Source: Roridomyces roridus (lineage: Eukaryota; Basidiomycota; Agaricomycetes; Agaricales; Mycenaceae). Taken from it: a stretch of DNA of 64,000 nucleotides. The stretch covers positions 1,054,001 through 1,118,000 of the forward strand of contig JARKIF010000013.1 of assembly GCA_029378245.1 (NCBI GenBank), given 5' to 3'. Below, piece by piece: positions 1-64,000 of this stretch (its first letter is position 1; each line of letters begins with the position of its first letter). The notes under the pieces were generated by a model that ran no database searches, had not been told where the DNA came from, and saw nothing but the letters and a program-made list of their open reading frames with translations. Position numbers and translations under genes: made by a program.

Positions 1-790
1 CGTAGGAAGTGCAGTTGTAGTCTCAGGGCCAGACTGTAGTATCACTGACGAACAAATAGTGATACAGTGCCGTTGTAGCAGATCTCTCTCTCGCAGAATC
101 CTCCGGATTGAGAGGCAGTGATGTGGCATGGTGCTGGTTGCCGGAAGAGAGATGGTCGTCACGGTTTGCGCGCAAACTGCGCAGGGAACCGGGATTACTG
201 GGGCTCTTGGATTATTCAAACATTTTCGCAATTCAGATCGTCGCCACTGCTAGTGGGTTCGGCGTCTGTTCAAACGTTCAAAGATTAGCCCAATCCGCGA
301 AAAATTCTCGGGATGGTGGAGAGACGGTGCTTCCGGAATCCGTTGGGAATACTTAGCGAGCAATTCAAACGACTGGTGCTCAGCACACACTGAGTCCAAC
401 AACCCCAGTTATGTAGATGCACAATTCATTAACTTCAAAGAGACTATAGACATCCAAAGCGAAGCAAAATGTTTTCATATTGTTCGGACGACTGGAGATT
501 TCTGGTCTGCTCGACGGGGAAAAACTACCATTGGCCAAGGTTATGAATGACACACTTAGGGAACTGAACCTGTGCGCGCGACCAGAGCTGCCCATAAGCT
601 GCCGTAAGGAGACTGTGGTGTTGAATGTGACGACAATTTTTTATTCCGAGGCACTCTGGCATACGAGTCTGGTACACGCTTGTATGGCCCATGTTGCGGG
701 AGTTCCAAAGGGTTCGACTGGCATGTAAACTACTTAGCTAGTGTATTCTCGTCAAACTTTCTCCCGAGTGTAGCAAGCAAATATATATGG
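1..790. other. Gene-poor flank with short dispersed repeats
   Basis: No convincing gene is seen. A segment at about 490-620 (beginning GAGATTTCTGGTCTGCTC) recurs at about 2065-2190, and GCGCGCAAACTGCGCAGG near 165 recurs near 9207. These look like duplicated flanks of the secreted-peptide genes rather than coding sequence. Confidence 0.4.
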
Positions 791-799
791 GGATCTGCA

Positions 800-1460
800 A
801 ACGAACTCGGAGTCGAACCTGCGCATTTGGACTGTCGCCGCCCGGTAGTCACAGGCGGAGATCCTGTCTACGTGCTAGAGCCTACAAAAGAAGCAATTCC
901 GCGCCGTTGAACCAGATTGAACCCCGGCAGTCGAGGCCACATCCGACTGTCAATGGAGAGCTCAAGCGGAAGTCCGATCAAGGTTCAGTGCTACTCAGGG
1001 CTCTGTCGAAGGCACTACAAACCCCGCGCGAAGTTGCTGACATGGTTAAAAGGGATACATGTCTGTGTCTATGACTCGCGGTTTCCCGAAAACAAGGGCA
1101 ACAATATATCATTTACTATGCATCCCCCCATTGAACACCGGCTTCAGAGCTGCAGAGGCCCGGGCTCATTTGAGTATTCGAATATTCCCGCGTCGCTGTG
1201 CGACAAAATACTGGTCGTGGCGTTCATGAATCATGGTTGGAAATTCGGAATGTTGGCCCGGGCAGCTATTGGCAGGATGTTTATAGAAGTGGGTGTGCGG
1301 TGGTGCCTAAACGGGACTCGCAACGCCGCAGATCGAGTTCAAACAAGTATGGGGATCTTGGTCTCCGCATACATCAATCGTCGGTAGCTCGGGTTCCGCG
1401 GCCAAAGTCGATGACTGTTCGATTAAATATACTTTCCGAGTATCGAGCCAACCTCACTGA
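800..1460 (+). repeat. Upstream flank duplicated at 5130-5400
   Basis: Sequence upstream of the decayed peptide gene at 1534 matches, with gaps, the sequence upstream of its relative at 5474. Shared stretches include CATTTGGACTGTC, GTCACAGGCGG and CTCACTGATATAAAGCAGC. This indicates that the gene was duplicated with its promoter and that the two copies have since diverged. No other gene is seen in this segment. Confidence 0.55.
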
Positions 1461-1470
1461 TATAAAGCAG
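1461..1470 (+). promoter_or_regulatory. TATA box of peptide-family gene (1534)
   Basis: TATAAAGCAG lies about 70 bases before the ATG, in the context CTCACTGATATAAAGCAGC. The same motif precedes the other family members. Confidence 0.6.
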
Positions 1471-1533
1471 CAGCGGCCGAACGATCCTTCACCCAAGTTA
1501 CCACGAAAACCTTCGAACCCAATACAAACCAAC

Positions 1534-1726
1534 ATGCATTTCAACCTCATCCTCAGTTCCATCATCGCTCTAGCGGTGACTATTGCTGCTGCTACACCCG
1601 TGGTCAGTACTGCACTGTTCATATTCAAATTATCGGTCAATGAACTGAACCACTTTGCAGGCTGAGCCCAAGGGCAGCCTAGACGCGCGAGTTGAGCTGG
1701 GGGCCCCGCCCGCGCCCGCGTGGTGA
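1534..1726 (+). pseudogene. Decayed copy of Kex2-type secreted peptide gene
   Basis: Exon 1 (1534-1602) encodes a 23-residue signal peptide beginning MHFNLIL and ending AAATPV, like the intact family members. A GT-AG intron follows and exon 2 resumes at 1661 with AEPKGSLD, the usual leader. The reading frame then runs into low-complexity GC-rich sequence (GAPPAPAW) and stops at 1726. The cysteine core and the KR site are missing. Just downstream (about 1721-1768) the trace GGTGAAGGATGCGACC, which would encode GEGCD in another frame, survives out of frame, followed by the family's conserved 3' sequence. I read it as a pseudogene; a secreted 43-residue product without the core remains possible. 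Confidence 0.65.
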
Positions 1727-2199
1727 AGGATGCGACCTAACAAGGGCTTCGATTATCAGATTTCCCAGTGTGTTGCGGGAGTCTGTATATATTAATACTT
1801 CTTCTCAAACAATTTTGCGACTTGACCCGGTCACCTCGTGACATGATGATAACGAAGAAACTGCAGCCGCTCGAGTACGATGTATACACATACCCCAGAG
1901 GCACGTCCGTGCACCCGCCCAAAAGTGGCGCACAACCCTGTGTGGAGGTATTACACGTCAGCTCTTGAGGGATAGAAACGCCTGGATGTCCGTGGCCAAG
2001 TGAGGGAGCTCGTCGCGAGAGGATCCCGAGAGCGGGATCGGTGGGAGAACACGGGAATGTGATTCAACCTTTGAGATTTCTGGTCTGCTCGACGGGGAAA
2101 AAAACAGCAATCAACCCAGTTATGAATCACACACACTGGGAATTGGACCTGTGCGCGCGCGCCGCGGAGAGCTGGGCCTAAGCAGTGCCAGTGCCCAAT

Positions 2200-2980
2200 C
2201 TTTTTTGGCAAATTAGCGCCGACTCGGCCGGATCTGGCCTGACAAGGCGGCCAGCCTTACGGGAGGCTGATATCCTTGAGGAATTCCGAATCAGCCTTTG
2301 ATAGGCAGACGATGGTCAGACGCTGATCAGGCTCGTCAGACCTCTTCAGGTCTGAGGGCCTTGTCAGGCATGATAAGGGCTTATTGGGCCTGACTGGTAG
2401 AGCAAATTTGAAAGGGATAAAAGAAAAAAATCTTATTGCTGTTCGGAGTCTTCATTTCTCAACTGAGAGACTGATCTCACGGTTGTGTTCAATGCGTTAC
2501 TTGCCACTTGACCGATTCGAACGACCTACCTTACGGGAATCTATTTAATTAAACTAAGAGCACTGGACTACGCGCAATGGGAGCCCACTGCAACATGTTC
2601 CATACATGTTGCAACTCAACTTTTTTTCTTTCTGCACCCATCCACATCTCAGGCTAAACGGCATATTTCTGTCGCGCTCTTTCGTTGCTACATGGCTCAC
2701 AGAGCTAAGGTTAAGTAATCTTAAAGTGCCGCACAGAGACCTGTCCCTTCTGGCGTTGCGGGCGAGCCGCGGGATCATGAAGCCTTTGATCCGGTGCAGT
2801 GCCACTTACGGCACTTGGCCAGCACGACCATCGACCCTAGCTTCCGTCCTGCGCTATCCCTCGGGTCCCAAGCCGCGATACGCCGTGTACATGCGCTTCC
2901 GCATCGTTCCCTGCTATCGCTGCTGCAGTTGGCTGAGGTCTAGACACTTCACATGGCCGAGACGATCGGATTGGAAGGAG
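2200..2980. other. No gene seen; short inverted motifs
   Basis: The segment at 2210-2400 is rich in repeated GCCTGAC, GTCAGAC and AGGCTGAT motifs in both orientations, resembling a decayed non-autonomous element. Related motifs recur near 4740-4930. No open reading frame looks coding. Confidence 0.3.
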
Positions 2981-2997
2981 GACAATGAGGGACCTAT

Positions 2998-3860
2998 CTA
3001 TGTCTCACTACCAGGTCCGTCGTTCCCGTCGAGCTCCCCGCCATCCCTCTCTTGCGCCCCGCCGGTCTCGCTGCCCCCGCTCCCGGTGTTTCCTCCGTCA
3101 CTTTGACGTCCGGTCTCCTCGTTCTCGTTCTCTTCCTCGTCCTCCTCAATTCGCTCCCCCTGCAACAGCGATGCGACCGCTTCTTGAAGAGTTTTTGCCG
3201 AGGTCCCAGCTCCCATGACGCCACCGAGACTCGTTTCCGTGTGCGGGAACAACTCCTCGTCCCACGCGCGGAAGATCTCGACGGTGTTACGCATACGAGC
3301 CCTGAGCCCGTTCGTCAAATAGAACATGAGAGCCTCGTGCTCGTCCCTCCATTCTGAGCCCGTTTGCTCGCCTTTATCCTTCAATTGTGTGTCCGCAGAG
3401 AGGGCCCACAGAGTCTAGAGGTTCGTCAGCCGGGACAGCATCACATCAGTATTGACTCACAACGATAGCAGCGTTGGCCACCAATCCCAGCGTGGTGTGG
3501 GTGATGTGCTGAATGTCTTTCATCACCGGGCCCGACGTGGCGCTGGCCGCGCCCCGCCAAGGCAATAGCTTTCTGCCGCCCATACAGAATGGCGGCGGCG
3601 ACCTAGAACGAGGTGAGATCGGATTCCCAAGCAACAGAGCGTACAACTTACGTGCATAGGCAATTTGTTCTTCAAGAAGGTGTCGCGATTGAGCGTATCC
3701 GACGTCTGAGTGGAGTACCGCGGCGTCGAGTGCACTGTATTCGAGTTTCCCCTTGGCATTTCGTTTAGCCCCAATAAATTCCGCCCATCCAGCGCGGCAC
3801 GCGGCGAACACCTCCAAACGATTTGAAACACGTAGATTTCCGCACGAGATGAGGAGCAAG
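2998..3860 (-). pseudogene. Decayed gene of unknown repeat-associated family
   Basis: On the minus strand, three coding-looking blocks appear in order. The first contains GKLEYSALDAAVLHSDVGYA, ending at a plausible donor. The second contains GPVMKDIQHITHTTLGLVAN. The third contains MFYLTNGLRARMRNTVEIFR and WDEELFPHTETSLGG, followed by an acidic tail (EEDEEENENEE). The first two cannot be joined in one frame: a frameshift lies near the GC-rich stretch at about 3540-3560. No start codon is evident. I recognise the type only as a hypothetical protein family; its function is unknown. Confidence 0.4.
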
Positions 3861-4700
3861 AAGCTGTTGCTCGAACTCGTCTCCTGGTGGATGAATTCAA
3901 TGCACAGCTGGCAAAGCAGCGCGACAACGATGGAGATGCGGATGCAAAGACGCGGGAGGAAGCGGCACAGTTCCAGGGCGGAGGTACTGGTCGCCTCGTC
4001 CCGAAGTCAAAGCTTCCACCGGCGAGCGATGATAACCACTGGATCTTTGGCTCTCCGTGGCACCACGGTGACTCTCGCAGCCACGGGGTTGGTCATGCGG
4101 CGGGAAACTCTGTCTTTCGCGACTTCGATCCACGGCTTCGTAATTTTCTCCACGAACAATTCCCCCTCGAGTTCCTGACCTACGAAGACACAATTGAGGT
4201 GGGAGCATCAAATATTCCATGTGTTCACGATTTTTCACCCTCGTCGATAGATTGAGGTCTTCCGTTGTGTGTCCATGTCACTTTTCAGTCAAGGAACGAC
4301 TGGACTAGTTGCGAGGACATCCTTCGCTGCAAGGACAACTGGTATCACAGCGGTCCCCGTCGGGACTGCGTTCTTTTCAATTGCGACCAACCGGGCCTGG
4401 CTGTTGCCCGCCTCCGCGTGCTCAGCCTTCCCTCAAAACGGGTGGTGGACCTTGCTGTCGTTCAAGAGATGAAACGCAGCAACTGACGTCCGTGCACTTC
4501 GTGGGATGGATGTTTCATCTTCTCTCAGAAGGCTGACTTTTTCTTCTCATGGACTACGTCATTCGGGGTGCTTTGCTTGCCCCCGTTCGCCCGCACCCAT
4601 CATTCGCTCGGAGGCGAACCTTCATTTGGAAGTAGTCGATGGAGATATGTTCCTACGTTGCCTCAATGTCGAGAAACATGTATGCTATTGAATGAATACA
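3836..4700 (+). pseudogene. Remnant of transposon-associated ORF
   Basis: The plus strand carries an interrupted reading. Blocks include RTRLLVDEFNAQLAKQ, FRDFDPRLRNFLHEQFP with LTYEDTIEV, DWTSCEDILRCKDNWY, RDCVLFNCDQPGLAVARLR with PSKRVVDLAVVQEM, and a final GDMFLR. The order and motifs resemble the C-terminal part of large ORFs that, from memory, are dispersed in Agaricomycete genomes and associated with KDZ/CxC-type elements. Frame changes between blocks (near 4200-4270 and 4490-4600) and the absence of an upstream transposase core indicate a fossil. Assignment is by motif memory only. Confidence 0.4.
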
Positions 4701-5400
4701 TCAGATTAGGGACCCGACCCCAATTGCATGAATATTGCATGATTGGCCCTTATAGCCGTCTGACCACCGTCTGACCCGACTCTGATTACCCCTTAGGGAA
4801 AGGCCACAGAGCTACTCAAGGAGGCCTGTCCAACTATGAAGGCGGTGCATCATTACCCTTATTCTGCCTGACTGACCTGATATGCGATTGTCTGGCCAAT
4901 GTCAGACATGTTCAGCGTCTGATATAACTGTAAGGGCTTATTTGGAGAAAAATAAATTTGCGACTGGACCAGGCTGTCGCCAAACGAGACAGTGGTGTTG
5001 ACAAATTTTGATTGCCTGACATTGGCCTGACACTCCGGAAAGCAAATACATGTGACAGCTCGAACGCCGAGATCTAGAAACGAACTGGGGAGCCCGTCTG
5101 ATGGCAAATTCCGGGTTCCTCCAAGTCCCCTGCTCATTTGGACTGTCACCGCCCGCGGCCGTCCGGGACTCAGGTCACAGGCGGGGATCCCGTCTGCGTG
5201 CTCGAGCAGACAAATGTTCCGCCATTGAACCGGTTGAGTCCCCGGAATCGCCGAGAGAAGACAAGCGGAAGTCCGATTGACTCATCCCACCGGATAGCCG
5301 CCCCCTCGCTGCCTTGCCCATGCGGGGATATCTCCCTCTGTGTATTACTACGCAGCGCTTGATTAGAGATACTTTCCAAATAGCGAATGAACCTCACTGA

Positions 5401-5410
5401 TATAAAGCAG
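5401..5410 (+). promoter_or_regulatory. TATA box of peptide-family gene (5474)
   Basis: TATAAAGCAG lies 64 bases before the ATG and is followed by GCGATGGAACGA, a block also present upstream of the family copies near 8450 and 41900 on the minus strand. Confidence 0.65.
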
Positions 5411-5473
5411 CAGCGATGGAACGATATTTCTCTCAAGCTACCAACAAAGCCTTCGAGCCCAGTACAAACCACC

Positions 5474-5765
5474 ATGCGTTTCAACCTCATCTTCAGTTCC
5501 ATCATCGCTTTGGTGGCAGTGACTCTTGCTGCCGCCACGCCCGTGGTCAGTACTACACTGTTTGCATTGTCAATGAGCTGAATCACTTTGCAGGCTCAAA
5601 CCAAGGGCAGCCTCGATTTGAGAGTTACAGGTTCCATCGTCAAGTGAGTACTTGCGCTAGTTCTTCTGCGCTCCGTCGCCTCTTCGTCTGGAAATCTCGT
5701 ACTCATGTTGATTTTTTAGGTGTGTCGATGAAGGATGCGAGCAGGACGACGCGCCAGGGTGGTGA
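5474..5765 (+). CDS. Small secreted single-core peptide, Kex2-peptide family (possibly decaying)
   Basis: Three exons (5474-5545, 5594-5643, 5720-5765) give about 55 residues: a 24-residue signal peptide ending AAATPV, the leader AQTKGSLDLRV, and a C-terminal CVDEGCEQDDAPGW. Both introns sit at the same positions and phases as in the intact members. The core keeps the C-x4-C spacing but lacks the Lys-Arg immediately before it (only Lys remains). A second core-like unit, GGEGCDHNSGF, lies just after the stop but one base out of frame, so an ancestral two-unit precursor seems to have been frameshifted. The 3' sequence matches other family members. It may still produce a short secreted peptide, or be on its way to a pseudogene. 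Confidence 0.55.
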
Positions 5766-5865
5766 AGGATGCGACCATAACAGCGGCTTCAAATATCAGA
5801 TTTCCTAGTGTATTTCGGAAGCCTGTGTATATTAATACTTATTCTGAAATCTTTTGGCCACTTGA

Positions 5866-7500
5866 GCTTCCACATCCAAATTCCTCATTGCACAACAATT
5901 GACCAAGCAAAGCCAACATTGAACGGTGAAGCATAACCAACCAAGATTAAGTATCTTCTCAGGGTACACGATCAGGATGCTCTTGCACAACGTTGCTGGT
6001 TTGAGGCCACGATACACGAGCAGAATCTCGAGGATCACCCACGGACGATAAAGACAAGTCGAGCAACATGAGGGTGTGGGTGACCATCCAGGCGGAATAT
6101 GGCAGTGCCGGGTGAATCGTGATGCATTGCTGCGCCGTCTCGGGCCTCGAGCTCGGAAAGTGTGGCTCTGATCGGCCGGCGTCTTTCGGATTCTCGGCCA
6201 ATGGGCCTCGATGCGATTGCGTGTTGGGCGGCGGTGTTGCAGGGCGCGGGGTTCAATCAGGCTGGCGAGATTAAGCCGCAGCTTCCGATACAAAGGGACG
6301 ACGAAAGCTTGAGACCAAAGGGGCTTGCGGTCCATCATACCGAGCGGATGGTGTTGCCGTTTTTCGTGTGAGGAAGTGTGAGCGACGGATCGAGGGACGG
6401 CTGGCGAGGAAAATAATAGTATACACACCGTCAAGTCGTTCTTGATGGGGTACGAGAAAGCAAATAATAGTGGAGGGTTACATAGATGCGCGCCACCCGA
6501 CGATGTCGATGCCAAAGCCAATTCAGCCTGGGAGTCGAATACTTACATTCTTCGACAACGCACTTTCCACGAGGATCGCTAACGCCACTCAACTCGAAGA
6601 TCCTGGGCGTGCTTAGCGTGCCCGCAGCTTAGGGCCAGGATTGCGTTCTTGGCGTCTGCTGCTGAAATTCGGCCGGGCCTGAAATAATTCACGACTCGTC
6701 GACCTTGATGTACTCCACATCCATAGCAGATACCAGTCCGTACTGCTTGAGGAACAGGCAGAAAGGCACACACGAGGAACTCCCTGCTGAACCCAGTGTG
6801 ACACCCGCCATTCGAACACGTCGGAGTTTGTCGAGCGTCGGGACGATGTAGTGTAGTCAGAGCAGACTCTAGTGGGAGGAATCTTGGAAGCAGAGTCCCG
6901 ACCTTCAGAAGACTGACTAACTGACATACGCATGGTAGGACAAGGAACCGTTGGGCCGTCGCGTCGTACGTCGCCCCCAGGTGCTTGATGTTGGCGGGAG
7001 TAGGTTGAGAATTTGCGCTCGCGCTCTATTAACACATGAAATTGTGTGAGCGGTGCCGGTGAACATCGATGCAGGTGAGGGATTACCCCTTCCTGACGGC
7101 AGTGAACTCACTGAGCGTTTCGAGGATGTCATTTTCGACTGCCCCTAAATGATGTAACATTCGAGGCCAGCGCCTAGGTCTGAGGAAAACGTCTGGCTCC
7201 GCGCGTACTGGAGATATACGCCAAAGCTGATGGCCGCTTGGGGCGATTCAAGAGTTACGAGTCACGACAGACGAGCCGTGACTCGGATCGACGAGCCGGA
7301 GAACTTTAGCTTGTGGGGGCGGTGTTGAATTTCAGGCTGTGCGGTTCGAGGCTAGAGTGATTGTAACCGAATTGCGGGGATGAACCGTGGTCAGGATGTG
7401 AGGAAAGCGGCTCTATATGCGCCAGTGGTGTCGGGGGACGCGTCATTGTTGACAACCTGCGGCCTGCCAGCGTCAACAATGCTCTAGAGGTGTCGATGTT
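5866..7500. other. No supported gene; possible coding debris on minus strand
   Basis: Minus-strand readings between 6000 and 6380 and between 6580 and 7140 have patchy coding character but cannot be joined into a gene with sensible splice sites. I do not assign a product. Confidence 0.3.
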
Positions 7501-7550
7501 TGAATGATTAACAAAAAGATGGAGAGCCGGAGCAGGAAAGGGCCGTGGTG

Positions 7551-7572
7551 GAGAGAGAGAGAGAGAGAGAGA
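7551..7572. repeat. (GA)n microsatellite
   Basis: Eleven uninterrupted GA dinucleotides, followed by TGAACG. Confidence 0.9.
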
Positions 7573-7814
7573 TGAACGTAAGGAGCAAGCACAAATGGGG
7601 ACGGAACAAACATGTACAATGACACTAATCAATTATTGTTCCCTACCCGTTGAGGTTGGTTTCATAACGATCCAATTTTCGCATTCTTGGGAGTTTTCAC
7701 ATTGCGCAATTCAACCAAATGCTTTGAGAACGTATCAATTTATACAGACTTCCGAAACACACTAGCAAATCTGATGTATCCAGAGACGTAAGTTTGAATT
7801 CACACGGTTTGAAA

Positions 7815-8127
7815 CTAGTCGTCATTGTGGTCACACCCCCCGCCGAGGCACTCGGGAAGAAGCCTTTTCTTGGAATCATTGTGGTCGCAGCCCTGGCCGA
7901 CGCACTCGGGCAAGGTCCGCTTCGAGTCGTTGTGGTCGCAGCCCCCACCGAGGCACTCGGGCAAGGCCCGCTTGGACTCGTTGTGGTCACAACCCCCGCC
8001 GAGGCACTCCGGCAGAAGCCTTTTCTTGGAATCATTATGGTCGCATCCCTGGCCAACGCACTCGGGCAAAGTCCGCTTCGAGTCGTTGTGGTCGCAGCCC
8101 TCACCGAGGCACTCGGGCAAATTGCGC
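7815..8127 (-). repeat. Six in-frame tandem coding repeats, 51-54 bp period
   Basis: Exon 3 of the peptide precursor is almost entirely a tandem repeat. Units 1, 3 and 4 are followed by KR (51 bp period) and units 2 and 5 by KKR (54 bp). Units 2-3 and 5-6 resemble each other as pairs, indicating duplication of a two- or three-unit block. Confidence 0.85.
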
Positions 8128-8349
8128 CTAAGATTCAAGATGAACACAGGAATTCGCTCAGTAGTGAGTTCTCACTTGGCGGCGGCAACTGTATCAACGC
8201 GGATGTCGAGCCTGCCCTTGAGTTGAGCCTGTGTGTGGTTCAGTTCATTGACCAATAATTTGAATGTAGCAGTCGCTGACCACGGGTGTAGCAGCAACGA
8301 GAGCCACCGCCAAAGCGACGATGAAACCGAGGACGAGGTTGAAACGCAT
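7815..8349 (-). CDS. Kex2-processed repeat peptide precursor, six units (LPEC type)
   Basis: Three exons (8281-8349, 8176-8228, 7815-8127) encode 144 residues. Exon 1 is a 23-residue signal peptide (starts MRFNLVL, ends VAATPV). Exon 2 is a leader starting AQLKGRLD and ending in Lys, completed across the second intron to Lys-Arg. Exon 3 holds six 15-residue units: NLPECLGEGCDHNDS, TLPECVGQGCDHNDS, LLPECLGGGCDHNES, ALPECLGGGCDHNDS, TLPECVGQGCDHNDS and LLPECLGGGCDHNDD. Units are separated by KR or KKR, classic kexin (Kex2) sites, and the last ends at the stop. Each unit has two cysteines spaced C-x4-C, suggesting a disulfide loop or another crosslink. The most likely product is a set of near-identical 15-mers secreted after cleavage. 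The biological role is unknown. No homologue of a peptide-modifying enzyme (UstYa/DUF3328 type) was recognised nearby. Confidence 0.88.
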
Positions 8350-8446
8350 GTTGGATTGGAATTATCTCGAGGGGTTCACTGGCAAGTATGTAGCTTGTAT
8401 GAAGTCGGGAGAAAGGAGGACTGGTGAAAGTCGTTCCATCGTCGCT

Positions 8447-8454
8447 GTTTTATA
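8447..8454 (-). promoter_or_regulatory. TATA box of six-unit peptide gene
   Basis: TATAAAAC on the minus strand lies about 100 bases before the ATG and is followed by a GATGGAACGA block, matching the family promoter. Further upstream, a GCATCAATCCCGT block is shared with the promoter copy near 41980. Confidence 0.65.
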
Positions 8455-8559
8455 TCATACGGTTCTGTTCACTCGATAGTAAGTTAGCTTACTTGCAAAG
8501 TATTTTGGATCCAGCGCCCATGGATGGATGGCCCCAAAACCCGACGCGTCAACGGGATT

Positions 8560-10990
8560 GATGCAATTCAGCTGTACGAGCGCTGAACGTTGAACTACAT
8601 ATTACAATTATCAATTGATTCTATTCCAGAACTGATGCTACATACGGACTACTTGAATGCATCATAGATGTTCTTCTCTAATAAGTCTTCAATCTGCGGT
8701 GTTCCGAGACACTCCCATACCCACTTTTGCCATCTTTCTGATTCCCACCTTGTGCCCGCAGCCCGTCATTGGCCAGTAGCAGCCAGCTAAACCGCTATTA
8801 CTATTGGCATAAGTATTGCTGCTTCTTTTATTCACCGACCAGAAGCTTGGGGTTCATGACCAGAAGTACATACCATGCAGAGCTCCTATAGCTAGTATAC
8901 CCACCTTCAAGTTTGTATATTTTTAAACCCACAGGTCGATCCGCTGCCATGGCCATGTGTGCCAGAACTTTGCGACCATGTGGCTCTCAGGCCAGTCAGT
9001 ATTAGCGGTGACATACGCCGTTGAACCTGACTACATAGGACTGCCGCATACGTTCCCTGAGCCCTCGCCTGGTGCGGGCAGTTCAATCGCGGGAACTCAC
9101 TTCTTTCGTCCTTGGGCAACAGCGAGCAGCCTTTACAAAATCAATACACATATGACAAGCCCGTCTGTAACTTCGTACCTGGAGCGTCAGCAAGCGACAG
9201 TCTAACTGCGCGCAAACTGCGCAGGGAACCGGTAGCTGGATCAGATCAATTGACTCGGGTTCCATGGATCATTTCATGGCCAATGCCTGACCTCACTGTG
9301 CAACCTGGAACACATGAAAATCATGTGCCTTAGTACCCCCCAATTCATGGCGGGATCGCATGAATATCAACGGCACGAACCCTAAAATCACCCGCCTTTC
9401 AGTGAAGTGCCCAAACTCAATTCATGTGTATTTTCGACGTTTTCATGTGCCTTTTTCATGTTATCTCGACATGAAAATGGCTGGCAAACAGGTGAGTCCA
9501 ATTTGAGTCAGGCTGGATGATACTGAATACTATTATCGTGGTACTGACTTTCAAATGCAAGGAACATGAATTTCAAAAGATATGTAGGTGATACAGAACA
9601 GCTTGCTACCAGCACCCGCCCCGCTTGCCTCCGCTTTCGTCCGCCAGAAACGAAATGAGTCGAAAACTTTGCCACGGCTGCGATTCATACTAATTAGCAT
9701 CCTCGAGCCGCAGACATCAAAAGAACATACCTCAAGTTGCGAATAGCGGAAGAGGAAAGTCTCATGGAGAGGGAGGGATTGCGGGTGCATGGGTGAGAGC
9801 AGTAGAGGGTGGGGTACGCACTAGATATGAGGAGTGAGCTGTCGGCGACTCGGCGTTTCAATTGCTGGCCACCATGTTCGTATCGGGTCAGAAGGGAGAC
9901 AATAGAGCGAGGTCAACGACGCACCCGATGCACCCTGGCCTCTTCAGCGAGTTGCAATATCAAGAACTTGAGCCGTACGCCCAGTTGCGAGTGCCACGGC
10001 CGGCTAGAAATGCAAGCCTGCAGATGGCTTCGAGGTCGGACTTGGTCCTACAGCCTACAGGTGTCGTGAGCGTCCGGAAATGATCGCGAGCTCCGTATTT
10101 TCATACAGTATGGTCCATTGGGACTCCTGGGGGAAAGCAGAGGGAAGATGCGGCGGGGGCGGAAGGGAGATGAGCGTTGGGAGGAAGAAGTGGAGCGCCG
10201 TGACAGGCATGACACCACTGACCTCATCCGCAGCACCCGCTCCACACACCGAATATTCGCCCTTCTCAAGTCCGTCTCCGTGCAAATATCCCACTGTGAA
10301 ACGACGTGGTCGTCGAGGGATATCCGGACGGGTATTGGTTGATTGAAGAACACCCTAGCTCCATCAATGTTCATTTATAGCTTTCTCTTTGATTTTCATG
10401 CCTTCTCCCATGATTTCAGCTCCACTAGTTCAGCGGATTGTTCCTGAAATTCACTGACGAGGCCATCATTTCGTCCAGGAGGTGCAGTAAGTAGAAATCA
10501 CTGAATAATGCCTCAATGACCCAAGACACATATTTTGTTCATTTCAGGCCACAGGCCCTGATTTTGCTTGTTCATGGTACGGCGACATGACATTCATGCG
10601 CCGATGTTTTCACAGTGCCTATTCCCCTACCGTCCAAGTGTGGTACCGTTGGCTTAAGGTTTCAAGTCTCGCTGGGTTTGGCGGGGCAGCCGGGGCTGCT
10701 GATGCCTTCTAAGTAATCGACTAGCGCTCCATGTGTATGATGGGAAGGTTTTTTCCCCATGACTCGGGAGGTAGCATGCACTTCAGTGTCAAACTACTCC
10801 AGAATTGGCCAAGTTGAGATCATGTGAATTGCCTATGTATCTCTGGGCATTAGTTGGAAATTTCCTCAAGGGTATGAACCGGAATCCCAGTTCAAACTCC
10901 CTGGCCTGCCAGTGACTAAAAGAAGTTGAATGGTGGGATTTCGGCTGTAAGTTGTGAAAATTAAGAGTGTAGTGCTGGGATGAGGAAAAA
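8560..10990. other. Gene-poor interval
   Basis: No gene is supported. The stretch 9240-9480 is unusually rich in CATG and TTCATG words. ORFs here lack coding character and splice context. Confidence 0.4.
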
Positions 10991-11000
10991 CAAAAGCATT

Positions 11001-11106
11001 TGATTGGAGTGGGATTCGAACCCACGCCCGTGAAGACCAGAAAGTAGGTGCATCTAAGAGATGCTGGTCCTGAATCTGGCGCCTTAGACCACTCGGCCAT
11101 CCAACC
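11001..11106 (-). tRNA. tRNA-Leu (CAG) with intron
   Basis: The minus strand folds as a class II tRNA. The acceptor GGTTGGA pairs with TCCAATC (one G-U), with discriminator A at 11001. The D-arm region is GGCCGAGTGGTCTAAGGC, the anticodon stem CCAGA/TCTGG, and the loop TTCAGG is interrupted after position 37 by an intron of about 26 bases. A leucine-type variable arm follows, then the T-arm GTGGG-TTCGAAT-CCCAC. The anticodon is CAG. An ORF over this region on the same strand is a shadow of the tRNA. Confidence 0.93.
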
Positions 11107-11109
11107 TGT

Positions 11110-14100
11110 GAACAAGTGGGAATTCCGTGAGTTCCCTACCCTAATCTACCACAATGCAGAGACCTGTTCAAGTTGGGGAGATTGAATCTGATTTCTGATT
11201 CAAGAGACTCCATTTACACTATGCAGATGAAGCAGCTGAAGTGGGATGATCCAACATCGATCAAGGGAGGCTCAGCCAGGGGCCCAGGGCCACTCAGGTT
11301 CAACCTCTGAGTATGTTAGTGCATAAAATGTTCCAGAGCACTTTCTCCCATCGCCTCCAGTCACATTTTAGCAAAATGGTTCCTGCCATCTAATCTTAAA
11401 CTTCAAATCGAGTTTTGAATTCTTCAGGCCCCACCTGAAACCTCATGTTCAATATAATTTAGACATCATATCTATGTACACCAGCGTTAGCGATTCACGA
11501 GTCGCAGACTCGCAGTGCATGGCCTAGCCTTTCAATGCACCCGCTGGGATACGTAGAAGATTGCATATATGCAACCACACTAGGTTCGAATCCCAGTCTC
11601 CCCTATTATTCCCTCGAGAATTCAATGTGAACCACGTGAATTTGAAAGAGGTTGAGCCTGGCGTCTTGAACTCGACATCTGAATTTAATTTTTGAACCAT
11701 GCACAAATTGGACCGGTAACTTGTGCCGTCAGCGAAGTTCGAGTTCCATTCTTGAACAGCTCCAGCATACAGTTCTGAGCTGCCAGTTCCTGGATTATTG
11801 TGTTGGGTATAGTCGCGTCGCTCCGTCGGACGTGTCTCGTAACAGGGATTCTTGGCCTATACACTGAGTTGACTTAGTTCCCGTTGTCGGGTCCTCCCCG
11901 CTGATAAGATCTCAAAATGAAATAGCAGAACTGACGAAGGGTTCGATTCCTGGTATCGCAATCATCGGAAAGAGATTATCACTCGTTTCTTCTTAAAGCG
12001 GTTGCCCTTCGCCCTCAATCGATGGAAATGAAGCAAGAAGCCGCATGTTAGAATCTCAGAGCTTCACTCAGGGACCGGTTTCCCTTTTTTTAGCAATTGG
12101 AATCTCGGAGTCGCAGTTGGAAAACCATCCCGGAATCGCAGTCTCTGAGAATGGAAATGACGAGGCACCATTACCAGTGACTATTATAGTAATTCTGAGT
12201 TCCTTCCTTGGGCTGTCGGGACACCGTGCACACGGCCAGCCGGCTGCGATTCGGCTACGGAGGTCGGGTTTCACGCCGGTCGGCGGAGGATGTTCCGAGT
12301 TCGATTTTCGATTTTCGACCCTGGTTGCTGCTTCACAGTCGGCAGACCAACTGCAGACCAGCCCTCGAGATTACCTCGAATCTCCGACCAACAAGTGAAG
12401 AGGCTTATTTGAACTGGTGACCCACGCAGAAATGTTCGAAAAATGTGGCAGGCCACGGCTCGCCTCGGATCTTCGGCATTGGCAGTTCGAATTCGTCATC
12501 ACTACTTAGTACACTCAAGTTGTTCCGGTGCATTCTCGTATCGATGGTTCCTCGCGAGGACCCCATCTGTCATTCTCGCATACAGTACCTCCTCTCCGAG
12601 GCACCGAATCTGTGTTTTATTGTTTGAAAATAGGAGATCAGGATGGCTCTGGTCGATGTTCGAAGGGACCTGTCAAGGATTTCCGCCCTCTCGAAGCCAC
12701 AGACTGAGCAAACGCCGCGCTACTCCGTGATATACTAAGTTTTGACCCACTCCGAAGTCCTGTGGGAGCTAGAAGCCAATGCTCTATTTGTGACGGCTGC
12801 GAGGCTGTAGTTCTCCGTGCATTGTATCCTCGATCATCCAAATTTCTGTAGGACTTGAATCTGGAGGGCAACTTACACTTGGCGAAGTGCGCTGTGTTCG
12901 AACAGAGCGGCCGGCAGCGCGGCTGGTATCACCGGGTCATCGGTACTTGTTCGGTGTTCGAATTCTCAGCGATTCACTCGTGCCAAGCCTGTCAGCTATT
13001 CTGGTGGGCTGGTCTCATGGTTTCCCCGACCTGTCACCCCAGATTCCAAACTTTGTCCGAGGGAGTCCGGGGTAATTCATTTTGAAGTTAAACATAGCAG
13101 ATCGATCAAAAGTTGCCACGTCCACTGGGCGCTGCGAGTTCCTGACGGCGTGGAGACTGGAGTCTGTTGCCAGACACGTGGGGCGTGTACTCATTCCCAG
13201 CATCTAGGTGGAACCGGCGAGAATTTGAGACCTTTCAAGTGGGCTGAGCCGAGAGAACTTGGTTGAATGCTATCCCATATCTATAGTTGTTGAATTTAAC
13301 CATCCTCGATCTAATATTGGTATGTACCTTCGAGCCCTGGAGTCAATTCGAACCACACGCGTACGACAGCTCCGTGTTCTCAGGTGCAACAGCATGCTAT
13401 TAAAAGCATTACTTCTTCCGATCATTCAGTTGAGATACATCCTGTTGAAGGCTGTTGTTGGCATTCGTGCTGGAGTTGGATCTCGACGTTGTGCGTGGCT
13501 GGGCCCTGGCCCACGTTTGTACACGTACCATCGGATTCCCAGCGTTGCAGTGAAACAGCCGCCGACGAACAAGTACAGCCTTTGCGTTTCAACTTTAGCT
13601 TGTTGTTGACTATGGTTCGAACAGACACCGACTGGACTTGAGTGCTAACGCATATCTTGTGGCACCCTATCTTACCGCCGCACTCATTCAACGTGGCGAC
13701 GGGACCTAAGTAGATCAATGGGATCTATCATGTCATGGGTCCATATGGTTGCCAGTTGTGGACGTTCAACAGGTCCGGGTTGGGTCGGAGTTTGATCCCT
13801 GGCGACAGTGTGTGGAGGTAACTAACCCACTCAGGGGGCGAGCCATACGACACTTTTTCTTCTTCTCTCGGTTGTCGCAAGCTTCGATGATGAATGATAT
13901 CATAGCGCAAAAAGTTCCGCGTATCACCGTCCAATCTCCCGGCATAATAATGTGGCTCAATGTGGCCATGTTGGTTCAAGGCTTCAACTTTCAAGCTACA
14001 CTAGTTCTAAACTGCTATCAAGGCGATGCATGCTACGATCTCTGGCACTTCATTAAAGCGACAGGCGTTGCCTAGACTTGTGCACACGATGCGGGCCATT

Positions 14101-14500
14101 GAGTGGCGGCCGACGTGCCGGACGTTTGAAGTGAATTGGCTTGGTAAAAATCCCGCCAAGGATTGCCCATTCCGCCTCACGTCCGTGGATTTCTTCTTCT
14201 TGTACCGGAAAATACACGTACTGGACTGCAGGGGAGTGTCAAAAGACGAGACACGAGCTGACACGAGACACGACCTGTCTGAGTTGTGTTGTGCTTGGCA
14301 AATGTGTCATCAGGAAAGGCACGAAACCCGATTGGCCGATAAGGACTCCTTCCGAATTAGGAAAGCAAATGCGGCGGGATTGGCTTTTTGACGGACATCA
14401 TATATGATATCGTCCGGCTTCTCGTCTTCTTCCTCCTTTCCTTGTTGCTGTTCCTCGCGGTGAGCCCTTTTCCCTCGACGACCACGGCAGCACGCTCAAC
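11110..14500. other. Gene-free interval with scattered decayed tRNA-like B-box motifs
   Basis: No protein gene is supported. Degenerate T-arm/B-box words recur: GGTTCGAATCCCAG at 11583, AAGTTCGAGTTCC near 11738, GGGTTCGATTCCTGG near 11939, GTTCGATTTTCG near 12298, AGTTCGAATTCG near 12484, TGTTCGAATTC near 12955 and GAGTTTGATCCCTGG near 13788. None has matching acceptor stems, so these read as tRNA or SINE debris. Confidence 0.35.
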
Positions 14501-14521
14501 GGCGACAAACAGGCTTGAAGC

Positions 14522-17197
14522 ATGGCGACGATGATAGGCAACACAGTCCGCGACGTCCTCGTCAGCCGCGGGCTCAACATCTCCTACGACTCTTCTGGCG
14601 ACCTCACATGGGTCGACCCTTCCGATGGCACCGAGTGGGTCTACAACGGTGGTGACATTGCCTGGGTGCGTCTTCACCCCCTCCTGCTATTCAAGATTCT
14701 GAGGCCCTGTCCGTAGGTCCTCGCATCCATGGCCCTTGTGTGGATCATGATACCCGGCGTGGGTTTCTTCTACTCTGGCCTCCTGCGCCGCAAGAACGCG
14801 CTCAGCATGATCTACCTGAGCATGATGACCGTCGCCGTCGTCTCGTTCCAGGTGCGTCTTGCTCTGCTCTTACTTGAGTAAATTTGCTCAGGCGTCGTAG
14901 TGGTTCTTCTGGGGCTTCTCCTTGGCCTTTTCCGAGACCGGCAGCGCCTTCATTGGCGACCTCAAGTACTTTGCTCTCCAAGGCGTATTGGAGAAGCCCT
15001 CCATCGGCTCTACGCGTATACCCAGCATCGTATTCTGCATCTACCAGCTCATGTTCGCTGCCATTACGTGCGTCTTGTCCCTTCCTTCTTCTCGAGCCTT
15101 GAGGCGGTTTTGCTGGCGTCAAAGTGCGATTGGGGGGCTGTAACAAACCTTGCTTGGCTTTCCTTCTGCGCTCTCTGCGGAGACAGCCAAGCCATCCCCT
15201 AACTGGCGGAACGATGTGGCGGCAGCGCCCATTAGACTCATCCGTCGTTCCGCCTGCATTCCGCGCATTAGCCTGCCTGATCGATTAAATCTGATTCCTC
15301 CGCGCCAATTTCATATTACTGACCTCCATTCATAGCCCGATCCTCGCCATCGGCGCCGTCGCGGAGCGCTCACGTCTGTGGCCGCTCATCTTCTTCGTCT
15401 TTGCGTGGAGCACGCTCGTGTACGACCCCATCGCGTGCTGGACGTGGAATAGCAATGGCTGGTATGTGTCTTGTCTTTTTCTTGTACCCACCCCTCCTCC
15501 TCCTCATTGTATCTGCCCCCCTTGCCGCCACCCACACCATCCTCTTTTCCCTCTCAATCTCTCGCGTCACCACCCCGACTCACTCAATACCACAGGTCCT
15601 TCGTCCTCGGTGGCCTCGACTTTGCCGGTGGCTCGCCCGTGCACATCTCCTCTGGCTCGGCTGCCCTCGCGATTAGTGTGTACCTTGGCAGGCGGACGGG
15701 ATGGGGAACTGCGCGGTGAGTGATATGCTATTTTGTCCTGCGTAGGGAGGGAGGAGCGGGAGCGTGCTGAACTGGCGATGAGCTGGCGGTGCTGGGGACC
15801 CTGACGTGGCAGTCACGGTCTCGCGCCTTCAGGACAGCTTCCACCAAGCCCTCTTGTTCCTCGCCCTTGCTTTCTCCTCCACACAGCGCGTTCAGTACTG
15901 ATACCCTCTCAGCCTTGCGTACAAGCCTCACAACACCTCCTACGTGATCCTCGGCACGACCTTCCTCTGGTTTGGGTGGTTCGGCTTCAACGGAGGCTCC
16001 GCCCTCTCTGCCAACCTCCGCGCTGCCAACGCCTGCATCATCACCAACCTCGCGGCCAGCGTCGGAGGTCTCACGTGGATGTTCTGGGTTCGTCTTTACT
16101 CCGTCCTCAATTGAATGAGAATACTAAGGATGTGTATCAGGATTGGCGTCTGGAGCGCAAATGGTCCGCTGTCGGTTTCTGTTCGGGGGCTATTGCGGGC
16201 CTTGTGGCTATCACCCCCGCTTCTGGCTTCGTTGGCGCCCCCGCGTCGGTGCTCTTTGGCTTCATGGCAGGGACGTGCTGTAACTTTGCCACTCAGCTCA
16301 AATTCGTGTTTGGGTACGATGACACGCTTGATGTGAGTATCTTTCCCCGTTTTTTTCTTCACTCCACGGCTCTTCCCACCGTGTTGGCGCTATGCCTTAT
16401 TGGACTCGGGAGCACGGGGGCGGGCGGGCGAGGCTTACACGGTTGTCGCGCACCACATGGGCTCTCATGTGCCTGGGCGATAACAGATAGGTTGGGCCGC
16501 CGCCGGGTGTACTTTTTCCCGCCCGCTCTCCCTGTCTTTCGGGCTTTCGGGTTTTCCTTTCGGGAATCGGGAGTGATCGACCCGGCGCTGCTATTCCATC
16601 CTACCCTTCGCTCCTGTACCAAGGCACTCACTTATTCATTCGCTTTCTAGATCTTCGCATCGCACGCCATCGGTGGTGTCGTCGGTAACCTGCTCACTGG
16701 GCTCTTTGCTCAGTCGCAAGTGGCGTTCTACGATGGGGCGACGGTGATTCCCGGTGGATGGCTTAACCAGTATGTCTTGTTGCTGTGCGTTTGAGGACAG
16801 GGCTGACGATTCCGTGTGCTATAGCCACTATATCCAGCTTGCGTACCAGCTCGCTGATTCGGTCGCGTCCATGTCGTATAGCTTTGTCATGACGGTGCGT
16901 CTATTATTTCGCTCATCTACTCCCAATGTGAATGCTGACGACGCGCGACAGACCATCATCCTCTGGATCATGCACTTCCTCCCTACTCTGCGTCTGCGTG
17001 CGTCCGAAGAGTCCGAGTTACTCGGTATCGACGATGCTGAGATGGGCGAGTACGCTTATGACTATGTTGGGTTGGAGCAGGAGATTGGGCATACGCTTGA
17101 GATGAATGGGGGTGTGGAGGCTGAGACGGGTGGGAGGGAGGGTGATCATAGGCATCATCTCAATCAGGAGAAGTTGCATGATGGGGAGAGTGCGTGA
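14522..17197 (+). CDS. Ammonium transporter, AMT/MEP family
   Basis: Ten exons with nine GT-AG introns encode a polytopic membrane protein importing ammonium. The N-terminus ([13 protein letters not shown]) precedes [19 protein letters not shown], the first membrane segment. Family hallmarks follow in order: [64 protein letters not shown] and [18 protein letters not shown] (first pore histidine), then [30 protein letters not shown] and [17 protein letters not shown] (second pore histidine). The cytosolic tail has [20 protein letters not shown], typical of fungal MEP-type transporters. The start is the first ATG in frame with no coding upstream. Intron 7, at about 16335-16650, is unusually long (roughly 315 bases). 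Paralogue identity (high or low affinity) cannot be told from sequence. Confidence 0.93.
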
Positions 17198-17199
17198 GC

Positions 17200-18750
17200 T
17201 GTGGATGACTCTAGAATCTGAGTAGGGGGGTGGAAAGGAAAGGAAGGAAGTAAACTACATGCCAAACCATCTTACTTAGATTTGTTCGATCTTTCATTAT
17301 TTCACTTTCCAGTTCTCAGATAGCAGTTAAATAATGTACTTGCCATTTCATCTCCTCCAAATTCTCCGTCCTTCCCTTTTATTGAATCCTGGATGCCGAT
17401 TCCGTCGGGGTCAGTCACAAATACTCCTTCACTTCGTTGACTTATAAAGTATCATTTCATCTGGTTCGTCTCTTTCAACAATGGATGAGTATCGATGGTC
17501 GATTCCGTCGGGCCTGGGGTAAGGTCGAGAATCCTTTCAGATGGCTAACGCCAACTTGGAGTTGACTGTTAACCTCCAATATGTATACTCTATTCTGGGC
17601 CTTCGGTCTCGGTCAGCGCAAAGAGTCCATCGGTGACAGAGATCCAGTGTATCGCATAGTTTTGCTGCTATGCCAGGAGGGATTGGTTGGATGTGTGGAG
17701 GCGGCGGCGGAAGAGGGAGCCAGTGAGGGGAGGTGTTGGAGAAGTAGTAAAAGATCGCCGATCAGTGTATGTCAACTGCGCATCGCACAGCGGCGTTCAC
17801 GTCATAGACAGACGGATACAGACTGACAGACAGAAGGCATTGAAGGGAGCAGAAACTAAGTATGTTCTGTGTGCGGAAATCATAGTCTGAATGAGAAATG
17901 AGAGTCGGGAGTCGGAGATGGTAAACGTCGACGCCGATGCCCGAGATTTCTAGTCGAAGAGAGAGAGTCAGCGTCCTAGAATCAGAGTCGTAGGATTGGC
18001 TTGAGAATGAGAGGAAGTTCTCTTGCCTTGCCTTGCGAAAATCGCAGTCTGACTGAGAGGTTCGGAGACGGTAAGCGTCGACGCCGATGCCCGAGATTTC
18101 TAGTCGAAGAGAGTCAGAATCGTAGAGTCAGAGTCGTACTGTCAGAGTTGAAGAATCAGAGGAAGATGTTGTGGTTGCATCAGTGCTGCCGATTGTTCCG
18201 GGCTGATATCATCCGGCCGAACCGCGTTCAACTGGCATCGTCTGTTCGATACTTACTTGGGAAAATTCACTGTCCTTGGAGCCGCTTCTGCGCTGTAGGC
18301 TAGAAGCTAACGGGGCCCGAAAAGGGATCAAACGTGCTAGAGAGACGATGTGGGTGACATGAGGGCGCGGCGTATTGATTCACGGCATGTTCGGACCAAA
18401 GCTCCCCGAAGGGAAGTAGGCGACTAAATTTGCCGGTAGTGATCATGCATCGACACAGATTCTGATGCTCATCTACGACTCGGACTCCCTCATGGATTCC
18501 CTTTACAGCAGGAGTCAAGTCATTCCCTCGAGCAACGCACGGTGAGCAAACAACGAGGGTTCAAGTTCTTTCGCTGATCCACGCCCGTCACAGTTGCGTC
18601 GCAGCGACGTGCACTGCAGCGTCTTCGTCTCCGTCTATATGCCGCAATGCAATTCCTTTATCGCTCCCGCCTTGTCGATCCTAATCTATAGTACGCCCCA
18701 CTCTCCAATCCGTGATCCTCGTACGAGCGGCGAAGCCGGTCCTGGCGTAC
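17200..18750. other. Intergenic, no gene seen
   Basis: Contains the transporter's 3' region and a direct repeat at 17926-17966 and 18076-18116 (see separate entry). ORFs are short and unconvincing. Confidence 0.5.
17926..18116. repeat. Direct repeat of about 40 bp, 150 bp apart
   Basis: The sequence CGTCGACGCCGATGCCCGAG with ATTTCTAGTCGAAGAGAG directly after it occurs at 17926-17966 and 18076-18116. Flanking sequence (GAGTC-rich) is also partly duplicated, indicating a tandem duplication of about 150 bp. Confidence 0.8.
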
Positions 18751-18760
18751 TATCAATCTG

Positions 18761-18770
18761 TATAAAGAGC
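18761..18770 (+). promoter_or_regulatory. TATA box of P450 gene
   Basis: TATAAAGAGC lies 70 bases upstream of the chosen ATG. Confidence 0.5.
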
Positions 18771-18830
18771 AAGGTGGATCGGTGGACTTTATACGGTCGG
18801 ACGAACCCGCCATCTACTCGTATACTTACC

Positions 18831-20802
18831 ATGAGCGACATCTCCCTCCAGACATGGGGACTTTCCCTGGGTCTCGCAGGCGGTCTGATTCTTGTTCACC
18901 GACTCTGGAGCGGGAGTCGGTCCCAGCTTCCTCTCCCCCCGGGCCCCAAGAAACTCCCCATCTTGGGTAACTTGCTGGACATTCCGTCGAAGGATCCGTG
19001 GGAGACGTATGCGAAGTGGGCAAAGGACTATGGTGCGTTTGACTGACTTTCCTTGCTTTCGATGTCTGACCCCGATGTCAAGGATCGGATGTTCTGCATA
19101 TCAGTATTGCGGGGCAGTCCATGATCCTGCTGTCTTCGCTCAAGGCGACCCAGGACCTCCTCGATAAGCGATCTTCGACCTACTCGGACCGGTGAGTCTG
19201 ACGCGCGCTCTAGAAGCTACCGCCGTTTGAACTTTCCTCGCTTTAGGCAAATGAACGAGGGATCGCCCATGTTGGCGCTGTGCGGCTGGGATTTCGCTTT
19301 CGGTGAGTCTGAATCTTTCAGTTGAACGACCAACCAACCGTATTCGAGTCTTGTGGAAATACGGTGAACCATGGCGCACCCACCGCCGGATGATGAAAGA
19401 GGGATTCGGCTCGCCCCAAGCTGTCGTCAAGTACCAGCCCAAACAAGTCCTCGCCGCCCACCGCCTCCTCTACCGCCTCCTCCACACCCCTCAAGACTTT
19501 TACTCTCACTTCGCATAGTGAGTCAGGTTTCCGTTTTGGTTGATCTTGTCAGGCTGAACTGCAACCCAGCTGGGGCGGGGACAACGCACTCTCAGCCATC
19601 TACGGCATCGACGTCCAGCCTACCAACGATCCTTTTGTCGAGAAGGCGCTGCATGGCGTGGATAGTTTCGCTGTCGCTGGTTCACCCGGGGCTTTCCTGG
19701 TGGTATGTTTGGTCGCCGTCCTTCTTGCGGCGCCGGTATCTGATTTTTCTTTTTAGGACGCCCTCCCTTTCCTGCGATTCGTGCCCGAGTGGTTCCCCGG
19801 TGCAGGCTTCCAGAAGACTGCTCGCGAAATCAAGGCAATGGTCACCGAGATGAAGGACAAGCCGTTCGCGGAAACCAAGCGCCGGATCGTGAGTTTACAT
19901 CTTATCTTTTGAACAATACTCTAACATTCGCATGAAATAGAGCAACGGCACCGCCTCGTCCTCGTTCGCCACCGACTGCCTCGAATCCGCCAAAGAGCGC
20001 GATTACACTGAAAAGATGGTTTCCGACGCCGCTGCTACGATCATGCTCGGAGGGACCGAAACCACCGTGTCTACGATGGCTAGCTTGCTTCTCGCTATGA
20101 TGGCCAACCCCGAGGCCCAGCGCAAGGCTCAAGCGGAGATTGATGCCGTCGTTGGTAAGGATTCGTTGCCGACGTTTGAGCACGAGTCGGAGTTGCCGTA
20201 CGTTGCCGCCGTTTTGAAGGAGATGTTGAGGTGGAACCCTGCTGGGCCGATCGGTGAGTGCATACCACTCGAACTCGCTGGTGAGATGATCTGACGACCC
20301 TTCAGCTCTCCCGCATTACACTGAGCAAGAGGACAACTACAATGGATACCGCATCCCCGCCAAATCCATGATCCTCGGCAACAGCTGGGGCATCCTCCAC
20401 GACGAAAAGACCTACCCCGATCCCTTCAGCTTCAAACCCGAGCGCTGGCTCACTGCCGACGGCAAGCTCAACCCCAACGCCGTGGACCCCGACATCGGGT
20501 TCGGATACGGGCGTCGTGAGTGCCCCGGTCGCCATTTCGCCAAAACGCTCCTCTGGGTCGCTACTGCGTCGATCCTTGCGGCGTTCACGGTCGAGAAGGC
20601 CCGAGATGAGAATGGGAACGTTATTGAGCCGACTTATGAGTATAACTCGGGGATTATCAAGTGAGTTCTGAAATTTGCGATTCGATTGACAAGTGGGGAT
20701 GTTGATAACATTTTGTTTTACAGCTCGCCGTTGCCGTTCAAGTGCAGTATCAAGCCCCGGTCGCAGGCCATCGAGCGCACTATCCGGAGCTTTGATAGTT
20801 AG
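18831..20802 (+). CDS. Cytochrome P450 monooxygenase, microsomal
   Basis: About nine exons. The start at 18831 gives MSDISLQTWGLSLGLAGG, a membrane anchor, followed by the proline hinge LPLPPGPKKLPILGNL. Later landmarks are YGEPWRTHRRMMKEGF (C-helix WxxxR), the I-helix IMLGGTETTVSTM (the oxygen-binding groove with Glu-Thr-Thr), the ExxR motif KEMLRW, PDPFSFKPERW, and the heme-binding loop FGYGRRECPGRHFA with its cysteine ligand. All key residues are present, so an active enzyme is expected. Overall form resembles the many Agaricomycete P450s annotated as O-methylsterigmatocystin oxidoreductase-like; the true substrate is unknown. In-frame ATGs upstream (from 18594) lie before the TATA box and are rejected. 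Its 3' untranslated end runs straight into the left arm of the inverted duplication. Confidence 0.92.
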
Positions 20803-21038
20803 ATGTTGGGTGGTGGGGATTTTCTGCTATTGTATGTATAAAGATACATAAAGTGTGCTCGATTTTTCAACCCTTGCAATTGAACTATTAGATTCAAAGA
20901 TGAGAATTGCTCAGATCGCCGTTGTGTTTTGAATATTTCATTGTTTTCGGAAGCTTTTTCGAGTACTTAGTTAGAACGCTTTGAATGAAAGTCAAAGATG
21001 CCACTCGACATCAAAGAGAACTTCAAAGCGCAGTCGAC

Positions 21039-21077
21039 ACAAAGCGCACCGGTAGATACAAAGCGCACCGGTAGATA
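21039..21077 (+). repeat. 19-bp tandem duplication
   Basis: CAAAGCGCACCGGTAGATA occurs twice head to tail. The other arm has only one related unit. Confidence 0.8.
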
Positions 21078-21154
21078 CAAAAAGGAAGGAACGCCTCTCA
21101 CCAAGCTTCAGTGCTTCACCCAAACCCTCACACCGACATTCAAGCCAAATTCAA

Positions 21155-21802
21155 ATGCCCGCCGTGACACGCGCCCAGTACGCCAAGCAGACCTCCATTC
21201 CTGCCACCACGGCCATAGCCACCATCAGCTCTCGATTGAATCCCAACGCTACCCCGCTCGGCGACATCCCCCAAGGCGCTGGCGCCGATGGTCGCTTGGC
21301 CATGGCCCACAATGTCCGCCCGCGGCCACGAGGACTTTTATGTCCCCTCAGCACCAGCGATCCGCGTTTCCGTGGTACGGACGAGGCCGATACCGGGGGT
21401 CACTGGAATGCGGTGGAGGAGTGGTTCAGACGCACTTCGGAGCTCAGAAGCACTTCGGAGCCTCGAAATTCGGACGTGAACATGACTGACGACGAAGATC
21501 CCAGCGTGGACGAGGAAATGGAATTGTGGCGGTTGGACGCCGCCGAGGAGGGTGACCCACTCCGAACTATAGCTCTGCCATTGCACAAACCCTGGCCTTT
21601 GCCAGTGGAGGAAACAGACACCGACGCCAAAGCCAGCAACGAGAAGGAAGCTCTCCGCGACCTACTCCATGCCTTCCCTCTGCACAACAAATGGGAGGCA
21701 ATCGAAGAGGGTGATTGTTTCCGAGTCAGGAATCGGGATATTTGGGAGGTCGTTAAGAGTGAGGAGAAGGGGAGGTGGGTGAATGGGAAGGAGGTCAAGT
21801 AA
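21155..21802 (+). CDS. Unknown protein, duplicated in both arms
   Basis: A single-exon ORF of 215 residues starting MPAVTRAQYAK. The N-terminal half is low complexity and rich in Ala, Pro, Thr and Arg. The middle is acidic (NMTDDEDPSVDEEMELWRLD) and the C-terminus is well ordered: LRDLLHAFPLHNKWEAIEEG then FRVRNRDIWEVVKSEEKGRW. No signal peptide or membrane segment is seen. The paralogue at 62763-63422 is intact and most conserved in the C-terminal block, suggesting that block is the functional part. I do not recognise the family. The acidic middle and charged tail would suit a nuclear or scaffold protein, but this is speculation. Confidence 0.7.
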   Translation: MPAVTRAQYAKQTSIPATTAIATISSRLNPNATPLGDIPQGAGADGRLAMAHNVRPRPRGLLCPLSTSDPRFRGTDEADTGGHWNAVEEWFRRTSELRSTSEPRNSDVNMTDDEDPSVDEEMELWRLDAAEEGDPLRTIALPLHKPWPLPVEETDTDAKASNEKEALRDLLHAFPLHNKWEAIEEGDCFRVRNRDIWEVVKSEEKGRWVNGKEVK

Positions 21803-21960
21803 TTCATAACTAGGACTCGGAGTTGAAGTGATTTATGTACAACTATTGCGTGCGGCTTGGTTCGATAAGGACTTGTGCGGGCTTATTTGGGTTGCAGCTG
21901 AGTAAGTAAGGTGAATCGATGGCGGACGAGGCGACCTACTTACCTAGGCGGATTCGACCC

Positions 21961-22252
21961 CTATTCATCCGACTGAGACTCCCGGGCCTTGCGAGCCTGG
22001 AGGTCCCGGAGGGTGGCTTCAAAGTAATCGAGTGATTGCTCAATCTCTTGTATCTTGGCCTCATTACGGCGGAGGATATCGGGGTTGGTGGTCGCCTGGG
22101 GCAGTAACTGGCAGGCGTATAGTATCTTGCGCTCCGTCCCTATGTGCTTGGACACATCGAGGATCTTCTGGTTGAGGTCGGACTGAATACCAGGGGACGA
22201 GGGTGAGTAAATTCAACGACCGACGAGACAAAAGGAAAGGGTATTACCATGA
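21961..22252 (-). CDS. HR1-domain mini-protein, fragment resembling fungal protein kinase C
   Basis: After an acceptor (CAG at about 22183) the minus strand reads SDLNQKILDVSKHIGTERKI, then QATTNPDILRRNEAKIQEIE and QSLDYFEATLRDLQARK, and stops eight residues later at 21961. This matches, from memory, the first HR1 repeat at the N-terminus of fungal Pkc1, a Rho-GTPase-binding antiparallel coiled coil. An upstream ATG directly followed by GTAATA near 22250 could supply the start as a three-base exon, giving a product of about 74 residues. No C1, C2 or kinase domain lies nearby. It is a captured or duplicated gene fragment; whether it is expressed is unknown. Confidence 0.55.
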
Positions 22253-22259
22253 GTGCTGC

Positions 22260-24577
22260 GGGCAAGAAGAGATCACTACATCGATGATGATCACTGATGG
22301 CACCTTGATCGCTCCTCGGCGTCCGACCTTGATTCTCCCCTTCATGACCTTGACGCCAACCGTCTAATCCGGACTTGAAATATGTCCCTCCACTCAACGG
22401 GATCGGACGGAAAGCGACTCTCTGTGTTTTTGCATTCAAAAATCGAAAGTCGGGGTCAAGACAAGAAGATATACGGTTTTCTTGAGGACTACGCAGGCGG
22501 GGGCGGGATACTGGGACAATAACACGCGGTGCGCAACTCTCACCATTGAGCATGAATGGAACAGAGAACTGGCCCGTCGGCCATGCCAGGGCACTGGATG
22601 CCACTGATGACGCGCATCGGGCGAGCCGCCCAGCACGAGGGTCTACCCTCATCTGGGCCTAGTTCTTTCGTGGCCGTGGTCCCAGTTCTCTATCAGTTCA
22701 ATGGGGAGAACCTTCTTTGGCATGCAGCCAGGCATCTCTGGGAACGCACGCCGAAGCGTCGACGACGGCATTCCATGCCCTTGTCGCTTGCCTTCGATCG
22801 TGCTTCTCTTCCTGGCGCCTTCCTTCATGACGCAAGGACTTTGCTGACCGGTCTCCTAGATGACTCGTACGAAACGGCGGCTAGAATAGCTAGATGGTAC
22901 GTCTCCTCTTTCCCCTCGCGACTCCTGGATAGGCCCTATCTTGTACCTCTTGACGGTGGTAGATGCCCTGCGTGTCGGACGTCCGATGTGTCGCGGGCGC
23001 GTACCACGAGGGAGGGCTTGGATGAAGGGCAGTCGCTGGCCCAGATGACGTCCCCACTCATCGCATTTCTCCCTCCCTCCCGTGCCTCTGAATCCTCGTC
23101 GCTTACTTACTTCATCTCCATCTCGCAGGTTAATGACGTGGCCCTCTTTCGGACTCACGCGTATTTCATCTGCTCAGACCCACATTCGTGTCATCGACTT
23201 CGACTCTGGATACGTCTATCCCCACTCTCCTCCTTCCCTACAATCGTCTCCCTTCATCCCCTTCATCCCCCAAACCTTTCATTCGGTCTCTCCACATCCT
23301 CAGCGCTCTTCACTCGACGACTTTGGGCGGTCTGTCCAACGCGTCGCGTTCTCCCGTTGGTGGCACAGAAGGACGTACATACCCACTGGAAACGAGGGCA
23401 TTGACCTCGAGCGGAAAGGCTGCGCGACCCTGGAATTCATACAACCATATGGGAGCCATTCGGTCCAAGCCCAAGGGGTTTCGGCAGCCAATGGGCGGAG
23501 CACGAGCTCTCCCTCACTGTGATCTGGCTGTCAGGCACGAGAGGCGGACGTTGGAGGGAGAAGAGAAAAGTCGTGTGGGCCGCGTAGCCAGCGGTTCTCT
23601 GGGAGGTCGAGAGTGTCGTCTCGGAGGCTCGGGGGTGTTGAGCGGAGTGACAGGCCTTTCAGGGAGGAGAGTCTCCTCGCGGTCCTCTGCTTCAGTTCCC
23701 TCCTTCCGACACTCATCATCGCCCGCACATCTTGACCCGCCGTTGTCATCCTCCCTGCAGCAAGCAGAGACGGAGGGCGCACCCATGGCATGACTCCGTG
23801 GCGTGATGTCGTTCCAACGGAACACTGCCGTCGAAATGGAAGGCGAAGGGGCAGTGGAAGAGGGTGGTAGTGCGGGCGTCCTCGGGGAGCGTCGACCGCG
23901 TTTTTTCGGAGGCCCGGACACCTCGTGTGGGTCTGCCGGATGATCTCTTCGTCGTCTTTCTCCTTCTTCTCCCCCCTTCTTCCTCACCGATCCGGATCCA
24001 TATTCTCCTCCCCACTCCGCCTCCCCACAGGCATCCCGTCATCCTGAGACGACAAGTCTTACTGCACCTGGTCTCGTCTTCTCGAGCTGGGCTGTAGTCG
24101 CCAGCTGCAAGCTGTGGCTTGAAGTGTGCAGAAGGGCGGGCGTTGTCGGGGGTTCTCAGGGGAAGCATACCGAGCGCCAAGCAATTGGGTTCATGAGCTC
24201 CAGCGCGGTGCAGGTGCAGACGGGGAGGAAAGTATGGGGAGTGCGTGTCCGCTTGGCACAGGGCGTGGCTTGGCATGGACCGGGTGCGCGGAGGAGATGC
24301 CCGAGCATTGGCGGAGCGCGATCATGGCGGGATCGTCGCTATCTTGGGCGTTTTGCGGACAGGGTCTTGTGGATTGGTTTTTGATCCCTACATATCTCAT
24401 TCGCATTCGGCGGCGAACTTTCTTAGGTAGTGCTACCTCCTGTTCCTTGGCGGTTTTTTACAGACAGTCTCGTGTGTTACTTGTTTTAGCTCCCACACGC
24501 AAGCGGTCGTTGAGATCAACAAAAAGCGCTTAAAGAAAGGCGGAGGCGGCCACGTGCCCCGCCATCACGATGCTGAC
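22260..24577. other. Arm sequence without a supported gene
   Basis: Long ORFs on both strands arise from GC-rich, pyrimidine-biased sequence and are not conserved in frame with the other arm (61300-62340 and 60292-61300). I see no gene here. Confidence 0.45.
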
Positions 24578-24579
24578 AT

Positions 24580-25250
24580 CATCCCTCTCTCCCTCTGCTT
24601 CACCTTTCACAGACGCTTGCCATGCTCGTCCGACCTCTTTCCTTTCGAATCCCTACACCCGCCGCTATATACTCTACTCCTCCTCCGCCATCGAACAACT
24701 CAAAAACCCGGATCGCGGCGGACAGAATCTCTCTCAGATACCGACTGTGTGGCGTGGCAAGGAGGTGCTGCAGCACGATCAACGCAAGCTGGAGGTAGTC
24801 GGCAGTGGTGCCAATAGCGCCATACGACGTCGACTGAGGGACGATACTGCATGCGCCGGAATCTGACGGTGCGTCCAACTACTCTTTATGTACACCGGAG
24901 CAATCAACCACAGAATAATACAATGCTGCATGTCGTGCTGCACAGTGGGCGTTTACGGCCTTTTACAGCGTACCGCACAGCTGCTGACGCTTCAAGTTTT
25001 TCGCTCAAGACTCGTCGATGCAGACAAGGTTGGACCGTGAAGCTCGAGGAACTTTACGAAGGTCTTCAATGGCTTGCTTTTGAATTCGAAGTGACTGAAA
25101 AGAACTGGTTGATCGTTTGGTATTTGTTCCCAGAATTGACATCTCCGATCGCATTGCGCGTTACGGTTGGCCGGCTCACTCGGCTATAGTGAGTGTTAGG
25201 TATTCGAGGGCCAACTAATGAATCGGTTGCCCGCCCGCCCGAAGCCGTCC
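24580..25250. other. Intergenic; weak coding signal on minus strand
   Basis: The minus-strand reading at about 24630-24870 contains ADYLQLALIVLQHLLATP and REILSAAIRVFELFDG, which look like amphipathic helices, but no start, end or partner exon can be supported. Confidence 0.25.
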
Positions 25251-25294
25251 GTCGGTGTTTATAAGACCACCCCCACACCCACAGATACCAAACC

Positions 25295-26495
25295 ATGGCA
25301 GCAGAAACCACCTCGGAATTCGGCGAACACGGCCACCTCGCCGTTCTGGACCCCGAGTTTGCGCCTTTCGCCGACCTCCTCCCTCCGCGTTCCAAGACCG
25401 ATGTGGGAGTACGAAGGAAACAATTTGAGGATGGGCCCATTGCGGCTTCCATGAAGAATTACGGCGTTGGATTGCCTAACGGTGCGTCTTGCGTTTGATC
25501 CTGTGGGTATATACAAGTGGAATTGAAAGAGTGTAGAATCAACATACGCCGTCAAGGACCAAGAAATCAACGTTGCTGGCCCACCCGCAGGCAAGATCCG
25601 CGTTCGTACGCTCGTCCCCACTTCGTCTGAAGAAGGCAAGACGTACCCACTCTATGTATGGTTCCACGGAGGCGGCTGGACGGTGGGCAACGTCGACATG
25701 GACGACTACCAGCTCCGTCAGCTGTGCGTCGAGCTTCAAATCTCCGTCGTCAACGTCGAGTATCGGCTTGCACCTGAGCATCCGACTCCCATCCCTCAAG
25801 ATGATTGTTATACTGGGATCAAGTGGGCGGTGGAAAACCAGGTGTTGCTGTCGGCCGACGTGAAGAAGGGGTTCCTCGTTGGTGGGTTGTCATCGGGCGG
25901 GCACATCACTGCTGTGCTTGCGCACCGCGCGCGAGACGATCCATGGTTCGAGGGCAGGCGGATCACAGGGCATATCATGCAGATTCCGGCGTTCTGTCAT
26001 CCTGACGCCGTTCCAGAGGAGTGAGTCGGGCTGAATATCCTTGACTTGTTGATTGACGTGGTTTTAAAGGTATAAAGGCTCGCTATTCTCATTCAAGCAG
26101 AATGAAGTCACCCCTGGCCTTTCCGTGGCGGACCTTGAATGGTTTTATAGTGTGTTCTCCGTGCTCACTCTCTCGCTCCTCACACTAAAATTACTATAGA
26201 GCAACTCGGCGGCTCCCCCACCTCGCCAGACGTCTCGCCCCTCCTGCATCCCGTACACGCCGGCCTTCCTCCCGCCGTGTTCCAAATCTGCGGTCTCGAC
26301 CCGCTGCGCGACGAGGGGCTCTTGTATGGTAAGATCTTGAGGAACGACGGCGTCAAGACAAGGGTGCATACTTACGGCGGCGTCCCTCACGGGTTCAATT
26401 ACATGCTGCCCAACATTGCCGCTGCGAAGCGGTGGGAGAGGGAGTATCGGGAGGGTTTGAGATGGATTTTGGATGGGGCGCCTGGCGAGGCGTGA
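25295..26495 (+). CDS. Alpha/beta hydrolase, HSL-like (fold-3) family
   Basis: Four exons encode about 345 residues with no signal peptide, so a cytosolic esterase or lipase is likely. The oxyanion motif is HGGGW (in LYVWFHGGGWTVGN). The nucleophile sits in GLSSGGH, with Ser in G-x-S-x-G. The acid is Asp in ICGLDPLRDEGLLY and the catalytic His is in GVPHGFNYM. VNVEYRLAPEHPTPIP is the family's typical segment after the oxyanion hole. All triad residues are present. A weak TATA (TTTATAAG) lies about 40 bases upstream. The substrate is unknown; fungal relatives act on short-chain or acetylated esters. Confidence 0.9.
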
Positions 26496-26605
26496 AGGGA
26501 GCGACTCAAACAAATGTAATTCTTCAGTGACAGTTATTGAAATCCCGCTTTTCTCCACCCTGGTTGAACCAGTCCTCTCTCTAAGTTTAATCGTCGCTAT
26601 TTAAG

Positions 26606-26944
26606 CTAACACGATACGCCGGTGCAGGGCCTGTTTTGTGCGGCTCTTCCATTGACATTGTGCGCACAACCGTCGCCGATGCACTCGGCCTTGGGAACGA
26701 GTAGTGGCTCTGGCAGACGCCTGAAATCCAAGTTGATATTAGTTTTATGCATTTATGGGAACCCCGAAGTACGCACTTGGCGACAACTTGAAGAGTCGTG
26801 TCAACGATGTCGACGCTGCCCCTTCGCTGGGATTGGTGTGAATTTTTAGTAAAGATTCAGAGAAAGTTCACTGACCACGGGCGTAGCAGCCGCGAGAGTC
26901 ACCGCCAGGGCGATAAGGGAAGCAAATTTAATGTTCAACTGCAT
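26606..26944 (-). CDS. Secreted four-Cys peptide, Kex2-peptide family, single unit
   Basis: Three exons (26876-26944, 26777-26826, 26606-26720) encode 77 residues. A 23-residue signal peptide (MQLNIKF to AAATPV) and a 16-residue leader end in Lys, completed across intron 2 to Lys-Arg, exactly as in the repeat members. The predicted mature part is a single 36-residue peptide. It starts LPEPLLVPKAECIGDGC, continues AHNVNGRAAQNR and ends PCTGVSC at the stop. The core CIGDGCAHN matches C-[LIV]-G-x-G-C-x-HN of the repeat-bearing paralogues. A second cysteine pair, again C-x4-C, at the C-terminus is new, allowing two disulfides. Introns share position and phase with the family. Function unknown. 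Confidence 0.8.
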
Positions 26945-26990
26945 TGAGGCGGTATCGGGACTCGGGATGAAGTTTAAGTCTTTATCTAAG

Positions 26991-27000
26991 CTGCTTTATA
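26991..27000 (-). promoter_or_regulatory. TATA box of four-Cys peptide gene
   Basis: The minus strand reads TATAAAGCAGC 47 bases before the ATG, the same core promoter word as the relatives at 1461, 5401 and 41895. Confidence 0.6.
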
Positions 27001-27004
27001 TGCA

Positions 27005-27860
27005 TCCCTCCTTTGGTTGAATGGGGTGTCCTGCGCTGCCTGCCGCCCGGGGTGTCGCCGCCAAACCCGAACCTGATATTGAGAATGGAGTTGCGACAAC
27101 TACAATTCATTCAGCCTCCGCCGTACAGACGAAACCTGATTCTGCAGGAATCGCTCCAGACATGCCGCCCGAACTCCAGCGCTTATTGAAGAAAGAAAAA
27201 TTATACCCTGACCGTTTATGAGAGTGGCCATGGCCAGGTCACTGGCAGCGCCAAAAACAAATGATCATTCACCTTTGCCGCGCAGATGGAACATCACTAA
27301 AAGTCCGAGTTTCATTGGGAAAGAAAAAGACGAACTGGACATGGTGGCCCTGGTCCGAATCGAACGGGCCAGTTAAGCGCAATCTGAATCCCGGCGGAGA
27401 TGAATTATATTTCTCAGTAGCCCAGTTGAATGTCTCTCAATATCCCAATGGAAACAAACCTTTGAAGAATCGGTCGAGAAGCAACTACATGTCAGCCGAG
27501 GTTCAACCAGAACCGTGGGAAATCACACGATCACTGATAACGCAATGACACTGATGGTATCAATCCTCCTCTTCCATCAGCCACCATCGGTTCCGTTTGG
27601 CTCCTTAGACCATGCTCCTCAGGCTGTCATCGGGGAACCTTGATCTGATTTGAACCAGGAGAGTCAAGTTCGAGACAAATGATCATATGCAGAGGAGAGG
27701 GCCAGGGGATGTTGGAGCCATGATTGAATTAGTTTCAGGTCAACGATCGTATCCGCAACTCCTGACTCAAGGCCTCACGCTGAGAAGTTTATAAACGGAC
27801 AGAATTCAACTAATTTTCTGCGCACCAAATCACATCCCCACCATCCTCGAATTTATCTCA
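27005..27860. other. No supported gene; possible coding remnant and tRNA-like fragment
   Basis: A plus-strand reading at about 27021-27221 (ending PPELQRLLKKEKLYPDRL) and a later block (GGDELYFSVAQLNVSQYPNG at about 27395) have coding flavour but cannot be joined. At 27350, TGGTCCGAATCGAACGGG resembles part of a tRNA T-arm and recurs near 28917. Confidence 0.3.
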
Positions 27861-27868
27861 AGCGCAAC

Positions 27869-28788
27869 ATGCCTGTCGTAAGCGCAACCCGTGGCCCATT
27901 TTCCCAAGTGATTTTCTGATTCCTTGGCTTGCAGGAGGAGTGTCTCACCCTCCCCGTCGTAAGCACCCTGTTGTTCAATTTTTCGAAGCGCTCTTCTGAT
28001 TCGTTTGCATACAGGAAGAGTCCTCGCCCTGTCCTACCCTCCCCGTCGAAATTATCGAGTACATCATCCAAAAGCTCGTACTCCTACCCGTATCCGCCTC
28101 CGAGTACGATCAAATCCACCGCACAGCAGCGCTCGTATCGCACGAATGGTCCAAACTCTTCCTCCTCCACTTCTTCGCTGCATTCGCGCACACACGCGTC
28201 AGCTCGCGCGCCGACGTGGTGTTCTTTCTTCATCGACTCCAGCACCGGGCCCGTTTTGTCCCACGATTCGGACGCAGCCCGGGCCCAGCCCCGCTGCCCC
28301 AAAGCTCGCAAGACACTCTGACAGTCACACTCGCCCCCCGATTGTCCAAGCGGAGCGTCATAGACGATCTCGAGAGCTCTTATGGCAGATGCCTAGCGCT
28401 CCCAATGACGCAAGTCCTCCAGGGATTATTGTGCAGAGTCAAGAAGCCCTCTGGATACGACTACACCGTCGCAGAAAGTTTTGGCCGTCTTGTGCTGGAA
28501 TTTGTTGACCTTCGGTGTGATTGCCACATCCTCAAGTGTGCATCGTTCCTTTCGGCCGCGGGCCTCGGACGCTGCATTCGACGCCTTGAGGTGCGTTGTG
28601 TAGCTGGTGCGCCACCTCGGGAGATATCCACCGTGTGCAACGGGCGACATCAAGCTTTTGACATGTTCGACATGTTCGATGTGAATATGGCGGTCGCGGA
28701 ACTGGTGCTGACCGGCGTGTCAGAAGAGACGAAGAATAGATTGCGGCGGAGCTTTCCGAACGCTCGAGTTCTCGCAAGTACAGAATAA
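27869..28788 (+). CDS. F-box-like protein with micro-exon start
   Basis: Exon 1 is nine bases (27869-27877, MPV) and exon 2 is 24 bases (27935-27958, EECLTLPV). Exon 3 (28015-28788) starts EESSPCPTLPVEIIEYIIQK and continues to the stop, giving about 270 residues. The F-box-like motif LPVEIIEYIIQKL followed by HRTAALVSHEWSKLF is typical of Agaricomycete F-box proteins, adaptors that bind Skp1 and recruit targets for ubiquitination. The rest lacks recognisable leucine-rich repeats. Exon 2 with its preceding intron appears to be a tandem duplicate of the start of exon 3 with its intron. Splice choices are inferred; starting within exon 3 would leave no ATG before the F-box. Confidence 0.65.
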
Positions 28789-29326
28789 TTTATAACGACA
28801 CGAATACAAATTTAGGAGATGTCCTCCCTCATTGCAACGTTGGGACCGCATTGAAAAAATGCCGAGTGCGGCGTATTGAGGAATTAAAAATGCATCTGTA
28901 CACCACTACTATTGACATGGTCCGAATCGAACGGGTCAGTTCAGCAGAGCGGTAAGAGGTTAGAGGCTTCAACTTCAAGGAGCCCTACTGTCTTCATAAC
29001 CGTTGTGCAGACCAGAACCAATGCTATAGAACGGGGATCAGTGTTCCACTCGCGCAACAAAGCCGGCACGATGTCGCAGCTCAAGCTCAAGTTCACACCC
29101 CTTCTTCAACGAATGTCGTCGGAAATTATTGGAGGGGAACAAAAGCAAGGATCATCCAGATAATCTGCCCCGGATCGAACGGGCAAAGCGCACCGCAAGC
29201 TTGAAGCAGGGCTCGTGATGATACTGAAGTGTGGGCAGACTCCCTCGTCTTGTTGTACATACATAAGTACATTGCGTTCCATAGGTAATTCGTGCCATCG
29301 CCATCAACATCCTCTGCGCCCTCTCA

Positions 29327-30458
29327 TTACTTTTCATACTCAAACCGACTCACAAGCGTCCCCACCCACGGCAACACCTCCACACTAAATTCATCGCCAT
29401 CAACCAAATTATCCTTGGGATCGCCGAGCCCGCCCACGCCCGAGGGCGTCCCCGTCAGGATGATGGTACCCGGCGGGAGAGTGGTGCCCTGCGAGAGGAA
29501 GCTGACGAGTTTGGGAACGGAGAATATGAGATCGCTGGTTGAACCATAATTTAGCCAACGAGGTCAAGGAAAGAGGAAGAAAGATCGTACTCGAGAGAGG
29601 TACTCTGCTTCACCTGACCGTTCTTGAGGCCGCGCATGTGGAGTTTTTTGACGTCTGGTACGAGCTCCGTGGATACGATGGCAGGTCCTATCGTGGAACG
29701 AGTTGAATACGGTAAGGACCAAACAGAAAACTCACCGATCGGACATGAGCCGTCAAAACCCTTGGAGAAACACCACTGGCTTTGCTCGAACTGGCTCTTC
29801 CTGCTAGAAACATCGTTGCTCCCGGTATATCCAAGCACATAGTCCAATCTGCTCCCAGTGAGTAAGACGAGGGGGAAGTAAATCAAGACGCACGCATCTG
29901 CCTCGGAGACGTCCTTTGCAGTCTTTCCAATGACAACAGCGAGCTCCGACTCCCAATCCGCAGTCTGGTGCTGAATCGTAAACTTGGGGATGATGGTGGG
30001 TGCCGGGAACGGATCGCCCAAAGCTGTAGCGGGTTTCCTGTGCGATACCTTCAATGAAAGAACTTGTATGATGCGATGAGACGGACATGAAGAGGACAGG
30101 CACTTTCGGGATATCTATCTTGGCCTCTTCAGCGTGTTGTTGATACTACAGAGGTCGACTGAGCGGGAGACATCACAGCGACGGGAGATCTGGAACCCAC
30201 GTTAAGCCCGATGCAGCGGATCGACCCGACTTCGTTCGACGCCAGCGGGCTCAGAAGCCGCTCTACGAGTTCGATCTTGCCTGTCGGTTTGCCGGCGTCA
30301 AGCACAGAAGAACCGTCGAATACTTCGACCTTGATCTCGTCGCCGTTGCGTGACGCGATGCCGACGTCCTGGTTGATGTCTACGGGTTGCCCGATGAGAG
30401 GACGGGGACTAGAGGAGCGTGGGATGAAGCGGATGAGGCGCTTCCAGGGGAGAGCCAT
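29327..30458 (-). CDS. Fumarylacetoacetate hydrolase (FAH) family protein
   Basis: The gene starts at 30458 ([17 protein letters not shown]) and has about six introns. Landmarks in order: IRCIGLNY followed by [36 protein letters not shown] (metal-binding acidic residues), [20 protein letters not shown] with [15 protein letters not shown], and [18 protein letters not shown] near the C-terminus. These are the signature blocks of the FAH/2-hydroxyhepta-2,4-diene-dioate isomerase fold, which hydrolyses, decarboxylates or isomerises 2,4-diketo acids using Mg2+. The exact reaction cannot be assigned; small fungal members are often acylpyruvase-like. TATAAAAC lies at 30515-30522 on the minus strand, about 60 bases upstream. 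Confidence 0.88.
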
Positions 30459-30782
30459 GGTGGTAGCGGAAGAGGAGGCTTGATCGGGTGATTAACCTGC
30501 TATCCGCACGGACCGTTTTATATCCGCTGTGCCGAGAAGGTCTCAGGAACTCCGATGCCGAGGCCAATGCCCGAGGGAGTGTGAGAAGGTGTGAGACTGG
30601 TGATCTGGTCACGAACTTGGCGATCAGGCCGTTTAGACTTCCTTGCAAGCAACTTTCAAGGCGGAATTCGGAATTCCGCGGCGTGTTCCTGACTCAAAAT
30701 CATTCCGCCGTTGTATTCCACGATTCCACACGCTAAATTAAAGCCCATTATTCGAATAAGTATCGTAATCCCCAAGCCCAAA

Positions 30783-32148
30783 TCACGTAACGACAACCGG
30801 CCATCCAGACGAAAAGTCGAGGTAATTGATACCCAGATACGACTGCGATCCAACAGGGTTGCTCTTCGGGATGTAATGGTACACCATGACATCTCGACCG
30901 CTCACCGGGTCGCGGAAGACGCTCTGGCCTTCATAATGGCCATCAGCACTGCTGTCGTGGAAGTAAAGTGGGAAGAACGCACCTCCAGGCGCGTAAATAT
31001 TATCATGCGACTCCAGGACGATAGTTCCTGTCGGGGGGCTGATGTCATCCGTGAGCGGGTGGCCAGCGCTGTCGTAGAACGGTCCCTGTCCGACGGCTCC
31101 ACGGCCGACGCGGACTTTGTATTCGGCACCCGCGGCAGGGTAGGAGGTTGCCTTGGGGAAAAAAACATCAACTCAGTAAGGGAAGAGGAAGGAGGAAAGG
31201 AAAAGGACGCACCCCAGCACCAGGGCTCAACCCATCCGAGAAGAAGCAATAATAGTATGGCTGGCTGCTGGGTTTGTACACAAAGACACCCTCGGCGGAG
31301 CGACCGTTGGCACCAGCAAGGTGCGTCCCAGGGAGCGCCTGCCAAAGTACTCTGTAAGATGGAACTGAGACGAACTAATGAATGAACGCACCGACGCCTC
31401 ATTGTTAACCCCCGGCCAAAGTCCAATCTGATACATTCCATTCCACCACGAGCCAAAGGCAAGCTTCATTCCGCCGTCCGAGTCGACGATGAGGTTCGCA
31501 TCGACTGTAATGCACGCTCAACCGTCGGACGAATTCGAATATCGAATACGCACTGGCATTGAAAAGATCCCCCGGATTACTCCTGATAACCTGCCCGAGA
31601 TCCGTCCACGTCCCCGGCAGCATCGACGGGCTGGTGGCAACACCGATCGCAGACGACTGGCTGCTGAGCGTGGAGACACTGTAGTACAGGGTGTACAGGC
31701 CGTTGATGTAGTTGATATCGGGCGCCCACAAGACGCAGTTACCGGCGAGCTGGATGTTGGAGCAGTTGGGCAGGACAGCGCCGCGGTAGGTCCAGGGTCT
31801 TTGAGTGGTAGTCAGTACGGGCAGAATGAGAATGTATGGTGTACGTACCCAGTCAAAGCCGAACTCGTGAAGATGCCGATGTTGCCATTGGTCGCAAAGA
31901 CGAAATATTCCTGCGCTTACATTAACATTCGAGAAATGGAATGCCAGTGACGATGTGTCGACTTGCCTGGAGTGAGGGATTATACCAAATAGACGGGTCT
32001 CGAACGGAGAGGGTGGCTGGACCAGTGTGAGTTTGCCGCGCACGATGAATAGTAGACCGTTCTTACAGCTGCCCGAAATAGGATTAGGGTATGCGAGGGC
32101 CGAGGCCGCAAGGGACACTAGCGAGACGAAGAGTCGGGAGAAACGCAT
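30783..32148 (-). CDS. Glycoside hydrolase family 43, arabinan endo-1,5-alpha-L-arabinosidase-like
   Basis: A signal peptide (MRFSRLFVSLVSLAASALA) starts the protein, so it is secreted. Introns are numerous. The blade motifs of the five-bladed propeller can be followed: RDPS and WYNPS near the first catalytic Asp, ECKNG-type spacing less clear, APDINYINGLYTLYYSVSTL, IGVATSPSMLPGTW with DANLIVDSDGGMKLAFGSWW, then NGRSAEGVFVYK (presumed acid Glu), SQPYYYCFFSDG, APGGAFFPL and a C-terminal YHYIPKSNPVGSQSYLGINY. This matches GH43 endo-arabinanases, which cut alpha-1,5-arabinan of plant pectin. The junction near 31390 has two possible donors, and only one keeps the Glu block in frame. TATATAAAG lies about 40 bases before the ATG (32186-32194, minus strand). 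Confidence 0.85.
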
Positions 32149-32185
32149 CGAGTTGAGTTGGATGTTCCTTATCGTACGCCCGCTC

Positions 32186-32194
32186 CTTTATATA
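32186..32194 (-). promoter_or_regulatory. TATA box of GH43 gene
   Basis: TATATAAAG on the minus strand, 38 bases upstream of the ATG. Confidence 0.5.
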
Positions 32195-32901
32195 TGTAAA
32201 CCTGCGCAGTTTGAGCTTGGTACAAGACAACGCGCGCGTGGCTCGGTCATCATGCGGCCGGTCACCTTCCAAATGGCAGAAGTAACCAGGCAACCAGGTA
32301 CTGGAGGTGGTAGGAACGCGTGGAATCAAGGCACGTGGGACAACCTTGAACCCTCGGAGGAGATAAGCCAAGTCGTGGAATTGCGAAATGGCGTCCAGGG
32401 GCGGTCGAGGACGCAAGGGAAACGCACGCCTTTTGTAGGCCTCGGTGTCCAGTGTCCGATCGCGCCTGAGACTGCCCGACGGGCATCGAATTTCGAGAGC
32501 TGGATGGCTTACATACCCGTAAGACTTGCGTACGACTCGAGGGCCGACTATCGCAGATCAGGGTCAAGACCGCAACAAGAAGACTGTAGTCCAAGCTCAG
32601 ATCACTGATGGCTGAAGGATTGATTGCCTGGTGCCATTGCGCCTACCGTCATGATCCGGCGGTGGTCGTGTGTCATCTGATCGTGCCTGACTATTGGCGA
32701 AACTTTCAGGCTTGCCTCGGGCTTTGTAAGTTGTTGCTCTGCTTTGTCAACCAACGGTCACTGCGTTTCACTTTGGTTTCACTGGGATCACTTCAGGAAG
32801 AAGAACGCCGATGAGACTATCATTTGACTATCATTCTATTGGAATTTCTGCTCAAGAATCAGCGTAGAACGAAGAGAACGTATGGCCACAACAAGATTCA
32901 A

Positions 32902-34998
32902 TTAATTTCCCTCATCTCCAGCAAGATCACCAGCAGAAAGCCGCATGGGAAGAACCGCAGCCCGACCAAAGTACTCGTAGAAGCTGAGCGTGTAATATCG
33001 CGCAACACAATCTTCCAGCAGCCGCTGCTCACCCTCAGAAAACTCCTCCTCGGGTTTCCCGAGCCGCTCGGGGTCGATGAACCTCGGCCGTGCGACATCA
33101 GTATTACCCCAATCCAACATCAACGTTCCGAGGCGAATAAAATATCGAAGCCGGTCCTCGCGAGATACGGATGCGAAACCACGTGTTGCCAGAGCTAGAG
33201 GCACGCACTCGAGTTGTCCGCCTGGAAAGCACATGCGGACGTCCTCGAAGCGTTCTTGGCCCGACGCACGCCGGTCGAGGGCCGATAGCTCGTAACGAAA
33301 GTTGATCTCCGCAACCTCCCATATCGACCGTCGGAACTCGTTAATCGTGTACTGGGGAATGTTCTCCGGCGGGACAGGCAATACGGCAAGCTGACTCTGA
33401 TCGAGATGCCCAGCAATGATGAGAGGCTCGAGGATAGCGGCGAGGCCAATACTGCGCTTCCCCGTGCGCGAGTTGACATGGCCACGGGGCTCGATCAAAC
33501 CCTCGAGGATATCCCGCCATTGCTGGTTCGTCAGCGGTGTCCACTTGCCCAAAGTCAAGAGGTACAGGATTGCGTCGCGGACATGGCGCCAATGATGCAG
33601 AAATTTGCATCGCCGAACGGGATCCTCGGCCGACGCGAAAAGAGCTGGCTCCGGCAGTGTAAAGCACTTGTCTCGAGAACCCGGCTTCAAGGGACGTGTG
33701 GTGGCGGTTCTGTCGACACAGCGCAGAGCTACACTCCACACAGGAATATAGTCGGGCATTTCCTGGGCCTGGAGAGGCGCATAGGGATCACGATCCATTT
33801 TCTTGGGTCCCTTCGGCCCTCCCTTCTTTTTCTTGCCGATCAGAGAGGTAGCTCCCCCGTCAGCCGCAGGAGCCTGGTCTGAGATGGGAGTGTCAGCGTG
33901 GTTCATTGCACAACAAAGCACTTACATGGAGCAAAGCGATTTGAGATGGTCGATGAACGGACGGACCCCGTAGGGGGAATCATGGATGAAGTGCCCAGGG
34001 ATTCGGAAGAGTCGAATATGTCGCGGTAGAAGGAGGTCGCGCGAAGCAAGGCGTGCATGGCGTGTATCTTCTCCGTCGTGCTAGCCCCGGTGTAGATGGG
34101 CTTGAGCCCCAAGATATCGGTCTGGGTAGTCACTTGTAGCTGAAGGAGCCAGCTCGGGGGAGCGGTCAATGGTACCACGCCGAGGATATTCTCGTTCGCG
34201 AACAGATGCAGCGGACGCACGAACCAAAACGGCAATTTCGCCCTGAAGAGCTCTTGGGCAATGCGAGGATCGGTCGTGAAGGCTCCAATGCATTTTTCGT
34301 TGACGCTGTAAATTTCGGCAGCATCCAGTAGATCGATTCTCGGTTTGTAAATTGTAAGGAAATCAAGAAGGGCCGTCAACTCGAGAAAGTTGCGCTGCAC
34401 GCCGGTAAGCGTGAAACACATTTGGTCAAAAGTCAAGGGCAGACTCTCGAGACGAGTCAAGCCATACTCGAGGCTCTTGTTCAGTTCGACGAAAAGAGGA
34501 TGGGGGGATTGATGCAATGGCAGGGATCGGAGGTACCGGTCCACCCTGGCTCTGAGAGGGAGGAAAAGGTCACGGACTTCCACATAGCGCGCCAAACTGA
34601 GGCGCCCGATTCCTCTCGTTATGGAGGATACACACTCATGATCGTCCGGGATCGGGGTGTACCACATCGGTGCGAGCTCAGGGCAAGTCTCGCGCCGCGG
34701 GATCGCGGCCAACTGGCAGTAAAATGAGCTGTATTGTTGAGGCCAGAGCGTTGGATCGTCCAGGCCAAAGCGAGTATCGCGGTGAAAGTACACGACGTGG
34801 TTTTTGGAGATGTCTGGGAGCTCGGGGATATAGGCTGCGTTTGTGGTGACGAGGTAGGTCTCCCCGTGGACCTGAGTAAGACATCCGACTCGTCCATCGA
34901 ATGGGCCAAGACGGACTGAATAACGGTGAGGTGGTACGAGTGGTGGAGCGAGAGTGAGTACCGTTCGGATTCCTATTCCTAAGAAGATTGGTGTCCAT
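32902..34998 (-). CDS. Unknown Agaricomycete protein, about 670 residues
   Basis: The first exon gives MDTNLLRNRNPN, then a short intron, then RLGPFDGRVGCLTQVHGETY. A second intron at about 33900-33943 joins ISNRFAPY to QAPAADGGATSLIGKKKKGG. Reading from 34998 gives one continuous product; the longer open frame reaching 35018 begins with GTG and runs through intron 1, so it is rejected. Blocks include NHVVYFHRDTRFGLDDPTLW, LPFWFVRPLHLFANENILGV, ATTEK-like linker, MDRDPYAPLQAQEMPDYIPV and HWRHVRDAILYLLTLGKWTP. A lysine/glycine patch (GKKKKGGPKGPKK) could bind nucleic acid or target the nucleus. I recognise the style of a common Agaricomycete hypothetical family but know no function. Confidence 0.65.
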
Positions 34999-35458
34999 TT
35001 TGTCGACAAGAATTTCACTCAGTGGCCGAGTAACGACTTGGAGTCGGAAGCAGAATCTTGCGGATGTGAGGAGGCACAGGAGGAAGGTCTAGATTTGAGG
35101 ACTGGACTAGGCAAGGACGTGCCACTGACGCGGCGACGGGGAAGAGAGAGAGAACGTTTTGATCGATTTGTCATCGCCTGATCCGTAACCTGCTTTTGAC
35201 CACCATGACGACTTTCCTTTTCTCAAGTTCTCCACTTGTTCTCCGTCTGTCTCACTCCGCGGTAAACGGGGCATCCGATATATTCGCTGGTCCGTGTAAA
35301 ACGCTCGGTTTATCTCCTCGGAATGGGAACTCAGAAACTTGCTCTCGCGACGGTAGTCGATTCTCGATTCTCGATGCGCAGTTGCCCGTGAACATTCTAA
35401 AAGAAAGGTATGCCATAAGCCCAATTTTTATTTTCGCAACGTCAACTCGTGGGCATGT

Positions 35459-37174
35459 CTACGCCTCTGTCTTTTCCAGCTCAAGCGGCCTCTCCACCAC
35501 CTCCTTCGTAATCCTTATATTCTTGATAAACAAAGACGCAATCAGCGCCAACCCCGCCACGGGCACGCCCACCACAAACACCACCCTCAGCGCCTCAGTA
35601 TAACTCCTCACCACCCCCGGAATCATCTCCTGCGGCAACTCGGTGTATATGTTGGTTGGCGACTCGCGCACGACAGATGCCGGCGCCTCTGGTGCATACT
35701 TTCGCAAATACTTTGTGAGCTGCGACGAGAACACCGGCTCTGCGACGCCCAGCCCCATTGTACCGCCAAAGAACTGACCGAATGCGGCCATGGACGTCGC
35801 CTGCCCAAGGAGGCGTGGCGTGTCTTTGAACTCGGCCTGCATCGCTACCAGCGAATTCTGCATACCTAGACCGGTGCCGATCCCAGCGAGGATCTGGAAG
35901 CCGATGATCCGCGATACCGGCGTGGTGGTATTCAGGGTGTATAGAAGCCCTGAGCCGATGGCGAGAAAGAAGGGCGCGCCGACGAGGAAGGGGAAGTAGT
36001 ATCCCGTCATGCTGGCTATTTGGCCAGAGGCAATGGCACTGAGGATGGCGCCGAAGAGGAACGGTAGCAAGTGCACCGCCGAGTTGGTCGCAGTGCGGTG
36101 ACGCACGGCTTGGTAGAAGATGGGGATGTAGTACGCGAAGAGGAGGAGGGTGAAGCGTGTGAGGAATGCGTACAGGATGATCGCGTATACGCTCCGGGAG
36201 TGGAAGATTGAGGTGGGGACCAAGGCGCGATCTTTGAGGTGCATTTCCCAGAAGACCAACGCGATGGCCAGGACGAACGCGACGATGAAGCAAATTATGA
36301 CGGCCGAGTCACCCCACGCCTTGGTGTTTCCGCCCCACTGAAGTGCGAGTACGAGGCTTGTGACAGCACCCGCGATGAGTACAGCGCCGACAAAGTCCAT
36401 CCGCAGGAACTGCGACAAGATGTCCCGTGGGGTGCGCCTGGAGAGGTCCGCGCCCAGTGGTGGCTGCGCTTTAAGCAAGAATATGACGGCGACAAGGGAC
36501 ACTCCGCCGATAGGGAGGTTCAAAAAGAAAATCCACGAGGGGTCCCATGATGGATGAAAGGCCAAAGACGGCACCGAGCAAGCCAAAAAGACGGGGGCGG
36601 TCTTGGATATGGGTGACTTCAGATATAATCTGCATGATTGTGGTGACTGCGAACGACGGTCAGTATATTCCCCGTGCCACAAACGATTAATGAGCTCACA
36701 GATCCCAGCTCCCCCGACTCCAGAAACCGTCCGTCCCACAATGAGCTGATGCACATTCGGCGCGAGTGCAGAAACGAGGGATCCAATCTCGAATATCGTG
36801 ATGGACGCCAGCATGATGTACTTTGCCGAACAGATCCGCAACAACTGCCCGTAGAACAGCAAGAATATGGTTTGTGCGAGGATGAAAGAGGAGGAGACCC
36901 AGCCCTGCAGACTGAAGGCGTTGAACTCGGAGGCGATCCGAGGCAGGGCGGTTGATAGGATCGTTTGGTCCAGGGCGGTGAGTAGCATGGATAATAACCT
37001 GGTTAAGGTCGAGAGTCAGATAAAAACCGAGAAATCGGCAACGACTGACAGTGCGGTGAACACAAGGTAGAGCTTCCGGCCTGTCAATATCTGCGAGGAA
37101 CCCTCTGTCGCCGGCTCGTTAATGCGCTCATTCTGAGGCTGGTTGTGTAGTTGCTGTTGGATTTGGGAAGACAT
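35459..37174 (-). pseudogene. MFS drug:H+ antiporter (14-TM, DHA2-like), frameshifted
   Basis: The start at 37174 (MSSQIQQQLHNQPQNE) and an intron lead into LTALDQTILSTALPRIASEF, the signature of 14-helix MFS efflux pumps. QGWVSSSFILAQTIFLLFYG, APNVHQLIVGRTVSGVGGAG and, after a second intron, DRPRLFGLLGAVFGLSSIMG follow. Next, relatives have a segment of about a dozen residues (GG-[AS]-F-type loop ending in W-R-W) before IFFLNLPIGGVSLVAV. Here that segment is absent and the two sides are in different frames at about 36535-36550. The remaining helices to the C-terminus (RPLELEKTEA) are open and well conserved. I read this as a deletion of about 37 bp that breaks the gene. An assembly error or an unrecognised exon are alternatives. 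Confidence 0.75.
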
Positions 37175-37477
37175 GCCGTGGAAGGGCAGAACGACATGTT
37201 TTTTATATATTGCTGTCTCGAACCAAAACGACAAAGCGTGAACTACTCAGCAACGGGTGAGCGGAACACGAGTTAAACATAGATTATCAGATAAGGAACT
37301 CATTACCCAACTTCTTTGACAGTGACTCATGACGGGTGGGCGGCGATTGCTCAATTTCCGACTGGCGGGAGGTTGCAGGACGACGCGCACTCAATATTAT
37401 GATTATTCTACGAAAAGATTGCACGAATCGTGTTAAAAGATATGTACCTATTCTAAAATTCTAAATAGTCCGTGAGA

Positions 37478-38467
37478 TCAAAAGGGAACGCAGTCAAAGT
37501 CCAGACGAAGCAACCCGGAAAAGGCTCGCATCCTCAACGCACGCAGTGCCCACGACCTTGAATCCAGGAAGGCACCGACGCACAGCACATTTCCCCTTGA
37601 TGCAAGCAACGTCCGCGACGTCCGGGATCAAAGTGCAATCCACACCCGTCGTGGAACCTGTGAGGGAGGAGATGGTGTCTGCCGTGCAGCCGCCGCCTGA
37701 ACGTATCGTTAATAAGATAAACAGAGAAGAAAGGAAGGAGGGAAGAAGGGAAACGCACAACTCTCCAAATCCGAACTCGTGTCGATACACTCCCAAGCGC
37801 GCGAGCTGCTGCTCCCGGGAATGCCACACGCCGTCCAGCCCGTCTTGCACGACTTTTGCGCCTCACGACCCCAGTAGTCGTCTACCACGCGGGTATCTGA
37901 AGAACGCTTGCCACGCCCGGCAGTCCCCGACGGCAACGATCGCTTACACTCGCCGTTGTACGAAAAGTACCCGTCGTCGCATTTGTACCCGCAGAGGTCG
38001 CTGCGCCGACAGTTGGGCGTGGAGAAGGCGGGGTGCGTGCAGGTGCGTTTGTCGCTGGGTTTGCAGCCGTGGATCTATGGAAAAGTCGGTAAGTACGCAT
38101 ACATAGCCAACGGGCAGGGATGACGACGCACCTTATCAGTGAGAGCAGTGATAGTCTCGCTCTGCCCGATCTTCCACCCGCTGCGGATGGGTTTGCACGA
38201 TGTGGAGCGGGAGAAGTCGGTAAGGACGCTGACGCAGGTGCAGATTTCCTCTTTCACTAGAGAAGATAAGATTCGAGCATGGAGTAGTATGTATGAGATT
38301 GAATACACACCGTCGATGGTACCGCAGTTGACCCCGCGAACGACGAGGGAGCCACTGACACACGCGCAGACGGTCTCCGGGGAACGAGAGGTACGGGGGG
38401 CGAGGCCTTCGATGATGGCTCCATGGGCGATGACTGCGAGAGCAGCAATGGTGAGGAGGAACCGCAT
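37478..38467 (-). CDS. PriA-like cysteine-rich secreted protein
   Basis: A signal peptide (MRFLLTIAALAVIAHG) is followed by repeated cysteine pairs over four or more exons: ETVCACVSGSLVVRGVNCG, EEICTCVSVLTDFSRSTSC, then CKPSDKRTCTHPAFSTPNC, CGYKCDDGYFSYNGECKRS, WTACGIPGSSSSRAWECID, and the C-terminal GGGCTADTISSLTGSTTGVD with CIKGKCAVRRCLPGF, ending DCVPF at 37478. This arrangement resembles the priA family first described from Lentinula, associated with fruiting primordia. Function is unknown; it is presumably a disulfide-rich extracellular or wall protein. A GRGKRSSD stretch could be a Kex2 site. A damaged tandem copy lies immediately upstream (see 38945-44010). Confidence 0.82.
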
Positions 38468-39011
38468 TCCGGACGAATAATCAATGAATGTAGGGAGAGA
38501 ACGTGGTCGGTGGGCTACCGTGGTGGGGGAAAATTTGTCAATGAGCGAGCAGCTGCATGTTTTTTTCGCGCTTAAAAGAAAGCTGGTGCGACCGAACGCG
38601 ATCGGAATGTGGAGCGATACTTAGGAGCATTCAGGAGTAGTTAATTTATTTGAGACGCCTGGGCGGGATGAAATTTTCCGTCGGAGAGGGTTTCAATGCC
38701 AGAGAAGGGGAGTTGGAGCGAGTGATAGACTCTCGTGGGTTGTCGTGGATATGAGAGCCACCGCCACGAGTTTCGGGCTGGGGCAAGTCGCGGATGGGAA
38801 GATGGACGTCGGGATCAAAGAGGTCGGGATGACTAAGCCGAGCCCCTCTTGCCTGGACCATCGATTTTCCGCGACTGCTCTTTGAATCCGCGTCTGTGTT
38901 CTGCCAGTGGTTTAGGCGGGATTCTCTGATACACCAAACGGCGCGCGAAAAGACTGTCTGAATTGTGTTAAAAAAGTATGTACCCAGCCCAAACCCAGCC
39001 CGGGCCTATGT

Positions 39012-39250
39012 AATAGGTGAGATCAAAAGGGAACGCAGTCAAAGCCAGACGAAGCCTCCCGGAAAAGGCTCGCATCCTCAACGCACGCAGTGCCGCCGCT
39101 CACGACCTTGAATTCAGGAAGGCACCGGCGCACAGCACATTTCCCCTTGATACAAGCAACGTCCGCTAACGTGCAATCCACACCCGTCGTGGAACCTGTG
39201 AGCGAGAAGATGGTATCTGTTGGGTGTCTGCCGTACAGCCGCCGCCTGTG
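39012..39250 (-). pseudogene. 3' fragment of priA-like pseudogene
   Basis: Reads TADTIFSLTGSTTGVDCTL-type sequence, then ADVACIKGKCAVRRCLPEF, CVEDASLFREASSGFDCVPF and stop. It matches the last exon of the intact gene with small indels, and ends abruptly at 39250 where similarity to the neighbour is lost. Confidence 0.8.
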
Positions 39251-39259
39251 GGTTGAAAC

Positions 39260-39850
39260 GTTGACTCCTGGCAAATAATTTGCACCAATATCTTAGGTTC
39301 GGCAACGGGATGTACACATCAAAAACTTCATCCAAGTACGCACCATTGTACACCCGCCATGGTTGAACTTTCAACTGACGGTGAATTCTCAGAGCAGCAA
39401 GGTACTCTCACAACGGCCAGCCATCAAAGTATAAAGTGATGCTCTTGAACAATGTGGCGGTTGGAAAGACCTACCAGACCCAGGCTTTGATTCTGTCCGT
39501 CTCCTTTGGCGTTTGACTGCCATTGATGAAGCTGATTTCGGAACAGGTTTGCGGCTTGCCAGGCACTGCACTCAATTTCGATGAGACCTGCGTGTACAAC
39601 GACGATGCTATGCGGCCGACGTACCTCATTTTGTACAATGCATGAATTGCTGGGAGGACTTTCGATGTACATAGAGATGCCCGAGTGTGTTTAGATTTCT
39701 TTTTGCTTGTCTCTGGGAGGAATTCCGCGGTTGACTTGGGTAAATTTCCCGATTTGTTCAATATATAAGTATGAACATACACAGACTTTCGAAACACTAA
39801 TTGTGAGATCTGATGTTCGAAGAGAGACAATCAAAATCCCATGGTTTGAA
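39260..39850. other. Insert sequence downstream of peptide gene, no gene assigned
   Basis: 39720-39850 carries the conserved 3' region of the peptide family (GTGTTTCGAAAGTCTGTGTA on the minus strand). The minus-strand reading near 39470-39660 (containing EISFINGSQTPKETDRIKAW) has some coding flavour but no supported gene model. Confidence 0.35.
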
Positions 39851-39852
39851 AA

Positions 39853-40159
39853 CTAGCCCTGATTATGCTCGCATCCTTCCCCGAGGCACCCGGGTGAGGT
39901 CCTTTTCGAGTTGTTGTGGTCGCAGCCTTCACCGAGGCACCCGGGGGAGGTCCGCTTCGAATTGTTGTGGTCGCAACCTTCACCGAGGCACCCCGGCGAA
40001 GTCCTTTTCGAATTGTTGTGGTCGCAGCCTTCACCGAGGCACCCCGGCGAAGTCCTTTTCGAATTGTTGTGGTCGCAACCTTCACCGAGGCACCCCGGCG
40101 ACGTCCGTTTCGAGTTGTTGTGGTCGCAGCCTTCACCGAGGCACCCGGGAGAGGTCCGC
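39853..40159 (-). repeat. Six 51-bp tandem coding repeats
   Basis: Near-perfect 51-bp units, each encoding one 15-residue peptide plus Lys-Arg. Differences between units are mostly synonymous (for example AAG CGG versus AAA AGG at the cleavage site). Confidence 0.9.
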
Positions 40160-40396
40160 CTAAAAATCAACATGAGTACCCCCAATTCAATAGGTAGTAG
40201 TGCAAGTACTCACTTGGCGACAGAAGCTGCGTCAACTCGGACGTCGAGGCCGTCCCTGGGTTGAGCCTGCGGAGCAGTGGTTCAGTTCAACTGACGCATA
40301 ACTTCAATACACCAGTTGAGGACTGACCACGGGTGTAGCAGCAACAAGAGTCACCGCCAGAGCGATGATGGAGGTGAGGACGATATTGAAACGCAT
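39853..40396 (-). CDS. Kex2-processed repeat peptide precursor, six units (TSPG type)
   Basis: Three exons (40328-40396, 40214-40266, 39853-40159) encode 142 residues. A signal peptide (MRFNIVL to VAATPV) is followed by a leader starting AQPRDGLDVRV and ending in Lys, completed across intron 2 to Lys-Arg. Five copies of TSPGCLGEGCDHNNS each followed by KR come next, and a sixth variant, TSPGCLGEGCEHNQG, ends at the stop. Units are identical in protein and nearly so in DNA, so the array is recently expanded or homogenised. The core C-L-G-E-G-C-D-H-N matches the gene at 7815-8349, while the first four residues differ (TSPG versus xLPE). The expected product is many copies of one secreted 15-mer with a C-x4-C pair. 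A solo LTR separates the coding region from the family promoter. Function unknown. Confidence 0.9.
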
Positions 40397-40404
40397 GTTG
40401 GATT

Positions 40405-41844
40405 GTGGTGATAACGCTGCCGCCGACTCAACACTCAAACACTACCCAAACAAAAGGGCAGTGGGATCGCGTTAGGTAGACGAAGTTGTTGTTGTGCGAG
40501 GGTGTCTTCTCAGTGACGGAACACTTTGAGTCCGACTGAGCGTTGAAACGGGAACTAAGCAGCGAGACGGTATAAAACCAAGCTCAAGCTGAACCAAGTT
40601 CGATTCGATAGGCCAAAACACAAACTCCAAATCAACCAACACAACCAATCCGAACACAAGCTAACGTTGCCAACCAACGATCACCAAGTTCAATCCCAAA
40701 CCAAACCAAATCCAACAAAGTCCAAAGTCCAACCAAAAACCAATCCAACAAGCACAAGATCACACAAATCACAAGGACAGAGTCCAAGGGCGAGAGGTTT
40801 TAGACAGTAAATGCCAATGAAATGGAGCTTCGCACACAGCTAGGCCTACCAATACAGTGGGGTTCCATTCTACATACTGGGCTTTTATACATGCTGGGTG
40901 TAAATTAAGGAACAAATGAAATGATCATATCCATGAATCTGCACTCCTTTCCGCTCAATAACTGTCCCCCTCTCCGTCCATCTCCAGGCAACATTGGAGC
41001 TCCTGCCGAGCGCTCCACAACCCAACACCGAGGCCCAACTCTGGTCTTGAGTCCTGGTCCTCTGTGCCTTGTATAGTCCTGATTCCTGCTGAGCACCTGT
41101 TTGGTATACGGCTCCTCGAACATCACCGTCTGAGGATACACAGAATGCCTGCAATATCCCAGCTCCACAATCCCTAAACATCACTCCTTTGTGTCAGGCA
41201 CAAGGTTGTCACCTTGGCGCCGTCAACCATTCCTATCCGTCAAGCTCCGCAACTGACTCATCCAAGTGGCACACACAGGGCAACTATCCCTGTCTGTCGA
41301 ACATTGATTTGATTCACTGATCATCCCTGGCAGTCTCGGCAGTCAACCATCAAGATCATAATCCGGCATCTCCAAATCTGATCGGCATTTGATGGTATCA
41401 CTGATTCGAACTCCAGCACCCTGTGATTCCAACAATATTTGATTGAGGTTGACATTTGCAAGTAAACCAGCTGGATTGGGTCATTTAGACTTTCTAGCAT
41501 TCGGCAGACCTCCCTGAGAAGAACATCCAACTCATTTCATTGAGATGTCAGACCAGTTCCAGCCAACAGACGCCCCTGCCAACGACGACTTCCAACTATG
41601 AGAACTCCGGCTTTATCGGTCCTTCGGATGTATCGGATCAAAGGCTCGGTCAAGTCCACTTAGGTTTTGACCGAGGTTCGAAAGTCGATTCTCGCCGTTG
41701 TCAATTCTCTGGCCAGCAGCTCTGATAGCCCTAACCCTCTAGGATCAATAATGCACCTGCTCTGGACCACGGTGATTGGTATAGGCATGAAAATGCTGAT
41801 TTGGTATGTTTTAACACCGAAAATTCCACAGGCTTATCAGTGGT
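40405..41844 (-). mobile_element. Solo LTR (about 1.43 kb) with 5-bp target duplication
   Basis: The element begins TGATAACGC at 40409 and ends GCTTATCA at 41839, giving TG...CA ends with short inverted repeats (TGATAA/TTATCA). It is flanked by GTGGT at 40405-40409 and 41840-41844, a 4-5 bp target-site duplication typical of LTR elements. Removing it joins GAGCCC to the ATG with 13 bases between, exactly as in the relatives at 1534 and 5474. Read on the minus strand, TATAAAAG (40882-40889) would start transcription towards the peptide gene; TATAAAAC on the plus strand (40571-40578) is another candidate. No internal gag-pol remains. Confidence 0.75.
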
Positions 41845-42010
41845 GGGCTCGAAGGTTTTGTTGGTAGCTTGGGAGGAGAATCGTTCCATCGCTGCTGCTT
41901 TATAGCAGTGAGGTTTACTCGATTCGATATTTGGAAACGGCGCCGATGGAGCTTGGAGGCCCCGAAACCCGACGCGCCGACGGGATTGATGCCATTCGGC
42001 TGTATGGGCG
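41845..42010 (-). promoter_or_regulatory. Displaced promoter of the TSPG peptide gene
   Basis: On the minus strand this segment carries the family promoter: CCTCACTGCTATAAAGCAGC (TATA at 41895-41904), then GCGATGGAACGA, AAGCTACCAACAAA and CCTTCGAGCCCA, directly comparable with 5390-5460. A GCATCAATCCCGTC block upstream matches the promoter of the gene at 7815-8349. The LTR now separates it from its coding region by about 1.4 kb. Confidence 0.75.
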
Positions 42011-42429
42011 CTGCAATATTGATATTTTACCTAGTTACTTGAAACTTCTCTTAGGGATATCTATTGCCGGAGACCCGAGGGGAAGGATTCACATTGCCTG
42101 AGAACAGAGTCGGCAAAATAATCCATTCAGACGCACCCAATTGCAACGCGATCCTGATTTTGATAATCGGATGGATCTTCGTCGTCGTCGCCGAGCCTTG
42201 TGAAGTTGTCAAATATCCACATACGTGGATTCAATCTGCGGCGTTGCGAGTCGCGTTTAGATGCACCCAGCCAATATTCCGTTTTTCCAGCCACGAACTC
42301 TGCAGCATTTTGTACCACAGCGGCACGTATTAGCCCCAGGCCTGGCTTCTACGGGCCAAGTTTTTGAAGTCACTGTTCAATCGGGGAAGGATAATAATCG
42401 CACGGGCTTCAAGAAGAGGTTATCTCGGG

Positions 42430-42790
42430 CTCTCGGAATGTTTGATACCTCCCACAAGCACGCCTCCCCATGCGAATAAATAAATAACTCCGAATCACCC
42501 ACCGACCTCGCATCTTCCTCGCTCAGCCCCAGATCCCCATCCCCATTCACCTTCGCGGCATCACGATCCGGGAAGAATGGATATTCCTCAATATCAGAGA
42601 TCGTCCCGTTCTCAGGCAGCGTCCTGGTGTAATACCCGCGGACGAGAGTTGGGATCGTCGTGGAGCAGTGCTGTTGTTCAAGTAAGAAAAGTGGGAGATG
42701 GGAAGGAGGGGAGGAGGAAGGAACGTACCCCAGGCCCATCTTGGACGATAATCCGCGACGACTCGGGCATGAGAGAGTTGATGCGCAGTC
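42430..42790 (-). pseudogene. Gene fragment, unknown
   Basis: The minus strand reads RLRINSLMPESSRIIVQDGP up to a donor, and after an acceptor HCSTTIPTLVRGYYTRTLPE, ISDIEEYPFFPDRDAAKVNG and DGDLGLSEEDARSVGDSE. Splicing is sensible and composition is gene-like. No start codon or further exons are found, and the end runs into a simple TTTATTTATTTATT stretch. It appears to be an internal two-exon piece of an unrecognised gene, carried in the segment that splits the priA-like copy. Confidence 0.45.
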
Positions 42791-42999
42791 TGCTTTGGAT
42801 ACGTGTGATTCTAAGAAAAGTCAATACATCTCATCCTTGATTCGTCATGTAGCAATTGCCAATTGCAACGGATGGGTCCATCTATACTATGACTATGACA
42901 TTCATCATCAGCACGGTTCAAAACGAAGAAATTCAACAAACGCACCGTATTGCTGAAATCAACATCGGCCACTCCAAACTCGCATTCCACGGCCCCGGG

Positions 43000-43473
43000 T
43001 GTGGAGAAGGCGGGGTGCGTGCAGGTGCGTTTGTCGCTGGGTTTTCAGCCGTGGATCTAAGGACTCCAGGTAAGTAGTAAGTAAGTACGTACGCATACAT
43101 AGCCAGCGGGAAGGGATGACGCACCTTTCTAGTGAGCGCAGTGATAGTCTCACTCTGCCCGATCTTCCACCCGCTGCGGATGCTGCACGATGTGGATCGG
43201 GAAAAGTCGGGGAGGACGCTGACGCAGGTGCAGATTTCCTCTTTGGATAGCTGAATTAACGATGAGATGCAAGCATGAACTATTATGTAGTATGTATGAG
43301 ATTGAATACGTATTACGCACCGTCAATGGTCCCGCAGTTGACCCCGCGAACGACGAGGGAGCCACTGACACACGCGCAGACGGTTTCTGGGGAACGAGAG
43401 GTGCGAGGGACGAGGCATTCGATGAGAGCCCATGGGCGATGACGGCCAGAGCAGAGATAGTGAGGAAGAACAT
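43000..43473 (-). pseudogene. 5' fragment of priA-like pseudogene
   Basis: Starts at 43473 (MFFLTISALAVIAHG), matching the intact signal peptide. A deletion just after it shifts the frame, so the ETVCACVSGS block is no longer read. Further exons (EEICTCV block, TSC block) are recognisable down to about 43000, where similarity ends at the insert boundary. Confidence 0.8.
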
Positions 43474-44298
43474 TCCGGACGAATTTGAATGAATGTAGGG
43501 AGAGAACGTTGTCGGTGCGCTACCGTGGTGGGTTTGTGGGGGAAATTTGAGCTGGGAGCTCTAAGTTCTTTTGCGCTTAAAAGAAAGCGCGAGACAGGAC
43601 GCGATCGGAGTGTGGAGCGATAAGGGCAATCAGAAGTATGAGACGCCCTGGGCGGGGTGGAATTTTCGTCAGAGAAGGTTTCAATGCCAGAGAAGGAGAG
43701 TTGGGGCTCATCGAGTGATGCGCCGTCATGGAGATGAGACCCATCGCCATGAGCTTCGGGCTGAGAGCGCAAGTCTTGGTGGATCGCGGATGGGAAGACG
43801 GACGTCGGGATCAAAAGAGGTCGGGATTACTAAGCTGAGCCACCCTTGCCTGGACCATCGATTTTTCCTGTTTTCACTGGGTTTCCTTGGAATGTGAGGG
43901 CATCCTCAAACACCGGAGACTTGTGAAAGCTTGGAATGGAACTCTGTGCCCTGGAGTCTGGACCCCTCCCTGGTTTAGGCGCGATTCTCTGACGATACCA
44001 GTACTAAACGCGCGGCGCCGCCTTGTGCATTGACAGCCACTGGCGCTCGTCGACGTCCTCGAGATCAACCTGAAGAATCTGGGAGGCTCTGGAATCGTGT
44101 CTCGCTTAGATCTGCTGACCATTGTCCTCGGGCCACACTCGGGAGTCGGTAGCCACCCAAAATGCTTCCGTGCCCGTGCTCTATTGTGCGCTGTTTGCAG
44201 GCTCACGCACAATGGCGCAGATTTTAGTCGCTTAACGGCCAAATCCCAAAATGGCAAACGCTCTTGGACGAACTTTGGCATTGTTCGTCATGAGCAAG

Positions 44299-44306
44299 TA
44301 TAAAGG
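44299..44306 (+). promoter_or_regulatory. TATA box
   Basis: TATAAAGG lies 49 bases before the ATG at 44355. Confidence 0.45.
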
Positions 44307-44354
44307 ACTGCGGTCTGCTCGACATCCCCCACACTGCACTCACCGACGTCCACC

Positions 44355-45230
44355 ATGTCTGCTTCACCCATCACCTTCCAATACGACGGCGCCGACGAGT
44401 TGGACCTCGGCTGCCCACACTCCCCCACCAGCTCCCTCCGCGCCGTCTTTGTCCGTTCTAGGCCAACGTCGATGGCCGTCTCCGACGTCGACCCCACCGA
44501 GTTCATCAACTTCCCCACCGAGCTCTCTGCCTATGGCATGGCTCCAGTCTCCGTCCCCCGCATCGACCCCGCGCCTCCCGTCAAGTTGAGGAAGAAGAAA
44601 CCCAGTGCCGACACCGCCTCGGTGCGCACGATGTTGACTACCCGCACTGCTCCCATCCGAGCTGTCCGTCGACCCGTCGTCGTCGTCGATGACGATGATG
44701 ATGATGTCGAGAACGTGCCACCGACCAGGCAAGACAAGCCTCTGCCCCGCCGCCGTGGTACCTGGGACGGTATCCGTGGGCGCGTGTCGGGCATCTTCAC
44801 TCGCAAGCCCTCTTCTGTCAAGCAAGGCGTTTCAGCCCCCGCTCCCTCCCCCATCGACGACAAGTCCACCCCCGCTCCCATGATCATCCCTACCCCGCGC
44901 CACACAGCGAGCAAGTTCTCCCTCCGCTCACACGCCAACACAGTCGGCAAGGCGGCACCTGTATCGTACACTGTCACCAAGGCTGAGACCCCCGCCCAGC
45001 GCAAGAAACGCGTCCGCCGCTCGAGGTCGTTCTCTGGCTTCACCAACATGGGCCGGGGCGACGAGTCGGATGATGACCTTGACGAGGCGACTCTCGAGGC
45101 TACGCGCTCTGCGGCGGGGTTCGGGTGTCTTTGGCGTTATGAGGAGGAGGAGGAGGATCAGACTGGCGAGGGCGTTGGTGGAGATGAGTTTGAGGCGACG
45201 GGGCTTTTGGAGCGTGGGGTCGAGTTTTGA
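44355..45230 (+). CDS. Unknown, disordered basic protein
   Basis: A single exon of 291 residues (start MSASPITFQYDGADELDLGC), with no signal peptide or membrane segment. It has a basic KLRKKKP stretch, a run of aspartates (VVVDDDDDDVENVPP), PLPRRRGTWDGIRGRVSGIF, a basic KKRVRRSRSFSGF, and an acidic, glycine-rich tail with EEEEEDQ. The composition suggests a largely disordered, possibly nuclear or cell-cycle-regulated protein; RRSRSFSGF could be a phosphorylated site. The family is not recognised. Good codon character and an upstream TATA support it being real. Confidence 0.7.
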   Translation: MSASPITFQYDGADELDLGCPHSPTSSLRAVFVRSRPTSMAVSDVDPTEFINFPTELSAYGMAPVSVPRIDPAPPVKLRKKKPSADTASVRTMLTTRTAPIRAVRRPVVVVDDDDDDVENVPPTRQDKPLPRRRGTWDGIRGRVSGIFTRKPSSVKQGVSAPAPSPIDDKSTPAPMIIPTPRHTASKFSLRSHANTVGKAAPVSYTVTKAETPAQRKKRVRRSRSFSGFTNMGRGDESDDDLDEATLEATRSAAGFGCLWRYEEEEEDQTGEGVGGDEFEATGLLERGVEF

Positions 45231-45239
45231 GTTTCGGTT

Positions 45240-45730
45240 TCTTGTTTTGGGTTTCTCTCTTTGGTGCGTCTTCTTTCTTATCATTCGATCTTCGTCGCTT
45301 ACGAGCCTTGTAGATTTTCTTTCTGCTTTTCATTGCGCTACACCGGTGTCCTCTCATCTCATTCTCATCACCTACCCGCCGCGCCATCCTCCTTCTTTAC
45401 CCCGCTCTACTTATGCCCCATGCCATATGATACATGCATGTCCGCGCTACCTCTCTTTCTTCCTCTACCTACCTCGCGCCACCCCCGACCTATCTTCACT
45501 CCGCTCTTGTCTTTGTTGTACTTCCTCAGCTGCTTCATTTATTCAACATTTTCTTGCAATCCGTTTTCACAATGCGGTGTTCTGAGATCGTCATATGATC
45601 TTTGTGAATCTCGCGTCTACTTCCACCAAGACCAGCCCGCCTGTATTCTTGCCAGAACATTCGAGTACTTGGACCAATCAACCGACGGTGCAAGGTACAG
45701 CTATGTGGTAAGACCTAGTTGGTACCGCAT
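45240..45730. other. Intergenic, pyrimidine-rich
   Basis: Long plus-strand ORFs reflect C/T-rich sequence; no gene is supported. Confidence 0.5.
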
Positions 45731-45736
45731 ACTAAT

Positions 45737-45830
45737 TCTTGACTAGTATATCGGTTCAGTACACCCGCTTGTCATTGTGCCTTTGCGCTCTCTTTCGCGG
45801 GAGAGCAGGGTTCGACTCCCTGGTCGAGAG
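45737..45830 (+). tRNA. tRNA-Asp (GTC) with intron
   Basis: The acceptor TCTTGAC pairs with GTCGAGA (one G-U), with discriminator G at 45830. The D-arm region is TAGTATATCGGTTCAGTA and the anticodon stem is CCCGC/GCGGG. The loop TTGTCA is interrupted after position 37 by an intron of about 21 bases (TTGTGCC to CTCTTT), and the T-arm is CAGGG-TTCGACT-CCCTG. A T-rich run (TTTCTTTTT) directly downstream fits Pol III termination. Confidence 0.88.
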
Positions 45831-45839
45831 TTTCTTTTT
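45831..45839 (+). terminator. Pol III terminator of tRNA-Asp
   Basis: TTTCTTTTT immediately after the tRNA. Confidence 0.6.
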
Positions 45840-46087
45840 GCTCATCCGTTTAACTCATGAATCCCTTTACCTATCCTCGGTTGTTTCGTCCACGCAGAGT
45901 CCTCCCATTCCATCCCCATCCTCTCCCCTTTCTTCCTCATTCAATTCCGCTTGACCAACCGCCGTGGCAAAATGAACAAACCACGATCTCACGGAACCAA
46001 CGATGACGGAGTGATCACGCGCCCAATGTCCATGGGGTGCTCCAGGAACCGCCTCTCATCGCTCAGATTTCTCTCCCACCAACCACC

Positions 46088-47342
46088 ATGCCCCCTCCTC
46101 CCCCGGCTTTCCAGTTTGACGGCGACGTACTTTGCATTTGCTTCAACACTTGAAGATACAACTGAACTATCTAGGTGGCGATCGTCACGGGCGCGGGGTC
46201 TCGTCTCGACGGTAAGCTCCCAACGCCTCTTCTCTCGTTACCCTCAAACCTGAATTCAACAGGTGAAATCGGCAACGGCCGCGCAACAGCGATCCTCCTC
46301 GCGCGCCAAGGCGCCAAAGTCGCATTGGTGGACTACAACCTCGCCTGGGCTCGCGAGACAAAACGAATGATCGACGCAGAGGGAGGCGTTTCCGAAGTCG
46401 TTCAGTGTGATGTTACCAAGGAGAAAGAATGTGAGGCGGCGGTGAGGAGGGTTGTGGAGATGTGGGGTAAGGTGCATGTGCTTGTTAATATCGGTGAGTC
46501 TTCCTATTCTTCGTGCTGGGAACGAGCGCTGAGCACTGGGAAAGTTGGGGTGGGTGGGCCGCATGGGAATGTTACTGAAGTCGATTTGGAGGCTTGGGAT
46601 CGGGATTTTCGGATTAACGTGCGTTCTATCTACTACTTGCTGTTTTCTGAGCTGACGTATAATTTTTTTCCCCCGGTACAGGTAACATCCATGGTCATGA
46701 TGTCGCGCTACGCCATCCCCGAAATGAAAAAAGTCGGGCGGGGCGCGATCGTCAACATGTCGTCCGTTTCTGGGCGTGAGTCGTCGTCATTCTGCTTTCC
46801 CTGGTCACTTACCAAGCAAGGACACAGTATTGGGTGGTAATCCCGGCGTGTTATACCCCGTCAGCAAGGGCGCTATTATCCAGCTCACCCGCGCTATGGC
46901 GGCACATCATGGACCTGATAATATTCGGTGAGTGCCCATATCACGATTCACCGCCGTCTTTCAAAGTTGAACGTTGAACTCGTTTAGCGTCAACTGCGTC
47001 GCCCCAGGGATGGTCTACGTACGTCTCTCTAAACCCATCCTGTTTCCAAAGTTGACCTTTTTTTTCGAACAGACACCCATGGTCCGCGGTCGTGGCATGA
47101 CAGATGAACTGCGCCAAAAGAGGATCAACCAGAATCTTCTGCGTCAAGAGGGCACGGGGTGGGACGTTGGCTACGCGATCCTATTCCTCGTCTCACGCGA
47201 AGCGCGATGGATCACTGGAGTCATATTCCCCGTCGACGGTGGGACGACGGCGGGGAACCCGAATCGGCCGGCGTTGGGGGAGGATACGCTGGCGAAGGAG
47301 AGCTTGGGTAACGCGGAGGAAGGTGAAAGTGCAAACAACTGA
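46088..47342 (+). CDS. Short-chain dehydrogenase/reductase (classical SDR)
   Basis: About eight exons, starting MPPPPPAFQFDGD. The cofactor motif is VAIVTGAGSRLDGEIGNGRA (TGxxxGxG-type, spread over two introns), then AKVALVDYN, DVTKEKE and VHVLVNIG (NNAG-like, altered to NIG). The catalytic Ser is in GAIVNMSSVSG and the YxxxK in GVLYPVSKGAI. NCVAPGMVYTPM follows, and the C-terminal block FLVSREARWITGVIFPVDGG is typical. It is a cytosolic NAD(P)-dependent oxidoreductase of unknown substrate. The Asp after the second strand (VDYN) suggests a preference for NAD. The last part is duplicated as a fragment at 54115-54345. Confidence 0.88.
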
Positions 47343-47359
47343 GTGTATTCACGTAAAGG

Positions 47360-47740
47360 ATGTATATATGAGAAATTGAATTCAAAGATGGAACAAAATC
47401 GATTTGAGAATCCAACTTGAGACCTGAGGCTTCAAGTGTTGAACTCATCGTGCTCCAACCACGCCGTGCGACAAGGAGTCTTCTTTGGATATTTGACTTG
47501 AATGTACCTACTCTAGATGACCGACCACCTTGCGCCCGTTCGGACTGTCTGATTTCTGGCTCGAATCCTCACCGGCACCTCCCCGAGCCCAAACGTCGTC
47601 CCATATACTCACACCCTCCATGGTCGTAATTCCATCCAGGGTACTCGTATATATCTACCAGGTAGATGCACACTTCTTTGGATTGGTTTACACATATGGA
47701 GAGAGAAATTTATACATCCGTCGAACATTCAACACTCCAC
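47360..47740. other. Intergenic, convergent genes
   Basis: Separates the SDR from the kinase-like gene on the opposite strand. No gene is seen. Confidence 0.5.
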
Positions 47741-47754
47741 CAATCTCAACACCC

Positions 47755-49157
47755 CTACCCCTCCTTCTCCTCCCCATCATCCCCAGCCTCCCCATGGCCT
47801 CCCTCCGCCCTCTCCGTATAAAACGCCCTCATCTCCTTACTCATCCCCCCCCTATCCTTTCGTTCCACATACACAGGCAGGGGCCTCACCCCCCTCACCA
47901 TCCTCCCAAACTGCCTAAACCGCTGCTTCACTCTATCATCCCACGCCATCCGCACGCCCGGCTGGCGCAGCTCCCAATTACTCAACCGCCCACACAGATC
48001 GTCGAGTTTCTGGATGGCCTCGCCGATGGTCGGGCGCTTGGCCGGGTCGGGGAGCGTCATTTCGTCGATCAGGGGTTGAAGGAAGAGGAGAGGCGGGTGG
48101 GGGGTGGGTGTCTGCAAGCCAAGTTCAGACTGCTCTAATCACAGCTGAGGAGAGGAGATAGACTTACCCATTCACGATGCTGGAGAGGCGTCACATAGAG
48201 AAAGTCCTCCTTGATCATGTTGCCCAGAAAATAAACGTCGGTCGGGAAGGGATTACACTCGAACGGGGACCCGTCTTGGTGTTCTGGAGGAGATTGGTCG
48301 CCGCCGAGGATGACATCTTCGAGAGGCGGGCCGTGCGCAGGATCATATTGGCGAGACAGACCGTAGTCAATGGCATAGTAGCGAGGCCAGCATTCGGTAC
48401 GCGTGATTGTGCGAGCGATCGTTCGGTATTTGCGGCCATAGTGTGTGATGACGGGATGAAAGCCGTCGGGGTAGAGGCGCGTGGGATCTTGGACGAAATT
48501 GAGGGAGTTGCAATCGCTGTTAGAAGAATTAGTACGGATCGAGAGAGGGAGAGCAAGACGCACCGATGCGCTATAAAGTGTTCGTGCATATATTCAATGC
48601 TCTGCGAGATTGTGAGAATGGGCGAGGAGAGTATACATGATACTCACCTCGAAAGTCTGCTTCAGACAGTCCACGACCTCGCCTACAGTGTCAAACGCTG
48701 GATCGTCGATACGGACGCAGCGGACCATAACAAGAATGTGCCGGTCAGAATCAAGTGGATCGTCTAGAATATCGAGAATCGGGATACTGTGGTTTCTGGA
48801 GTGTCCAGCGTGCGGTGGAGAGGCTAGCAAACGCGCAATGCCGACTTCTTCTGGGTGTTCAGCTGTGGAGACTGACTTGAGGAGGACCTGGCTGCCGTCC
48901 GAGATGCGCTGAGCGTCCATGATAGAGCGACGCTGCGAGGGTATTCGAAAAGTCATTGAGAAACAACTGGGCGGGCTCACAGCGTGCTTTGCTCCATACT
49001 CGCTCAGGTCGCGGCCACGCAGCTCCTTCAGTTTCATGCCGGGATAGAACTTGGGTCGCAGGCGGTACCCGCTCTTCTCCAGAAAGTCACGACGGAGAAG
49101 CCAGTCCCGTTCGTATGTAACCTCGGGGCGGTCGTCTACGGCAGAGCGACGAAGCAT
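47755..49157 (-). CDS. Protein-kinase-like protein, Agaricomycete type
   Basis: Five or so exons, starting MLRRSAVDDRPEVTYERDWL. RRSIMDAQRISDGSQVLLKS contains the likely ATP-binding lysine, and HILVMVRCVRIDDPAFDTV follows. After an intron, IEYMHEHFIAHRDCNSLNF supplies the catalytic HRD loop with the downstream Asn. RYYAIDYGLSRQYDP replaces the usual DFG by DYG. DVYFLGNMI and PDPAKRPTIGEAIQKLDDLC end the kinase fold. The glycine-rich loop is not obvious, but Lys, HRD, Asn and DYG are all present, so activity is possible. Such divergent kinases are expanded in Agaricomycetes and their targets are unknown. Confidence 0.8.
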
Positions 49158-49274
49158 GGTGGTAGCGGAGAAAGGGGCGTTGATCTCTGACTGCCGAACT
49201 ACTTCCGAGTGAATACCTTCTTTCGTCTACACTAGGATTGCCTTACTTACAATGAAATTAAAGAATATATATCT

Positions 49275-52200
49275 TCACTCGACGTCCGCACTGGCATCAT
49301 CCACCGAAACCGGGGGCACCCCCAACGCACTCGGCCTCCTCCCTCGTCCAGGGGAATGCCCAACCCCAAGCCCTAGCATATACACGCCCGAAATCGTGCG
49401 CTGCCTGGGCCTCACCTCTTCCACCTGCTGCACCGGCGCAACATACGCCGGCATCGCCACCCTCAGCCCAAGACCCTCAAGAGGGCCAAGCCTAGCTGCA
49501 GACGTCGAATGCCTCAACCGCGGACTCGTCATGACGCTCCCAAACGTGGGCGTAAACGCGTCAGGCGAAGGCGTCCCGCTCCTTAACCACGAACCCCAAC
49601 CGCCCTCCTTCTCTCTCTCCTTCATCCGCTGCTGCTGCTCATCCACAACGGCCTCCGCGGGCGGTGCATAAACCACCCTCTTCACCGCCCCAATATCATG
49701 CTCCACATCCTCCAGCTTCCTCATAAATCCAGCATGCGCCTGACCATCCCGCTCTACAAACGCAGCCACCTGCGCACGCACCTCCTTCTCCGCCTCACCC
49801 TCTTCTTTTTCCTTTTCTCCGCCTTCTGGAGAGAGCCCAACGAGCGTCTCCCACCCACGTGCCAGCACCCGCTCATCCGCAACACGAATCTCAAGCTCCA
49901 CCCGTGCATCCTCCGTATAATCATGAAGACGCTCCACCGCCCCTCGTAGCGCCAAATCTTTATCTTTCCCACCGCCAGCGAGTGCAGTGCGGAGGTCCTC
50001 AAGCGCGCGGTGGCACGCGAGGAAGGCGCGTTGGAGAGACGCGTACCGTTGTCGGGCAGCGGCGAGGTCCGCGAGGAGGGGGTTCGTCGGGGTATCTGGA
50101 TCAGCGACGGGGAAGACAATGCCGTTGCTCGAGGCCAGCGGTTGGGTGGCACTACCCGGGAAGACAACACCGTTGCTCGGGGCCTGTGGTTCCTCGAGTT
50201 TGGGCTCCCCAGCAGAGAAACCACTCTCAGGCGATGGAAACACCACCGAGGCTACTGCAGCCTGTGGCGTAGCAGACGCTGAGATGGGCAAGACGACACT
50301 GTCGGTCGTGGGCTCCCCAGCAGGGAAACCACCATCGGTGGATGGAAACACCACCGAGGCCACGGCAGCAGAGGATGCAGTAGATTCATCTGGAACAGCG
50401 GCACTGAGCGCTGAGACAGGGAAGACGACACTATCGGTCGTAGGAGATGCGGGGGTGGCTGCTGCTTCGTCAGAGGCTGGCAATTGGAAGGTCGACGTGC
50501 CGTCATCCAGAGCAGTTTCGAGCGCAGGTGATGGCGCTCCCTCATCATCTACCGTGGCGCCTTCATCCTCGAGCGCATCTTCCATTTCCTCCTCCTCCTC
50601 CTCAAAGTCCTCCAAAAGCCGACTAGGCGGCAACCGCGGTGACGGCTGGTGTACCTCCAGCTCAGCCATCGGCGTAATCGGTGTATCGTCCACAGAAGGG
50701 GAAGGAAGTGAAATTTGCGGTGTCGGAATAGCCAGCTCAGGAACTGGCTTGGGCGGCAGCGGCGGTGGAGGCGTAGAATTATCATCCACTTTCCCCTCCT
50801 GAGATTCTTCAGCTTTCTCAGCCTCCGCCTTGACCCTCCTCCCAACCTCACCCTCCAACTCCTTCACCAGCATCTCCACCGCCCCCTCAAGCACACACAT
50901 CCGCCCCTCGCTCCCTGCATCTGCATCCACATCCACATCCACCATCGACGGACTATCCAGCATCTTCAGCACGCCATGGACATCCGCAAGGAGTGTGTGT
51001 ATCGCCTTGCCCGCCTCCAGATCTTCTGAGGACGAGGCAGAGTTAGAGTGAGCCACCCGCCCTACAGCCCTCTTCAGATTCTCCACCACCCGCGCCTCGC
51101 GCCCCACGAGTCTTACGCGGAGCGCTACTTCTCGTCGGCGGCCTACGGATGCGATGGCTTCGCGGCGGCCGGCTTCGTCTAGGCGGGTCCTAGATGGAGG
51201 ATTGGGTGTTAGTTAATTTTCTGATTAAAATGGAGGAGAAGGTGGGAGGATCACGAAGGAGTGTCGGTAGCACAGTAAAGGTATGGGTAAGAGGAGAAGA
51301 AGCAGCGGCGCAGAATGAAGAAGAAAGAAGGACGAAGCCAGAGTCAAAGGATAAGAATGAAAGAAGGAATCACCCACCTCCCCTCCCTCTCCCTCCTCTC
51401 ACTTCTATCCGCCCGCTCCGTCTTCTCGGCTAGCTCAGCCTGTAGCGTAGCCAGCGTCGCAGCGTGCCTCGCGCGGAGGGACGACAGAGAGGCATGTAGC
51501 GCCGTCGTTGTCTGCTGCGTGAATTTCCTGGAGGTGAAGGCATGAGAATCGGCTCGAGAAGAAGGGAAATGGACACTCACATGTACCTCTCCACCATGCC
51601 CGCAGCACTGCTGTCCTCGACGCGCCCGACCTCCCTCTCAAACTTGGCTTTCGCCAGCTCGGCACCAAGCTCTTCCACGAGAGCCTGTACGGCCTTGAGC
51701 TCCCCGTCCTTGACGTCAGCCTCGTTTTGTAGCTCCGCGAGCCGCGCCTCGGCAGCCACCGCAGAGTCAGCGAATGACGACAAGAGGGGAGCGAGATGGG
51801 CCTTTTGGGCTGCAAGCATTTCTTCAGGTGTCGGTGCAGGGTCGACCAGCGTCGTACTGCTCCCATCTGCCCAGGGCTTGCCATTCCCATTTGCGCGTGG
51901 AGACATCGGCTGTCGTCTTTCAAGCCTCCTCACGAGAGCAGCATATTCTTCTACTGCCCTCTCGCTCATCCTGCCCTCCTCCCTCGCCCCGGCCAGCTCT
52001 ATCTCGAGTTCACGGACACGCACCCTTGCTTCCTCCTCCCTCCCCCGGGCACGCACAGCAGCAGCATACGCCTCCTCCGTCTTGTGCCGCTCAACAGCAG
52101 TCACTCCCACCGCGACAGCATGAGCATGTGTAGCCTCTGCCAAGGCATTCTCCGTCAACGTCAGTTTCGTATTCAACCGCCGCAACGAGAGCGTGAGCTC

Positions 52201-52511
52201 TGCAGCCACGGCCTCTTGCTGCGTCTGCTTCTCCGAGGTCGCCGGATGTGCACGGAGGACGTCCAGCTCAGTGCGTAGCCTGGCATTGTCGGATTCGAGT
52301 TGTGCGAGGCGTTCGGAGAGCGTGCTCGTGTCGAGAGCGTGGCGTTGGAGCTTGAGGGAGGCGGTGTGGGCTTCATTCTAAGATAGATGTAGGTTCCACG
52401 TCAGAGAGATGGGTTGAGGAGGGGAAGAACCTGAAATCGTTCGGCGTCGATGCGTAGACTGCGGAGCTCTTCGTTTAGAGGGTGTGAGGCGTCAAGAGTT
52501 TGCGACGCCAT
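49275..52511 (-). CDS. Large coiled-coil protein with VVFP repeats, unknown
   Basis: Four or five exons, starting at 52511 with MASQTLDASHPLNEELRSLR. The N-terminal third is a long alpha-helical coiled coil (heptads through LERLAQLESDN-like, LRRLNTKLTLTENALAEATH and LQAELAEKTERADRSERRER). A proline-rich and acidic linker follows (TPPPPLPPKPVPEL, DFEEEEEEMEDALEDE). Next is a region with six degenerate short repeats: DSVVFPVS, ASVVFPST, DSVVLPIS, ASVVFPSP, NGVVFPGS and NGIVFPVA. A second helical segment (LLADLAAARQRYASLQRAFL) and a serine-rich tail ending DDASADVE complete it. Total is about 950 residues. There is no membrane span or catalytic motif. It could be a Golgi, spindle or trafficking tether; I do not assign a family. 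Confidence 0.78.
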
Positions 52512-52678
52512 GCGTTGTTTAGTGTAGGTGAGAGGTTAGGGAGAGAGAGACATGCCGAGCGATCGCATGATCCGCAGTCATCCAATTCGGAAGGTAGTTT
52601 CCACGGTTGTTCCACGGTCCAAAGCAAGTCCAAAGTTCGTTCAAATTTCAAACGCGTTACGCGACCGTTCTACTTATT

Positions 52679-53714
52679 TTAAGCGCCTACAGCTGCCTCC
52701 CTTGCCAATCTCTCGCGTTCTCTCGCCTTCATCTCCTCTTGAATCTTGACTCTTCTCGGTATCACAGTCTCCCTTCCTCCCTGGATCTCCCACTGCCCAT
52801 CCAATCCTCCTGGGAAGCCCAACTCGCGCAGCGTCTTCTGCTCCACCAGACTGTACTCGCCTCCCCCTGAAAGATGGAACGGCGCCTTGAGTGATACAGG
52901 CGGATTGGTAATCACCCGAGGGATGCGGGTAACGTTCTTGGTAGCGGAGTGGACCATGAGCGGGTGTAGCAAGTACACATCGCCGACCTCGCCCGTCATC
53001 TCGTGAAAACTGGCGTCCGAGGCCAGCTCGGGGTTCTTGACGATGGCCTTGTAGAAGTCGAGCTGGTCGCTGCCCGTCGACTCGGGTGTTCCGCGCGGTT
53101 GCATCCAGGGAGACACCATTCGGGTTGTTGTACTAGGTCAAGGCGTTCATCAGCGAGGCTTCTGAAGAAGAAGACTAACGCATTAATTTTGAACGCACCA
53201 GGTGCTTTGCGACGGCTCTAATGCCATCGGTGCAGATCGCAGTACCCCCGCCGCCTGGACCGATATCACTGAAGATCGGGATGACGAGCAGGGCTTGTTC
53301 GGGCGAGTCGAGAAAATGCACGAAAAAGTCGCCGTCAACGTGCCAATTTTCTAGGTCCCTCAGTGCGACCGGACCTTGGCCGTCTTCAATGCCCAGATTG
53401 ACGATGAAGCCGTCGTGCCACATCTTGCTGTCTTCAGTTATACGATCTTCGCCGCCGACAAGTTCGCAGATCGCGCTCCAGGCTTTGGGTGCGAACTCTG
53501 AGATGGGGACGGAGGTGTGGAAGGGCATGTTGATGCGTTCGGCCGTCCAAGTCGATTTGTCGATGGAGGACATGCCGAGGCGGGTCCATAAGTTCGAGGT
53601 GAATGCTTCCGACGTCTCGCGGGAGAAGCAGTTGGACACCTTCACGAAACCGTGAGTTAGGAAGTGAGCTTTCTGTTCGGGTGTGACGGGTGTGAGGACG
53701 CTTTCGGGGGCCAT
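52679..53714 (-). CDS. Phytanoyl-CoA dioxygenase (PhyH) family protein
   Basis: Two exons with one intron at about 53120-53200, joining AVAKHLYNNPNGVSPWMQPR. The start is MAPESVLTPVTPEQ. The iron triad is visible: LENWHVDGDFFVHF gives the H-x-D pair, and VYLLHPLMVHSATKN supplies the distal histidine. RIPRVITNPPVSL follows, with an Arg for 2-oxoglutarate. This places it in the non-heme Fe(II)/2-oxoglutarate-dependent dioxygenases of the PhyH type, hydroxylating a small lipid or secondary metabolite. No peroxisomal targeting signal is seen (ends REAAVGA), so it is probably cytosolic. The substrate is unknown. Confidence 0.88.
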
Positions 53715-54114
53715 GGTGGTGGTGGTGGTGCAGAGGAAAAGTCATTTAAACAATGCCTTACATAAAAAGGCTACGCGTCAACCGCGAGAACTTCGGCTCG
53801 ATATGCATTTTTTCAACTTAAAAACACGCGTCAACGCGAGAACCTCGGCTCAATATGCTCTCTTTCATTTTGGGGAGACCTTCTGTGCCGCGTCTCCGAA
53901 CTGCGCAGAAGCATTCAATGACTTGAGAAACCTGGCGGCACACCGGCTTTGACGTACGTGCCGTTTTTGAACTATATCTGAACCTCCTTATCTCGCTTGT
54001 CACTCCCTCAAGTTGTATGAATTCAATATGTAATGAGTTCACATAAAACGCACGAGTCGCGGTTGAACTCAACAATCTACTCGTTGTGGATTCGAACCAC
54101 GGAACGCACAGGTT

Positions 54115-54345
54115 GGACGGTGCTCACTACGAGATGCGATCCTATTCCTCGTCTCCCGCGAAGCGCGGTGGATCACTGGTGCCATGTTCCCCGTCGACGG
54201 TGGGACGACGGTCGGCGCTGAAAGAGGATACGTTGGCGAGGGAGAAGCTCAAGGTCGACGCGGAGGAAGGTGAACAACTGACTGTATTCAAAGAATGTCG
54301 CGTAAAGGATGTACATACATGTGAGAATTGAACTCAACGATGGAA
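54115..54345 (+). pseudogene. 3' fragment of the SDR gene, duplicated
   Basis: The plus strand reads DAILFLVSREARWITGAMFP-like sequence and VDGGTT, matching the last exon of the SDR gene (47165-47342). Its 3' untranslated bases follow (GTAAAGGATGTACATA), diverged by indels. It begins without the rest of the gene. Its end overlaps, in the opposite orientation, the last codons and stop of the carboxylesterase gene. Confidence 0.75.
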
Positions 54346-56455
54346 CAGTACAGGATCCTGCATAATAAACTCAATAGCCTCCTCGCGGTACGTATCAGGG
54401 ACCATCGTCAAGTTGCGCCCGTCGAGTTGCATTATCATCTGAACGGAAAAAGGGTCAAAATCCCGCCGCCGGGTATGATCATGAGCAAGCAAACACTCAC
54501 CTGAGCCTGGGTATAGTCATCCCAATGCGGTCCTACATTCCTTTCAGTTGGCTTCTAAGGTAGGGGAAAACGAAGATGAGACAACGCACGGCTAATCCCA
54601 CGCCCATCGCTCGGATTCAGCGAAACAGCGAACGAAATCCAATAATCCATCATCTGCACCGACAGCCTATCCGCAGAGGTGGTGTTGAGTCTCCCACCGA
54701 GTGCACCGGCACTAGGCATCATGTACCCAACATCCATGGCATGGCAGACTCCCAGCGATCCTAAAGGATACAACGCAGCGAACGAGGGTGGGAGCGACGC
54801 GTCGGGGTCTTGGAATTTATACACGAACGTCGGAACACGCGCTTTGGTGGACATGTATTGAGAGAATGCGCGACGGTGCCATTCAAAGGCAAAGTCTCCC
54901 ACTGTGGTGTCGTTAATAATTTGAAGAAGGAAAACAAGACGACTCACACACGGCCGCATACCGCTTATACTGGCTGCCCAACCCCCAAGTTTCGTCCCCG
55001 GTACCAAACGGCGAGCCCAGCGCCGGATCGTCGGGATAGAGCTCGAGTATCTTGTCCGCCGCAGCCGCGAGGGCTTGAGCGCCCCGAGGCGAGGGGGTCG
55101 AGGGGACAATGATGTAGTCGCGGATGGTATCCGAGGAGTTCGTATCGGTGGGCACGAACAGTGTTCCTTCATCCTTGTTCGACCCAATCATAACCGGCAA
55201 CGGCGATTTTGGCGTCACTTGCGACAGTAGATTCTCCATCAACCCCCCAGGCCCGTCAATGACGGGGTTGAAGCACAGATTCCCGTATACCGCGCTCGCA
55301 GCCGCCCAACCCTCCAAAATCAGGCTGGTGTTCTCCACGCGCTGCAAACAATCAAAGGTATGCGTCGTGTTGGTCTGTGCTCTGCACTGCGGGACATTAG
55401 AAACCAGAGTCTGCCACGCGGGCTCCCAGCGGTGGGTGTCGAATTGCGGGTCGCGGTAGCTCGATTGGATGATGGCTGCCCGAGCGAGATGCTTGAGGCT
55501 CGGACCGAGGATGTGGATGTCGACACTGTGAGCTCCGGCCGACTCGCCGAAGAGAGTGACTTTGGAGGGGTCACCTCCGAAGGCAGCGATGTTTTGCTTC
55601 ACCCATTGCATTGCGAGGAGCTGGTCTTTCAGACCGATGTTGAGGGAGCCTTTTGTCATGGCTTCTTGGCCTTGTGGAAATCCGAATGGGCCGAGGCTGG
55701 ATTATTTGAGCTGTAGTTATATCTGTGATGAAGCGTATCTACCGGTAGTTCAGACTAGCATAGACAGTTGGCGTTCCCTGAGAAACAGTCAATACTGGAG
55801 GACAAGATCAAATCTATCCGCACCCTTTGAATACTCCGAGCTACGAGCGCACTCCCGTCGTAGAGAGAAGAAGCTCCAGCTTCCGCCATGTCAGATCCGC
55901 TCAAAAGTCGATACGATGCTCACCGATGAAGTCGCCTGCAAGAAGGGTGAATATTAATCCTTCAAAACATTACAAAATCACGCACCTCCGTGAATGAATA
56001 GCATGACAGGAAGCTTCTCATCCACGGCCCCACCAGACGGCCTGAAAACGTTGATGGAGAGGCAATTTTCGGAAATAGGCGTCGATGGGTCCTGGGGAGA
56101 TTGCTCTCAGCACGTCGAACAGAAGAAGCAAGTACCCACCGGTTGTAGACACCCCGGACCAAATTGAGTCGCATTAAACTGCGGGACATCGAGCGTAGCC
56201 TTGAGCGTCGTGGGCATGAACCTGAGGGCTCCGAGGGGAGGTTCAGCGTATGGAATTCCTGTCCGCAGAGTCAAGTTGAAAGCTTCCAACTTCCAAAGAA
56301 CGCGGGTGTAGCCCACCGAGGAACACTTCGACGCTATCTGCAAGCGCAGAGGGCGCGCCGAAGATCTCCGTTTTGCCTAGCTTGACCACCGGTACCGCAT
56401 TGGACACTTGAAGAGCGAGTGCGCCTTGGAGATCCCCACAAGCTTGTGGAGATGC
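54334..56455 (-). CDS. Type-B carboxylesterase/lipase
   Basis: Multi-exon gene. The recognisable protein begins ALQVSNAVPVVKLGKTEIFG, followed by FLGIPYAEPPLGALRF, LPVMLFIHGG (oxyanion hole) and YRLGPFGFPQG-like spacing. The nucleophile elbow is VTLFGESAGAHSVD (Ser in GESAG). The acid is Glu in SNKDEGTLFVP, the catalytic His is in LGVCHAMDVGYM, and WISFAVSLNPSDGRGISR precedes the last exons. The C-terminus is QDPVLFHR at 54334. All triad residues are present. The first exon is uncertain: a hydrophobic MFFKFFLLTLTIIFTILF at about 56618 could be a signal, but I could not join it convincingly. It resembles fungal secreted esterases and lipases; the substrate is unknown. Confidence 0.85.
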
Positions 56456-56999
56456 ATAGTGCGAAGAGAGAAGACAAGACGAGAAGCGTGTGAGACGAAG
56501 GAGGACCCACGTGAAGGATTGGAGGCCGTAAGCTTGTCAAGACTGAATGTCCAGGGTGAGGGTAAACAAAATGGTGAAGATGATTGTCAAAGTCAGGAGG
56601 AAGAACTTGAAGAACATAATGATGCCGTCTGATGTATCAATTTCGGAGTTTGAATCAAGTTGCGATTCATGCCTGATATAAATATGGGAGACCCATCTTC
56701 TGTGCAGGTGGGTATGTGGGCAGTAGATAGTAGGCGTATCGAGTTCAGTTGAACAGTAACAGTTGAACTTACCGGGGTGCCGCGGTGCGAATCCGTGCAT
56801 CCGAATGGCGGCGCCACATACTTAGATTTTTCTTCTTCCCTACGATATCGGTAATACTCAGGTTCCATTGAAGAGAGAGAGGATGACAAGGTACTTACTC
56901 ACGAATTCGGGATATACACGGACACTCCGTTCGCTTTTTCCTTGCAATACTCTGGGCTGCGGAATATAGCACATTTCAATCTACTGTAAGTACTGTAGC

Positions 57000-57470
57000 A
57001 TCCGATAATTACTGCCTGGACAATGTCCCACTGGACCAGCCCAGCTGATCCGGATTGCCGCCTCTTTGCTACGTCCACATATGTCGATCTGGGCACTCTA
57101 CTCGCCGACGTTTGCCGCCGCTCGGAGCACCTCCGGCAGAAAAATCCGGTCAAAGAATGTCGGTATGTTAAAACAAACTGCAGTACTTACAAACCAAACC
57201 AGATACGAAGACCATATCGAAATTCACTGCTACAACTTGTTGCACCAAACCAGCCGTGGGTTCGAGTCCCACTGCGAAATTGAGCCAGTTGTTCAAGGTT
57301 AATCTTTTGAACCTCCCAGAGGCCTCAGGACACTTTCTTGGACTGCCTCCGTTTTTCAAAGGCCCTGCTCATACGACGTCCCAGACTGACTCGACGTCCC
57401 GACTTGTGTGCGAAAGAAAGAAAAAAGGGACGTCAAATGACGACCCAGTATCAATTTCTAACAGGAACAT
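57000..57470. other. Intergenic between two minus-strand genes
   Basis: Contains a T-arm-like GTGGGTTCGAGTCCCAC at about 57256 without a supporting acceptor or D-arm; otherwise no feature. Confidence 0.4.
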
Positions 57471-57483
57471 GTAATGTCTCGTG

Positions 57484-59031
57484 TCAATTGACCCCAGCGA
57501 ACCGCTCCTGGTAGAACTGTTGCGCAGCCTCAATTGGTTCGTATGCGAGAAGTTTCATCTGCAGCTCTTTATCTGCTCGAAAGTGTTAGCTCAGCACCGC
57601 ACCATTCAATACCCACTCACTCTTGTACAAATCGAACCCCTTCTCCATCTGGTCCACCGACTCGGCTCTAATAAACTCCCCACGCTCCTTCCTCAACTCC
57701 TCATACGCCTTGAGACGGTCCGGGACGTCCTCAGCGCGCGTTCCAGCGGGGAACAAACACCCAAGCGCCCCGCCATCCTCGACAGCCATGCCAGCGCCTT
57801 GCCCAAGGTGCGGCAGCGTAGCGTGTGCCGCGTCGCCAAGGAGTGCTGTGCGTCCGCGGATCCAAGTCGGGAGGAGAGGCAGGACGCGGAGCTTCCATTT
57901 GTGGATCGGGCTGTGGAGCGGCAGGTCGAGGAGGTAGAAGAATTTAGGATGAAAGTCGTGGAATACGGTCTTGAATTCGTCGACTGTAGCGTGGCCGGAC
58001 CATCCTATGATGAAAATTTAACTGGATATTCGGAATATGAATGTACTGGACGTACCGGCCTTTGCATCGGAGGTGTCGGAGTAGAATGCCACGACGTTCA
58101 TGAGGGTTCCGTCACGGCAAGGGTAGATGTAAAGCATCCTGAGCGGTCCCTCCGTCGAGACGACGCTACGAGTACCCACAACGCCGTCATACAGCCACCC
58201 GAGCTCGGGGATGTCGCGCATCTTGGTGGTTTCGAAGATCAAGCGGAAGCAGGACAGACCAGAATCTTGCGAATGGACAACTTGCTGAAGGACGTGGTCG
58301 CGGACGACGGACTGGGAGAGCAGTGAGTGATAAAGCCAAGGAAGGAGAAATAGGGCGTACATGGATTCCGTCGGCGCCGATAAGCACGTCTGCCTGGATG
58401 ACCTCGCCATTCTCTAGAGTAAGCGTGGCGGTTTCGGGGTCACACGCAACGACTTTGGTACCAAGACGCAATTTCGCAGGCGGCCCTTGACCTTCAATCT
58501 CCGTCGCAAGACGTTTGAGCTCCTCGTACAAGTCACTGCGATGAACGAGTAATCCCTGTAAAATGATCAGCTATGGAATCGTCTTCAAAACAAAAGGGAA
58601 CCTACATTCGCCTCCATGCCGGGGACCTGCCACTTGTAGGTGACGGGCTCAGAGCCGTCGCTGCCCATCATGACAGCCTATAAATCGGTGAGCCATGAAA
58701 TCCTCGAGGAATTGGAGAAACGTACGCCTTCCCAGGGAAGCCCACGCAGGTTCTTGCGAACAACGCCAATGTGGTCGTGCACCTTCAACGAATTGTTCTG
58801 CACCGTAACGGCAGCGCCGATCTCTGTCTTGATTTCTACGGCCTCGAATATCTGTCAAGTAGAGAAGAGGCTGAGCGGGATGTTCATAGAGGAAGAGAAA
58901 GAGGAGCGCCGTACCTGGACGCTATGACCATTGTGCCGCAGCGCGACGGCAGCTGTTAGACCACCGATACCCGCACCGACGATGGAGATGGTAAGAGGCT
59001 GAGTGCTCGAGTTGTTGTTGGAAGCAGACAT
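57484..59031 (-). CDS. FAD-dependent aromatic monooxygenase, salicylate hydroxylase-like
   Basis: Six or seven exons, starting at 59031 (MSASNNNSSTQPL). The Rossmann FAD motif is ISIVGAGIGGLTAAVALRHN. LLVHRSDLYEELKRLATEIE and VIQADVLIGADGIHS contain the family's DG motif region. RTALLGDAAHATLPHLGQGA is the GDAAH motif that binds FAD ribityl phosphate. The C-terminus is LAYEPIEAAQQFYQERFAG. No membrane span is visible. The family hydroxylates aromatic acids or polyketide-like rings using NAD(P)H. The substrate is unknown; the neighbouring esterase and PhyH genes do not clarify it. Confidence 0.9.
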
Positions 59032-59099
59032 GCGTAAACTTTTCGTTCTTGTTGAGAGCAAGACCCTGGGGTGGCTACGGCTTAAATACCTCTGAGCGC

Positions 59100-60290
59100 A
59101 AGTCCGATTATCCAGACTTTGCGCAAGCCCCTCCGTTCAGCCGTTCAAGATGCTCGATATGGCGTCCGCTTTCAGATCGGAGTAATGAAGTTTGGTGGCG
59201 CGCAGCGTCTGGAAGGTTATGAATGCACTTTACTACAAGGAAGAGGGATCAGAAAGCCTACCTTTATGCCCCGGAACGTCCGTCTGCAGCCCAGCTTTCC
59301 GAGCTGGATAGTCGGAGTCCTGGACATCCGAAATGGAGACGGCCCCGGACCGGCGGCGGCACATCGTTGGCCCGTGGCCATTCTACCGACCGTTTAACCG
59401 TATGCGTGCAGAGTGGTGCTTTTGACGTCCGAGTTGGTGGCGGAGAAATTGGGTATAGATGATAAGTACAGTCTCGGCCGCGGACGGACATGGATGTGAA
59501 GGGCAAGCACGAGATGACGGCATTTGATCGGCAGGCCTGACTGTATTCACGCTTCCTTCGGCAAAACGGCACCTGCCTCAAAATCTTGATCACGAGGCCC
59601 TAGCACTTATCAGCGACGAGTCGCAAAATAAGTACTTATGTTTCCGAGCCAGTTCCGTTCCAGCAAAAAAAAAATACGCCTCGCGGAACAACGGAGTCCA
59701 GAGATCTCGGACGGAATCAGCTGCCGGTTGATGCAGAGATTACGGTTCAGATACCAGTCTCAGAACTCGCGGAAAAGTATGCTTGTCTGAGCCGTGGAGA
59801 TGCACAATCTTGCACAATGCACCTCCAAGGTCAGTGAAATTTCACATGCGGTCGAAAAAAAAGGATTGGGATCTAATCAATATGGCGCTTCAAGCTTCAA
59901 GTTCCCAAAGCGTCTGGGGGAATCGAACCTGGCACATCGGACGGCATACTTACCTCAATCCTAGTGCCGCCCAAGTTGCTGATCTGCATTGTCTGAGAGT
60001 ACAGTCGAGGGAGTGGGATTCCGTCCTCATCGAACCAGGCTGGTTTGCTACGAGAAGCTGTCTAGTTTCGGTTGATACGCAGAGCGAAACACAGGAAGTA
60101 ATCATGCAACGTCCATTGGGTCCTGGCCGATATTACATACTGGACCCCCGAGACCCTCCTACGCCGACAGCGATTCATACACCTCATCCAGCATTGCCGA
60201 ATATCCGCCTTCGATGGCCGCGCGCCTGAGACAGATCTGTCGGTATTCAGAATAACTAGGTTCCGTCCCGGTCAGCACACCCTGGTCCAC
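59100..60290. other. Intergenic, no gene seen
   Basis: Ends at the inner edge of the right arm. A tRNA-like GGTTCGATTCCCCC word on the minus strand near 59924 lacks a fold. Poly-A (nine A's) near 59666. Confidence 0.45.
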
Positions 60291-62387
60291 AGTCAGCACC
60301 GTGATGGCGGGCTACTCCGCCTTCTCTGAGCGCTTTCTGTTGTCGATCTCGAAAGTACTCCCCTCGCGGCCGTATGCGACTGAGATATGTAGGGATCAAG
60401 GGTGCAACGCACAAGACCCTTCTGAAAGCCCGCGAAACCGACCGACCATAGCTATCCGCCAGAAGCCCAAGAGTCCCAGCAACGACGATCCCGCCATGAA
60501 CGCGCTCCGACAGTGCTGAGGCATCTCCTCCGTCCACCCAAGCACGTGCTTTCCTCCCCGTCTGCACCGAGCTGGAGCTCATGATCCCAATTGCTGGCGC
60601 TCGGTATACTCCTCCTGCAAACCCCCGACAACCACCCGCCCTTCTGCACATGCCGACTACAGCCCAGATCGAAAAGACGAGACAATGGGCAGTAAGACCA
60701 GTCGTGTCATGCCGACGGGATGCATGTGGCGAGGCGGAGTGGCGAGGAGAATATGAAGGCGGGAGAAAGATGACCAAGAGATCTTCCTCATCCGGCGGAC
60801 CCCCACGAGGCGTCCGGGCCAGGGCTCCGAAAGGACGCGATCGACCTCCCGAGGCAACCCGCGCTACCACCCTCTTCCACTGCCCCTTCGCCTTTCATTT
60901 CGACGGCAGTGTCCCGTTGGAACGACATCACACCACGGAGGAATCATGCCATGGGTGCGCCCTCCGTCTCTGCTTGCTGAAGCGAGGATGACGACGGCGG
61001 GTCGAGATATGACGAGCGTCGGAATCAGGGAGCTGAAGCAGAGGACCGCGAGGAGACTCTCTTCGCGTAAAGGCCGCCTCCGAGACCTCGAGCTCCCAGA
61101 GAACCGTTGGCGACGCCCCACCCACGCGACCTTTCTCTTCTTCTTCCAACATCTGCCTGTCCTCCTCCTCCCCGCTTCGGTGCTGCCTGACAACCATATC
61201 ACAGTGAGAGAGAGCGCTTGCTCCGCCCGCTGGCTGCAGAGACCGGAATGGCCTCTATATGGTCGTACGAGCTCCAGGGTCGCGTAGCCTTCCCGCTCGA
61301 GGTCAATGCCTTCGTTTCCAGCGGGGCCGTCGTTCTGTGCCACCAACGAGGGAACACGACGCGTTGGACAGACCGCCCAAAGTCGTTGAGTGAAGAGCGC
61401 TGATGATGTGGAGAGACCCCGAATGAAAGGTCCTGGTTTGGGGGACGAAAGGGATGGAGGGAGACGATTGTAGGGCAGGAGGAGAGTGGGGGTAGATCTG
61501 CGGGATAAGTAAGTGACCGGGATTCAGAGGCACGGGAGGGAGGGGAGGAATGGGAGAAGAGGAGGCTAGAATTAGTAAGGTCGTCATCTGGGCCATCGAC
61601 TATCCTTCATCCAGGCCTTGCCTCATGCTGCGCGCCCACGACACATCGGACGTCGACACGCAGAGCTTCTACCACCGTCAAGAGGTACAAGATAGGGCGT
61701 GACGACTACGCGCGGCATCCATTCGCGAGGAAGAGGGGAAAGAGCAGACGACGTATGGATTATGCCCGTCGTGTCGTCGGCGTCATCTGAAAGGCCGGTC
61801 AGCAAAGCCATTGCGTTGTGGAGGAAGGCGTTAGAGAGCAGAGGCAGGAGAATCACGATCGAAGGCAAGCGACAAGGGCATGGATTGGTTTGAATGCCGT
61901 CGTCAGCGCTCAAGGCACCCCCAGCATGCCTGGCACCGACGGAACAGATCCAGGCGATTAATAGTTTCCAAAAGAGAAGACCACGAGTCCCAGATGTTGC
62001 TCGCCCGACGCGCGTCATCGGTGGCATCCACGCCTCATCGAAGACGACGGGCACGTTCTCCCGTTGGTGCTTATGGTAGGACTGGCGTACCTCGTGTTAT
62101 TGGCCAGCATCCGAGTACCGACTCCGTAACTGTACAGTCTTGACTCTTTTTGAATTTTTCGAGTGCAAAACCACACACACACACAGGGTCGGATATCCGT
62201 CGAGTGTGGTGGTGACAAGGTGTATTTTCTGGATTAGACAGGTTTGTAGGGCGTCAAGGTCATGGTCCCATGGAAGCGAGAAGAGAAGGTCCTAAGAGCC
62301 ATCAGTGATCTAGTGATCCAGTGATTGGTACCCTTTCCTCTCTTCTCGTCGGTCGTTTGGTTTACTCATCCTTGTTCCCGGGTATCA

Positions 62388-62610
62388 GTCGGACCTTGAC
62401 CAGAAGATCCTCGAGGTGTCCAAGCACATAGGGACGGAGCGCAAGATCTTAGAGGCCTCCCACTCTCTGCGCCAGAGTACCACCAACCCCGAGGTCCTCA
62501 GCCGTAACGAGGCCAGGATCAAGGAGACCGAGCGCTCACTCAGGTACTTTGAAGCCACCCTTCGGGAACTCCAGGCTCGCAAGGCCCAGGAGTCTCAGTC
62601 GGATGGATAG
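62388..62610 (+). CDS. HR1-domain fragment resembling fungal protein kinase C, second copy
   Basis: After an acceptor at about 62388 (GGGTATCAG) the plus strand reads SDLDQKILEVSKHIGTERKI, then RQSTTNPEVLSRNEARIKET and ERSLRYFEATLRELQARK, with the stop at 62610. This copy is closer to the Pkc1 HR1 consensus than the left one (for example LRQ and ETERSL). The upstream ATG present in the left arm is not conserved here, as the region reads GTGATTGGTACC. It may therefore lack a start, or use another upstream exon. Confidence 0.5.
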
Positions 62611-62762
62611 TCGAGTCCGCCTCAGGTAAGTAGGCCGCCTCGTCCGCCATCGATTCACCTTACTCAGTCGCAGCCCAAGTACTTAAGCCCACACAAGTCC
62701 TTATCGAACCAAGCCGCACGCCATAGTTCCAAATTATTTCAACTCCAAGTCCCAGTTACAAA

Positions 62763-63422
62763 TTATTTGACCTCCTTCCCATTCACCCACCTCCCCTTCT
62801 CCTCACTCTTAACGACCTCCCAAATATCCCGATTCCTTACTCGGAAACAATCACCCTCCTCGATTGCCTCCCATTTGTTGTGCAGAGGGAAGGCATGGAG
62901 TAGGTCGCGGAGAGCTTCCTTCTCGTTGCTGGCTTTGGCGTCGGCGTCTATTTCCTCCAAAGCCAAAGGCCAGGGCTTGTGCAGTGGCAGAGCTATAGTT
63001 CGGAGTGTGTCACCCTCCTCTGCCGCGTCCAACCGCCACAATTCCACCTCCTCCTGGTCCACACCGGGATTTTCGTCGTCAGTCATGTTCACGTCCGAAT
63101 CTCGACGCTCCGAAGTGCTTCTGAGCTCAGAAGTACGTTTGAACCACTCCTCCACAGCATTCCAATGACCCCCGTTATTTCCCTCGTCCGCAACACGGAA
63201 ACGCGGATCGCTGGTGCTAACTGCGCGTAAAAGTCCTCGTGGTTGCGGCAGTGGGTTGGGAAGGATGACCGCAGCCAAGTGAGCATCGGCACCGGCTCCT
63301 TGGGGGATGTCGCCCAGCGGAGTGGCGTTGGGAATCAATCGCATGGCCGTGGTGGCAGTGATGGAGCTCTGCTTGGCGTTTGTGTTCGCTTTTGCGTACT
63401 GGGCACGCGTCACGGCGGACAT
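62763..63422 (-). CDS. Unknown protein, right-arm paralogue
   Basis: Single exon, about 219 residues from the ATG at 63422 (MSAVTRAQYAKANTN). That ATG aligns with the left-arm start; an in-frame ATG at 63500 adds 26 residues absent from the left copy and is less likely. The C-terminal block LRDLLHAFPLHNKWEAIEEG to GRWVNGKEVK is identical to the left copy, whereas the N-terminal half has indels. Such contrast suggests purifying selection or gene conversion on the C-terminal half. Confidence 0.68.
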   Translation of the reverse strand: MSAVTRAQYAKANTNAKQSSITATTAMRLIPNATPLGDIPQGAGADAHLAAVILPNPLPQPRGLLRAVSTSDPRFRVADEGNNGGHWNAVEEWFKRTSELRSTSERRDSDVNMTDDENPGVDQEEVELWRLDAAEEGDTLRTIALPLHKPWPLALEEIDADAKASNEKEALRDLLHAFPLHNKWEAIEEGDCFRVRNRDIWEVVKSEEKGRWVNGKEVK

Positions 63423-63719
63423 TTGAATTGACTTGGCGTGAATGTCGGTGTGAGGGTTTGGGCAAATTGGTGAGAGGCATTCGTTCCCTTTTTTATTCAC
63501 TGGTGCGCTTTGTATTCACTGCGCTTTCAAGTTCTCTTTTATGTCGAGTGGCATCTTTGGCTTTCATTCAAAGCGTTCTGAATATGGTCGAAAAAGCTTC
63601 CGAAAGTAATCAACCATTCAAAGCACAACGGCGATCTAACCAATTCTCATCTCTGAATCTAATACTGTTCGATTGCAAGGGTTGAAAATCGAGCGCACTT
63701 TATGTGCATATTCTTATTG

Positions 63720-64000
63720 AGGATACCCACGGCCACCACCACCCACAATCTGACTATCAAAGTTCAAAAGTGCATGGCTCTCTTACTAGGTAGTCGCGGT
63801 TCGACTCCGTGTATCTGAATGGCTCAGCTTTATGACAGTTCGTGTTTTTGCCAGGCATGGAAAATATGATAGTTCCTTTCCGGGGTCGGTGGGGAGCTAG
63901 ATTGTCAGGTCTGAAGGGCAAACAATTTCAACGACGGGCGTTTGGGCGATACATTCAATCTGGTTCTGTTCCCACCTTCTGAGAATCTGGGCAATCTCAC
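63720..64000. other. Window end, no gene seen
   Basis: A CGCGGTTCGACTCCGTG word near 63797 resembles a T-arm and a similar word occurs near 56785; no tRNA fold is supported. Confidence 0.35.

Follow-up and report, generated by a model that had tools for sequence, protein, structure and literature searches.

The A1 locus

We have analyzed a stretch of 64,000 nucleotides (the window) located on contig C35 of the mushroom Roridomyces roridus (Mycenaceae, Agaricales). Its minus strand carries A1, a gene modelled with three exons and two introns (Table 1). The core of A1 consists of five copies of TSPGCLGEGCDHNNS followed by one of TSPGCLGEGCEHNQG, with KR between units and a stop immediately after the last one. 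The first-pass annotation had described here a three-exon secreted precursor with six KR-separated units and a stop, and we could confirm its coordinates, reading frame and introns on the minus strand; the splicing is predicted from the gene model. The second intron splits the lysine codon of the leader KR, so that this site would arise by splicing only, and each of the three parts (signal peptide, leader, core) has an exon of its own.

The same arrangement was found in the relatives described below. All 12 gene models, a set that includes four decayed, start-less or duplicate ones and leaves aside A5, A6 and the C109/C139 relic, begin with a hydrophobic N-terminus (mean Kyte-Doolittle value 2.67 for residues 5-17 of A1, 3.12 for A2) and have intron 2 inside the K codon; after splicing, 11 of the 12 read KR and the decayed A4 reads KC. 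The putative signal peptides of A1 and A2 have an AxA-like end, as judged by eye.

The core exon of A1 is a near-perfect 51-bp tandem repeat (period 51, 5.7 copies, score 452 in Tandem Repeats Finder), as a non-coding minisatellite would also be. A degenerate DNA pattern of the ring motif described below, with up to three mismatches allowed, matched the window 14 times, compared with 0.01 times on average in 100 shuffled versions. Units 1 to 5 of A1 vary at five DNA sites and all five changes are synonymous, with 10.3 of the 45 sites being synonymous (P ~6e-4). Because the units of one array are not independent, the following figures are descriptive: comparing A1 with A2 over the first five of the six units of each, dN/dS was 0.04 for the C-to-N segment of nine codons and 0.84 for the four codons preceding it; among the six A2 units it was about 0.09; and in the nine C-to-N codons of all 12 A1 and A2 units, eight of the nine third positions were variable, together with two first positions and one second position. 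The equal exon plan of A2 and an annotated R. roridus protein (P0122) identical to the model of another relative, B3, also speak against a repeat without a gene. Given the synonymous-only change and this annotated protein, we rejected the minisatellite reading, which is almost certainly wrong.

Table 1. Location of the genes and other features (window positions unless a contig is given)
Feature	Location	Strand	Remarks
Gene A1	39853-40396	minus	three exons, two introns
A1 exon 1	40396-40328	minus	69 nt, putative signal peptide MRFNIVLTSIIALAVTLVAATPV
A1 intron 1	40327-40267	minus	61 nt, GT...AG
A1 exon 2	40266-40214	minus	53 nt, leader AQPRDGLDVRVDAASVA and two bases of K
A1 intron 2	40213-40160	minus	54 nt, GT...AG, phase 2, inside K codon of leader KR
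A1 exon 3	40159-39853	minus	307 nt, rest of K, R, six units, stop
Putative solo LTR	40409-41839	minus	1431 bp, inserted in A1 5' untranslated region
Putative ancestral promoter and 5' leader block of A1, displaced	41844-41976	minus	TATAAA at 41904
A2, intact paralogue	7815-8349	minus	exon plan as A1; six units, KR or KKR between
B3, intact paralogue	26606-26944	minus	single core; both motif types, CIGDGCAHN and CTGVSC
B1, intact	C35:986294		two units
B2, intact	C35:1031313		three units
B6, intact	C35:1222198		single core
B7, intact	C35:1203271		single core; identical protein on C78 (B8)
B4, intact	C475:124876		single core
A4, decayed group A	5474-5765	plus	retains signal peptide and promoter block; KR changed to KC; core out of frame
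A5, decayed group A	1534-1750 (end approximate)	plus	retains signal peptide and promoter block, not the core
A3, decayed group A	C35:1297k
A6, decayed group A	C35:1053454
B5, start-less	C35:952127		ATT instead of ATG
Array relic	C109/C139
Ammonium transporter	15805-16650		Pfam
Alpha/beta hydrolase (Abhydrolase_3)	26151-26495 and 25527-26024	plus	tail to tail with B3
GH43	31405-32187		Pfam
MFS transporter	35459-37015		Pfam
Short-chain dehydrogenase	46175-46840		Pfam
Carboxylesterase	54913-55701		Pfam

An insertion upstream of A1

The 5' untranslated region of A1 is interrupted by an insert that we read as the solo LTR of a retrotransposon. It has the ends TGATAA...TTATCA and is flanked by a 4-bp duplication, CCAC, at 40405-40408 and 41840-41843. 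A genome search produced 29 matches, that of A1 included, and four other copies (one on C423, two on C2 and one on C223) were 99% identical over the whole 1381-base query. Target duplications were found for the copies of C423 (CCGT) and C223 (GCGG), and the inspected C2 copy had none. The two copies of C2 are on the same strand and 12.4 kb apart (219955-221334 and 232388-233767), and they may represent the ends of a full-length element.

The LTR separates the last 12 bases upstream of the ATG from the putative promoter block, which has been shifted by ~1.4 kb. Local BLAST aligned this block with the upstream regions of A3 (88% over 95 bases) and A4 (86% over 94), and a composite probe for group A matched it with 97% identity over 61 bases. 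With the LTR between this block and the ATG, the present expression of A1 is doubtful; the gene may be poorly expressed, silenced, or driven by the LTR. The near identity of the four other LTR copies suggests a recent event, and four further group A copies (A3, A4, A5 and A6) are decayed. One could think, then, that A1 was recently cut off from its promoter and that its intact array is a young relic, something compatible with the secretory role discussed below. Against this, LTRs can carry promoters (TTTATA appears ~175 bp upstream of the A1 ATG), the coding part of A1 is fully intact, and A2 and the group B genes are unaffected. We regard the silencing of A1 as a real but rather doubtful possibility. 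A2 has a TATAAA block adjacent upstream and no LTR; the probe match there was weak (8431-8456, E 0.52), and the 200 bases preceding the gene show 68% similarity to those of A3 and 62% to those of A4. A2 is hence a better candidate than A1 for a working array.

A gene family with a common front end and varying cores

Searches of the R. roridus genome with proteins and DNA, together with local BLAST of the extended window, revealed at least eight distinct intact precursors, three of them inside the window, and at least six decayed or start-less copies (A3, A4, A5, A6, B5 and the C109/C139 array relic), all these counts being lower bounds. C35 carries seven of the eight intact ones, within ~236 kb. 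Weak matches on C90, C124, C223, C442 and C481 (best E 0.06) were kept outside the family count. A1 is therefore not a lone oddity. It is one member of a real gene family that has a common secretion front end and a varying peptide part, with very different cores from one gene to another.

What the cores have in common is a small motif, C-[LVIT]-G-x-[GS]-C, matched by every one of the 22 units that the eight intact genes contain (B5, with its ATT start, the decayed A3 and A4, and B8, the duplicate of B7, were left out of this count). The A2 units follow xLPEC[LV]G[EQG]GCDHN[DE][SD] and those of B1 and B2 follow N[DN][MR]PCTG[VE]SC[EQ]L. Among the single-core genes, B3 has LPEPLLVPKAECIGDGCAHNVNGRAAQNRPCTGVSC, B4 has FPQPSCTGGGCEQEK plus further residues, and B6 and B7 have cores with the C-terminal end NCTGGGCGSNPGA and TCTGGGCAYN. 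With one motif of each type, B3 ties groups A and B together. The first-pass annotation had already recognized a multi-copy precursor with KR-separated units, a hydrophobic N-terminus and a pair of cysteines, C-x4-C, able to form a ring, and all this stands. It had also given D-H-N as a defining feature, and this part is not supported: the last A1 unit, TSPGCLGEGCEHNQG, shows that the D is not invariant, and D-H-N is present in A1 and A2 units only; the intact group B cores are devoid of it, with an A-H-N in B3 as the exception.

In the 12 units of A1 and A2 both cysteines and the H are invariant, and tyrosine does not appear in any of them. N-x-S is found in 10 of the 12, exactly those that are followed by K(K)R, and is absent from both terminal units, which would be in keeping with a weak site of glycosylation or with a subsite for the protease. 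The two residues straight after KR are TS, NL, TL, LL or AL in A1 and A2 units and ND or NN in B1 and B2 units. X-P pairs at this place are confined to the single-core genes (LPEP in B3, FPQP in B4, MPQP in B6 and MP in B7). The likely product of the repeat-bearing genes is a peptide of 12-15 residues with one six-residue disulfide ring. The C-x4-C rings of oxytocin and vasopressin have the same ring size and a short tail, an analogy of shape only.

We have compared the parts of the six intact group B genes in their 15 pairs. The core exon was less similar than the adjoining intron 2 in 14 of them, the exception being the young pair B1/B2, which is to be taken as a pattern and not as a test because the pairs share genes. 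Identities of core exon and intron 2 were 41% vs. 92% for B1/B4, 68% vs. 90% for B1/B3 and 87% vs. 88% for B6/B7, and exon 1 was 81-98% identical. Compared with intron 1, the core exon was less similar in 10 of the 15 pairs, with two ties and three pairs in the opposite direction; compared with the 3' flank, it was less similar in nine of the 15, the five pairs of B7 having 3' flanks of 38-44% identity. Group A contrasts with this, as A1 and A2 are 75% identical in exon 3 and 68% in intron 2. Positive selection on the group B cores could not be shown, pN and pS being both high and similar between the cores of B3 and B2, so that turnover of segments and indels fits better than an excess of dN. 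A clustered family in which signal, leader and core have separate exons, only splicing creates the KEX2 site (AA|GCGN), and the ring is conserved although its exon changes, by replacement or remodelling, faster than the adjoining intron, could be generating a species-specific repertoire of ring peptides by a diversification similar to that of cone snails. We put this forward quite tentatively and would sooner doubt it than affirm it, the counts for intron 1 and the 3' flank being weaker than that for intron 2.

Relatives in other organisms and in the annotation

Relatives with units enclosed by KR, the homologues that the first-pass annotation had called for, appeared inside the genome (A2), and two protein-set searches gave relatives from R. 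roridus only. The A1 protein gave no match at E <= 1 among 4901 candidates from a set of 5.8 billion proteins. A profile of eight sequences was scored against the 8000 candidates with most words in common, of which three reached E <= 10, all from R. roridus. Scoring in both searches is confined to candidates that are close in length and have short words in common, and short unannotated genes of other Mycena genomes would be missed. Among the public R. roridus proteins, P0122 is letter-for-letter the spliced model of B3. The other two disagree with our models: P0123 includes B7 but has a different start and a longer N-terminus, and P0124 combines the signal peptide and leader of B2 with a core that is spliced differently. 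For A1 and A2 the protein-set candidates included no annotated protein, which suggests that genes of this kind can escape genome annotation.

Domain searches added little. At E <= 1, Pfam gave three matches for A1, two for A2 and none for P0122. The sole match above cut-off was that of the MuDR transposase (PF03108) on A2 (25.8 bits for a cut-off of 25), with zero passing stretches, which we take for an artefact of the repeats. A2 also matched zf-RING_6 (E 0.44), far below its cut-off, and no match of A1 has an independently passing stretch. NCBIfam had no match for A1 or P0122, and the one match of A1 among solved structures (E 0.82) is meaningless. Five core strings had zero occurrences in 5.39 million PMC papers, and no such family was found among the papers listed for KEPs, kexin-cut basidiomycete peptides, disulfide bonds and KEX2, or hypervariable KEX2 families. 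For the R. roridus genome one paper was listed, on the luminous fungi of Japan, and for Mycena or Roridomyces genomes none.

Processing and possible roles of the peptides

Reading processing, disulfide closure, secretion and role from the sequences, we consider about evenly balanced the proposal that A1 and its relatives are secretory precursors processed by KEX2 that release small disulfide-loop peptides, probably for biotic interaction. The signal peptide would send the precursor into the ER. The two cysteines, with four residues between them, could form a disulfide bond, giving a C-x-G-x-[GS]-C ring of six residues followed by a short tail. Cleavage after KR or KKR would be the work of a KEX2-type protease, and removal of the basic residues that of a putative KEX1-type carboxypeptidase; the X-P pairs that follow KR in some single-core members could be taken off by a STE13-type dipeptidase. 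Small ring peptides released in this way would act extracellularly. We searched the genome for the enzymes. P_proprotein (KEX2 type) had two matches, on C480, and DPPIV_N (STE13 type) had four exon matches at one place on C46, which is not specific proof of KEX2 or STE13 because control genomes also matched (one of the 14 for the former and five of the 14 for the latter).

The release of several KEX2-cut peptides from a single chain, as proposed for A1, is known from Ece1. It is found also in Ustilago Rep1 (PMC6339444) and in the dikaritins (PMC7329392). None of the three showed any sequence relation to the A1 family in the searches made. The closest system is that of the KEPs of fungi, which are widespread. 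They are defined by a signal peptide, repeats and KEX2 sites (PMC6339444, PMC7329392). A1, A2, B1 and B2 have all of these; the other four of the eight intact genes (B3, B4, B6 and B7) are not strict KEPs because they have no KR-separated repeat beyond the leader KR, B3 having its two ring motifs in one core. Like the A1 family, KEPs combine a signal peptide and KR-separated repeats with no convincing other domain. Their distribution is typically narrow, 2560 of 7878 being given without homologue in PMC7329392. The A1 family differs in that its paralogues keep the leader and the ring motif while varying the core and the copy number (1-6), single-core members included. Conopeptide precursors work in a similar way, with a conserved signal peptide and pro-region and a hypervariable mature peptide framed by cysteines, some of the genes having these parts divided among three exons (PMC7900195). 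The genes described here are fungal, with tandem cores and a very small ring, and no homology to conopeptides is shown or claimed.

Four mushroom species are reported to yield detectable KEP peptides, and six kep knockouts of Coprinopsis cinerea had no axenic phenotype, from which a part in biotic interaction was proposed (PMC9769878). The A1 family would point in the same direction: its genes duplicate, decay and change their cores, keep the leader and have no relative outside the species in the data searched, which in our view makes an interaction with competitors, grazers or partners likelier than a conserved developmental signal. No antibacterial activity was seen for the KEP peptides studied in PMC9769878, which are different from those of the A1 family.

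The multi-copy KR design would also suit a ring peptide for self-signalling or mating, sensed by the fungus itself and akin to the two-cysteine alpha pheromones of ascomycetes. These, exemplified by RFCHLPGQGCSK in Xylona, and alpha-like KEPs of basidiomycetes exist, and they are, as in the A1 family, short KR-delimited peptides with a cysteine pair and some X-P after KR (PMC6339444). The X-P pairs of B3, B4, B6 and B7 are indeed like a STE13 signature. However, the array units of A1, A2, B1 and B2 have neither X-A nor X-P after KR, and the cysteines are four residues apart, not six as in the two alpha pheromone examples printed in PMC6339444, where the mating pheromones of basidiomycetes are given as a-type only. 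Besides, the cores of the paralogues are strongly divergent and several copies are dead. STE2 was unmatched in the genome, a weak argument, as none of the 14 control genomes matched either. Overall, a self-signalling role appears unlikely.

Metal binding through C-x4-C-D-H-N, one of the roles suggested by the first-pass annotation, would agree with the invariance of C, C and H in A1 and A2. It is weakened because D-H-N is not common to the family: among the six intact group B genes an H follows the ring only in the first motif of B3, and in B6 and B7 it sits elsewhere in the core. The N-x-S before KR, moreover, might just as well serve as a sequon for glycosylation or as a subsite for the protease. 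As a family trait this role is disfavoured and we find it very improbable. Even less credit goes to a dikaritin-type RiPP cyclised by UstYa enzymes. The logic of secretion and KEX2 cleavage is common to both and the genome has at least 28 exon-level UstYa matches, but none of the matches listed is on the cluster contig C35, and the units of A1 and A2 have no tyrosine to offer. Returning to the KEX2-processed precursors of small ring peptides, the constant leader, the splice-made cleavage site and the changing ring cores would provide a concrete system for the evolution of secreted peptides in mushrooms, and the family supplies defined masses to look for. The calculated [M+H]+ values are 1488.548 (oxidised) and 1490.563 (reduced) for the A1 15-mer, and 1600.600, 1572.605, 1541.636 and 1485.573 for oxidised A2 units.

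Neighbouring genes

Other genes of the window are listed in Table 1. The alignable 3' flanks of B1, B2, B4 and B6 overlap the Abhydrolase_3 stretch found beside B3, and two more matches to this stretch are located at C35:1118054 and 1120079. The recurrence of the hydrolase stretch beside group B genes indicates that the duplications probably carried both genes. Closer to A1, secreted-looking frames with cysteines are found on the minus strand at 37494-37862 and 39023-39292 (CIKGKCAVRRCLP.FKVV), and on the same strand those at 38075-38620 and 43150-43560 have similar N-termini (MRFLLTIAALAVIAHG and MFFLTISALAVIAHG). They possibly correspond to a duplicated gene with fragments. A frame ending in CVY[ND]DDA[MI]RPTYL is placed tail to tail with A1 (~39435-39645, plus strand) and with A3 (L016:1000-1275); by eye, we take it to recall the end of PARP catalytic domains. 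Finally, Rfam indicated a tRNA gene at 11001-11106 on the minus strand that was absent from the output of ARAGORN, which gave instead an odd match with a four-base anticodon at 45736-45831.
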